NCBI RefSeq assembly: GCF_965363235.1
Contig: NC_134848.1
Span: forward strand, 63,078,181 to 63,142,180
Source of the DNA: Mytilus galloprovincialis
Taxonomy: Eukaryota; Mollusca; Bivalvia; Mytilida; Mytilidae
Length of the DNA: 64,000 bases
Direction of reading: 5' to 3'
Shown here: piece by piece, positions 1-64,000 of the stretch
Position numbering within the stretch: the first letter of the stretch is position 1
Layout: the number at the start of each line of letters is the position of its first letter
Translations under genes and position numbers: made by a program
The notes under the pieces: model-generated
The model's database searches: none
Seen by the model: the letters and a program-made list of their open reading frames with translations, nothing else
Told to the model about the DNA's origin: nothing

Positions 1-2490
1 ACATTATATGAGACCAGAATGTTTATGCCAGACCTATTTTATCTGGATTTATTTTAAGAGTCACCAAACTTAGCAAGAATTGTTTCCCTTAGTGCATCAA
101 ACTTCTGGTATTTGTTGGATTCAAACTATTTATATATCAAAATATTTCTCTGGTCCTGTTTATTTCCAGGTATTAATGAGAGTTGACTGTAGTTAGATTG
201 ATCTGTCAGTGTATGATATGAATTCCATTAGTTAGAAGCAAATTTTAGTCCTAGATCTCATCCAATGAAAAACTGAGATTATTGTCAAGGGCTAGATAAT
301 TTTCTGTATTGATATACATATTTGTACATGCACATTTTTTGGTGAATTGATGTCCGAAATGTTGTTTAATACTAGTATGCAATTCAGGACCATTCCAATT
401 ATAATTGTACTTTAAAATAAGTAACTTTATCTGTAATAAATTTTTCATCAAGTCAGAGCTAATTGAGATGAATAATAGGTAAATAAATGAATGCAAATGT
501 GCCAAAAAAAATATATTTTTTTGGCAATATGTACATTATCCTTTTGATCCTATTGTCTAATGACTTGATACTCCAAAATATTATGCAATGATTTATTTTT
601 TATTTCTGCAAAGTCACATGACATCTACATTAAATGATCAATGAAATTCATGTGCCTTTATATTTATTAAACAGAACAATTATCCCAACAGTTTGTATGT
701 TTAAAGCAGTTTTACTAGCTTTTTCATCTTTAATTTAAGCAAAAAAAAACATACAGTTAAGGCAAAAACTGTTAAAAGAATAATGCATTTTTTTTATACT
801 GTCTCCATCAGCTCGAATATAAGCTTGCAGGCTAGCTCTATAATCTGGCTGATCAAGTTAGAATCAAAAACAAAAATGCCATTATTCTATATATATTTCT
901 TATTTTTTATAACCAAAGAATATAACCAAAGAATATAATATTATAAATATATATAACTTCCTGATTCTGTACATTCAGAAGTTTGTATTAACATATCCAA
1001 TTGACTTCGTATTCTGATGTTAACAGAAGATGTTTATTATGTGTATGTGTTAAAACATACCTGCCAACTGTCATTATTTGTGGGGGATTTCCCCTATGAA
1101 GGCTCCAAATTGGAAATTTTGAAAGATCAATTTTGTCCACAATTTAAAACAAAATAATCATTCATTTGTATAGGATTGTAAAAGCTTGAAGAAGTAAATA
1201 AATAAGATTGCAATAAATTTGAAGGTCCCTTTAAAGGGTTTGTAGAACTATGAAAGCCATCTTGCACGTAAAACCCCGTGAACATTTTGAAATGTTGGCC
1301 GGTATGTAAACATTCCAGCCGATTTATGAAAATGTTGGTTATTATCTATATTGAATAAAGTATGTTGTTTTGTATTGTGACTTTTTTGTCTCATCTTGAC
1401 AAAATTGAAAAAGTGATACTTAAGCATGCTATTTCAGACAGCTTCCGTGGTGTAACAATGTAATAAGTAACACTTCCTTAAATTTCAATATCTATTTATC
1501 CATACTGATGGGAAGATGGAATGTTTTCTCAAGAGTATGTAACAAAAATCTTGACATCAAAAGCATGTAGGCTTAGAATTCATCTCAAAAACAGTTAAAC
1601 ATAAACTGACAATGTTACACCATTCAATAAATAAGTTCATGCTTTCTGTCGAGCCTGCAACATTTATGCTGCAAAAGCAAGGCATAGCGATCCTTCATTC
1701 CATCTGGGATGTCATCAACATAAAGGTTTATTCTGTTGGTAAAGTTTTTTTTAGACAATTACTTCATGGAATTTTATGAAATTTGAACCAGCTTGTTGAT
1801 GATTTATGTTTATGACCCAATATCCAGAGCTAAATTTTTTCGGTATTTTACTGATAAATGGACAATTGTCAGTCACCCACTGAAAAAGTCGAATGGAACT
1901 TTAGGTTTGCACTCTGTCCATCTATCTGTCAGTTCGGAATATCACTTTTCCGCACCTTTTTGCGCTTTATGAAAGTGATCTGATATTTGATGTACACTTT
2001 TACCATGACTAGTTTAAATACAGATCAAGTTCGAAGTTTGTCCCCGTCTGATGAGTTATGGGCATTGAACATAAATATTCAGTTTTCCTAATTTATGTTC
2101 ATGCTTGCAGATATTAATTTGATGATTGGTATATGGTGAGGACTAATGATTTTGTGCGGATTTTGGTCCTTGAAAATTCACTCAAATAAATTAGTTTTAC
2201 TAAAAAAAATTTTACCAAATTTTTCAGATCTGGCATCAATTGGTTTTTTTTTATGTGGATTTTAAAAAAAATAATTGGAATTCCAGTGTGAACCAGCTGT
2301 GCTCCTCTATCTTCCAGCTTATCTGATATTTAGGACTTGTATTTTCAACCATGACTTGATAGAGGATTGCTGCTCTCAAGTAAGCTTCTAAATTAAAGAG
2401 ATCGAAGTGGTATTTTACGGACATCATCAAGCGTTGGTTGATTGTAACGGGATATCCGTTCATCAGATGACAACTGATATTCCATAACGT
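1..2490. other. AT-rich stretch without a recognisable gene
   Basis: No splice-flanked coding exon, RNA gene or complete mobile element was recognised. Short A and T runs are frequent. The only open frames are short (84 and 70 codons), of low complexity and without recognisable motifs. The words around 1062..1130 resemble a dispersed bivalve repeat, but I cannot define its ends. Confidence 0.4.
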
Positions 2491-2555
2491 TATGCACTAC
2501 ATAACTACAATCCCGTTCTCTTTTCACCAAACGTGACCTACCGATTTAAACTAAT

Positions 2556-2720
2556 CACCTTGTTTGTACCGACATGGGCAACACGCATCTGGTTATCCTT
2601 CCGGAGCACCTGAGGTTAACCTAAGTTTTTGCTGGCATTCGTATTGATGTCTTCTTTTATGTTGTGATGATTGTTTTGTTGTTTGTCTTTTTATTATGGC
2701 AAGCTGCAATTTCATACAAA
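2556..2720 (+). repeat. Interspersed family A, 5' part
   Basis: Contains the family words CAACACG, CTTCCGGAGCACCTGAG and a GTTTGTCTTTTT tract. The same words in the same order recur at 26985..27260 and 56675..56900. The 3' part of the family, around GTCAGTTTATTTTCG and TGTCC.TTTGGTATC, appears separately at 3400..3450. The ends are not defined and no coding function is implied. Confidence 0.6.
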
Positions 2721-3339
2721 TTTAACAATAAGTTATTTAATGTGTAAAAAGCCAAACAATTAAGAAAGTAACAATAACATTTGTTGCTACAATTATGTTG
2801 CGTTATTTTTATGTTACATTTATTAAACTTTTAACCTTCTATAATTATATCGCTAATTTTTTTCGATATACTTGATAGTAATAATAATAATGATAATAAC
2901 AACATAACATTAGAAGTGTACAGAAAGGAAATTGTATTTAATCAAACGTAAATCAATGTTTCCAACAAAAAATGGACAAAAGTATAAACATTTCAATAAT
3001 AAACAAAATTCACCTGAAGCATTGCAGACATTAAAAGTTGATATAACTTCAATAGGGGTTGGCAAAACCGATGTTTACTTTGCTGAATCACTCGTTTAAG
3101 ATGGTTGCCTATACTTGTTTCGCATAAACAAAATCGTGCTTTTAAGAGCACCTACCGGATATGTATAGACCGCCATAGTATATAAAAGAGAAAAATATGT
3201 CTGCAATATTATTGCATTGCAGTGTTAACAAATACAAGTTTTCAAATTATCTTATAACATTGATCAGAAGTGCATTAACACATCGATAATACAATGTTAC
3301 CGTAGACACAACTAATAGTGTTACTCTGTTCCTTACCCC

Positions 3340-3450
3340 ATCTAGTATACCGGCAATTAGTGTTCTATGTTACAATAATTTTTATAGTTATGACGGTGTC
3401 AGTTTATTTTCGGCTAATTAGTTTGAATGTCCTTTTGGTATCAATCTTCC
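3340..3450 (+). repeat. Interspersed family A, 3' part
   Basis: A TGACGGTGTCAGTTTATTTTCG stretch followed by a TTTGGTATCAATCTTCC-like end matches the downstream half of family A as seen at 56840..56900. An 88-codon ORF over this stretch is hydrophobic and is explained by the repeat. Confidence 0.45.
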
Positions 3451-3800
3451 TTTTGTTAGTAGAATTATACCTTAACTGTATTTGTTTACAACTCGTAAGC
3501 CTAATTATAACGCATCAAACATATTGTAAAAGAACCAGTCTTTTGTTCTATTCAAAACTAGTCTGGATTGAAAGACAGAATTGAAATAAGTCATATTAGC
3601 ACTCAGTATGTGTTGAGTTGACAACATTTTCAAATTTCAATGATTTTGTATAGACATACACAAATTATGTTTCTGAAATTAAAAAAAAAAATGACTAGTT
3701 TGCTCTTAATCAATGAGCAAATTTTAAGAAAGATACAAATGATGTAATGGGCAATATATTATAGAAAGATACTGATGTGAGAACAAGGAGGGTCGTCTAT

Positions 3801-4808
3801 GGCAAGCCGTTCTCGTCAAAACAATGTTTAAACCATTTTCCGAAAAATTTACACACTGAACACACTGAGATTAAAAAACTAAAAAACACACACTGAGAAT
3901 TAAAAAAATACACAGAGATTTCAGAAAGACGCACTTAGATTACAAAAAATGAAAAACACACACTGAGAATTGAAAATTGTAGACTGAGAATTGAAAATTA
4001 CACACTGATATTCCAAAAAGACACACCGAGATTAAATAAACTGAAAACCACCGTTAGTCCTTTATTTTGGTTCCAAATTATTTATAAAAATCTTAAGAAA
4101 CAAGAACAAGAAAAATATCCATTTTCTCCTATTACAAAATATAACCAAATGGCGAAAAACTTTACTAAAATAAAAAGAAAACATTGGAACAATCTGCAAA
4201 AAGACAAACTATGCATTGAAATTTTTACTCAAGTGTCTATTATAGCATATAACAGTAACAAAAATATAAAAGATTACCTTGCGAAATCAGGTTAACAGTT
4301 GGAAGACTTTTGAAAGGGGACCCATGCTTGAACTGTTTTAAGTAAATAAAACCCAGATACACTGGTAATAATCTGAATTAGAGTCAACAAACTTATGAAT
4401 ATGAGTTAACAAAAATCGATGTTTAGTCTTGAAATTTATTACGAATGCTTGTTGAAGGAATCGCAATTCATTATAATGACAAGAGTTCGGGAGATCAAGA
4501 TATCAATCTGTTGAATTATTCATCTCATGAATATTCATTAGTAATTTGCATATTAATCTCAGTGTGTATTTTTGAAATCTCAGTGTGTAATTAACAATTC
4601 TCAGTGTATGTTTTTCAATTTTTTTCATCTTATTGTGTCTTTTTAAAATCTCTGTGTAATTTTGAATTCTCAGTGTGTGTTTTTTACTTTTTTAAATCTC
4701 AGTGTGTAATTTCGATTTCTCAGTTTTTTATTTTAGGTTTATAATTCTCAGTGTGTATTTTTTTTCGAAAAAAGGGTTAAAACATAGTTTTGACTAGAAC
4801 GGCTTGCC
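3801..4808. mobile_element. Non-autonomous inverted-repeat element with ACACTGAG arrays
   Basis: The ends are inverted copies: GGCAAGCCGTTCT at 3801 and AGAACGGCTTGCC ending at 4808, continuing inward as GTCAAAACAATGTTTAAACC against GGTTAAAACATAGTTTTGAC. Just inside each end is an array of a degenerate unit of about 20 bp centred on ACACACTGAGAATT. It runs in one orientation from about 3850 to 4040 and in the opposite orientation from about 4555 to 4765. GTCGTC occurs at 3792..3797 and again at 4809..4814, possibly a 6-bp target duplication, although three bases separate the left copy from the repeat. No transposase ORF is present, so it would have to be moved in trans. Confidence 0.75.
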
Positions 4809-4941
4809 GTCGTCACTTAAAACTTTGAATTTCAAATGATAAGTAGAGTTTACTCAAATAAGCATTAAATAAGAATTTCGTGTATGATACAAAAATCCAG
4901 AGCTTGAGTTTTCTATCTGGAAAGAGCGTTAACGTTGTGGC

Positions 4942-5326
4942 TTACAAGGAGGCTTTAAAACCAAGAGTTCCGAGTTGCAAAGTTGCAATCATTTCATTTT
5001 CGAAAATCACAGACGCTCTCACGATTTTTCTACCGTTATGAAATATCCGTTTCACAGATAACGACGGATATGACATAATTGTCTTGACCACAATATCGTC
5101 CTCGTTACTTGAAAGTGGCATGACACATTCTCGGATGGAGAGGGGGGCTACTTCAATACTTAATTGATAGGGGTGCCACTTGGGTTCAGTTACCCCACCC
5201 TTTTCATATATATATTTCTGATAGTTTTCCCGACCTATTCGCATACATTCAAGCGTGAAAAGGTGGCCTATTCCAGCGGCATGTCCTATATCACCTATAG
5301 GAGGTGGACCCCAAAGCCATAATAGA
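4942..5326 (-). CDS. Orphan terminal exon, unrecognised protein
   Basis: The frame is open for 127 codons on the minus strand and ends at a stop at 4942. It is preceded by a good 3' splice site (TTGGTTTTCAG at 5327 and above), and the exon would start in phase 2. The peptide is of ordinary composition, with a Gly/Pro-rich start (WGPPPIGDIGHAAGIGHLF) and a C-terminal part of alternating hydrophobic residues (SVKRIFHNGRKIVRASVIF). That part resembles the last strands of a hot-dog thioesterase only in a general way; I do not assign it. The frame continues upstream to an ATG at 5421, but that part is hydrophobic and lies across the splice site. No partner exon was identified further upstream. Confidence 0.4.
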
Positions 5327-5808
5327 CTGAAAACCAAATTTGAACTTACATGAGTAACAAATGTAAATTGTAATCCAGTCATATAGATCAATTGGCATAT
5401 GCAATAAAATAAATGAGGCACACTACGTGTACATTAAATGCATTTTAAACAAAAAGATATATCTCGACTTTTTGTAATTTTGTTAGAATAATTTAAATAT
5501 TTAAGCTAGAACGGCAACACTGTATATTATTATAAAATATGAGCTGCGTCGGATAGATTTCGACCTTATATTGATTTTGGAACAATCTGTTACAATTAAA
5601 AGTCTTGCATGAGTATGTATTGTTTTGTAGGGTTCTAATAACGACCAAATTCAATTTTTAAACTGTTACAGACTGTTTTGAGAGATTTTTTCAACCCATG
5701 ATAGGTTAACAGGTGTAATGAATTTCGTTTGCAGAAGGTCGATTTCTATTTGACGAAGCTCATATGTTAGTTATAATTAAGTAAGTATGCAACAAAATAT
5801 CATAGTAA

Positions 5809-6015
5809 ATGAACCACGTGGAAATGAGAACTGCCAATGCTTCTACAGGACATTCAAAAACCGAATGGTTCTTACGTAGAAGAGAAAGGCAAAGTTTATC
5901 AAAGAATATTCAAACTCATCAGTCGAAAAAAGCTGAAAATGGCTTGCAGTCAAATGACTATGAAAAAGAAACAAATTCTATAAATTCTATTGAGGAAACA
6001 GGGCATGAAAAATGA
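5809..6015 (+). CDS. Possible short ORF or exon, charged protein
   Basis: This is a 68-codon frame from ATG to TGA, rich in Lys, Glu, Ser and Asn, with an RRRERQ cluster near residue 25. Its composition is less AT-driven than that of other short frames nearby. The sequence ATCATAG just upstream could act as a 3' splice site, so it may be a terminal exon rather than a gene. No domain is recognisable and no partner exon was found. It could equally be chance. Confidence 0.2.
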   Translation: MNHVEMRTANASTGHSKTEWFLRRRERQSLSKNIQTHQSKKAENGLQSNDYEKETNSINSIEETGHEK

Positions 6016-8060
6016 GACATCATTCATTTATGTTTATTTCAATATTCTCACAATTGTTCTTAATTTGCATTAAAAAATTTGCCCCTACCACGAGAAAGCG
6101 AAACGGAGAAATGCTCTTTACATTATCTTCTTTGAAACCGTAGGGTCAACGGGTGCTAGACTTGACCCTTATTAAATGGTCTTGATTCAGAAACAAACCA
6201 TGATGACCGCTGATCATACATGTATGATATTGTAAAAAAAAACAACCAAAAAAACAACGTAGATATTATTGCTTGAAGGGACACTAGCTTTGAGACATGT
6301 TATTTTCTTTTTCATTTAATCATCATTGGAAGTGAAAAAGTGAAATATTTTTTTTTACATCCAGACGAGTATTGTTTCATTTTGTCAAAACAAGCTAAGA
6401 AACATCATTGGTGAATTATTCACTTGTAAGTGATAACCTCAACCTCATTGAACCAATATTCATGTGACCTTTAATGAAACCCATAATCTAGAGATGGATT
6501 ACACATGAACTATATGTGTTCAGTTATTAAAAGGTAAATTATATCAATATTGCAAGCGAAACAAAGGTAAATCATTTGATTGTCCGATTAGATCCACAAA
6601 AAATCATTTATATGTAGATAAAAACGATGATTAGCATATATTTTAAACTTATAATATGAAATTAAGCAAACCTAGAAAAATCCAATTGCACGAGTCCGCT
6701 ATCCATTTCTATCTATATCTATGTTTTAATCGCTAATATGAATATCGGCAGTCGTTGGGGCACATTATACCATTAATTAGGTGACTTCTAGAAGAGAATG
6801 CAATCGATACGATGATACATATTATCGAGCTCATGCCTCACACATTGTTTATTGTAGATTTTTTTGGGATATACGTTTTGGTATGCTATTAATGAAACAT
6901 GGAAGTTTGAGTCAATTCGGTGAATTTAAATTTGACATCTAATGACCCTTTAATACAAATAAATGGGTAAAATGTCATTTGAGCATACGCTTAAGACCCA
7001 GTCCCACTAGACCACAATCGCACTACGCTCACCGCTCACCGCGATCCAAAATAAATCCAGATCGTGGTGAGGTCGCGGTATGAGCGGCATGCAAATGTAA
7101 ATTTTCGTTGCTTTCACGATGTTACTACGTCCTAATTACGCTTCTACAACGATCCCGCTACGATACCTAATGTATTGCTGTTAAAAATACTTATTGCTTA
7201 CAATATTAATCTTCAAGCATTGTTTCCATTAGAGATTTGATATCCCCCCAAAAAATTAGATAAAATAAAACAATACAAAAAGGACCAATTACTACCAATA
7301 TCTGGAAAATAACGCGTGTATAACCCTAATTAATACGTATGGCTAATGTACTTTTATCCATACAAGGCTATTTTTACTGAGCAGCTCAACTAACAAAATA
7401 TTCTATAATGAAAGATAATGAAAGATAATATTAAGGCCTGTATCCGCTTTCAATCATTTCAGTCAATATGACTACAAGACTATTACATGTATTGTACAAT
7501 TTGGTTATGAGCCAATGGATGCAAAGCATTTATTTTATTCATTTTCCTATGGTGGATGGCCAAAACTAAATACAAACAAAAAGTAAAAAAATGTGTATTT
7601 TTGTAGATATCATGACGCATTTATAAACTAGTGTGGCAAAAAGAAGGAAGCTGATATGATAACAAATATTTTTTTTTTTAATTTCCCTGTTGAATGTGTA
7701 ATATTTTTATCATTGTAATGTTAATAACTTTAACTGATGCCATAAATCAAAATTCGCGCGACATCAATGCGTCTTATGTAGACGTAACGCGCATCTGGTG
7801 TACAACGTTATAAGCCTGATGTTTGGGATACGTTTTCCAATACCAAACATAATTCAAGACATGTTATAACCACCACTTGGCTCAGTACCTACCTTGAAGG
7901 TTGACTGTTTTCTTTGGTTTTTGTTTAGTTCTGTTTATTTTGAAACAAATCTTCAATGTTTTTATTAGGTGAATCTGGTATAGTGAAATTGTTATTGATA
8001 AATAATACTTAAAGAAAAAAGGTCACTGATGAATATCAATTAAAACACATGTAAACAATG
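6016..8060. other. Intergenic stretch with repeat fragments
   Basis: No gene was seen. A GC-richer patch at about 6995..7165 (GACCCAGTCCCACTAGACC, then words such as CGCTCACCGC and GGTGAGGTCGCGG in inverted relation) looks like a dispersed repeat. At 7765..7800 the words GTCTTATGTAGACG and CGCGCATCTGG match the 3' end of the tandem units at 56940..57562, so this is a fragment of that family. Confidence 0.45.
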
Positions 8061-8064
8061 AGCA

Positions 8065-8160
8065 TTTAAAACAGGAAAAACATAACCTCAGAACAGGAAA
8101 AACATAAATGCAGAACAGGAAAAAAATAAATGCAGAACAGGAAAAACTTAAATGCAAAAC
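8065..8160 (+). repeat. 22-bp tandem repeat, about four copies
   Basis: The unit AACAGGAAAAACATAAATGCAG is repeated about four times with small changes. It lies in otherwise non-coding DNA between the orphan exon and the immunoglobulin gene. Confidence 0.8.
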
Positions 8161-8802
8161 AAAATCCTTGTCATCATATTACAATGACTAGATCGGTTGA
8201 TCACGTTGAGTCATGTCAATTTATTGAAAATCTCTACTATAGACCGACGAATTTTTGGAACCTAATATTTGTCAATCTTTTAAAAAGTATTCATGCTTTT
8301 TTTTTTTGCATATTCTATTACTTAAATTAGATATTAACAAAATATATTATTTACACTAAAGACAAAGACAATATGAACACTAGCTGTAAGAGTTGCTGGG
8401 TTCTACCTCGGTGACGTAATATATGTCACATCTCTCCTTCATATTTGTCTTGTTTGGGATAAAACACCTTATTTCATTTGATGATTTTTTTTCTGTTCGT
8501 GCTTATTTGTTTACTTTTGGAAATTGATAGTTAGTGGGACATTTATTGTATACAATTATTAATTCATGGGCTGAAAAATATACAAACATTCTAACTGAAC
8601 TTTTATAAAACAAAACATTTACAACATTCAATAACAATACACCAATAATAAAACAACAATAAAAATATCAACTGTTTCAAATCACAAAAGTAAAAAGAAA
8701 CTTAACGAAAAGCTGCTCCCAATATTATATGTACATCTAAAATACTAATTATGTATCAGCAAAAGATATGTTTAACGTCTTCTATTTCGTCAAAAGATGC
8801 TG

Positions 8803-9323
8803 CTACAAATTACCCATTTGACTTGGGTCAGCAATGTTGTGCATGTTGTGGTAATCATTCCCAGTTTGAAATGGTGGACATTGTGCATATGTATGGGAGT
8901 AAAGTCCCCGATGTTCAGCATGTTCAGTGAGGGGTTGATAAAGGTTGCTCACATAGGAATAGTCGTGGGTCTGTTCGGAAACGTTTGCTTGATCATTACT
9001 GTAGATTTCCTGTGATGGACCGGTCAAAGGGTTTTCCTGATTCACCAATATCATTTCGACATTTCTTGAATCGGGATAATGGTAATATGGTTCATTATTA
9101 AGAGAATTGTTTTGAACTTCGCAAGACATCTCCTCGTAATCGACCTTATCATAATAATGATCATTTTGCTGGACTTCTTCAATCTCGGCCGGTTGATTAT
9201 TCACTGGTGAAGATGATACTTTGTTCTGCCGTCTTGTTTGAAATAATATAATTGCTGCAATCAATGCTAGAACAATCACAATAATCATTGGCGGTATCGA
9301 TAGGATTGACACAATGGGAATTG
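8803..9323 (-). CDS. Ig receptor exon 3 (membrane span, tail, stop)
   Basis: The 3' splice site TACATTTTAG precedes phase-1 sequence coding for AIPIVSILSIPPMIIVIV and on through a 27-residue hydrophobic span. A basic cluster and a 145-residue tail follow, with a stop at 8803..8805. The frame also has an ATG at 9342, but that lies inside the intron side of the splice site and is not the start. The tail is rich in Asn, Gln, Glu and Tyr and has no folded domain. Confidence 0.8.
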
Positions 9324-12300
9324 CTAAAATGTAACAATACAATTAGTACATAGATGGATGTGTTAGATTTCTTATTTTTGTTTATTATTCCTACATACTA
9401 CAGTGCAAAAAAAAACTGTAACATTAAAGTCCATTCTTCATATACACAACAACTCATTATATCGAAATACATTTTTTGTAAGAAAGATAACCATTATGCA
9501 TACCTTATTTGTGCGTGGTAATCTGTCTTTTTGCCCTTGGAAGGACAGTACACAGATTAAATCTAAGCTATCCTACGGTTTCAAAATGTCAAGCATAACC
9601 TGTTTTCCAACTGATATGCCAATTTCTAGGTTTTTTTGGCTTTCTATTATTTTCTGGTGATATGTGTTTTTACTGTTACTGTCAATTTACTTTTATTTTG
9701 CAATGGTAGGTATTTCTCAGATTTCATATTATTTCTTGAGGTCCAATATAAAAACAATAAAAATATGCATAAAAAATGGATGCTATCTCTGAGATTTTTG
9801 TCGGTTGTTAATGGAACATGTGTTGTAAAGCAGTGTAAATTTTTTTATTATGTTTATGTTCTTTAATTGTCATGGAATAACGATTATGTTATTTTTGTTT
9901 ATACCGTATATATTTTTTTACTTGAAATTGGCATTGCAAATGTTATGAGGTAAATAACTAGAGGCTCTAAAGAGCCTGTGTCGCTCACCTTGGTCTATGT
10001 GAATATTAAACAAAGGAAGCAGATGGATTCATGACAAAATTGTGTTTTGGTGATGGTGATGTGTTTGTACATCTTACTTTACTGAACATTCTTGCTACTT
10101 ACAATTATCTCTATCTATAATGAACTTGGCCCAGTAGTTTCAGTGGAAAATGTTAGTTAAAATTTACAAATTTTATGAAATTTGTTAAAAATTGACTATA
10201 AAGGACAATAACTCCTTAGGGGTCAATTGACCATTTCCATCATGTTGACTTATTTGTAAATCTTCTTTGCTTAACATTATTGATGTTTACAGTTTATCTC
10301 TATCTATAATAATATTCAAGATAATAACCAAAAACAGCAAAATTTCCTTAAAATTACCAATTCAGGGGCAGCAACCCAACAACAGGTTGTCAGATTCATC
10401 TGAAAATTTCAGGGCAGATAGATCTTGACCTGATAAACAATTTGACCCGATGTCAGATTTGCTCTACAGGCTGCGGTTTCAGAGTTATAAGCCAAAATCT
10501 TCATTTCACCCCTATGTTCTATTTTTAGCCATGGCGGCCATCTTGGTGAGTTGGCCAGGTCACGGGACACAATTTTTAAACTACATACCCCAATGATGAT
10601 TGTGGCCAAGTTTGGTTTAATTTGGCCCAGTAGTTTCAGAGGAGAAGATTTTTGTAAAAGATAACTAAGATTTACGAAAAATGGTTAAAAATTGACTATA
10701 AAGGGCAATAACTCCTAAAGAAATCAATAGACCATTTTGGTCTTGTTGACTTATTTGTAGATCTTACTTTGCTGAACATTTTTGCTGTTTACAGTTTATC
10801 TCTATCTATAATAATATTCAAGATAATAACCAAAAACAGCAAAATGTCCTTAAAATTACCAACTCAGGGGCAGCAACCTATCAACGGGTTGTCCAATTCA
10901 TCTCAAAATTTCAGGGCAGATAGATCTTGACCTGATAAACAATTTTACCTGATGTCAGATTTGCTCTAAATGCTTTGGTTTTTGAGTGATAAGCCAAAAA
11001 CTGCATTTTACCCCTATGTTCTATTTTTAGCCATGGCAGCCATCTTGGTTGGTCAGCCAGGTCATCGGACACACTTTTTTAACTAGATACCCTAATAATG
11101 ATTGTGGCCAAGTTTTGTAAAAATTGGCCCAGTAGTTTCAGAGGAGAAGATTTTTGTAAAAGATGACTAAGATTTACGAAAAATGGTTAAAAATTGATTA
11201 TAAAGGGCAATAACTCCTAAAGGGGTCAACAGACCATTTTGGTCCTGTTGACTTATTTGTAGATCTTACTTTACTGAACATTTTTGTTGTTTACAGTTTA
11301 TCTCTATCTATGATAATATTCAAGATAATAACCAAAAACAGCAAAATTTCCTTAAAATTACCAATTCAGGGGCAGCAACCTATCAACGGGTTGTCCGATT
11401 CATCTCAAAATTTCAGGGCAGATAGATCTAGACCTGATTAACCATTTTACCCCATGTCAGATTTGCTCTAAATGCTTTGGTTTTTGAGTTATAAGCCAAA
11501 AACTGCATTTTACCCCTATGTTCTATTTTTAGCCATGGCAGCCATTTTGGTTGGTCAGCCAGGTCATCGGACACAATTTTTTAACTAGATACCCTAATAA
11601 TGATTGTGGCCAAGTTTGGTAAAAATTGGCCCAGTAGTTTCAGAGGAGAAGATTTTTGTAAAAGATGACTAAGATTTACGAAAAATGGTTAAAAATTGAT
11701 TATAAAGGGCAATAACTCCTAAAGGGGTCAACAGACCATTTTGGTCCTGTTGACTTATTTGTAGATCTTACTTTACTGAACATTTTTGTTGTTTACAGTT
11801 TATCTCTATCTATGATAATATTCAAGATAATAACCAAAAACAGCAAAATTTCCTTAAAATTACCAATTCAGGGGCAGCAACCTATCAACGGGTTGTCCGA
11901 TTCATCTCAAAATTTCAGGGCAGATAGATCTAGACCTGATTAACCATTTAACCCCATGTCAGATTTGCTCTAAATGCTTTGTTTTTTGAGTTATAAGCCA
12001 AAAACTGCATTTTACCCCTATGTTCTATTTTTAGCCATGGCGGCCATCTTGGTTGGTTGGCCGGGTCACCGGACACAATTTTTAAACTAGATACCCTAAT
12101 AATGATTGTGGCCAAGTTTGGTAAAAATTGGCCCAGTAGTTTCAGAGGAGAAGATTTTTGTAAAAGCTAACGACGGACGACGACGACGACGACGACGGAC
12201 GACGGACGACGGACGACGGACGACGGACGACGGACGCCAAGTGATGAGAAAAGCTCACTTGGCCCTTTGGGCCAGGTGATCTAAAAACATGATTTACAAG

Positions 12301-15300
12301 AAAAGATTCTGGTATCTTCTGTGTTCTTCATAAATGGAAATGTTGTATTATTTACGGTATATGCAGAATGGGTTCTCAGGTCCTCAAATTTATCTGAAAA
12401 AAGTAACGTGAAAATGCTTATTCAACAAAGAAGATGTTTGTTTTTTTACAAGCCTTTTTGAAACTTTTATCACTAAAATTCTGTTTTGTTTTTGCTAAAC
12501 ACAATTATAGGAAATATATCTATAACAGTGGTAAAATTTTATTTCTTTCACATAAGAGACGAGATTTGAATTGATTGATAAACAAAATCGGAAAACCGCA
12601 AAACGTCATAGAAAAAGCTAGTAAATCTAATATCTGACTCAGGATCACTGCAAAACCTGCAGTAAGGATTAAATTCTACCAAATTGAAGTGAACTAGATC
12701 CCTAGCAAATATGTTTACATGTTTCATTTTAAGTCTTGCTAGAAATCAACAAAGCCACAGTTGTGCATTGGGAAATTCAAGTGCAGGACAAAAATACTGA
12801 ACTCCGTAAAATTCAAAAAGGAAAGTTCCTAATCAAATGGAAAAATCTCAAACACAAAAACGAATGGTTAACAACTGTCATTTTCCTGACTTGGTACAGA
12901 AAGTTATAATAGACCAAAACGTCTTACCGAAAAAAAAGTAACTGAACAATACAATCACATTGACAAATTCAGAAACAAAACAAACGGTATGACACGTCTA
13001 TGATATGAGGGAACACAACTTAATCACTATGAAACGGACCATGGTTTCAAAGTACAGATTATTCGCCTGATTGTGGCAGGTCGTAGATAAGATTTCAAGT
13101 CGGATTACAATAAATTAAATAATCATTGTTCCTGTTAATCCACCAAATACTCGGTATTTAAAAGTCAGAGCAAAGACTAGTTGTCTTGGAGTCAAAATAA
13201 AGTGTCTAGGCAGGGTGAGATGTCTTCCTGTGCACTGAAAACTTAAGCTTGTGAACCAGCATATAAAAACGCCAGCTCAATTTGGCTCATGTTGATATTT
13301 ATCTTCATGAGTATTCATTTAACTTGCAAATGGACAATTAACAGTCATATATCATCATCTTCCTCGTCATCATTATTATCATAATTTATGCATTCACAGA
13401 ACATGAAAATATTTCAATAAAATTCAAAGGAACCCAAAGACATCTGGAGGGCAACATAAACTCTACACTAAAAAAAATGAAAATCATTATGATATGTAAA
13501 ACATTAAATAATCTACTTTCGAAATAATGACTAACATCATTATACATGTTATATGTACAATATTAGAATGATACAATCATTAACACAATCATGACATTAG
13601 ACAACTTCTTAGAAGGTACAGTGTCTACTGACTTTGGACGGACAAATGAAAATTAAGCAGGGTTGAACTATTCGTTGAGATTTCACCCCCCTTTTTTTTT
13701 TATCTAGGTCAGTAGAATAACAAAACGATATAAAAAAAATAAGGTCAACTGGCATAGTGTTTTAGTAAATGTATAAGGAAACAGATATTTTTTTTTATCA
13801 CGTTATTTCCTTATAATAAGCATACAAGTATGTATTGTACAGCAAATTGGAAACATTGAAATACTATAGTAATGATTTATTTGCAATTATTATAAATATT
13901 TCCGAGTATTTTTCCGGTTCAAAACATGAATTCGAATGAAACAATCATTGACATTTTCAAAGTTCAAGCTTTAAGCCTGAAAATAACCATTTTTTATATC
14001 AGAATTCATGCGCTTTTTATTTCCAACAGTTTTGCACTAAGATACATATTGAAGCATAATTTGGCTATGCAATTTAAACTGACATTTTATGACGATTACA
14101 AAAGTATTATACTTTTAACCTGGGTATATAAATGCACATTTGTTCACGAACATGTTTACGTATTAGGTTACGGTTGATGATTAGATAGACTTGCCTTTCT
14201 TTTAATATCTCCGTCAAATTAGCACAAAGCGCAGGCCTTACCAAAAGGGATAATTGTCAACTAGCAATTTATAAGGAGGTGTACATTGTATAACATTATT
14301 AGCATATATGTGTCCAATGGATGCAATTGTCACCAAATTCACTTTTTTTTTCAGGACTACGAAAAGTAAATATTTAAAAATACATTATGATTGATTCAAG
14401 TTCATGGAATAATTTTTATATATCTGAAAATTCGGGAAAAAAAATCCAATTCAGTTTTGGAAAAAAAGTCACCAAAATCGTACTATACTCCTTTTGTAAC
14501 ACAGATATTGGAGAAGACTTTTATGTGAAATTCTGTTATAATTTATGTTATTGGTAGACCCCTCACCTTCAACTTTTAAAGTAACAAAAAAATAAGTCAG
14601 ATTAGTTATGGTATCTACTGCACATCTGTATAACCCAGAATCTAACATTGTTACATTGGATATTTGTAATCCATAATCTTGTCCATCTCTCGAACCATTG
14701 ATCATCAGTCGTTCGTGAAGTCGCAAACCTGTATTTATTCGCCACCCATCAGTGTATACAGTTGTGAAAGATTTCTCAGTATTTTTGTCTCGGCGAGTCC
14801 ATTGAACTAAGTCTGTGCCTTGTTTGTTTTTACAAGGTAGAACAACTGTTTCTCCAATAATGCTGTCTGTATTGCTATAAAAGCTGATGACAGCACCTAT
14901 AAAGACATAAAACAGAGCAACATCATTATGTTTTACTTGTTAGTTAAAATTTCCTGTTTAGGGTTTAGTGTCATAAATTAAGAGAAATATCGCTTCTTTT
15001 CCTTTAATTTATTTAATTATTTTTTTTAAACAAGAGGATGTATAAAAAACATCATGAAAATATTCATCGACATATAATGTCGAAATTTTATAGTCTTTCA
15101 AATGCAAGTTGTCAATTGAATATAATATATTTAATAGTTTTACAAATTTATATTTTTCGGCATCATGACAAATGTTTACCAATACTAAGAGTACGAAGAA
15201 AAGATCAAATTATCTGACATACTCGCAGTGCCATTTATTACGGCAATTGTTCTTGATTTTTTTTAATTTCAACAATTCTTAACTTTGGTTGTTTTTTTTA

Positions 15301-18300
15301 ATTTTTTTATTCATCGGCAGTAAATACTTTAATGTTTACTTTTCAAAATATTTTGCTTTACCTTTCATAAATACATTTTTAGAAAAAAAAGTGTCAGTTG
15401 TTAGTGGAAAAAACATAAGAATGCTTCACTTTTTACTGAATACGTAATCCCAGCTCGTCCAGTCGTTCAATAAAACAAATCTTCTGTTATTATCGAACTA
15501 AATTAATTAAATAATAATATGTAATTTCAAAATCATACACGAACTATACCGAGAAACTATACTGTTGGTCCGGAAGAACTATACCGAGAAACTATATTGA
15601 GGGTCCGGAAGAACTATACCGAGAAACTATACTGAGGGTCCGGGAGAAGTAAAAAAACTGAAGTGTACAATAATACAAAATATTTAATACGATACAACTG
15701 ATAAACCAGTTATCTGCTGGTATATTTATTATAAAAGTTTTTAAGGCACTTTATACTACAATCAGTGTGATTTAAAACATCAGAATTTTACATAATCAGC
15801 ATTCCAAATTACGAACAACAATCCATTATATAAATTAGTAATTTTTCAATTTAAAACAATTACCACAACGAAGCCGATTACTTTAAAAAAAAAAAAAAAA
15901 GGTATAAATTGTTCAATATTTCCATACATTTTTCATAAAATTTAGAAATATATACAGTATAGTAATTCGTTAATTCATTGTAAAAATGGTCATAGGAAAG
16001 TTTTATAAAAATTGTGTCGCTTTTTCATGTGTAATTTACTATGTTGTCAATTTTGTCAATTTTGGATTTTTTTAGTTCTATTTTAGATCAAAAAGCATTT
16101 TATTCCATCTTCAATATTATATATGATTTAAAAAATATATATCTTAGAAGTTTGAAAAGAAAAAAAATAATGGTTGATGTACAAGTTTCTGGTAAATCAT
16201 TTCTTGTACCACTCACCCATTTTTTCAACACTTTGGCTAACATGGCTAATGAGACTAACTTGGTTGGTCATAAAATTAAAAAAGTGTACTACTCAAAAAC
16301 TTCTTATTAGTATACCCTTAATGAAAAATCGATCTCCTGCAAATACTTGCAGCGAACAGTCTGTATTGGCGGCATGTTTGCTGCAATTACGCTGCAGGTC
16401 TGCTGCAAACAATTTACAATGCAAATGAGTGTTTTCAGCAGACCTGCTGCAAACATTGTTATGCAAATTAATCTTTCACCTGTGTGTTTGCAGCAGACCT
16501 GCAGTAAACATTTATTTTCAAATAATGTTGTCTCCTGCGTGTTTGCTATAAATTTGCAGGAACTGCATACATCATACAATTATCCAACAGCATTTATAGT
16601 GCAATACAGATGATTTATTTGTTTCAAAAACAATTAGCCAGTGTAATGTTGTGTACATATCACATATATATTACACAGCAAATTATAAAAAGTTAGGCTA
16701 CTTACTTACATACAATAATTCAAAAACTCTATCATAGCAAAAGTTTATATTTTTTAAGATTAATAAAGTTTTTTTGTTTTGTTTTTACGTACGTGCTCAA
16801 ATGACATTGCAAATGATATGACTATCTAATAAAATTGAGAATGGAAAACGGGGATGTGTCAAAGAGACAACAACCCAACCATATAACAGACAACTGCAGA
16901 AAGTCACCAATAGGTCTTCAATGCAACGAGAAATTCCTGCACCCGGAGGCGTCCTTTAGCTGGCCCCTAAATAAATATATATACACTAGTTCAGTGATTA
17001 TGAACGCCATACTAAACTCCACTATACATTAGAAACTAATGTTAAAAATAATACAAGGCTAACAAAGACCAGAGGCTCCTGACTTTGGACAGGCGCAAAA
17101 ATGCGGCGGGGTTAAACATATTTATAGTATAGTATTTTATAATACAAACATATTAAATTATTCTAAATTAATGGTGTGCATAAAAGCTGCAATGTTTGCA
17201 AGAGGTTTGCAGCTAGCTATAAACTTCTGCAAACATTATCAAAAGGTTTCCTGCAAGCTTTTTGTTTGCAGCAAACCTGTAGCAAGTCTGCTGCAGACCT
17301 GCTGTAAACATTTCAGTTCTGTATATAGATACATAATTTTATCCCAGAGTTCAGTTTGATTATAATATTTTTTTTCAAACAATGCCTTGATATTTTCCGC
17401 TAATAGTCCATTTGTCAATTACCGATTTGATTCTGTTATTACACACTTTTGAACAAATTACTTCCCTTTGTCAATCGTCAACTGGTTCTATACCGGACAA
17501 AATTGGCCATTGCCAGTGCAAAGCATGACGAATTGAAAGTGATGTATCGGCGGTTTAACTAATTTCTCATGAAAAACAAATTCTGATATCATAAGTATTT
17601 AGCTGAACAACAAATTAATGCAAGGCAGAGCTCCAGATAAGCTGCGTATTTGCGTGATCACGCAATACAAATAATAAAAAACCCAATGCAATTGCCCATT
17701 GCAGGGTTCAATAACCCAATTAATTCAAAGGAAAACCCAATTATATTCCAAAACCATGAGTTCTCAACCCTTTTGTTGGCTACCATTTGCGTTATTTACC
17801 CTTATCTGTTTACAGTGGTCGCGTAAACTATTTTTATAATATTTATAATTGGAAATTTCCTTTCGTTCTAAAAATAGATCCCTGCATCAAGTAGCTGAAA
17901 TGGGTCCCTGTTAGAGTTTTCCGTTGCTCAATAGGTACACATGTTTTTGAAAACATTTCGATCTTCTCGGCGTTTATCCAATTAGCGTGTGTCATGAAGT
18001 CATATTTTTTTTCGCATTGCTTGGGATTTATCATTACATACATTGAATTAAAACAAAAGTGAATGTCCGGTAAAAATATTGAATAGAAGCATGTTTTCTG
18101 CTTCTTTTGAAAAGCTTAGGGAAAGTTATGATGATAACAAGACTCAGCCAGTGTTTTTAGGAAGCGTCCATCGAACACATGGGCGTGTGTATGTACCTTA
18201 ACGAGAACATTGCTAATAAAAACAGGGTTTCCTCAAAAACGAAATCAGTTGGAAAAAGTGAAAGGCCAAATTAATTTTGACATGATAAAGCATCAGAAAC

Positions 18301-20415
18301 CAAAAGTTCTAATAAAAGACAACTAAACCCAGATTTATGAAAATTGGAATAAAACAAAAACATTCAAGTATAATTAGAGTTTATATACTATTTTTTTTTT
18401 TCATTTGTGGTTAATTAATGAATACACACACAGTCACTGGTCTCAGAATTTATTATATAAAGGTATAAGACGAGTGCCTGTGAATATACATATCCGTTTT
18501 TTTACAGTTTATATGAGAAAATACAAAACTGGCAGAAGGTTTGAAACGGAACACAAATTAAACCTACAATTGCTTCTCAGTCAATAAACCAAATAAAACA
18601 GCTAGCAAATAACCCTAACCCTAACCCAAATAAAACAGCTAAACAAAGAAAGAAACATATTTAAGATGGAAAAAAAATCTGGGGTTGATATTGCCTAAAT
18701 ATTCAATATTGTGTTGATGAAAAAACCCAATACATTAAGGAGCTTGGTGGTGAAAAACCCAATTTGATATTAACATGAGGGGTGAATTGGAATTGATAAT
18801 GCAATCAAAAAACTTTATCACACAATTATATAAGAATATGGTGGGTAAAAAACCCAATTTGTGAATTCTTATCTGGAGCTCTGCAAGTGAAATATTAGAA
18901 AACCTTACAGACTACTCACATTACGCACAGGTAAATTTACTCTTTCTGCTAGCTCTCCATTGTAAATAAAAACTAATGTCCCTCATAAGGGAGACAACTA
19001 AAAAAAGGATCTCTAGATACAAGGTCAATAACGGGAATTGGCAAATGGACTATTAGAGATCCCTTTTTTTTCTCCCTTATGAGGAACATTAAATTTTATT
19101 TTCATTGATGAGCTAGCAGAAAGAGAAAATCTACCTGTGCTTAATATGAGTAATTTATAAGGTTTTCAAATCTTTTAATTGCATTAATTTGTTGTTTAAC
19201 TAAATACTTTTGACATCAGAAATTATTTTTCATGAAAAGTAAGTTAAACTGCCGATACAACACTTTCAATTCGTCATGCTTTGCATTGGCAAAAGCCAAT
19301 TTTTGTCCGGTATGGAACCAGTCTACGATTGACACGGGGGAGTAATTTGTTTAAAAAGTGTGTAATAACAGAATAAAATCGGTGATTGGCAAATGGACTA
19401 TTGTATTACATGTTTTGGAAATAGTTCCAGAACAATATTTAAACGAGACTGAAACGTAAAAGAATACAACCTTAAACATGTTAATCGCCTTTCTACGTAT
19501 CATGCGTGGACAAACGTCAATTGTGTCCGGTATTGAACCAGTCTACGATTAACAATTAAAGAAGAGAGGTAATTTGCGTAAAAAATGTGTAATAACAAAA
19601 TAAAATCGGTAATTGCAAATGAACTATTTTTATAACATTCTAAAAGTACAACAAATTTTATCAATTAACATATATTGATGAATGCTTTGAAAATATGTTT
19701 TTTATTTCTGATTCTAATACAATTATGATCAATTATAATCTGCTCAAGTCATGACCGAAACGACTACACACAGTATGACCGAACTTGCAGACTATGCATG
19801 CTGTGGAAGAAACGATTATGGCCGATTATACTGCAGTGTGGCATAAAAGTCAGTTGCATCGGGTCGCGAGCTTTGAGACGCTCCTTGGCCTTTTTTTTTT
19901 GTTTACTTGATCATGTTGATGTAAGAAATGTAATAAAATAGTTTTAGTTGTTAATCAATTATTTAGTATAATGTTTAGGACTTTTATATCTTTTTTTTTA
20001 ATTATTTGTGAACAAAATCAGTAGATCGTCTCTTTTGTGATCAGTGTATTTAGCTTATACTTTAAATAATATAAATGTATAAGCATGTATTTAAATGATA
20101 ATCAATTGATCAAATATGAAAATATGGAATATATGCATGACCTGAAAGCATAAAACAAATCAATGATTTAATTTCAGGCTAATAAAGCTGTTATAGAAGA
20201 TAAATAAAGGTAACTCTTTATTTGCAAAAGAATAATAAGGTAAACAAAGACTTGATACTGCAAACAGAGACAGAATATATATTGCAAAGCACAAGTAATC
20301 AGTAACTTTCATTTCAAATTTAGGAACACAATCTTTGCTATGCATTGTTATAACATATAATTTATATACCTGTGACTATCGCAATAAGGTTGTTTATTAA
20401 AATAAACAGGATCAT
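8803..20415 (-). CDS. Single-Ig-domain membrane receptor with tyrosine-rich tail (gene span)
   Basis: Three exons (20370..20415, 14567..14896, 8803..9323) total 897 nt and give 298 residues. Residues 1-16 are a hydrophobic signal peptide (MILFILINNLIAIVTG). Residues 17-125 are a V-type immunoglobulin domain: Cys37, Trp48 in VQW, and the DSGLYRC motif ending at Cys107. Residues 127-153 are a membrane span, followed by the stop-transfer motif QTRRQNK. Residues 154-298 form a cytoplasmic tail with 13 tyrosines, among them YEEM (188-191, the YxxM class bound by PI3-kinase p85), YSN and YHN (233 and 283, YxN class bound by Grb2) and YQPL (254-257). All junctions are phase 1, as is usual for Ig domains. 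It probably works at the cell surface as a signalling receptor or adhesion protein; the ligand is unknown. Extra exons between those listed cannot be excluded. A candidate poly(A) signal lies near 8542. Confidence 0.75.
9957..12284 (+). mobile_element. Pearl/Helentron-like non-autonomous element with four core units of about 502 bp
   Basis: It starts ACTAGAGGCTCTAAAGAG, which contains a 7-bp hairpin (AGGCTCT, AGAGCCT). The core consists of four tandem units: the marker GGCCCAGTAGTTTCAG falls near 10128, 10624, 11126, 11629 and 12130. A GACGACGGAC microsatellite (12172..12236) follows, then a terminal hairpin of CACTTGGCCC and GGGCCAGGTG (12256..12278) followed by CTAA. The order of 5' segment, core repeats, microsatellite and 3' hairpin is that described for bivalve pearl elements and Helentron-derived non-autonomous elements. 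No replicase-helicase or other protein gene is inside. It sits in intron 2 of the Ig receptor gene. A second copy begins at 63939. Confidence 0.75.
12172..12236 (+). repeat. GACGACGGAC microsatellite
   Basis: This is a run of GAC and GGAC units without interruption. It forms the junction between the last core unit and the 3' terminal segment of the surrounding element. The similar element at 53664..54130 has an analogous GGACGCACAGAC run at the same relative place. Confidence 0.9.
12285..14566. other. Intron 2 remainder of the Ig receptor gene
   Basis: No coding exon was seen. A diverged copy of repeat family B lies at about 12780..13050 (words TAATCAAATGG, AACAACTGTCATTTTCCTGAC). A short fragment of family C lies around 13620..13680 (CTACTGACTTTGGAC, then GCAGGGTTGAAC). 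The rest is AT-rich and has no feature that I can support. Confidence 0.45.
14567..14896 (-). CDS. Ig receptor exon 2 (V-type Ig domain)
   Basis: This 330-nt exon of symmetric phase 1 is bounded by TCTTTATAG at its 3' splice site and GAAG/GTGAGG at its 5' splice site. It encodes one whole Ig fold: LPCK (first Cys), VQWTRR (core Trp), a GLQISNV strand and DSGLYRCAV (second Cys). A symmetric phase-1 exon for a single Ig domain is the classical shuffling unit. Confidence 0.85.
15541..15656 (+). repeat. 35-bp tandem repeat, about 3.3 copies
   Basis: The unit begins GAACTATACCGAGAAACTAT and continues with ACT..GGTCCGGAA. Copies start at 15541, 15576 and 15611. It lies in intron 1 of the Ig receptor gene. 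The copies differ at only a few bases, so the array is recent. Confidence 0.9.
16330..16570. repeat. Degenerate CTGCTGCAAACA-type array, left part
   Basis: Words such as GCAGACCTGCTGCAAACA and TTTGCTGCAG recur on both strands as short, partly palindromic units. The same words resume at 17180..17320, after a copy of repeat family C and about 300 bp of unique sequence. Several short frames over the array (62 to 90 codons, on both strands) are Cys-rich only because of the repeat. Confidence 0.65.
16829..17117 (+). repeat. Interspersed family C copy
   Basis: It begins AAAATTGAGAATGGAAAACG, passes GACAACAACCCAACCA and CACCCGGAGGCGTCC, and ends with GACTTTGGACAGGCGC and GCGGCGGGGTTAAACA. The reverse-oriented copy at 28506..28762 has the same words in the opposite order. 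I recognise this as one of the most frequent dispersed repeats of mussel genomes, from memory. No inverted terminal repeats or ORFs are evident. Confidence 0.8.
17180..17320. repeat. Degenerate CTGCTGCAAACA-type array, right part
   Basis: GTTTGCAGCAAACCTG and CTGCTGCAGACCTGCTG recur as in 16330..16570. The two blocks flank a family C insertion and probably belong to one older array. Confidence 0.6.
17625..18884. mobile_element. Nested 1.26-kb inverted-repeat element with AAG target duplication
   Basis: The termini are GCAGAGCTCCAGATAAG and CTTATCTGGAGCTCTGC. AAG precedes it at 17622..17624 and follows at 18885..18887. The uninterrupted right arm of the host foldback element shows what the empty site looked like (CAAATTAATGCA followed by unrelated bases), which confirms the insertion. 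Inside are repeated AACCCAAT words in both orientations and a 66-codon minus-strand frame at 17843..18043 with no recognised motif. The 3-bp duplication is compatible with several DNA transposon superfamilies; no transposase is present. Confidence 0.75.
18611..18627 (+). repeat. Short interstitial telomere-like repeat
   Basis: AACCCTAACCCTAACCC, nearly three units of the animal telomere repeat, lies within the nested inverted-repeat element. At this length it may be chance or a repair scar. Confidence 0.5.
19495..19632 (+). mobile_element. Truncated arm of the same foldback family
   Basis: The words TTGTGTCCGGTATTGAACCAG, GTGTAATAACAAAATAAAATCGG and GCAAATGAACTATT follow the order of the right arm at 19260..19402, with changes. 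Only one arm is present. Confidence 0.6.
20370..20415 (-). CDS. Ig receptor exon 1 (start codon and signal peptide)
   Basis: ATG at 20415..20413 is followed by 15 codons, almost all hydrophobic, and one base of the next codon. The exon ends at a 5' splice site, ACAG followed by GTATAT. The phase matches the Ig exon exactly. The 5' untranslated part upstream is not defined. Confidence 0.65.
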
Positions 20416-20675
20416 TGTCTTATCCAATTAAGCCAAATAAAAAAATCCAATTCATCAGAGGTACCAGTCAGTGAAAGAACTTCAACATACAAGGTAATAT
20501 TCAAAATATCGTGTGACCTATTTCCGGGAAACGATAATTTATCCTTTAAAACGAAACTAGAACTATTTATAAATAGTTTATTTTCTTATTCATAGAGCTC
20601 ATTACAATCATATCAATCAATGTATTAATATACTACGGAAGCCGATAAGGGCCATTCAAAAAAAAAATTATGTCG

Positions 20676-20911
20676 TAATTACGACATCGCTATGTCGTAA
20701 TTTCGACATAACATGTCGTTATTACGACATCGCTATGTCGTAATTTCGACATAACATGTCGTTATTTCGACATAACATGTCGTTATTACGACATCGCTAT
20801 GTCGTAATTTCGACATAACATGTCGTTATTACGACATCGCTATGTCGTAATTTCGCGACATAACATGTCGTTATTTCGACATAACATGTCGTAATAACGA
20901 CATCGCTATGT
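20676..20911. repeat. Palindrome array in the left inverted repeat
   Basis: These are tandem copies of ATGTCGTAATTACGACAT-type units joined by CGCT or AAC spacers, with variants TTTCGACAT and GTTATTACGACAT. Each unit is self-complementary, so the array can form a ladder of small hairpins. The partner array in the right inverted repeat is 24187..24361. Confidence 0.9.
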
Positions 20912-21565
20912 ATATAAAAGAATATTTATTATGATTGCCAAGAGACTAAATGACACAGAAATTAACAACTATATGTTATCATAATGCCCCCAATAATTAG
21001 AAAAGCCCCCGCATAGTCAGCTATAAAAGAGGGACGAAAGATACCAGAGGGAGAGGCCCCGAAATGCTGTGTGGCAGACAGTGTTAACATTATTAATTAT
21101 TAGCTCCCTTGGTAAAACTCCAAATTTCATATTTAAAGTATTTCATTGTTGATTAATTTACATGATGCTTAATAAGTATATATTTGTTAATTGCATAGCT
21201 TTTGCTATTTGCATTCATTGGTTAAAGATATTTATTCATATTGTAAAGTTTAATATTTGTATCGTTTTTTGCAAAATCTTTGGTCACCTTCTTTGGTTAC
21301 CTTCTGTGAGAAACTTATATAATTTATAGATCCTAATTAAGTGCTTCAAGATACCGACCGTGGAAGGGATGCAGAGTCAGTCAAGGTCTTATAAACCTTC
21401 TACTTGTTCGAACTAATTAGTGTGGAATTACGTGAGAACTGACACACAGTCCTACCTATAAACAAGCGCTAACTACATGCCTTCGTGTAATAAGGGTGAA
21501 TTGAAATATTGATTGCTCTTTTTCTACTTTCAAACGTTGGACACGATGTTCCTACAACCTCTAGG

Positions 21566-23592
21566 ATTTAAAACAGAATCTTCGAAATTTCATCCGCAAA
21601 ACAAAATAAAAATGTTAGAAAACACGAACCAATATTAAAACAAATTCAATATATGTTTCAAATTATGTTTTTACAGTTCTTGATCATATACTAAGTAATA
21701 TCTAGTATATTTGATGATTAGATTAGCAAAGCTATGTGAAAAAAACCGGATGTCCAACGTTACATTTATGAAAAACTGTTTTAAATCTTATGTATAGTGA
21801 TCCTATTTCTTATTCTCTGATCTTCCTGATACTTGACAGGAACAACGACAGGTGTCGGTTCTTTGTGGCGTTAAAGCCGTTATTTTTGCCAAATTTTATT
21901 TGACTTCGGTGGCTTCATATTAAGCGGGAATAAGAAAAATGTCCAACGACGTTTTTCGTCATCTCAACGACTGAAAGTGAATTTTGTAAGTAGCAGAAAA
22001 TGAATAAAAAGAGTAAGACAATAATAATATCTAACAAAAGTACAAATATTTGCCTCATTGTTCGTGAGTTCAAATATTGCTGATTCAATAAAATCTTCTC
22101 TACACAGTCGTTTTTCAAACGGTAGCCATTTTGTCCAAGTTGATATTTCATTTTTCAAAGCATTTAACGCGTATTTTTTTTTATAATTATTCAAAACAAA
22201 AGTTAGATACACGAAGAGTAAAAAATGCCAAGATTCTTTTCTTATTAACTACATGTTTGGGTCTTAAAGGAATAAAATGCTTCCACACATTACAAAACAG
22301 TAGCCAATTTGTCCAAACGTCGAAAGTTTGAAAGACGCTAATTTCCGTCGTTACATGTGCTAAAGTTTCAATTAAATGATCATGATAATTAAAACAAATC
22401 GTGTTATGAAATTTGGAAAAACAGGTTGATGATTGCTGCCGAAAAAAAAGAATAGCGCATGTTGCTATAGATTCCACCCGGGGACATAGGTTCGACACAG
22501 GTTAAATTTTGCAATTTTTATTAATCGTTTATAGCTTTTAACGATTTATTTAAAAGAATGGGGAAATGGGGAAAAACATCTCATTACATGAACTTCGTCC
22601 AACTTTTGCAAAGACAACTTTTAGACACCAAGACAGTCCTCTAAATGTAAAATTCGAATTGAAATTTATATTGTGGAAGTACTCCATAGATCATTTAAAG
22701 TCGTCACTTCAGTAAGGTGCAATCACCAATATTAAAAGACTTATACCAGTTCACGGAGTGTTTTACTTCGCGATTTGTCCTGCTATTCATGTTATAACTG
22801 TCGTGATGAAATAAATTCCTGTACTAGCGAAGCCGGAACTTTTCGTCAATATAAACTTGTGCATGAAATGGAGGTACTAGTAATTGAAAGACAAATCCCA
22901 AACAGCGACGAAAACCGTTTCATCGAATTTTAAAAACCCGGGATTATTTAAGCCGTTTTCGCGGACAATCCAGGAGTAGATTACTATATTTTAAAATGTA
23001 TATCAGAAATTAAACACTATAGATGACTTGCGGAAATAATTCTCAAGCCAAGGTTCAAGTAATTGAAGGGGTGTATTTCGACAACTTATGTACCAGGGAA
23101 AATACAATTCTATTCAAATTTAACCAAGGGTAAAAATGTTCGATGTACTTGCAGAGTGTCAGATATATTTGTATTGGGGTTGAGTTAAGATATAGAAATT
23201 TTACAATGACAGATGATATGCACCTTGAAAGTTAAACATCATATGATAAAAGTTTCGTACATCTAAAAAAAAATATCTTTTTTTATGGAAAACTGTAACA
23301 CATCTTCCTATATCTACTTCCGTCCCATCTTTCTTTTCCACATTACTTGCGACAGTAATGCATTTTTAGTTGAAATAACGTAAAGGGTAAACATTATTAA
23401 ATAGATTTCCACAACTTGAGGTAATTTATGATAAAATGACATCACAAAACGAACAGAACCAGAATCAGAAATTTTAAAAATTTTGTAATATAATGAATAA
23501 ATCAACCAACATATAAAAATACGAATAAAACTTGTAAAAATTAATCAAAAACCCTTTTAGACGCCGCTTTTTATGTCAGTGTATTATCGTGT
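21566..23592. other. Interior of the long inverted-repeat element, no gene recognised
   Basis: The longest frame is 103 codons on the minus strand (22187..22498), with no start context, splice context or known motif. The words GTAGCCATTTTGTCCAAG (about 22122) and GTAGCCAATTTGTCCAAA (about 22300) form a degenerate direct repeat. Nothing else is supported. Confidence 0.5.
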
Positions 23593-24186
23593 TTTAGGAA
23601 CATCGTGCCCATGACAGTAAATACAGAGCAATCAATACGTCCTTTCACCCTTATTACAACAAACCATGGAGTTGTGCGCTTCTTAAAGAGAGGTGGGGAG
23701 CTTTGCTTGCCTTGATAGGACATGACATTAGTTCTTATAGTCCTGGTTTCTAACTACTTTTAATCAGGATCTATAAAATATATATGTTTCTCACAGAAGG
23801 TAACCAAAGAAGGTGACCAAAGATTTTGCGACGATACAAATATTAAACTTTACAATATAAATAAATATCTTTAATCAATGAATTCAAATAGCAAAAGCTA
23901 TGCAATTAACAGATATATACTTATTCAGCTTCATGTAAGTTATTTAACAATGAAATACATTAAATATGAAATTTGGAGTTTTAACAAGGGAGCTAATAAT
24001 TAATTAATAACACTGTCTGCCACACAGCATTTCGGGTATCTCCCTTTGGTATCTTTCGTCCCTCTTTTATAGCTGATTATGCGGGGGCTTTTCTAGTTAT
24101 TGGGGGCATTATGATATGACCTATAGTTGTTAATTTCTGTGTCATTTAGTCTCTTGGCAATCATAATACATATTCTTTAATATATA

Positions 24187-24361
24187 TAGTGATGTCGTTA
24201 TTACGACATAGCTATGTCGTTATTACGACATGTTATGTCGAAATTACGACTTAGCGATGTCGTTATAACGACATATTATGTCGAAATTACGACATAGCGA
24301 TGTCGTTGTAACGACATGTTATGTCGAAATTACGACATGCTATGTCGTAATTACGACATAA
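24187..24361. repeat. Palindrome array in the right inverted repeat
   Basis: It uses the same units as 20676..20911 in inverted order, with fewer copies. The two arms therefore differ in length through loss or gain of units rather than by scattered changes. Confidence 0.9.
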
Positions 24362-24409
24362 TTTTTTTTTTTTGAATGGCCCTTATCGGCTTCCGTAATA
24401 TACAATATA

Positions 24410-26980
24410 TTTATGATTTTTATACACATAATAATAATTTCATGATAAAAGGGGGAGATATTGTTTATACAGTATGCAAGGGAGGATAACTCCTTGTTTT
24501 CATAAGTTATATTAATTATATGTGTATACATATGAAAAATTTACAAGATTTTTACAGAACTTTCTTATTTCAAATACAGAATTAGGATAGTAGTAATCAC
24601 TGGAATCTTATATTATATAAGAAGATAAGATAAGAAAACTTTATTTTGATTCGGCATAAGTACAAATAAGCAACACAAGCTCTAAGGAGCTTTTGACCGA
24701 ATAAACATGATAAACTGAATCATTTTAGCATTATCAAGTTTAAATGCAATTTCCTCAAGTTATGAAATCTATGAAAAACATTTATTAAGATTTTATTTCT
24801 AACATTATTATATAGCGGCATGTAAATAAGAAATCAGCTTTATCTCCTACCCTGTTGAGTGGACAAAACTAGCACATTCCATCCTGACGAGGTAATGCAA
24901 CTATTTTTCCTTGACCATCAAATTTTCTTTCCTAACGATCTCTCTTAATCTGAGATTGAGGCTACTTAATCTAAATGTGTGCATTACTAATTAGATTCTT
25001 TTTTTTTTTTTTTTGGTTTTTGACGTGAACAAAATTTTAGAATTTAAAGTCAAGTTTGAATTTAAGATTGAGTCTTTAGTTTGCTCTTCTCATCATGAGA
25101 CCTGGAATTTCTTGATTATCATGCTTTTCAAATGTCTAATAAAATTCAATTTGAGGCATTTATTAAGTAACCTCTTAAATTTGTTTTCACTACATTTTTG
25201 GTAAATAGAAAGATCGATATTTTAAAATTTCTCACTGAAAAATTAGTAACTTGTATTATATAGATGGAATTTGTTGTAACTACCTCTGCTGTATGATATT
25301 CGATGAATGCTGATAACAATAGCTTTGTTGCTGAGTTTACAAAGCGGTGCCAATACATTCACATGTGCATAACAATATCGATATAAAAAAAATACTAAAA
25401 ACGAGGAAAATTAAAACGGAAAGACCCTAATCAAATGGCAAAATCAATAGCTCAAATACCTCAAACGAATGGATAACAAACTGTCATATTCCGGACTATC
25501 TACATGCATTATCGTATTTAGCAAATGGTGGATTAAACCTGGTTTTATAGCTAGCTAAACCTCTCACTTGTATGACAATCGGATCAAATTCCATTATTTT
25601 GACAACGATGTGTTAATCAATCTAAATAGACATATTAGGTAAAAATGTAATATTCAACAAACAAATATGCAAGAAAGAAGCACAAAAAAACATAAAGACA
25701 AAGCACATTAACACAAATGAAAGACAAGAATACAAAAACTACAATGACACAATAAAAATGAGTCACGTCAAACCAAAAACAGACAAGACAAAAAAAAAAT
25801 AAAATAAGAGAATACTATAACACGCTATTAAGATGACAGCGTCAGTACCCAGAATCTGTACTTCAAGACGATCGTGTATTTTTTTTTAAGTTGATACGGA
25901 ATATTTATTAACAAGGTCTTGGTACCTTCCAATGAACTATTTTGGAAAAATGACGAGACGTTCTTTGACAAACCCTGGTTTATCAACTTTCTACTCATAC
26001 ACTGGTGACGTATTACAAAGTTTGATTAGGAGATGAAAGGTCTTTAACACTGAATAATCTGGGAAATGTGAATTCTATTTCAGAATTGAATGTTTCTTTT
26101 TGTAAATTGATTGGGAATAACGGAAAGAAGCATTCCATACTTATAATTACATTTTTTCGCTATGATCATGAAATCACGATTTTTATAATTATTTGTTTTA
26201 CCTGTGCACTTTATCGTGGAAACGTGTGTCAGCATGAATTCGTATGCTTCCCCTTTAAATGTTGAAAGACATTGTGGATTATTTCTTTTATACGATTTTT
26301 ATTTAATTTCACATGGGGAATGTTGGTATTAAGCTGGAAGAGGTTTTATTTTTTCTACACATGTATTCTTGCAGCATTCTATAAAAATTCTGCAAAAATG
26401 CCAGATAAGATTACTTAATTCCTCGTATGTGTCTATCGCCTATGTGAAGCAACTCATAAAAAAATGCAATGCTTTTATTCAAGCTTATGTTTCATATTAA
26501 TTATAAGTGTATAGTGTAATATTTTCGGTCTCCAGATTTTAATCTCAAACACAAGTTTTCATCCAATGATAATTTGGTATGAAATCCATTGAAATCAACT
26601 CATCAACATTATAATAAAATGTCTTTATTTCTATGCTAGTTGTTAATGTTATGGTCCTTTAAATTTGAGCTTCGCATTTCAGATAAATTAACGTTGATTT
26701 CCCATTAAAATTATTTGTATAATCAAAAACACGCTTTGTCTGCATTGTTTCTGCAAAATTATTTTGTTATGACGACTTTGTTTCTTCAATTTGAAGTAAG
26801 GGTTAGCACAGAAATCCGCAATTAGTAGTCCGACATCAAATAAAACTGGTTAAAACTTATATCGTTATCTGATCATAGCCTCTCGATTCTTACATAACCT
26901 TGCTAGATGTAATACAATGCAGATAATACATTATACATGATGAGCATCAGAAAATTATTGGTAGGTCGGTTTTGTGTACA
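24410..26980. other. Intergenic AT-rich DNA with one family B copy
   Basis: Family B lies at about 25389..25660 (words AAACGGAAAGACCCTAATC, AACTGTCATATTCCGGAC, GGTGGATTAAACCTGG, CTCACTTGTATGAC). A T17 run lies near 24998. No exon was recognised. Confidence 0.5.
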
Positions 26981-26984
26981 TTTG

Positions 26985-27066
26985 TTTTCTTGTCAATATC
27001 TCTGAGCAACACGACGGGTGCGAATCTAGTAACTCTTCCGAAGCACTTGAGATCATCCTTAGTTTT

Positions 27067-27100
<34 letters not shown>

Positions 27101-27260
27101 TTTTGCTCTATCTTTACTTTTCTATGTTGTGATTTGTGTACTATTGTTTGTCTGTTTGTCTTTTTCTTTACTAGTACTGGCGTTTTCAGTTTTTGACCTA
27201 TTAGTTGGAGTGTTCAAATTGTGTCTTTCGCCATTATTTTGCTCTATGTCATATATTTAC
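26985..27260 (+). repeat. Family A copy with a 31-base G run
   Basis: It has the words CGAAGCACTTGAGATCA, CTATTGTTTGTCTGTTTG and TGGCGTTTTCAGTTTTTGACC. Where other copies have a short TTTTTGGTGGGG stretch, this copy has 31 consecutive G (27068..27098). The polyglycine in the 74-codon frame over it is an effect of that run. Confidence 0.75.
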
Positions 27261-27844
27261 GGTTTAAAACGTTATTTCGGTAAAGCTATGTGTGGTAAAA
27301 TAATTGTTAAAGATCTTTTTTCCTGAATAACTATTTAACATCATATACATATAATTTTTTTTAACGTTTCTCGTATCATCGGACAAATTCGGGATACATA
27401 CAAATTATCGCCGACAATATGTTGAAATACTTTCAGGGCCACTGTATACTGACCGAATTATACCAAAAAACTTCGGTTATTCTTATGATGCTATCAGATT
27501 ATAAGTACATGTACAAAAAAATGTATCTAATTTGAAGTTTGGTATTTTGTTGAACCTGTATTCAACAGCACATTGGGGACTTTCATAAAGTGTTTGGTAA
27601 AGTTGTTTAAATTCCCAAAATTGCTCTGTTACAAGTACCCCCTTTATACAAAACAATGGATAGGATTGAATAGTAAAAACAATATATTGATGTGATGAAA
27701 AACTTTAATAACATGCTTTCTTTCCTAACGAAGAGATACGTCACCGCATTTTCGATTTTGAGTTATCTTGTGAAATTTTTTTTAAAAATTTATTTTTATT
27801 CACACCTTTTTAAAAGGCTTTTGAAATATTTGATTTGTATAAAA

Positions 27845-27975
27845 AAAAAAGAAGATGTGGTATAATTGCTAATGAGACAACTCTCCTCAAGAGACCAAAT
27901 GACACAGTAATTAACAACTAAATTTATACTTCTTGTCATGAGGAAAATATGAGATTGGCCATGGTTTTTGCTCGA
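27845..27975 (+). repeat. Interspersed family D copy
   Basis: Begins GATGTGGTATAATTGC, then ATGAGACAACTCTCC, AAGAGACCAAATGACACAG and AATTAACAACTA. The same order recurs at 28905..29065, 45228..45385 and 56150..56320, in reverse at 59225..59310, and inside both inverted repeats of the element at 20634..24397. Confidence 0.75.
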
Positions 27976-28505
27976 ATATGTTGATTCTCTGCCTTGTAAA
28001 TGCATGATCTGTTCACTTTGACAGTATTCAATGTACTAACTCAAATTTGTAGTAGTCTGCAGAGATAATTATGTCTTAAAACGGGAATATTAATCTGGAT
28101 TTAAGCTACATTAAGATTAAGTTTTCTTCTAGTTAAAGATATTTCATAGTTTTGGGATAGTTTTTCTGTGTATCGTAAATAATGCCATAGTTATCTTTGA
28201 AAGCCACGGCCTTAACCTCACGAGACAAGGTATATAATTGTGGTCAAAGTCAGTTTTAAACAACACAGTTGCTAAAAAAAAACAACCATAGTTTTTGTTG
28301 AAACCCCCCGGTAACCTCACTCGACCTTCAGTTTCGTAAGGTTGAGGCCGGGGCTTTCAACAAAAAAGTATGGTATAATTTACTAAACACCACAAAACTA
28401 TCCAAAAGATATGAAACATCTATAACTTAAAATACTCCATTCATATATTGTACTTAGGAAAGTAGCATCAAATATAAAAAAAAAAATATAAATATAAAAC
28501 CCCAA

Positions 28506-28762
28506 AAACATGTTTAACCCCGCTGCAATTTTGTGCCTGTCCCAAGTCAGAAGCCTCTGGCCTTTGTTAGTCTTGTATGCTGTTTAATTTTAGTTTCTTG
28601 TGTATAATTCGGAGTTTAGAATGACGTCCATTATCACTGAACTAGTGCGGGAGTTTTTCTCTACACAGAAAATCCATTGGTGGCCTTCGGCTGTTGTCTG
28701 CTCTATGGTCGGGTTGTTGTCGCTTTGACATATTCCCCATTTCCATTCTCAATTTTATCTTT
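28506..28762 (-). repeat. Interspersed family C copy, reverse
   Basis: It runs from GTTTAACCCCGCTGCAATTT to CATTCTCAATTTTAT, the inverse order of the copy at 16829..17117. It contains the word GGTCGGGTTGTTGTCGCTTT. Confidence 0.8.
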
Positions 28763-28904
28763 TTTTATTTAACTTGGCACTGTATCCAATTTACCAACCA
28801 ACCAAAGTAACAGAATACCACAGAGACAGACGGTTGATGTTCAAACTCAACGACGAGGTTAATATCTACACTAATGCCAATCATTAGTACATTGTAACAC
28901 TAAA

Positions 28905-29065
28905 AAAGAAGATACGGTATGATTGTCAATGAGACTACTCTCCACAAGAGACCAAAATGACACAAAAAATAACAGCTATAGAACACCGTACGGCAACAAT
29001 GAACAAAGCCCATGGTAGAGTATTGCTTAAATTGAGAAAAAAAACCAAGATAAGGTCATCCGTCA
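28905..29065 (+). repeat. Interspersed family D copy
   Basis: GATACGGTATGATTGTCAATG, ACTCTCCACAAGAGACC, ATGACACAAAAAATAACAGC, then CACCGTACGGCAACAATGAAC. It is the longest family D copy in the window and shows the segment after AACAACTATAG that others lack. Confidence 0.7.
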
Positions 29066-29778
29066 AGATAACCATCATCTGCTATGCATGTGCTACGCAC
29101 AATGCAAATAATAACCTTGCACTTTGGTCGTAATTGGCTGCGAATTCATATATCCTGCACAGCCGAATGTACGCCCAACTTTGAAAATATGTTCTTGCGG
29201 TTCGGAAGAAGACCAAAGCACAGGAATATTTCTATGCAGACAGTTAACCATAGAATTTTAAATTGCCATTAGGAGTATACTGTTTATATGTGACGTGACG
29301 TAATGTAGTATTACTTTTTACCTACTTTTATACCCAATAACATTCGACATACATCTGTTGTTATTCTTGTAATTAGAGATCGGATACAATAACGAAAAAC
29401 GCTAAAGATGGTCTTCGGGCTATGCATTTCTATCTCCTAGTATAAGCTATCGGCTGTGTTCATTATTGAAGGCCACTTACTTTACCTATAGTTGCTTACA
29501 TACATGTGACTTGGACTGTGTATAATGATCTCTCAGGGCCGTAACTAGCCCGTTTTAATACTGAGGCAAAATATGTTTGCCGAGCGTAGCGATGCGAATT
29601 TTTTTTTTTGGCGAGGGGCTTGGGGCCGCTTTTAAAAGCCCCCAGAAGCTCTGAGAAAAATAACGCAAAATCGTGCATTCTGAGCGTTTCCCGGACTCTT
29701 TCTTACATAGAAACGCAAATCATTTTTAGCTATTTTTTCGACAAATCATAATTCTAGTCTCAAAGCAAAAACATAGAT

Positions 29779-30315
29779 TATTCTGTTGCACCGTTCCGTA
29801 ATTTATATAGTTCGTTTGATTATATTCTTAATCTATTTATGTGTTCCGACCTAGGACGATTATTCATCTTTAACGTTAAAACATCGTACCGTCGCTACCT
29901 TTCCCTCTCTCAAACTGAACATTGCAAGGTCATACCAGTTCTGGAGAACTTTTCAAAGGACAAACGTCATCTAGGACACAATTCGTGGCTAACCACAGAG
30001 TGAGTTAACTTTACAACATTGTTTTTGAAGCCTTCAAATTACTCTATACATATTTGAACATTCTCTCTGTGAAACACTGGAAATTTAACTGCTCTTGAAA
30101 GTACTACATTTTCTCGGATTCAACGGACTGTGCTATCTATTACTTTTGACATTTCGTTTTAATAACATTAATTGAACACATTGTAAAATTGTATTTTATT
30201 TGTTTTTCAGCTTTTTACCATATGTCAGATTGGTTCATAATTAAAGTATCAGCACCTGATAGTCTTTTCTCCTTGAGCCCAATCGTCGGTTATACTTAAT
30301 GGTCAGGCCATTACA
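29779..30315 (+). repeat. BEL/Pao 5' LTR
   Basis: It starts TATTCTGTTGCACCG and ends GTCAGGCCATTACA. It matches 34740..35276 over its full length, and I noticed a single difference. Confidence 0.9.
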
Positions 30316-30556
30316 GTAAAAAGTCTACAACTTGCCTGTTGTGTCTCACAGATAACGCCACTCCACAGCTACACAGCAACCTACCTGTTGAGCCCTGCAT
30401 GTACGCGTCATCCCTTGACGTACAGTAAATTGACGACAACCTGTCTTTACATATCCAGACAAGGAACGACAACGTAGCAACGTACATACCTTTACACTGA
30501 CAGTGGACTACATATCTTGTGTGAACTCGACAGCAACCCAACAACGTTGAGTCAAC

Positions 30557-33500
30557 ATGGATCCCAGTCATGTGGAACAACAAGAAGAGATTCAGCCCCA
30601 AGAAGGAGATGTCCCTGAACTATTAGAAAATCCGTCTAATACATCACAGTCAGATGAAACTCCCGAGGCTAGGCGAGTACGTGACCTCACGGAAAAAGGA
30701 CAAGGAGCTTTCACTGAAAAACGTGACAAGTTTTGTCAGGAACTAGAGGCTCTCTGGGCAGACATTGAATCCCAGTTATTGGAAGTAACAACGCCTCCTA
30801 ACGATCTCCAGCAACTCCTAACAGTCCAGGACAAACTTGTTAAAGCCTGTAATAATTATCGTAGGCTTACAGATGAATACCTAGACTTTCTGAAAAGGAC
30901 CCGAACATTGGAGAGTCAAAAAGAAATTGATGCATGTAAACTCTCTTTGGATTTACGTCTGTCCAAAGTGGAGCTAGTTATGGAAAAACTACACGAGCAT
31001 CGCCTCGCTCTAACAAAGGCCAAATCCACTAAAACAAAGACCTCAAGGGGCAAGAAAACCTCGCACAGCGGTAGCTCTAACGTGTCAGACATGTCAAGCC
31101 TGGCACGGAGAAAGCGAGCCAAGGCAGAGGCTGCAAAGTCTAAGATAGCATTTGTCGAAAAACATGCCCTTATCCTACAACAGGAAGCAATGTTAGAAGA
31201 ACAAGCCCTGTTCAGACAAAATGAAATGGAACAGGAAGCAGCACGCAAAAAGGCTGAAATGGAACAGGAAGCAGCACACAAAAAGGCTGAAATGGAACAG
31301 GAAGCCAGTCGTAAACAGGCAGAAATGGAGCAAGAAGTCGCTCAACGTAAACATGAGGCCGCACAGAGAACAGTTCAGCTAGAACAGGAGGCTGCTCACA
31401 GAAAAGTGCAATTAGAACAAGAGGCCGCTTACAGAAAAACGCAATTAGAACAACAATTAGAACAAGAGGCTATGCGCAGGAAGGCTCAAATGCAACAAGA
31501 AGCCGCACGAGTAAGCCGGGAAAAGGCCGAGCTTAAAGCCAAATTTAACCTTCTTGAAGCACAGAGAGAAGCTGCAGCCGCAGAGGCAGAGGCTCGTATC
31601 CTGGAATACGATGATAGCCAAGCGTATAGCGATCTCCCTGACGAAAAGGAAGACCCGCTCCAGCGTGTGCAAGATTTCGTCAATAAACTTCCTGTATCAA
31701 CTGTTGTTAAGGAAGTAACAGGACCTCAAAAGAAAAAACAAATTCCTGTTAAGATTGAGCTGAGTCACGAAGCACCAGCGTTCGTGCCATCCGTGGCATC
31801 GAACTTGCTGTCACAGACATCTGCCGTCTTGCCTTCCGATAATAAGTCACCGGAAGTTACCTTTATCCCAGATCTGGGATTAGTAACCGGCATACAAAAA
31901 CTTGGCCTTTCAGATGAGAGCCCTACTGAACACCAAAAACAGGGTGTTAAAGAAGCGATCCCTGTCTTACGCACAAAACAAGACGTTATAGAAGAGATCC
32001 CTGTTTCACACAAAAAACAAGACGTAATAGAAGAGATCCCTGTTGCACACCAGCAACAAATCAACCTTACATCAGAGATAACTAGATTCCTCTTACGCAA
32101 GGACCTGCTTTTCTCCCGATTAACAAGCTTTAACGATCGGGCAGAATCCTTTCATACTTGGAAAGCAAGCTTCAAGAACGTGACTGATGAGTTACAAGTC
32201 TCTGACTCAGAACAGATCGATTTACTGATCAAGTGGCTCGGTCCAGAGTCTGCTAAACACGCCATTAGCATAAGAGCGTCGAACGCCAATAATCCTACCA
32301 TAGGTATACAGAGATTATGGAAGAGGCTTGACGAGCGGTATGGTGCTCCAGAAATGTTGGAAGCCTCTCTCATGAGTAAACTTGCAAAATTCCCAACCTT
32401 AACGAATAAGGACAACGCACGTCTCTACGAACTGTCTGACATTCTATCTGAAATAGAATATCACAAGGAAAATCCCAAGCTGGGATGTTTGCTAGCATAT
32501 TTTGACTCCTCGTCCGGGATAAATCCTATTGTTGAAAAATTACCGTACGGACTCCAAGAAAAGTGGACCACAAGGGCTACAAGATACAAGTCCAAATATG
32601 AAGTTGCCTTTCCACCTTTCACAGAATTCTCTGCCTTCATCAGGGAAATAAGCAAAACAAAGAACGATCCTGGGTTCATCTTTGGGTCAAAAGCCACACC
32701 AAATACAAAAGGTGCTGCGCCAAGGTCTACGCCTTACCCTAAGACTAAAGTTGGTGCTCATAAAACAGCTGTTGAACAGCAAACTGAAGACAGCAGTCAA
32801 CAACAAAATCTGTGTATCCTACACAAGACAAAGCATACCTTGAATGAATGCCGAGCATTCCGAGCCAAACCAATCGAGGAACGCAAGGAACTGTTAAGAC
32901 AAAACAATGTGTGCTACAAGTGTTGTGAGTCAACCACACACAGAAGTCGGGACTGCAACGCAAGTATCAGTTGTAACGAGTGTGGAAGTGAACGACACAC
33001 CACAGCACTTCACATCATTAGACCACAACAATCTGAAAGTTCCCAGTTTAGCTCACCCAGACAAGCCTACGGCGGGGAGCTAACACAAGTCTACGGCGGG
33101 GAGCAGACAGAGTCAGCTGAAACAAAGTTAACCTCTGTAAGTTCGATCTGCACAGAGATCTACAAAGATCATAAGAGCGAGAAATCTTATGCCAAGATAT
33201 TACCTGTGGACGTGTACCACAAGGACAAGACGGACAAAATTATCAGGATGTACGCCATTATTGACGACCAAAGCAACCGGTCTCTTGCCTCGCCTGAATT
33301 CTTCAGTCTGTTCAACGTTCGGGAGAAACCTGAAAACTACTCTCTTACGACATGCTCCGGTAGAGTAGCTACTTCCGGGAAAAGAGGAAAAGATTTCGTC
33401 ATAAAATCTGTACATAGTGACGTACAATTTGATCTGCCTACATTAATTGAATGTAATAATATTCCCAATAATCGAGACGAAATTCCTACTCCTGAAGTTG

Positions 33501-34561
33501 CAATGCATCATCCTCATCTGACAGAACTCAGAGGAAGTATTACACCACTAGAGGAACGTTGTCAAATTCTACTCCTAATTGGAAGGGACCTTATAGAGGC
33601 ACACCACGTCCTTGAACAACGCCTAGGGCCATCACGAACTCCATTTGCCCAAAAGTTGAGACTTGGTTGGGTCATAATTGGAAATACATACATTGACAAA
33701 CAAACTGTTCCTATTGAAGTCAACACAAAGATAACTTACGTTTCAATCACGGAATCAAAACAACGTCTTGCCTCAAGACCGGAAATAGCCGTTAAGGACA
33801 ATAATCCAATTGTTGTTCAGTCTAACGACAAAAACCTTCATTCGAATGCCAAGGTCGCTAAATCGCATTCAATACAATCCCTTGAATGTACAGGACCTAG
33901 TACCAAGCCTGGTAAACGCACAAATTCATCTAAAGGGACATCACTCGCGTCACTAAAAGCAAAATCTGTGACTTCTATAGAAAAATCTATAGATAAAGAA
34001 AGTTTCAATCCGAAATCAACAGAACCTAAAGTTCATGGAGAGGAAATCAATAGCATTCACAAACCTATTCCGAAAGAAGGACCTATTGCTAATCTCAATC
34101 TGCCCTTGCATGAGCAACGTCTACTACGAGAAGGAAGCAGTATTGCCAAGTCTGACTTGAATATAAGTGAAAAGGAACAAGTAGTCTTATCTGGACATCG
34201 TCACAGAGTAACACCTTTTCTTGGACATTACTACAACAAAATCAAACATAGAGGACCCCACTTCACAGATAGAACAACTGGATCAGCAGGATGGAACGTT
34301 AGGGCGAAACGCTTAATTTCGTCTGATACTCAAAAAGATGTTACATTTCGCCAAACTGGAAGAGGACCGAGTATTAGCTCTCGTCATACCCACCGGAGGA
34401 CCACCTTCAACCGTCGTCGCCGTCTAACAACGTTGGAGAAAACAGTTCCTACTACCTCAACAACAGCTATGGAACATTCTACAAATCACAGCGATCTCAT
34501 TGGAGAGATCCTTCTACATAGGACAAGAAACTGTGCCAAACCCAGTTTTCCGTGGAATTAA
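30557..34561 (+). CDS. BEL/Pao gag-protease ORF (1,334 residues)
   Basis: This is the coding region of the LTR element above; its ATG is the first good start after the 5' LTR. The N-terminal 350 residues are largely helical, with a coiled-coil run of EQEAA-type repeats (about residues 215-330). A short repeat built on the word VIEEIP (about residues 475-500) follows. The part around residues 510-720 matches the pattern of the BEL/Pao gag region (DUF1759 class). A Cys/His zinc-knuckle cluster lies near residues 785-825, and an aspartic protease-like region (YAIIDDQSNRSLAS and onward, DUF1758 class) near 900-1060. The C-terminal 270 residues are basic and unassigned. The product would assemble particles and process them; this is known for the family, not shown here. 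Confidence 0.8.
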   Translation: MDPSHVEQQEEIQPQEGDVPELLENPSNTSQSDETPEARRVRDLTEKGQGAFTEKRDKFCQELEALWADIESQLLEVTTPPNDLQQLLTVQDKLVKACNNYRRLTDEYLDFLKRTRTLESQKEIDACKLSLDLRLSKVELVMEKLHEHRLALTKAKSTKTKTSRGKKTSHSGSSNVSDMSSLARRKRAKAEAAKSKIAFVEKHALILQQEAMLEEQALFRQNEMEQEAARKKAEMEQEAAHKKAEMEQEASRKQAEMEQEVAQRKHEAAQRTVQLEQEAAHRKVQLEQEAAYRKTQLEQQLEQEAMRRKAQMQQEAARVSREKAELKAKFNLLEAQREAAAAEAEARILEYDDSQAYSDLPDEKEDPLQRVQDFVNKLPVSTVVKEVTGPQKKKQIPVKIELSHEAPAFVPSVASNLLSQTSAVLPSDNKSPEVTFIPDLGLVTGIQKLGLSDESPTEHQKQGVKEAIPVLRTKQDVIEEIPVSHKKQDVIEEIPVAHQQQINLTSEITRFLLRKDLLFSRLTSFNDRAESFHTWKASFKNVTDELQVSDSEQIDLLIKWLGPESAKHAISIRASNANNPTIGIQRLWKRLDERYGAPEMLEASLMSKLAKFPTLTNKDNARLYELSDILSEIEYHKENPKLGCLLAYFDSSSGINPIVEKLPYGLQEKWTTRATRYKSKYEVAFPPFTEFSAFIREISKTKNDPGFIFGSKATPNTKGAAPRSTPYPKTKVGAHKTAVEQQTEDSSQQQNLCILHKTKHTLNECRAFRAKPIEERKELLRQNNVCYKCCESTTHRSRDCNASISCNECGSERHTTALHIIRPQQSESSQFSSPRQAYGGELTQVYGGEQTESAETKLTSVSSICTEIYKDHKSEKSYAKILPVDVYHKDKTDKIIRMYAIIDDQSNRSLASPEFFSLFNVREKPENYSLTTCSGRVATSGKRGKDFVIKSVHSDVQFDLPTLIECNNIPNNRDEIPTPEVAMHHPHLTELRGSITPLEERCQILLLIGRDLIEAHHVLEQRLGPSRTPFAQKLRLGWVIIGNTYIDKQTVPIEVNTKITYVSITESKQRLASRPEIAVKDNNPIVVQSNDKNLHSNAKVAKSHSIQSLECTGPSTKPGKRTNSSKGTSLASLKAKSVTSIEKSIDKESFNPKSTEPKVHGEEINSIHKPIPKEGPIANLNLPLHEQRLLREGSSIAKSDLNISEKEQVVLSGHRHRVTPFLGHYYNKIKHRGPHFTDRTTGSAGWNVRAKRLISSDTQKDVTFRQTGRGPSISSRHTHRRTTFNRRRRLTTLEKTVPTTSTTAMEHSTNHSDLIGEILLHRTRNCAKPSFPWN

Positions 34562-34739
34562 TCTATTCTGGAAACTTTATAGTGAAATGCCGGAAGTTGA
34601 AACCTGACATTTCTCATACGACCAATAGTGGACATTACTCTTGTACATAATCAATTTATGTTCGGATTTTATTTATTTCATATATTCATATGCGATTAAG
34701 TTATGGAAAAGTGATATCAGATAGACATCAGACGGGGAG

Positions 34740-35276
34740 TATTCTGTTGCACCGTTCCGTAATTTATATAGTTCGTTTGATTATATTCTTAATCTATTTA
34801 TGTGTTCCGACCTAGGAGGATTATTCATCTTTAACGTTAAAACATCGTACCGTCGCTACCTTTCCCTCTCTCAAACTGAACATTGCAAGGTCATACCAGT
34901 TCTGGAGAACTTTTCAAAGGACAAACGTCATCTAGGACACAATTCGTGGCTAACCACAGAGTGAGTTAACTTTACAACATTGTTTTTGAAGCCTTCAAAT
35001 TACTCTATACATATTTGAACATTCTCTCTGTGAAACACTGGAAATTTAACTGCTCTTGAAAGTACTACATTTTCTCGGATTCAACGGACTGTGCTATCTA
35101 TTACTTTTGACATTTCGTTTTAATAACATTAATTGAACACATTGTAAAATTGTATTTTATTTGTTTTTCAGCTTTTTACCATATGTCAGATTGGTTCATA
35201 ATTAAAGTATCAGCACCTGATAGTCTTTTCTCCTTGAGCCCAATCGTCGGTTATACTTAATGGTCAGGCCATTACA
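34740..35276 (+). repeat. BEL/Pao 3' LTR
   Basis: Same length and ends as the 5' LTR. It directly follows the purine tract and is directly followed by the TAGAT target duplication. Confidence 0.9.
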
Positions 35277-36373
35277 TAGATTCATTGTTATTTAAGACTT
35301 TTAGGGAAATTCAAAACATTAAAAGAGCGATATGTAGGATAAAGCAAAAATCGTAATTCTCATGATCATTAATACCGGATCTGTCTGTCTGTTCTTGTCT
35401 TGTATTGTGCTAACTTGAGATTTTTTATGACTAGATTTAAATATAGTGACAGTCATTAGTGCAGTAATATACGTTAAATACTAGTACTGCTCAAGGCGAC
35501 ACTAGGGACCATATTGACCTTGTTTTACGGTATTTATGATTCTTTCATAATGGAAGACCCTCCAGCAACTATCAAGATGAAGAACAGGAATAAAAACTTT
35601 GACCATTGATCATTTGTATTTTTTTCTATACATTGACATTGTGTGCGATTAGCTCCCGTGCACGTGTACTTCATATTCCTTTATTTTCTGTTAAAGGGTC
35701 TAAACAAGAATTAATGCAAATTTAACCCTTGAATGTAAAAGGTCATATGGCAATACATTGATGTTTTTTTCAACAAATGATTTGATACCGGGAAATTGGT
35801 GGTCTTACTTTAATTTAAACCATGTCAGCTATCTAGTTTTATCCACAGGTGCTTGGGTATATGATACAGTTTTTGTTGTTGTTTTGTTTGGTTATGATAT
35901 TCAATTTTCTATATTTATAATACATATCTATCACTTCTGTGCATATCTCACCTACAGAAAATACCTAATTTTGCAATCCATACTGAGAAAAATTGGGTAT
36001 GGTTTTATATACAAGAAAATCAGTTTCGCAGAAACGACCACTTTTTTCTGTGTCCAGTAGCATCGTATATTCTTAAAATATTTTCTCGCATAATGCCTGG
36101 ACATCGGTGGACATGCAACATTACACAGTGTGACACGTTTACAAATGAAAATCAACACTCAGACTAGTCATTAAGTAGGACAATAAATGAACAAAGACAA
36201 ACCCGGGACACAGAAGTAAAAACAATAGACCATCAACTCTGAAAACCAAAAGTAAAATAGAAACATGGATTACGAAAAATATGCAGGGGCGACATCAGAG
36301 AGTGAAGAGAACTTGCTTCTTGCAAGACACTTTCAGTGAAAACAATTTGATATGAAGACAATCATATGAAGCA

Positions 36374-36527
36374 GTGGCGGATCCAGAAATTTTCATAAGT
36401 GGGGGCCCACTGACTGACCTAAGAGGGGGCCCGCTCCAGTCACGCTTCAGTGATTCCCTATATAAGCAACCAAATTTTTTCCCAAAAAGGGGGGCCCCCC
36501 CCCCCCTAAATCCGCCTCTGTGAAGAA
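36374..36527. mobile_element. Short GGCGGATCCAG-ended element
   Basis: It starts GTGGCGGATCCAGAAATTTT and ends CTAAATCCGCCTC, an inverted pair with a mismatch, enclosing G- and C-rich runs (GGGGGCCC). From memory, elements with these ends are widespread in animal genomes as small non-autonomous DNA elements. It has no coding capacity. Confidence 0.6.
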
Positions 36528-36913
36528 AATCTTTTGTTTTTGTTTTAGTTTTTTTTTTTTTTTGAAATTTAAAACATGAGGCATTTGCCTCATTTGCCTC
36601 AATGTAGTTACGGCCCTGTCTCTGTGACAGCCTTAAATATCTTTGTATTTTAGTGTAGCGAACAACAATTACAGTTATCTTTCTTTTTTCTTTTTTAGCG
36701 GGGTGTTTTTTTTTCAAACGAGACAAAGGGAACAGTAAGATATAAGACCATCAGCATTGATAAATATACTGTTATAAAAATATCCCTTCATCTTTATTTT
36801 ACAAGACTTTCCTTTCAATAACTTTCGTTATGGAATGATAATAAATAAGATTCAAAATTATAAGGTACGAAGTTCGTCAAAGATTAAGAACGTCTTTAAA
36901 AGTTCAATGTTTT

Positions 36914-37283
36914 TCATTTTCTGTAAACATTGAAAAAAGAAATATTCTTGTGTGTATATTCTTTCTCCTTATCTCTACTTCTCTCGCTTTTTATTTCTGT
37001 TTGCATTGTTTTAATTTCTTCGTTTTTCTTTTTTTCTGTCTCTCTGATCTTTCTCAATAAATCTGCTAGTTTTTCTTTCCATTCCCGTTCTTCCCTTTCA
37101 AGTCGTCGTTGAAAATTTTCACTACGTTCCGATTTTACTCTTTCTATCTCTTTCAATTTTTCTTCATTCTTTTCTTTTTCTGATTTTCTTCTCTTCAGCA
37201 TATTGTCTATACGATGCTTTTGTAAAATATTTTCATTTTTGATTTCTTTATCTTTTCGAAGTGATCTTCTCAAAGAAGTATCT
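36914..37283 (-). CDS. RING gene exon 3 (terminal)
   Basis: The 3' splice site TTTCATTTTAG is followed by a base that completes an Arg codon, then DTSLRRSLRKDKEIKNE. It encodes 122 residues of highly charged coiled coil and the stop at 36914..36916. Confidence 0.75.
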
Positions 37284-40200
37284 CTAAAATGAAATAAAAA
37301 CCAAACAAACAAGTCATAAAAAGTTTGCAATAAAGATCACTACCCGTTTATATAATATTTAATCATCATAAGATTTTTTTCAATTTAATTGTAAAGTTAT
37401 ACAGCTAAATTCACCGTTTCAGAATCTAATGCATTCTGGGTAATATTTTCAAAAGTGTACACCAAAGCGTTGTGATTGGTTTAAAACGTCCTAAACAATC
37501 GAAATTCAACCAATGTCGTAACGTTATTTTCATTTTGGGGTACGGACAATGCAATTACCCATAGTCCTTTAGAAATCGTTTTCGTTTGATTGTTTTTTTT
37601 TATGTTTTTTTTTTTTGTATTGATTTTGTATTGTTGTTTTTTATTGGGGGGAGGGGTCATTTTACTCTTTTCGTGTGAAGTGACAGCTAATTATTGCTTA
37701 ATACACTTGCTTTTGCCTTTGCTTTTGCTCTGGACTATTTCGCCGATGTGGCTAACTGATCGATTTTAATGTTAATAGTGTAGACGTCATCGTTCACTCT
37801 TCAGAAGCATATAGGTGTATACATGTACAAAATAATTCAGGTCTTAGAGAAATCCCAAAACGTCTTGAATACAGAAAACAAAATATACAGAGATCTGTCT
37901 AAATACTGATTAAAAAATTCATGACATAAGACAGCCAGTTGAAGAATTTCCTAGTGACAAAACCTGCATGCATGTTCAGACCAAGAGCTAATTAACAACG
38001 AATACAGAAGGTACTAGGTTCTTGGATTAGGGTTGATCCGGATAGATAGGTGAACTGTTTATTGGCACTTAAAATTTGGATTTATAAGAAAGCTTCATAA
38101 TGTCATCCTTGCAAAAGACCACCTACAATGTATGAAGGACGCATAGGGTTTTTGAAATGGTTCTTAATGCCAACTATCTTATTTAACGTCCCCTATCTGA
38201 CCGACCATGCCTTCGTATCTATACATCCTGCACTATCGGTTGGACGCCCTTTTTTTTCAAGGGTTTCACTGTCTGTCGGCGTAAATCTGGAATTGACCAT
38301 ATTATTTATTTCCCTGAAAAATGTTGGATACAATACTCCAACAAATGATTGCACATGTTATAAATAAAAAAGAAGACACAACACCGTTATTCCTGTTCTT
38401 CATCTGAGGCAATACATATTTTCGTACCTGAATTTTTCTTTCGTTAAATCTAGACTTTTAACTCTTCGTTTATTGTTTTCTATTTCTTTAAGTTTCCTCA
38501 TCTCCACTTCCTTGATTCTATGAAGCATGCGCATGTCTTCTTCTTCAATGTGACGTCTTAATGCCATAAAACGACGTTTGATATTTTCTCCTTTTTTCAA
38601 CTTTTGCCATTCATCTTCTATAATACGTTTGTATATTTTCTCGAACTTAGCATGACTTTTTAAATCAAGTTTCTGAATATTTTGTGACAATGCAGTGTTT
38701 TGTTGCATGATTGAGTGTTCAGTTTTTCGTGATCGTTCACTTTGCCGGGATCGATTCGTATCCATTCCCAGACTACGATATGCATCTTTTCTACTCCTTT
38801 CCACATATACAGTGTGCAAATGTGTTTCCAAGTTTGCCAGCGGCCCAGTCCAAAAACATCTTTTCCATTCGCAGCTTACAATTTTCTGGTTTAAACGATC
38901 TTCTAACTCGACATTCTCACGGTAAAGTCCATCCACTCGGCACATGGGGCAGGAACCATGAGAAGCGTGGTGACTCCATCTTGTTATGCAGAAATGACAA
39001 AACTGGTGGCCATTTTGACACTCATGGGGGTGCCGTAAGATGTGACAACTACAAGAATTATCATATATATTAAAAACACACAACGCTACGTTGAAATATT
39101 TTATTTTCTTCTTTTATTGCAGATTAGTGCATATTTTTTTTTACCTTTCACTAGTCTATATTGGTTTTGACGCATGTATTATTTCTCAGAGGTAATACAT
39201 TATTCTTGACACAATTAGTTACAATTGGACCAGTGGTTTCATTTCAAAATGCGAGAATATACAAGTTTAATGATGACAATGAACACGAGACTTTTTAGTT
39301 TAGAAATAATTCATGGGGGCTTGAATATATCTTGATTTTACCACGGGTTGACCCTTTATGCCGATATTTTACCCCTCGATATCGCTCAGGGTAAAATATT
39401 TGCCATAAAGGGCAAACCCGTGGTAAAATCAAGATATATTCAAGCCCCATGAATTATTTCGATTCTAAAAGGACAAATACGGCAATTTTTTGGGATCGAA
39501 GCACTCTAGGTGAAGGCATTATTTGCCGTTCCCATAAATAAACGCACTATTAAACTGACGTAAAAGAACGGAGCAAACTGAATAAGTGACATGCTTAAAC
39601 TATTTACAATAAAATATTTAGATATGTCTGAATAAATTAAATGACAATTGTACTTATATGTCTTATAAGTATACAAAAAGGGCTTATATAACATATTTTA
39701 GCGTCGTTTATTGACGTTTTCTTGTTTGTGATGATTTTCGGTTTCACAAGTGTGTATTTTCCCATAAAATGCTTATATTCCGACGTCATAGTTCTATGAC
39801 GTCGGGTAGATTATTCATAAAAAAAAGCATTTGACGTGGGAGTACGATTGGAACAGCCCAAACAATATATTCAAATTTTACCACGGGTGTGTACTCAAAG
39901 CGTTTGAAGGATATCATGTTAGAATTAACTATAAGCTTGCAAACGATGTGATTTGTTTCCTCTCGGTATGAATCTATCTTATGTATATTAAGAAATGAGT
40001 GTATGACAACATATCAATCTACTATGTGAGCACATGCAAAATCACATCAATAGTATTACGGATAGTATTTGCGATATTTACTGATTTTTATGTTCATTAT
40101 GTGTAAAGAAAATATTGTAATATCTTGAAGCGCCATAACGGACTACAGCTAGATATATATTCGATATGAGTTTCTCCCATATAGTTTAAGGCTATACACT

Positions 40201-40509
40201 GACCCATTATTGCTTATATCAACGTTATTTGAACTCTGGTTGGTAGTTTTCTCATAAGCAATCATACCACATTTCCATTGTTTTCAAATATAAATAGGCA
40301 GAATTTTCTTTCTAAATTACTTGACACCTTTCGATATAACTAAACAAATATGTTACAACCTAGAGTAAACCATGGCATATGATTTTTATTTTAAACAATT
40401 TAAAAAATTAAATTAATGCCGTTACAAACCATATTGAACACGTGAACTCTTCCTTCTCCTCTTCTGTAAGGTTGAAAAATAAATTCTCCCTATAGCCAAC
40501 GGAAGCCAT
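36914..40509 (-). CDS. RING / TRAF-like zinc finger / coiled-coil protein (gene span)
   Basis: Three exons (40430..40509, 38428..39048, 36914..37283) total 1,071 nt and give 356 residues. Residues 24-63 form a C3HC4 RING with spacing C-x2-C-x9-C-x3-H-x2-C-x2-C-x12-C-x2-C. The first two Cys lie in exon 1 or across the junction, and the rest lie in exon 2, which strongly supports the splice. Residues 86-105 (SCEWKRC..W.G.L..L..HLH) resemble one TRAF-type zinc finger. From about residue 150 to the end the chain is charged and helical, a long coiled coil rich in Lys, Glu and Arg. The likely role is an E3 ubiquitin ligase or signalling scaffold that oligomerises through the coiled coil; no TRAF-C/MATH domain follows. 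A poly(A) signal lies at 36793..36798. It probably has a tandem relative ending at 42128. Confidence 0.8.
38428..39048 (-). CDS. RING gene exon 2
   Basis: The 3' splice site is AATTCTTGTAG and the 5' splice site AATTCAG/GTACGA. It carries the remaining RING ligands (CHILRHPHEC, GHQFCHFC, CPMC), the TRAF-like finger and the start of the coiled coil. It is 621 nt long and begins and ends in phase 2. Confidence 0.85.
39303..39460. mobile_element. Long perfect-looking hairpin (foldback MITE-like)
   Basis: Two inverted arms of about 70 bp (39303..39372 and 39390..39460) are nearly identical. They contain CATGGGG, TTGAATATATCTTGATTTT and ACCACGGGTT, around a centre of about 17 bp with GATATCGCTCAGG. 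It lies in intron 1 of the RING gene. Part of the arm sequence, TTTTACCACGGGTGTG, recurs at 39877..39892. Confidence 0.85.
39780..39805. repeat. 26-bp palindrome with two GACGTC cores
   Basis: The arms CCGACGTCATAG and CTATGACGTCGG are perfect and are separated by TT. Each arm contains a GACGTCAT-type CRE core, but the intronic position and the nearby hairpin element suggest repeat structure rather than a promoter. Confidence 0.7.
40430..40509 (-). CDS. RING gene exon 1
   Basis: ATG at 40509..40507 opens MASVGYRENLFFNLTEEEK and ends in FTCSI plus two bases of the next codon, at a 5' splice site ATATG/GTTTGT. The two bases TG join T from exon 2 to complete the second Cys of the RING. A longer overlapping frame from 40607 uses a different frame and is not the gene. 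Confidence 0.75.
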
Positions 40510-42077
40510 AATTGTTTGACTACACAGTACTCGGCATCTATGTGTATGTTGGCAGTTCTGTAATAACCCAGGTGTATTTGTTCGATCGGTCCAATTATGA
40601 TTGTCAATATTTACGCAAGTAATAATTAGGGTTTAAACATGAAATTTAAAAGTATAATTGATAAGTTAAAGATTGATTTTCAAATTTTCATTTCAGTGAA
40701 AACAAAAGTGAACGTAATTACCAATAATTATTGATGTTCTTTTAAGTTTTGAAATTGAGACAATAATTAAATCCTTGTCGCTTTTTGACTGAATTCTTGT
40801 TCTTCAATTACCGTTGTTTTAAAATAAGTGTACTCACATCTAAGTGCATTTTAATTTAAAAATATTGATTCAAAAACTGCAACAAGTCACACGTGTCTTC
40901 AATATCTATCCCTTTGAGACAGTTAAATTTTAATGTTTAAAGCACGAGCCTTGCCGAGTTTTTTTTTTTTTTTTGTTTTTTTTTAGATAATTAAGATTTA
41001 GCTGTTGAGAGTGAGGAAATATTGTAATAAACGATTTAAAGTGGGGGGGTCTGTTTGTCTTAAGATTTTTATCATTCATTTTTAAAGATTTAAAGATTTA
41101 CAGAAATATTTGGTTATTTTCTTTATATATGTGACGTCAACAAGCATGTTCTCCTTTTTTATGACGTCATAATCGGAAAATCAGAAGAAACTAAGACAAT
41201 TTGACAGCATAATTGAATTATTGCCGAGAACAGATATTTCACTAGTGTGGAGAGCAACTTTTTCTCAATCTGTTCGATAATGGGAAAAAGTGGACTAAAA
41301 TAGAGAAAAAACGATCTCGCATCGAACCTGTTTAGTGATATGTTTCATGGTTGCGAACAATCAGAAAAAAATAGCAATGCGAGATAAGTTTGTTGTAGAT
41401 GAGAAAAATCCGCATAATTATAGTATTTGTTCGTAATGTTATGTAGCTGTATTTTGAATTCTTTCGGAAGTTATTTATAGCTTTCACAAAAACCCGCTGA
41501 TATCAATGTTCGAAATGTATAAATAAATAACAACGTCCGATCGAAGTTCTTAAGCTTTGTAACGTGTTCGTTATGTTAGATTGAATGAGTTTCTATAGGT
41601 TGTAATAAAATTATAGCTGTTCTATCAGGCAGCAACATAAAATATGTCTGGATTGAATATGGTTCACTCGATATAATTCAGCAATTAGCAAAGACCATAC
41701 CTCATAGTTAGCTATAAAAGATTCCGAAAAGACAATGTAAAACAATTTTTTTTTGTGTTTTTTTTTTTTTTGTGTTATTGTTTATTTCCTGGGTTAAAAC
41801 ATATGTCTGGCTTATAATGCCCAAAGAAATAAATGTACTAAGGTATGTATTTATTTTGGCCGTTCACAGAAAATCTACCAAACCTTTTGTTTGACAATAA
41901 TTGAATGTTATAAAAAGGGTGAGGTGGAATTGCGATAGAACTGACCATGGCAATGAAAATATAAGAGTTATTAACAACATCCGTATTTATTAAATTATTG
42001 ATATATATTTAGTTGATTAGAATCACATATTAAAATTTCGTATTGGATAACTATATTTTTGAATTGGCTTTTGCTAT
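40510..42077. other. Spacer between the two coiled-coil genes
   Basis: It holds the presumed promoter of the RING gene, but I see no defined core element. Poly(T) runs lie near 40960 and 41758. No exon was recognised on either strand. Confidence 0.4.
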
Positions 42078-42127
42078 ATGAAGTATCCCTTTAAACATTT
42101 AGCGTCTGCTCAAGGAGATAAGGTTGC

Positions 42128-43375
42128 CTATTTATCAGATATATTTCCCATTAATTTTTTAAAAGCATCCTTGATTCTCTGTTGTTCCCTTTCTTTTGCT
42201 TCTAATTCAAATTTAAGTAAAGTTTTTTCTCTCGTTGACATTTCGGGTTCAACTTCCGGTCCTGGCTCTGTGTTGATGTTAGTTTGTTTGAGTTCCTTTT
42301 TCTTCTCTCGGATATCTCGTATCGCATCAATCATTTTATCCGTTGCCAATTCTTTCTTTTTAGACATATTTCTAATTCTTTTCCACATATTTTCGTCTTC
42401 TTTTAATTTTTCCTCATGCAAAACCCGTTGTTTCCTGAAAAAGGCTAGCTTTTCCTTTTCGGCTTTTAATTTTACATCGGCGATATTTTCATGCATGTCT
42501 GATCCTAAGCCCCCTTTAGATGTTGATACTTTTGATATTCGTGATTTTAAGTTTGAGATATATTCTTGTTTCCATTTTTCATCGTTTTGCCTGTACGTAG
42601 AAGATATTTTTCTCCTTCTTTCAATTTCCTGCTTAAATTTTTCATTTCGCTGACGAAGTACCTCTCTCTGTTTGATTTTCTCACGCTCAAGGTTATTTAT
42701 TCGTTCTGCCAGGGATATTGCATCCTGTTCAAATTGGCGCTCTACACTGCGAAAGTGATGCAACGAGTTTTCAATTTTTTGTTGTCTGTTTCTGTCAATA
42801 ATGTGCATGGCATGTTCTGCTTTGACGCTTGCTATGGTTTTCTGTCGTTCAAGTTCATTAACACGTTTTTTCATTGCTTCGACTTGTTCTTTATTTTTCT
42901 CTTCTCTCAATTTATTTTCTCTTTTAATTGAATTTAATTTCCGAATTGCGGCTTCCATTAGCTGCTTTTCTCTCTCCAGTGCGTCATTTCGTTCCTTTTC
43001 CCTAGCTCTATGTATACGCGTTTTAACATTCTGTATCCTCGTTGAAAGAAACTTTATTCTTTCGGCCTCTTCTTCCTCCATTTTTCTTATTTTTCTACTC
43101 GCTGCTTCATTGCTATCTCTTTTTCTTTTATCTAATTTGGTAATTCTTGTAGACAAAGAACTGGTATTATGCTGCTTATATCTTTCCAATTTCTGTGCAC
43201 GATCTGCTAAAATCTTTTTGTCTTTCTCCTCCCGTCTGTTTTTCTCAAACGTACGATTTTTATCTTTTCGGAATTCCTCGTCCTTTTTGATAAAATCATC
43301 AATAAGGTCCAATAATGCTAACCTATTCTTTGTTCCTATTTGCTTCCATTGTCTTTCATTTTCATGCAAAGATCT
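42128..43375 (-). CDS. Terminal exon of a second coiled-coil protein, probable paralogue
   Basis: A 415-codon open frame runs to a stop at 42128. A 3' splice site, CAATGTTTTTACAG, precedes it at 43376, so the exon starts AGATCTTTGCATGAA (RSLHENERQWKQ). The whole product is a charged coiled coil with repeated RIxxLEREK-type heptads. It resembles exon 3 of the RING gene just downstream: same strand, same kind of acceptor, an RSL-type start and the same composition. It may therefore be the C-terminal exon of a tandem RING/TRAF-like gene. No RING exon was found between 43376 and 64000, so the 5' part is missing, distant or outside the window. The ATG at 43387 would give a nearly complete exon product on its own, but it falls on the intron side of the splice site. 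Confidence 0.7.
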   Translation of the reverse strand, partial: RSLHENERQWKQIGTKNRLALLDLIDDFIKKDEEFRKDKNRTFEKNRREEKDKKILADRAQKLERYKQHNTSSLSTRITKLDKRKRDSNEAASRKIRKMEEEEAERIKFLSTRIQNVKTRIHRAREKERNDALEREKQLMEAAIRKLNSIKRENKLREEKNKEQVEAMKKRVNELERQKTIASVKAEHAMHIIDRNRQQKIENSLHHFRSVERQFEQDAISLAERINNLEREKIKQREVLRQRNEKFKQEIERRRKISSTYRQNDEKWKQEYISNLKSRISKVSTSKGGLGSDMHENIADVKLKAEKEKLAFFRKQRVLHEEKLKEDENMWKRIRNMSKKKELATDKMIDAIRDIREKKKELKQTNINTEPGPEVEPEMSTREKTLLKFELEAKEREQQRIKDAFKKLMGNISDK

Positions 43376-45227
43376 CTGTAAAAACATTGGTTATACTTGG
43401 CTATGAAGGAAATGCCTAAAAGGGAAATATTTTAATTAGTTGTAATAAGTAACGAAAGTGGTATATAAAATTGAATCTAAACCTGCGTGTAAACATAAAG
43501 TAAAGTAAAATTTATAATTAAGATATATTTTGTGTTGTTTGTTTTCATCACATTTCCACAGACTTATATAATTAGGTTCAACAGGATGAACTACCGATCG
43601 ATTTCTACTCGCGTGATCGTTTTTATGAGGAGAACGAAATCGGAGATCAGCATTTTGATTAAGCTGTTTGAACACCACGTTTCCCTCACTGTCAAGTGGA
43701 TAATGTTTAATTTATTATCGGAACTATAACAGGTTAACAGTTATGTGATAGATAAGTTCTTAAGAAAAAAGCCGCGCTTAGTTTGATATACCTGTTGTAT
43801 GTTGGAAAGGGTTTAAAGGGACGACATCAAAAGTTCAATGTAAGATAAAAAAAAAAAACTTAATTCACATAGTTTCTTTAACAGACCCCCCCCCCCCCCC
43901 CCAAACCCAACCCCTCTTAACTTAATTTGGGAAAAATTGATTTACCTATATGGATATATGTAAAATCGATTTTGGACTAACACAACTTGCAGCAATGTTG
44001 ACCCCCCCTCCCCCCCAAACTATTTGATTTAAGTTTTTTCCTACATCGATCTTTTAATGTCGTCCCTTAGATATTCTGCCAACGAGACATCTCCAGACCC
44101 CTCTAAATATTGTGTTAATAGACAATTTTTATGATATGAATAAAAAGACATTGTTAATTCTTTGCATATATCATTTCGATCAAAATTCGAATCTGTATGC
44201 TTGACATTTCTGTATCTCCTTTAATATGTTTTATAGCAAAGCAATAATAGTGCATAATAACCTGGCCTATCGCCTTTGAAACTGGCATTACAATCTTTTT
44301 TCGGGCAGAGAGTCCATGGATATTAACAATATATTATAGGCATATTATGAATACATTTGATAATTGCTGTTATAAGCGCACGAGATGAGATTATTCAACT
44401 ACTAGTATCTTCAAATTATCTTACAAAATACACGATACAAACTTTATTCAAACATGGAATGATTCAAACTAAAGACAGTTGCATTTTTAAAGCAGAGTAA
44501 AATTGATGTAAAACTTAACGTTATGGACAAAAAGTTAAAAAAAAAACCTAGTTAACTTACCTTAATCTTAAAGATCTACTAACTATGTTAATGACAGCCA
44601 GTCTGTTTGTTTATTAAAATTGAAGTATACAAAACATATTTGTAATTATTTCTGTCCTTTTGTCGTAAGTCAGCTCTTTTGTATGTTACAAATTATTGTT
44701 TTTAAATTGAATATTTTAATGAGAATCTACAAAATCAAAGAACTTATTGTTTTCAAATTAAATATTTTATAAGAATAAGAAGAGTTGATTTAAATAAGCA
44801 TCTGTATCAAACCGATATTTTATTTTAAATTTTTTAATCAGTTATGTCGCTATTAGTACCACCTGCCATGTTTGTTTTGTTTGTAGTTAGATTTTGAAAT
44901 CAATGAGTATAATTTTACGTCTTATTTTACTGTTTTTAGAAAACTCTGTCAAAAGTCATTTTAAAGTCATTGATTTAGCGGAATATGTTACAAATCATAT
45001 TTGAATGCTTGAAAGGGTGAAAACTAAATACTCCTGGGAACTTATTTTGTTTTGAAACGTTAGTATTCAAATAAAATCTTAATTTACCTATCTTATTCAG
45101 TTGAGCAATTTTATGATTTTTAAATGTCAGTTTAATCAAAGAAATTAATACAAAGTTTAATTTTAGTGGTTCTACATTTTTGTACTTGTATTAAAAAAAA
45201 GTAGTAAGAAAAAATATATATAGTATT
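43376..45227. other. Upstream flank of the second coiled-coil gene
   Basis: An 80-codon minus-strand frame (43436..43678), containing RFRSPHKNDHASRNRS, looks more coding-like than its surroundings. It has no matching splice donor towards 43375, so I leave it uncalled. A 17-base C run lies at 43886..43902. No RING or zinc-finger exon was seen. Confidence 0.35.
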
Positions 45228-45385
45228 AAAAAAAGATGTGGTATGATTGGTAATGAGAAAACTCTTTACAAGACCAATTGATACAGAAATTAACAAGTTG
45301 ATCGTAAGGCATTCAACAATTAGCAATGCTTACACAACATAGTCGGCTATAAAAGGCCCCGGATAAAACGTAAAGCAATTCAAAC
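45228..45385 (+). repeat. Interspersed family D copy
   Basis: GATGTGGTATGATTGGTAATG, AAGACCAATTGATACAG, AATTAACAAGTTGATCG, and the 3' part with GTCGGCTATAAAAGGCCCC. The copy is diverged but runs nearly the full length of the family. Confidence 0.7.
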
Positions 45386-45779
45386 GAGAAAATAATGTAC
45401 AAAATTAACGAAAACCAAATATGTAACACGGCAACAAACGACAACCTATGGCTTAAAGGCTCTTCATATTAAACATGCACATACATGTACATACATAATG
45501 TTACATATAGCTACAAAAAATATTACAGTTACTCCCATTTCTTGATATTTTGAAAATTCATATTGTACATATTACAACGTTTGTGAATGGTGATTTCTTT
45601 TGTGAAGAAACATATTCATCAAAAAGAAACATATTCATCAAATTGTTTACATTTTCAATTTTTTGATAATTCAACACCATAAACAAATTGATCTATACTA
45701 ATACATGTAATATTCTGCAGTAAAACAAAACTCTTTCACACGAAATTAACATAATTATTTCCCTTGATATGACTTTATT

Positions 45780-47785
45780 TAAGGTCTTTCCCCTACGTGG
45801 GGAAAGACCTTACTGTTTTTCTAATGTTTTTTTTTCCAACATTTTTTTTAAATGCCCTCCCCCCGTTTCTATTGATGTCATCAAGACCAAATATGGACCA
45901 TCGATAGATCTCATCATGAGGTATTACCAGATGAGGCTGTGTAGGATTTCATCATCCCCTTTAGAAGTTATCTCCCTTTTATTGATTTTTTTCAACATGC
46001 CCCCCCCCCCTTCGTTGTTTTTAAAGATATCATGACCTTATTTGAACAAAAGTTAAATTTCATCATGATTTGTTACCATATGAGGCTGCTAAGGATTTCA
46101 TCATTCCCTATGAGAGTTATGTCCCCTTGAAGCAATTTCTTTCTTTTGCATTTTTCTAAAAAGTATTCAAGATAGAATCCATTTGAAAACGGCAACATGT
46201 ACAAGACCAGATGGCAATGTTAATAAACATATACAATCATTTTGTTGTTAACCGTTATAAGGAGTTATTTCCCTTGAAAAAATATACACAATTTAAAAAA
46301 AATTGTATCCCGAGAACCGGAAGTCGTTAAGACTTGGGACCTACACCAATAATCTTAAGTTCATGTGACCTTCAATTTGCACCCAAGGTCAAAGGTCACC
46401 GAGTGCAAAAAAAAATTACGCTGCAATTTCAAGCTTTCATATTAAGAAAACGATAAGAGTTTGATGCATACTTACAGCGTATAAAATGTTCCTCTCGACG
46501 AGCTCTACATTTTATACACTGAGCTCAAAAGAGTCCGACTGTCTGTTCAAAAGTTACGACGGGATGATTCTTAAAAGTATAGTATTGTGTGTATATCTTT
46601 TTAAAGGTAACAGATATCAACCTACTATAAACTGCAGAGATCAGTAGTTAAAGACCTTCAATTTGAGGTCAATGTCAGGTCATGATGAAATTTCACCTTG
46701 ACCTTCACATTACACTATGACCTTGACCTTGTGATATTTAAAAGGCCAAGTGGTCTTGAGTCGAATGGTGATAGTCCCATGTCTCTACGACTTCCGGTTC
46801 TCAAGTTTTGTATTGCATCATATATTTGATGATTAATTGTGACCTTGGTGAACTTTGAAATTGTCCCAATTCTTTTTCTATAATGTTGTCCTTCAACTGT
46901 AGATCATTTATCATTGAACAGATTTCAGATATCTATTGTCGTTTTAGAGATAGTGCAGTTTGAGGTTTTGCGAGCGGAGGCATGTATTTCTGAATCATCA
47001 AGAGCTTACCACTTAAAATATTATAGAAATTGAAGAGGTTGACATAGTTATACGTTTGACCAAATACCAAAAACATTCCATGGAAAAAAACACCAAAAAA
47101 TCAATTTGAAATTTTCAAGTTTTGCATTGACTTTGTAAGTTTCATTCTATTTACATAGTTGATATTGCATCATTATTTGCACTTTGTCAAATGGGGTCAT
47201 CTGATATATCAAATTGAAGGTCTTAATAAACTCTACTTAAGAATGAAAATTTTAAACCCCCTTTTCATCCCAGGGGGACGGGTCGGGTCATTTAGTGCAA
47301 ACATTCAAATTATTCAGATGGTAAGGTTGTCGCATATCAAATGAAAGAACATAAATCGTACATTTCAAATTTCAAATTGACGTCTCCCAAAAATGGGTTG
47401 GATGGGGTCATTGAGTGCAAAACATAAATTTTCTTTTAAGATAGGGTTGTTGTATATCAAATGAAAGGTCATGATGTGTACATTTCAAATATCAAATTCC
47501 TGACCTCCAAAAATTAGTAAGATAGGGTTATTAAGTGCAAAAATCAAACTTTCTAGAACATGGCGTTGTCGCATATCAAATGAAAGCTCATCTACTCTAT
47601 GTTACATATATAATAATTCTGATCCCAAAAATGTAGGCCGATGAGGTCATTAAGTGATAAAAGTGAAAAGTTTCAGAAGGTATGCTTGTCGTATATCAAA
47701 CGAAAGGTCGTACAAAGTACATTACGAAAACATCACTTTTACAGGAAAGACCTTTCAATTGTTTTACAAACAATTGAGATACTAG
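45780..47785 (+). mobile_element. Helitron-like non-autonomous element (provisional)
   Basis: The left end is a hairpin with 14-bp arms, TAAGGTCTTTCCCC and GGGGAAAGACCTTA (45780..45812). Near the right end the word GGAAAGACCTTT recurs at about 47744. It is followed by a hairpin of TCAATTGTTT and AAACAATTGA (47755..47777) and then CTAG at 47782..47785, which fits a CTRR-type Helitron end. Between them are degenerate repeats of a unit with ATCATGA, TTACCAGATGAGGCTG and TTATCTCCC, then tandem 120-bp units. No Rep/helicase gene is present. The exact ends are an inference. Confidence 0.45.
47200..47730 (+). repeat. 120-bp tandem repeat, four to five copies
   Basis: The marker ATATCAAATGAAAG recurs near 47204, 47333, 47453, 47572 and 47692. 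Each unit also carries GGTCATTNAGTGCAAA upstream of the marker. The copies are quite diverged, so the array is not recent. Confidence 0.8.
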
Positions 47786-47949
47786 TTAGTTTATGGGTTT
47801 GTAAATGTGGTTATTTACTTTTATCAGTGAATTATACAACATATTTAGCTTCTTATCATTTTGAAACTTACATTGTGTTCAATTTACATGTTTCTGTATC
47901 ATTATGTTAGAATACATGTTAAATCATTTCACATTATATTGTAATATAT

Positions 47950-48392
47950 TTGCTGGTATCTAAAAGTGTATTCGTAATGTATACATATATATACATATCG
48001 AAAGCATGATTTTATTGGAGATTGAAAGAACTGTGTCTACAGAGCGGTTACTTGGATGTGTTGGTGTTTAACATACACTACGATACACATTTGTACTGAA
48101 ATTGAAAGGCGACAAGGCACTTTCATTATTAAGCAGAGACATACATACAAATGTCTCCGATCAAAGGTACATTGCAACTACAAGCAGATGTATGCTACAG
48201 TTATATGACAGCGAATGTATAAAGCTTCGCAAGGTCGTACTGAGTCACGGTGATTTCCAATCTTCTTTCATTTCTGGAAAAAATAAACGTTATCAAATTT
48301 AAACTAATGTATATACATTTGTAGCTCTATACATTTAACGATGCAGTTATATGACATTCTTATACAATACTAGTTGATCCTTTATGTAGTTA
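47950..48392. other. Short spacer between two mobile elements
   Basis: AT-rich, with a 66-codon plus-strand frame (48102..48302) that shows no motif. Nothing is supported. Confidence 0.35.
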
Positions 48393-49060
48393 TAGTCCAG
48401 CGGATATCAGAATAATTGATCACTTTATGTCACTTTATGGTAAAAGCATGAAAATTGGCATAGTGAAAGATAAAGGGGTATAGACAAAATTCAGATATGG
48501 AGCCACGAAAAAAAATCCAATATGGCCGCCAAATTCAAGATGGCCGAAATAAGTATAACATCATTCATTTGATGAAGACTTCCAATTTTAATGAGTTCAG
48601 AAGATGTCACAAACTTAATGAAATACAATTAAGATATGTCAGTTATTATTTTTGTAAACCTTATAATAAAGAAATCATCAAAATGGCGTCCAAATTCAAA
48701 ATGGCGCGTCAAAATGTCTAAGTTTGACAGTATTCGTATGTGTACACCATCATTGTGTGATAGAAAGTTACCAAATCCGTGAAACTGATCATTTGATATA
48801 AATAAAGGCCTACATTGTATCAACAATACATATGTGCATAGATTATATTTCCAAAATGGCGGCAATATTCAAAATGGCGCCGTTTAATATGTAAAAATTT
48901 TACGTTTCTTCTTAAATATGGTATAAAAATGATTAAAAAATAATGGATCATTTTTTCAATACAAGCACGTATATACAAACATATTATTATTTAATGTAAC
49001 AAGTGACATTAGCTATGAAATAAAAATAGTCGATTCAACTCAAAATGGCGTCTTTGACAA
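48393..49060. repeat. Left inverted repeat of the 4.19-kb transposon
   Basis: The ATGGCG words come at about 48524, 48684, 48857 and 49044, a period of about 160 to 185 bp. They are in the opposite orientation to those at the right end. Confidence 0.65.
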
Positions 49061-49208
49061 GTTTTTTTTCCACAGTTACAGGTAATAACCTTAGAAAATT
49101 TAACAATTTTCCTGAAATGAAAAAAAAAAAAAAACCAACATATTTAATTCTACAAAGAGAATTTATTTTTTTAGAAATGAGGTAAGAAATAAAAAAACTC
49201 CCGAGTAG

Positions 49209-51760
49209 CTATTTAACATGAACATAGATTAAAATTATAATGACAATATGATCAAAATGCAGGAAAATCCAAATAAAGCACAGTGACTCAATCAGTTTCT
49301 CTTTCACAGTCCGTTGAGAAGTGTAAAATGCTGTGCATTTTAATGCTGCTTTCAAGCATTTACATGCTCTTCGACATCCTTTCTTACAGTGGATGAGATC
49401 TTGGCATAACATTGAAGCGTCAGCAAGCACAGACAAGAATGGTACCCAAGTACCATCAATTTTTTTGCCAACAAAATAAATCTGGTGATGGCATACTTGG
49501 ATTTCAACCTAAACAATTGCCCCAAATAACACAACCTTGGTAAGCTGTACGTTTCTTATGTTGAAGAAGTTCATCACGTGTTGGAGGGATATTGTCAATT
49601 GGTCTTGTCTTCTGTGTTAATTACTATTTTCTTAACTCATTCATCGTATAACTTGTACTAGACCGATCATACAAAAGCACAACATACCGTTCTATTACTT
49701 TTAACACTTTTAAAATTTCCACTTCATTAGGATTCTCAATAACCTGCAGAAATGCTTCTGAAAACTCCTCATATACGGACCATGTGTCCCAAGCTGATTT
49801 CTTACCTTTCCCAGAAAAAGCGGAGACTTTGTCACAACCGGTAAAGGCATGGCACAGTGGAAAGACTTTCGATTCAATGGTCCTAGGGCAAGGCACAATC
49901 CATGAACTGATATATCGGAAGTTCATCCTAGTGCCAAAACTTATCCACAGCTATTCAATCTGCAGTCTGTTTGGAATGATTCTTGGAAGGATAATATTTG
50001 TTCATGATGAGGTTTATTAGATTCGTTAGTGATATACAAAGCATTCATTGACATTTTCAAATTCATTTACCAAACTAGCCATTTCAGGCCCAGCAACCAT
50101 CCATCTATGAAGCGCTCCTGGATTTTCCGTCAATCCAACAGCACCACCATCTGCTTTAACATGCGCATTATTTTGTTCGTCGGCTTGATTAAAAGCCATA
50201 CAGGAAAATTTCTTCTCGGTCTTGGTGACAAAAAGGGTTGCCGCTAAGGATTGCTCTGTGGGTTTCTGGATTCTTTTTTGGCAACTGAAGCATATTACGC
50301 AGATGAATTGGCAGCCATCGTGAATAGTTGGTGTGATCCAAGGCAAAGAACCAAGGAATGATCTTTGGGAGAGCTTCAATATATAATAAAAAGTTAGCCT
50401 CACGTATAGACCTTATAAATATTAATATTGTCAATTCAAATTTGAGAGTTATATACAAGAATTTAAAGTGAGGAGATTGTTTAGATAGTTCCAAACACCA
50501 CTCTTCAAATTCTAAGATAACCTCATCATACCTTAAAACATCTTTGTACTGGCAGTACGCGTTTGACAATAGACGGTAAAGTGTGCATGCTGTAACTTGG
50601 TGTGTTCTACGTGTTGTTGTAACAGGAGAAGCCTTTATGAATGAATCAGCTGTACCTGGTGATGTAACCTGTGCATTTACTAAAACACTTGTCCATTCAC
50701 TATCTTGAAGCCAACCGTAATGCTTTGAACGCAGCCATTTCTATGTGTAGGCTACCGAACATCATTACCAAGTGATCCTCGCCATACATCTGAGGCCAGT
50801 TCCATTATATTTGTTTTGCTATTGTGAAAAGGGGTTGGTCAAAAGCAACAACTGGAGTTTGGCCTGGATTTAGCTTTCTTACAGTGTTACGAATAATGTT
50901 CAATGAGTGTCGTATCAATGCAACATACTTTGCTTGCTCATGAAACAGAGGTAGAAGGGCAGACACTGCTGGTAATTTATTCGCATTTGGCAGTACTACA
51001 GCATGATAGGCGGACCATGAATATTTTTACCCACTTTAGCCTTAACACTTGAATTTTCTGCAACATGTTTCAGCCATTTGGGTTTCCCTTTTAATGCAGC
51101 TGGGAATGAGGACATATCAATTGAAAGTTCTCCTTCAACTAATGGGATATCTGGTTCGTTGAATCTTAGTACAGCTGGTTGAAGATTTGAATAACTCTCT
51201 GGTAATGGTAAAAGAGAAACTCTCTTTGACTGGCATTTCAACATAGGTTCAGATTGGAGAAATGTTTGAACAACGCCTTGAACATCTTCTGAAATATGTT
51301 GCAATAAAGATTTACCTGTACCATCGAATGAATCTTTTGACGATATAATGCTTGGATTGTGATCAATGTTGTCTACAGCACATGAAGTAAATACATTTTG
51401 TAGTAGATTGGTAGGGCAAACTATACCGTCTTTTACATAACGATCATAAGCCATGGAAGTAGAAATTTCTAACACTCGTTGGTAGGAGACAAATAGTCCA
51501 AGTTTGAAGAAAGTATCTACTACATGTAGATCACGTTTTCTAGCCTTACAGAGGATCATGATTCCCAAATAAGCACAAACTGTAGGTTCATGATCTTTTA
51601 TGTGACGGTTTGATAGTTTCTTTGTACATCTATACACCAGAAGCGCTGTGCTATCGTTAATGTCGACTGAGAATATAAACGATCCTGAATGTTGGGTCCA
51701 AACTAAATCATACTGACCAAAGAAAGCAATGACTAGGGTACAGAATTTTCCTGACATCAC
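49209..51760 (-). pseudogene. Degraded gene of a large uncharacterised invertebrate protein family, candidate transposase
   Basis: Read on the minus strand, conserved-looking segments occur in family order: FKLGLFVSYQRVLEIS and VDNIDHNPS (in the 254-codon frame 50996..51760); VVAFDQPLFTIAKQI; HLVMMFGSLHIEMAA; TSPGTADSFIKAS; FEEWCLELSKQSPHF and FVRSIREANF-like (50189..50569); PWFFALDHTNYSRWLP; QADEQNNAHVKADGGAVG; GALHRWMVAGPE; HAFTGCDKVSAFSGKGKK and ERYVVLLYDRS (49624..49926); a Cys-rich end KKGCRRACKC near 49340..49400. From memory, these strings mark many repeated uncharacterised proteins of molluscs and cnidarians, about 1,000 residues long. The copy is broken: for example a stop in place of the residue after AKQI (50805..50807), a frame change near 50200..50400, and stops near 49500..49620. 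The repeated Asp and Glu motifs would suit a DDE-type enzyme, but that is inference. Confidence 0.7.
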
Positions 51761-51899
51761 TTTGGGAAGGTTCCTTTAAATTCCTAATTTGATGCAAAAA
51801 TATTTGTACGAAACAAACGTAGCTGCTTTTGATATGTTGAAAAATTGATTATCAAAGTCTTCTAAGCAGACTCTCGTAAATGCAGGACCACTGTCATAT

Positions 51900-52582
51900 T
51901 TGAAAGCAAGAATGTTTATGGTTTCTGATAATAAGATTTTTGACGGCCATTTTGAATTTGTCGGCCATTATGGAATTATTTTTTATTGTTCCATATTCAT
52001 AAAAGATTAATTAGCATCATAACAAGCAATATGCAAAGTTTTGTGCTTTTATTTTCAAATGATCAATTATACCATTTTTTTGGACTCTGCATCATGACTG
52101 TTGGCAGCCATTTTGAATTTGTCGGCCATTATGGAATTATTTTTTATTGTTCCATATTAATAAAAGATTATAAGCAATATAACTAGCAATATGCAAAGTG
52201 TTGTGCTTTTATTTTCGATTGATAAATTAAGCCATAATTTTTGGACTCTGCCTCATGACTGTTGGCCCCCATTTTTAAATTGGCGGCCATTATGGAATTA
52301 TTTTTGATTGTTCCATATTCAGAAAAGCTTAATTATCATCATAACTAGCAATAAGCAAAGTTTTGTGTTTTTATTTTCAAATGATAAATTATACTATATT
52401 TTTAGACTCTGCTTCATGACTGATGGCGGCCATTTTGAAATTGGCGCCCATTGTGGAAATTTTTTTTATGGCTCCATATCCAAAAATATTTATAAGCATC
52501 GTAACTAACACTGTGCAAAGTTTCATGCTTTTACCACAAAGTGATCAATTGTCCCAAAATATTGGACTTAGCTGCTGGACTA
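51900..52582. repeat. Right inverted repeat of the 4.19-kb transposon, four units of about 161 bp
   Basis: The word GCCATTTTGAA (or a close variant) recurs near 51946, 52107, 52267 and 52428. Each is followed by GGCCATTATGGAATT and CAAAGTTTTGTGCTTTTATTTTC. The terminal unit diverges most and carries the GCTGGACTA end. Confidence 0.8.
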
Positions 52583-53119
52583 TTACTGTTGTTTTGTATA
52601 ATAAAGAGGCATTCGCTTCCAACTTATGCTCAACGATATTTTCAAACTCTATTTCTCCGTCCAAACATGCTTTGAAACGATAGTTTATTGTACACACTAC
52701 ATGTACGTTAATGGATATTATTTCTGTTTACTTATTTTATATGTGAATTGTCATTGCGGAAATGAAAACACACACACATTACTATTTTCGATTGTGAGAT
52801 GATATAATAAGTACTACAACTATTCTATATATGGATTGATACGTATCATTAGAGATGACAAGGATATTGTACAATGACTAACGAACTGAGTATGCGTAAT
52901 TTGACGAATTGTACAAAACGGGACCTGCTGTTTTGTACAAAGAAATGAATAAATCTAACATGCATACGCTGGTTGAAGTTTAGTAATTCGCATCACTTGC
53001 ATGTAGTTTAAAAAGATAGCATCTGTTTATAACTACTCACATAAATTATTCAATGTTTTCCACTACAGCGAAAGATGCACTCGATATCCAAGACTTTTCT
53101 TTTAAAAATATATTCAAAA

Positions 53120-53400
53120 TAAATAAAATAACAAAAATACCGAACTCCAACGACATTTCTGAACGAAAAATCAGCAGGCAAAGGACAAAAAATCCAAAGC
53201 TCAAGCACATCAAACAAATGTATAACAACTGTCATATTCCTGACTGGTTACCGGCATTTTCATAGTAAGAAAATGGTGGATTAAATCTGGTTTTATAACT
53301 AGCTATACCTCTCACTTATATGACAGCAATTTAAAAAATCATTTTATTGACATCGATGTATGAACAAAAACAAACAGACATGATAGTTAAAAATGTCAAA
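53120..53400 (+). repeat. Interspersed family B copy
   Basis: CAAAGCTCAAGCACATCAAAC, AACTGTCATATTCCTGAC, AAAATGGTGGATTAAATCTGG, ACCTCTCACTTATATGACAG. These words follow the order of 25389..25660. The 70-codon frame over its start is an effect of the repeat. Confidence 0.7.
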
Positions 53401-53663
53401 ATTATGAGATTGATGATCAAAACATATATAACTAACAAAATTGTAGACGCTTCAGGAATTAAGAATATTCTAAGATTTGTAATTATAATTTGGTCATTTT
53501 GTTTTAGGAGTAGGAAACACCTAAATTTCTCTTAGTTATTCTGAGTTTCTACCTTGAGGAAGGCAAATAAATTCATAAGACATGACATTTTCAACCCCAA
53601 CCCTTCCCAATACATCGAATCGTCTAAATGATCAATCATATTATTAGCTTTTCAAGTATTTTA

Positions 53664-54130
53664 AACAAGAATGTGTCCATAGTACACGGATGCCCCACTC
53701 GCACTATCATTTTCTATGTTCAGTGGACCGTGAAATTGGGTACAAACTTTAATTTGGATTAAAAATTAGAAATATCATATCATATGGAACATGTGTACTA
53801 AGTTTCAAGTTGATGTAACTTTAACTTCATCAAAAACTACCTTGACTAAAAACTTTAACCTGAAGCGAACTATCATTTTCTATGTTCAGTGGACCATGAA
53901 ATTGGGGTCAAAACTATAATTTGGCATTAAAATTAGAAAGATCATATCATGGGGAACATGTGTACTAAGTTTGAAGTTGATTGGACTTCAACTTCATCAA
54001 AAACTACCTTGACCAAAAACTTTAACCTGAAGCGAACGGACGCACAGACGGACGCACAGACGGACGAACGAACGGACGCACAGACCAGAAAACATAATGC
54101 CCCTCTACTATCGAAGTTGGGGCATAAAAA
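53664..54130 (+). mobile_element. Pearl-like non-autonomous element with two core units and GGACGCACAGAC microsatellite
   Basis: The 5' segment has AACAAGAATGTGTCC and GGATGCCCCACTCG. There are two core units of 166 bp (the marker ACTATCATTTTCTATG is at 53703 and 53869). A GGACGCACAGACGGACG microsatellite follows at about 54036..54086. The 3' segment has a hairpin whose arms ATGCCCC and GGGGCAT close around CTACTATCG (54097..54125). The plan is the same as at 9957..12284 with different sequences, so two families of one architecture coexist here. There is no coding capacity. Confidence 0.75.
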
Positions 54131-55610
54131 ATCAATGCTTTTGTAAATACATGTACTAATTATTGAAGATTTTATCAAACAAACCATGTCAGAAAGAAGC
54201 ATGTTGCGGTCAACAATTTTTTCTAAAGTAACGGGTCATTAGAGTTAATAAATTTGAATCCTATTCAGTATGGACTTAACCATTGCATCTCTTCTTATAT
54301 GGTTTGATATCCTAACTGGAATGTTGTTTTTTGTAATGGATTTTAAAATAAGGGGTTGGAAGTCTTAATATTCTAACACATTATGATAACATGGATAAGT
54401 GAAAAAATAATTAAAAAAAAGGAAAAAAAGGTGGGTCTACCCCATGTGTTTTTTTTATATGCTACCATTTTCTTCAAAATAGTAAAACGTCTTTATGCAA
54501 AACCAATTATGCATTTTGTCTAGTAAACTTCAATAATAAAATGATTTATTTACTCTTATGACCACCAACATAGTTGCGAATGTTAGAGGTTGACAGTTAT
54601 GATAAAGAACTATTTGCAACATAAATCATTTCTTATTTGAAAAAAAACCCTGTACATTTCTTTTATTTTAATTTTAAACGGAGATATTTGTTTGTCTGAA
54701 TCTTGAATACGTAAACGAAAACATAGAGAAAGCATACGATACGACAAGAATAAATTTATAAATAATTTCAGCATTCATAATTGATTGAACACATTCATCG
54801 ATGCACTCGAATAATGATGCACATTTCATTTGAAATCAACAATTGCCACCAACCACATTCTATCGTAAGAAAAGAAACACGTTCTGAAACTTTTAAACGC
54901 CTTATTTTATGCTGTCCACTCAGTTACACCCTTTAATGCATTTATTGTTGTATAGATATATATTGTTCTATTATTGTCCATCAGGGAAATAAATACGATA
55001 CAAAGCAGATGTTATCTGAGAGCGAGCATCTCAAAGATTTTCCCAATTCAATATATTTTCACACCTTCTGCAGGAACAGAAAATTAATGCCCATCCAAAT
55101 CCGAATGATATTTTGTCTTAATGAATCACAAAATGCATTCTACGTTTATGTATGCCAGGCCTTAAACTATTCAAAACTGCACAATTTACTCTGTACACAG
55201 AGTAGATTTTGAGGTGTAAATACAGCCGATTTTGTCTATTTGTTATGCTGAACCTTAAATTTGTTCGTCAATATCCTGGTTATCTCTATATAGTGATTTA
55301 AACAGTGTCACTAAGTGTAACATATCAAGTGAACCTGAACTGTGTGCTTAATAGTATTCAACAATCTTTTGCAGAGTGGAAGCAAAGTGCAGAACAAATC
55401 CAATATACTCCTTTGAACTACGTTTGTTTTGAACACTATAAGAGTTAAAATCTTAATCTATCTACAATGAATTGACGTTGTTTATCGTCTTAATCACGTG
55501 TAATAGTGTTCTCTTATTCTTCGTTCTAAATTTTTGCTCTTACTGTTTGATCTAGTGTTGATGGTGTCCATTTGTCGTGACTCAGTACTTATACATCCCG
55601 TCATTGTGTT
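54131..55610. other. Intergenic AT-rich DNA
   Basis: No gene, repeat end or RNA gene was recognised. A 67-codon plus-strand frame at 55009..55212 has no motif. Confidence 0.35.
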
Positions 55611-55611
55611 A

Positions 55612-56010
55612 TAGTTATGGCAAAATCAATACCTCAAACACATTAAACGAACGGATAAAAACTGTCATAAACCTGACTCAGTACAGGTATGTTCTTATGT
55701 CATATAAGTACTAAGTCAGGTATATAACATATGGTACATTTGTATTCTTGTCTTTCGTTTTTGCTAATGTGCTTTGTTTTGTATGCCTTTTTTTTTTTGG
55801 TTATATACTTGTTTGTTTTATAGGGATTGCAATTATAATAAAATGTTGAAAGCTGTACCCTATTTTTGACATTTCAACCTACTTTGGCTTTGTATTTTGT
55901 TCACATATTGTTGTGAATAATATGGACTCGTTTAATGTGTTTGAGGTTTTGATTTTGCCATTTGCTTAGAAACTTTCTGTTTCGAATTTTCCTCAGAGTT
56001 CGGTAATAAA
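55612..56010. repeat. Two family B fragments in inverted orientation
   Basis: The plus-oriented fragment is at 55615..55700 (GGCAAAATCAATACCTCAAAC, AAACTGTCATAAACCTGAC). The reverse fragment ends at 55925..56010 (TTTGAGGTTTTGATTTTGCC, GAATTTTCCTCAGAGTTCGG). Confidence 0.6.
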
Positions 56011-56149
56011 TTGAATCAAAAGAAGTCATTTAGCCGCTGTCTGATCAAAACGAGTTGTAGTTAATTGTTATATATTACGTAAAATTGAAGCATCATTGAC
56101 ATTTATTTATTTATTGTATCAACACAATATCAGCCGTGGGTAACACAAA

Positions 56150-56320
56150 ACTTAGAAGATATTGTATGATTATCAATGAGACAACTATTATTTATAAACC
56201 AAATGACAAAATAATTAATAACAACATTTAATCGTATTGCCTTCAACAATGTGGAAAGCACTGTCAGCTATTAAAGCCCCTGAAACGACAAATGTTTATC
56301 AAACATTTAAACATGTTAAA
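56150..56320 (+). repeat. Interspersed family D copy
   Basis: GATATTGTATGATTATCAATG, AACCAAATGACAAAATAATT, TTCAACAATGTGGAAAGC, GTCAGCTATTAAAGCCCC. Diverged. Confidence 0.65.
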
Positions 56321-56674
56321 CGAGAAAACTAATGGTCTAATTTATGTACAAGTAAATGAGAAAAATATGTTGCACATGAATAACCAAACACCACAGACTT
56401 CTGAAATTGGACATGGACATACAGAAAGTGGTCCTAGTTTGAATTATACAAAATTAAAAACAGACATGTTTTTAACTGTACTGCTCTCTTCGATAGGATT
56501 ATTTTGATTTGTTTTACTAATCCGTATACTGGGATAAGAATCTTTCTTGCTATTTTGGAACCTGGTAACACATTAGAATAGTCATCATCTTGAATTTCCA
56601 ACACCTTGATAGACAAGTTTCTCTAAAGAGATTGAGACAAGTAACTCAAAATGTAAAAAAATAAAATTAAACAC

Positions 56675-56900
56675 GTGAGCAACACGATGGGTTGCCATAT
56701 TAGGAACAGGGTCTGCTTATCATTCCAGAGCATCTGAAATCTATCATTTTTTAGTAAGGTTCGTGTTGCTTAGTCTTTGGTTTGTTGTGTGCTTGTGTAC
56801 TATTATTTATCTGTTTGTCTTTTTATTTTTAGCTATGGCGTTGTCAGTTTATTTTCGATCTATGAGTTTGCTTGTCCCTCTAGTATCCTTCACCTCTCTT
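56675..56900 (+). repeat. Interspersed family A copy
   Basis: GAGCAACACGATGGGTTGCC, CATTCCAGAGCATCTGAAA, GTACTATTATTTATCTGTTTG, TGGCGTTGTCAGTTTATTTTC. This is the most complete copy in the window and serves as the reference for the family. Confidence 0.75.
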
Positions 56901-56939
56901 GTATAAGCCTGGTACCTTCGATAACTATTTACATCACTG

Positions 56940-57562
56940 AGTATATGACACTGCTGGTGCACGTTTCGTCCCTGAGGGTATCACCAGCCCAGTAGTCAGC
57001 ACTTCGATGTTGACATGAATATCAATTATATGGTCATTTTTATAAATTTCCAGTTTATTAACAAAAATATGCATTTTTCGGAATACTAAGGGTTTTCTTA
57101 TCCCAGGCATAGGGTTCCGTAGCCATACTTGGCACAATAATTTGGAATTTTGGGTCCTCAATGCATTTCAACTTTGTACTTGTTTGATTTTATAACTCTT
57201 TTGATCGGAACGTCACTGATAAGTCTGATGTAGACTGCGTCTGGCGAATTAAATTATGCTACTGTTGGTGGACGTTTCATCCCCGAGGGTATAACAACCC
57301 AGAAGTCAGCACTTCGGTGTTGACATGAGTATCTATTATATGGTCTTTTTTTATGAATTTCCTGTTTACAAAAGTATGAAGTTTTCGAAAAACTAAGGAT
57401 TTTCTTATCTCAGGCATAGATTACCTTAGTTGTAATTGGCACAACGTTTTGGAATTTTGGGTCATCAATGCTCTCCAACTTTTTATTTGTTTGGCTTTAA
57501 AACTATTGTGATTCGATAGTCACTGACTAGTCTTATGTAGACGAAACGCGCGTCTGGCGTAT
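56940..57562 (+). repeat. 311-bp tandem duplication ending in a TGTAGAC...GCGTCTGGCG motif
   Basis: Two units, about 56940..57250 and 57251..57562, share CAGCACTTCGATGTTGACATGA-like and TTGGAATTTTGGGTC words. Each ends with TGTAGAC and CGTCTGGCG. A fragment of the same end lies at 7765..7800. Diverged copies; no coding function. Confidence 0.75.
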
Positions 57563-60500
57563 TGATTATAACCATGGTGCCTTTGATAACTATTTTAAAA
57601 CTTCCGTTATTCCTCTAATATTTCTTTTGTTGTAACCTTCCATTTGCATTTGACAACAGTTTTGCCAACAGCCAACAATTTGTCGTAACTATCCAAATGT
57701 TTCCATTTAATAATAATTTCATTTTAAATGTTACACGTCTTCCGATTGGTTGAAGATTTTTATAATGTCTACTAGCGCCTTTAAGTGGCACTAGTTGTCA
57801 AATTCATGGTCACCGATTTGACTCAAATTCTCATATTTCATTTATAACAATGTAAAACATTTATCCAAACTATCAAAAGTCTAAAATAAACAGTTTACAG
57901 ATCATGGGGTAGATAATATATATGTTCGTTTCGTGTGTATTTCAGTCCAGACGCCATCTAATTAACTATCGATTTGACCTCAGATGACCATATAAGCGAT
58001 GTAAACATCAATAAAGATATGAATAGATTAAACCAACACGTGCAATTAGAATTTTATAGGTCTGTTTGATTTTATTTTATAGATTAAAAATAGATGTTTC
58101 TCATTGTTTTTAACCGTATAAGAATAATTTTATGTGCATCGAATTAGTAATCAAATGATTTACCGTAGTTTAACTTTCATTGTTTACATTCTTTTTCTTT
58201 AAAATAACCAGTAAACGTACAATACATGCGTTGTCAATCTCTAGCTAGGGGTTAAATTGAAGTTCACATGAATACGGATTTAAAGAGGTTGACTCATTCA
58301 CTTGCAAGTAAATGACTAATTATCAATGTTTTTTTTAGCGTAATTTGACAAAATTGAACCTTTTTGGCTGCAAAAAGCGAATTGTTATTTAACTATTTCA
58401 CTTTCATTCTTGATTGAACAGAAAAAAAATCAAACTTTAGATTTTTTATATATCTCGTAGCTAGTGCCCCTTTAAATGCCAAATAAGTGTTAATTTATCA
58501 AAGAGCCGTTTCCGCAACATCACATGGAATTAATAGCACACACACATACACACACACCCAACCCCAACAAATAACAACAAACTCTAAATCGTTGAGTCAA
58601 TTCATTATAAAATAAATATTTTTCACAAAATTTTAATAACGCTAAATGTTTGAACGAATTTCTGCAATCGTACACTCGAGGTTAATAAGATGTTGTGTTC
58701 TTAGTTATATAGTTGATTACTTAATTTTCTTGCTGGAATGGAGTGCTCATTATCTGTATCTATTTTCGCAAAAAAAAAACCTGGTAATGTGTCGTATATC
58801 AAATGTACCCAATCTGTTGTATATTTATGCTATGAAATAGATTTCTGGCTTATAAAACGAGCCAGTATCTGTAGAGTATTATGAAATTGTACAAGGGACT
58901 ATTGGCCAAAAGTAATTTATAATTTTATGTTTGTTGCATCTGTCTTTCTGTTAATATTTATAGTAAAAGCAGCCATCAATATCCGGACTTTTAAGGAACA
59001 AGGATCAACTTGTACATGGTGCAATGTATTATTTTTATTCTTTAATGAAACACTTAATACAAGTCGAAATCATACAGATTCTTGATAACGCAGAAACATA
59101 CAATAGATTGAAAACGTTTATATAACAAAATAAAAATCTATCAAAGTTCGATATCTTTGCATGCTATAACACAGTGGAATTTAATACAGATAATAACCTA
59201 CATCAGAGCAGATATTGATTTCGCATAGTAAGGCTAATGTCTGTGTCATTTGATCTCTTCAGGGGGAGGGGGATCATTCGCAATTAGACCACATCTTCTT
59301 ACTTAAATATGTCTAGACATGCGTGAACCCAACAACACAAAGCCATAATAAAATCGTTTTCAACTTTTAAAACAATATAATTGAACCCTTAAATCATTTT
59401 CGATTTTTGTGTGGTCTTTTAAATGATAGAATACCCGACTTTCTGTTAAAATACCATGATCTTTATTTGTATAAATACTTTATGAATTAATTCATGAGCA
59501 GAACATTCTGTGTAAACTAATTTTATATTTATCATGTTTTTATATAATGCTTGCATTAATTCTGTTATACTGGAACCTGTAAATTCGTTTACTTTTATAT
59601 TATTTTGATAAAATATTGTTGAAAATGGTTGAACAAATTTCATATGTAGGTAGAGCTGTGAATAAATTGATGACATTGCAGATAGAAATACCGACTTCTT
59701 CAAAACGATCAGTAGTGAATCCAGGGTTGGTGGAAAGGTCCGACGTACGTTGTTGTTCCTAATTGTTACAAAGTTATCGAATAATAAATATTCGTTTTGA
59801 TACAACGCAAATAAATAAAAAATGTGTGCGCATACTCCTCAATCTGAAACCATCGATGAGTGACACTATTGCAGATCTCTGAATTGCTTTTACAGAGGTC
59901 GCTGTACCATTCTAATTGTTTCTAAAAATTCTTCTGTTGGTTTTATTCATACTTTTGTTCATGCTCTTTTTAAATTTATGTTCTCGTTGATTTACTTTTT
60001 TTAAAGTCCTGTATCCCCCCAAAAAATGAAAAGTGTTATTTTGGAATAACATATACCTAAAATGTGTCAACGTATATATGAGTGTTATAACATTCAAATA
60101 CATGTCAGTTTGAATACCTAGTATAAAAATAACTGTAATGAAATAAAATGTCATAATTATCTCCCTTGGTGAGATTTTAATTTTTTGATTGTACAGTAAT
60201 ATGTCTAATTCTAAAACTAAGTTTTACCATTTATTCTAACATTTGTTGGTTTTTGCTCGTGATAATTGTGCGATTAAGGCATTTTTCATTTATCAAGATA
60301 AAAGGGATGTAAAACTATTATACATTTAATGGTAATATAAATCCGGGTTTTTATGTTTTCTCTCGTAGTAAACAACTATATATAGATCTCCTCCAATATT
60401 GAAAGTGGAGATTTCAATCACCGTCTCTGTACGTGTCACTAGTTTGACTGATACGAAAATACGTAACATCAAACTAAAAACTTATACTTGTGGACGCAAG

Positions 60501-60950
60501 TATCGGGTGACATATATTATTTCAGATGGAGGTCTGAGATCTGGTGGTCTTTGATCTTCATTTTGGTGTCGAAAAATTAAAATATAAAAATGTATTCAAC
60601 ATACTTATACTTATCTGTCGATATAATAAAGCTTTTGGGCATATGAGTTATCACAGAAAACGCTGTACATGACTGGTATAACAGATACACACGTTGAATA
60701 TTATTCGATGCATATTAAACATTTTTCATCATATGTTTTATTTGATATTATACTGAGTGCATATGAATATGCAACAATTTGTTTTTTAAAAATATCATTT
60801 TAATACAAAATAATATTTTCTTTGTGGTAATTGTTAATGACAGTTAATGAGTTTATATAAAGATAAAAGTAAAACTAAAATGTTCAATCACCACGATTCG
60901 AATGCAATACGTTCATGCAACATTACGCTACAATTCACTAACTCACAGTC
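57563..60950. other. Intergenic AT-rich DNA
   Basis: No exon was recognised. A reverse family D fragment lies at 59225..59310 (GTGTCATTTGATCTCTTC, then GACCACATCTTCTTA). A CA-rich tract lies near 58535. Minus-strand frames at 59446..59805 and 59912..60154 are of AT-driven composition with no motif or splice context. Confidence 0.4.
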
Positions 60951-60954
60951 TCAA

Positions 60955-61812
60955 TAACAAATGTGTCCGCCGCGTGCTGCAACGCAATTTCGGCAACGAC
61001 GTGGCAATGACCTGACAAGACGTCAGATACGGTGTTGTGGACTGTTTTGTCCATTCTTTCCGCAATGCAATTTAAAGTTTGCGCAGCGTAACTGGTGGTG
61101 GCTGTCGTCGTCTTACGGCTTATATAATTTGATCCAATAAGTGTTCAATTGATCTCAAATCCTGCGAAAAGACTGGCCATGGTAATGTCTGAACATGGTT
61201 GTAATTCATGAGCGATGTTGTGAGTCGTGCGGAGTGAGCACGAGTATTATCTTGTTGAAATAGCCATAAATGATATAACAGTCGGCCATGAAACTTCACC
61301 AATATAGCGTTGGGCGTTTAAATTGCCATTGATAGTGATGAGTGGAGTTTTATGGTTGAACGATATTTCTCCCCATACCATGACACAACCACTATCCTAA
61401 CGATCTGTCTCTTGAAAACATAAATTTGTATAACGTTCTCCTCTTCGCCGCCACACACGAGTTCATCCATCACTACGGCGAAGATGGAATCTTGATGTGT
61501 CCGTCCATAAGACAGTTGTCAATTGTCTATTTGACCATCTCTGGCGCTATTGTGTCCTTCTAAGAAGATTTTGGCGTCGTACTTCCGTTAGCATATTACA
61601 GCACTGCCGCCGTGTTCTTAGTTAACTACTGCACAAACGGCGTCTTAATGGATTGCTCCAATTTGTTCCCATCGTCGCCTACAGTCTCTAGTGCTGATTG
61701 GACAGCCGTACGGGAACGAACTCGAAGGTGCCGAAGACGAATTTATCGGTCCTGTTGGGCAGTAGTTGCTTTCTGTCTCCCTGGACATGGTCTATCATTC
61801 AGTTTGATTTAA
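60955..61812 (-). pseudogene. Tc1/mariner-type transposase remnant
   Basis: On the minus strand the order is that of a Tc1 transposase catalytic domain: an FHLRRSDG-like word, VWRRRGERY, CVMVWGEIS, LITINGNLNAQRYI, FQQDNTRAHSA (second catalytic Asp) and LPWPVFSQDLRSIEHL (third acidic position region). It is broken: a TGA (61463..61465) stands where Tc1 proteins have Arg after RRSDG, there is a frame change between NAQRYI and the FQQDN segment (about 61290..61320), and a stop soon after IEHLLDQII. The upstream part (61600..61812) still resembles the helix-turn-helix region in short pieces. I could not define the terminal inverted repeats. Confidence 0.85.
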
Positions 61813-63938
61813 TCTTAGGATGAGTGAGGTAATTTTTTATGCCGAACACTGCATTCTGCGGGCAATTTCACGATTTTGGAATGCCCCAAACTTCATGTTT
61901 CTGGTAGTCTGAGAGTCTTTTGCATCTATGCCTTAGTTTATTGCAGTGGCTAACAACAAAGAATGGGAAATTTATAAACTTCCGCAAAGCTTTTCAGAAC
62001 AAAGATGCGCAAATCACTCGAGCGTAAAATAACGGTCCACTCGACTCTCCCCCTTCTGTTACCAAGCACATAACTTTTTTTCCTAAAATCATTCAAGCGT
62101 AAAGTAGTCGAAAGAAGTCTGACAATTTCTTTTCATATCGATATAGGTAATCATTTTTCGAAATTTGCAAGTGTTGCGTTTTCATAGTCGCTCAGTATAT
62201 TTCAAAAAAAATATGCAATTTGTAACCTGGCCCTTATCTAAAACACTTATATTTTGTTTTCAATTGACATTCTGCCTTTACATCACTGTTTTATTTCTGC
62301 CAATCACAAAACTGCATGAAAGCAGAGGTTACGAATAACTCAAGATTTTAATATTCCTAGGCATAAGAAATGAATCGCTTTAACATAAATTAAGATTTTG
62401 AACGCAGAGTCAAACAAGTTTAGATTTAAAACACTGCAAAGCTAGAAAAATATAAGAGCAGATATTATTTTAAAATTCTAATAAATGTTTTCATATCTAT
62501 TATAGTGGAGGTCTATCATATGTTTAGTGTATAAGGAACATAAATGGTTTTAACTATCCAATGGTGGATTAAACAAAAACGGAGAGATTGTATTACAAAT
62601 TTTCTATATTATTATGATAGGCAGAGATTTGGAAAACCAGGAAATCAAATTCCCACGAAAATTAAAGTTTTCTGCAATCCATGTAAATTGATACCCATTA
62701 AAATAAATGAATCCACAGTAAAAAGATTTTTGCTAGATTTGGCAATTTTTCAAGTTCTTTTTGGTCTTAAGGTTAGTCAACTGTCATCTTACACATCCGT
62801 GGCTTTTAAATATTAAGACTTGAGCTTTCCCAATGAAGGTAAATAGAAGAAGAACGCTTCGGAAGCAAGATATTTGTAATGCGTTGTCTTATTTCCTTTT
62901 TTATATTTCACTTATAGTTTAACATTTTTAGTATACAATAAACCCGCTCCTTTTTTTAACGTTTGATTTTTAAATGTCTAAAATTCATAACCATTTATAT
63001 TGTCAGATAAAAGCAATAGATTTATCAAATGTGTAAAAATGATTACAACATGATGGATAGGATTATCTTTTTAGATGAACACGAATTCATTGGGATGTTC
63101 CTCCTTGAGAGTAACTCGTTGTAACATTTAATGGGGATTAAAATTATCAAATTATCTTTATGATTGTTTAAGTTGTAATTTCATAAGACAATATAATTAA
63201 TCCGCGTTTGAATACACATTTTGCACTTAAGTTTTGACGGGGTTTCTGATATAGAGAATAATGTGAAAGAAACAAAGAAAAGAAAGAAATGGACTAAAAT
63301 AAAGAAGTGAATTTTCAAGTTGTATTAAAGTATCAATACAAATCAAAGAAAGAACATTGTTTAATTATTTCCCTTTTAAAGTTGAATTGTGTTATTGCAT
63401 AGCTACATTGTTAAGTTCATTTGTAATCTTCTGGGTTTTTCCACTTTTACTCGTAGATATTATGCACGAATTTATCTCCATAAGATAAATGTAAAATAAT
63501 TATGCTTCTTAATTTCTGGTGTTGCAATAAGAAAACTTTGGAATAAAAAGATTTGCAGTATAATTTAGTAGTAGAGACTTAAACCGCCGGGTCTTCAACA
63601 ATTAAATCAGGCAATAATAACCCCCTAATAACCTGTTAAACTCGAAGAGCAATTCCCAAAACATATTTCAACTCTGAAGCAGGAGACTTCTAAATCGTGT
63701 TCAATGAAATGTTCATCTTCAGTCAACCAACAAAATGTATCATACATTGGTCCATATATGGTCCGTACATTGGTAGCGCAATAGTGCATTGTTCTATTAG
63801 GAACCGACTAATGGTTACAACGTCTTAATTCCTCATAAATGTTTTTAAAAAAATTAGTAATTAAAATGTATATACAGTGATAACTGATCAATTCGGATAT
63901 GAAGCGGATGGTGTTACTGAGATATGTTTGTAACAAAA
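61813..63938. other. Intergenic AT-rich DNA
   Basis: A 90-codon plus-strand frame (62544..62816) is Lys- and Ile-rich without a recognisable domain or splice site. Nothing else is supported. Confidence 0.35.
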
Positions 63939-64000
63939 ACTAGAGGCTCTAAAGACTAAAGAGCCTGTGTCGCTCACCTTGGTCTATGTGCAAGCAGAAT
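63939..64000 (+). mobile_element. Start of a second copy of the pearl/Helentron-like element
   Basis: It begins ACTAGAGGCTCTAAAG and continues GAGCCTGTGTCGCTCACC and TTGGTCTATGTG, as at 9957. It carries a small duplication (ACTAAAG) in the hairpin region and is cut off by the window edge. Confidence 0.8.

Follow-up and report, generated by a model that had tools for sequence, protein, structure and literature searches.

A decayed DNA transposon of probable AcademX type carries a member of an abundant protein family in Mytilus galloprovincialis

In the window analysed here, a stretch of 64,000 nucleotides of the M. galloprovincialis genome, positions 48393-52582 are occupied by a DNA transposon of 4,190 bp with TAGTCCAGC inverted ends and a 3-bp target duplication. 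Judged against the published description, we consider with good confidence that this is a decayed, non-autonomous cut-and-paste element of the Academ superfamily, AcademX type, and that the protein encoded inside it is very probably the element's own transposase. The element is filed there because its family combines a 3-bp duplication with a DUF6589-like core and a nuclease-like part that replaces the helicase. The same three features do not favour the proposal of the initial annotation, made from the letters of this DNA, that the protein family is a candidate transposase of a poorly described or unnamed superfamily.

Both borders of the element are exact. On the left the duplicated TTA (48390-48392) is followed directly by the terminal inverted repeat TAGTCCAGC (48393-48401, plus strand), on the right the terminal repeat GCTGGACTA (52574-52582, minus strand) is followed by the second TTA (52583-52585), and exact sites of the 9-mer occur in the window at these two ends only. 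Internal to both ends the inverted sequence continues, and there are repeat arrays of opposite orientation, consisting on the left of repeats with AATGGC words (48515-49051, plus strand), which are candidate transposase-binding sites, and on the right of tandem units of about 161 bp (51935-52582, minus strand; 3.7 copies at 51946-52533), the last of which extends into the terminal repeat. A broken transposase gene, interrupted by frameshifts and stops, occupies 49209-51916 on the minus strand. The ordered motifs that had first drawn attention to it are all found on minus-strand open reading frames (ORFs), namely VDNIDHNPS (50996-51760), PWFFALDHT (50189-50569), GGAVGLTEN (50026-50403), GCDKVS (49624-49926) and a Cys-rich, CXC-like tail (49209-49436), for which the TCR model gave a weak match in the relative L069 (E 0.21). 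With the tandem units, the motifs and the exact 9-mer ends all in place, the picture of a motif-bearing protein gene inside a transposon with defined ends was confirmed.

The 1.385-Gb genome was then searched with the 30-base left and right ends, allowing up to three mismatches and using the reversed sequences as controls. The left end gave 74 matches and the right end 61, with none for either control, and these formed 39 properly oriented pairs of 209 to 8,619 bp; loci of the family lie on contigs C1-C7 and C9-C14. The gene was found inside 34 of the 39 pairs, most of them with ends 3.4-8.6 kb apart, a count that is a lower bound since it was checked against 60 protein places drawn from the protein search list. 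This agrees with the earlier suggestion that the protein is a candidate transposase, and as the transposase of an element with defined ends its copy number is explained. That the gene is instead a passenger of an unrelated element could be argued from the five pairs (209, 245, 498, 1,165 and 5,321 bp) in which none of the 60 places falls; four of these, however, are short, like miniature derivatives, and related proteins of about 41-47% identity are themselves present in multiple copies. Together with the presence of the gene in 34 of the 39 pairs, which disfavours it, this makes the passenger reading very improbable.

All six copies for which both ends were examined are flanked by identical 3-bp words, and the fourth base is not duplicated. 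The 3-bp duplication described initially therefore stands, but its sequence is not always TTA: the words are TTA in the window copy (L039) and in L043, AAT in L040, CAC in L042, TAG in L044 and ATT in the copy formed by L026 with L066, which carries one mismatch in each end. Since the words vary among the six copies, TTA is no fixed target, and the suggested search for further copies with the same ends and TTA flanks gave 39 pairs of ends, with TTA flanks in two of the six copies, the window copy included. This variation also bears on the origin of the element, because Harbinger typically uses TTA or TWA as its target, and a PIF/Harbinger element would share with the window family the 3-bp duplication and, in those two copies, its sequence. 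The other four duplications, AAT, CAC, TAG and ATT, show that the window family is not restricted to TTA, and Pfam searches with the window frames and with their relatives brought up no Harbinger-type model. We rejected this assignment, to which we give almost no credence, and only the sharing of these ends by two element types could rescue it. EnSpm/CACTA and Zator elements also make 3-bp duplications, but the ends in the window are not of the CACT type, and the relatives of the window copy have no Pfam match to the transposases of either group.

One of the copies also provides a related empty site. L042 is inserted in a dispersed repeat, and when its flanks were joined with a single CAC, all 40 places that were scored, out of 1,160 candidates, matched through the junction at base 52 with 92-96% identity. 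These places are other, uninterrupted copies of the host repeat and no empty allele.

Several other repeats were encountered in the course of these searches. The 12-mer TTATAGTCCAGC had 194 genome matches against 43 for its control, but it was rejected as a marker of copies because at six of the eight sites examined (L001 and L003-L007) another repeat carries it internally; the members of that other family are 78-96% alike over 1-2.4 kb. Past the edge of this repeat, L001 contains a fragment that shares 40-53% identity with the C-terminal part of the L069 protein. At about 54036-54150 the window contains a copy of a dispersed repeat, with ACGGACGCACAG units followed by AGACCAGAAAACATAATGCCCC; this repeat also flanks L042 and matched no fewer than 40 places in the genome. 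Elsewhere in the window, the plus strand at 30557-34561 is open over 1,334 residues and encodes zinc-knuckle-like CxxC motifs; by eye, this frame resembles gag and protease of a BEL/Pao-type retrotransposon. A 43-bp palindrome-like unit (ATGTCGTAATTACGACAT...) forms tandem arrays at 20670-20903 and 24192-24359, about 3.5 kb apart, which may mark both ends of a further element.

With one frame of the window as query, the protein search returned at least 159 genome matches. The longest related frame, L069, is open over 1,280 residues, and a closer subfamily comprises L047, L048, L055 and L059. Set against these relatives, the window copy is missing an N-terminal part, corresponding to the first 282 residues of the first frame of L055, as well as some 340-360 inner residues: its alignment to L069 breaks off at residue 686 and continues from 1044, and the matches from both sides overlap at 49965-50001 (minus strand), the junction of an inner deletion by which most of the nuclease-like region was lost. 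L040 can be aligned with the window copy over its whole length (94%). In L040, L041, L043 and L044 the break in the matches to L069 runs from 711 to 1053, and in L021, L025, L026, L029, L032 and L036 from 349 to 1057. Since such junctions are shared, and lie at different places, the sequences suggest that deletion derivatives probably multiplied, which would require a transposase supplied in trans. L047 and L048 are separated by about 1.8 Mb but have only 6 differences in 4,942 positions and represent a recent duplication, either through transposition or together with their surroundings. No relatives were confirmed in viral contigs or in prokaryote genome contigs. A literature text search for NIDHNPS, GGAVGLTEN, HEEADTR and PWFFALDHTNY gave no match, a result of little weight because such strings are seldom printed in papers.

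In the protein of the relatives, N-terminal CxxC/HxxC modules are followed by a DUF6589-like core, then by a region whose acidic motifs are XPG/FEN-like, and finally by a Cys-rich tail. The similarity of the core to Pfam DUF6589, a family labelled there only as of unknown function, is weak and below the curated Pfam cut-off of 27 bits (E 4.9e-5 and 6.6e-5, scores of 22.6 and 22.2 bits; best E 1.8e-5). Among the five aligned cores it was seen in two, and the L069 frame gave no DUF6589 match in Pfam. Named transposase models of Pfam were absent from the matches of the window frames and of the relatives, and the comparison of the core with PDB sequences yielded four weak, unrelated matches only (E 0.76-1.1). 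The acids invariant in the five aligned cores include D61, D230, D244 and E283 (A3 numbering), equivalent to D424, D593, D607 and E646 in the L069 frame. Taking the DUF6589-like core as a DDE-type transposase, the candidate catalytic residues would be D424, either D593 or D607, and E646; three invariant acids had been anticipated, and the alignment supplies invariant candidates but narrows the triad no further than this.

The nuclease of AcademX elements is XPG-like, and the C-terminal region of the relatives contains, in order, DGxAxVN, a D followed by NSLKA, HEEADTR, DTDV (DTNV in L055) and GCDTVS-F-GKGKK, an arrangement of acidic motifs that we take to resemble that of XPG/FEN1 nucleases. 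This shared motif order contrasts with the lack of a significant XPG match for the region in PDB sequences, Pfam, NCBIfam or by hhalign. XPG_I or related Pfam models were not among the matches up to E 10 in six members, and the six places returned by an XPG_I profile search of the genome included none of the listed family copies. When seven transposon sequences were compared with 60 archaeal FEN1 sequences by hhalign, the score was 14.96 (E 0.39), a value reached by 92 and 83 of 150 shuffled profiles; in the same comparison five invariant acid pairs were aligned, four of them at columns of FEN catalytic type (the D28 pair is not), and none of 300 shuffles reached five such pairs (means of about 1, maximum 4). 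In an earlier hhalign run the nuclease region, at 16.5, was outscored by both controls, the transposase core (19.31) and the FEN profile in reverse (16.92). Overall, these comparisons make the XPG link suggestive only. Many genome copies match only the later portion of the nuclease-like part (about query 150-434) with 60-66% identity, for example C1:55569298-55570086 and C8:43173899-43174672, so this portion also spreads in elements that have no listed core match nearby.

Two lineages of Academ have to be considered. AcademX is described with 3-4-bp duplications and AcademH with 9-10-bp duplications, a difference that is linked to the nuclease of the former and the helicase of the latter (PMC10045372); helicases of AcademH also appear in PMC10799480, and PMC3627910 mentions a RecQ helicase for Academ. 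A DUF6589 profile search of the M. galloprovincialis genome gave at least 101 matches, grouped into 77 loci, which were compared with the 148 listed Helicase_C matches. Such a match lay within 10 kb of 38 of the 77 loci, compared with 0.16 expected under uniform placement, and in all 38 cases on the opposite strand; the remaining 39 loci had no listed Helicase_C match within that distance. DUF6589 with an opposite-strand helicase is as would be expected for the gene pair of AcademH. The window family shares with AcademH a weakly DUF6589-like core but differs in the rest: among the listed matches, no Helicase_C was found within 10 kb of any of its 93 core loci and no helicase near any of its 91 nuclease-part loci, whereas the nuclease-like part lay within 4 kb of 36 of the 93 core loci, and its duplication is of 3 bp rather than 9-10 bp.

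The family could alternatively form a separate, unnamed superfamily, a distant sister of Academ related to it only through the DUF6589-like core. The similarity to DUF6589 is indeed partial, below the cut-off and absent for L069 taken alone, and none of the 93 core loci has a listed DUF6589 match of the genome within 5 kb. Against this, a 3-bp duplication combined with a nuclease-like part instead of a helicase is what PMC10045372 gives for AcademX, and we regard a separate superfamily as unlikely. The assignment to AcademX, made by description only, draws on the 3-bp duplication, the pairing of a transposase with a nuclease-like part and the many copies in a mollusc genome. Among the molluscs compared in PMC10294476, Academ is reported almost only from bivalves, where the curated elements average 5,565 bp, and PMC9587614 counts it among the superfamilies with a DDD/E transposase.

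For this AcademX-type element we propose the following mechanism. The relatives encode one large protein, in which a core taken to be a DDE-type transposase and a nuclease region of XPG/FEN-like kind lie between the N-terminal CxxC/HxxC modules and the Cys-rich tail, and this transposase may bind the subterminal repeats together with the short terminal repeats. It would cut at TAGTCCAGC and insert the element into a staggered target cut, leaving 3-bp duplications of variable sequence, and the nuclease region may assist in strand processing. Copies like that in the window, and the miniatures of 209-498 bp, would be mobilised in trans. A bolder version, which we think improbable, would make the family a sister superfamily of Academ whose RNase-H-type transposase is fused to a FEN/XPG-like flap nuclease that makes or trims the second-strand cuts; we know of no other cut-and-paste element for which such a division of labour has been described.

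These results give an identity as part of a transposon to an abundant protein family whose Pfam scores stay below the cut-off. Moreover, the regular pairing with helicases in the M. galloprovincialis genome ties DUF6589, in all probability, to an AcademH-like gene pair, and the relatives with long open frames would make the roles of the Academ nuclease and helicase accessible to experiment.
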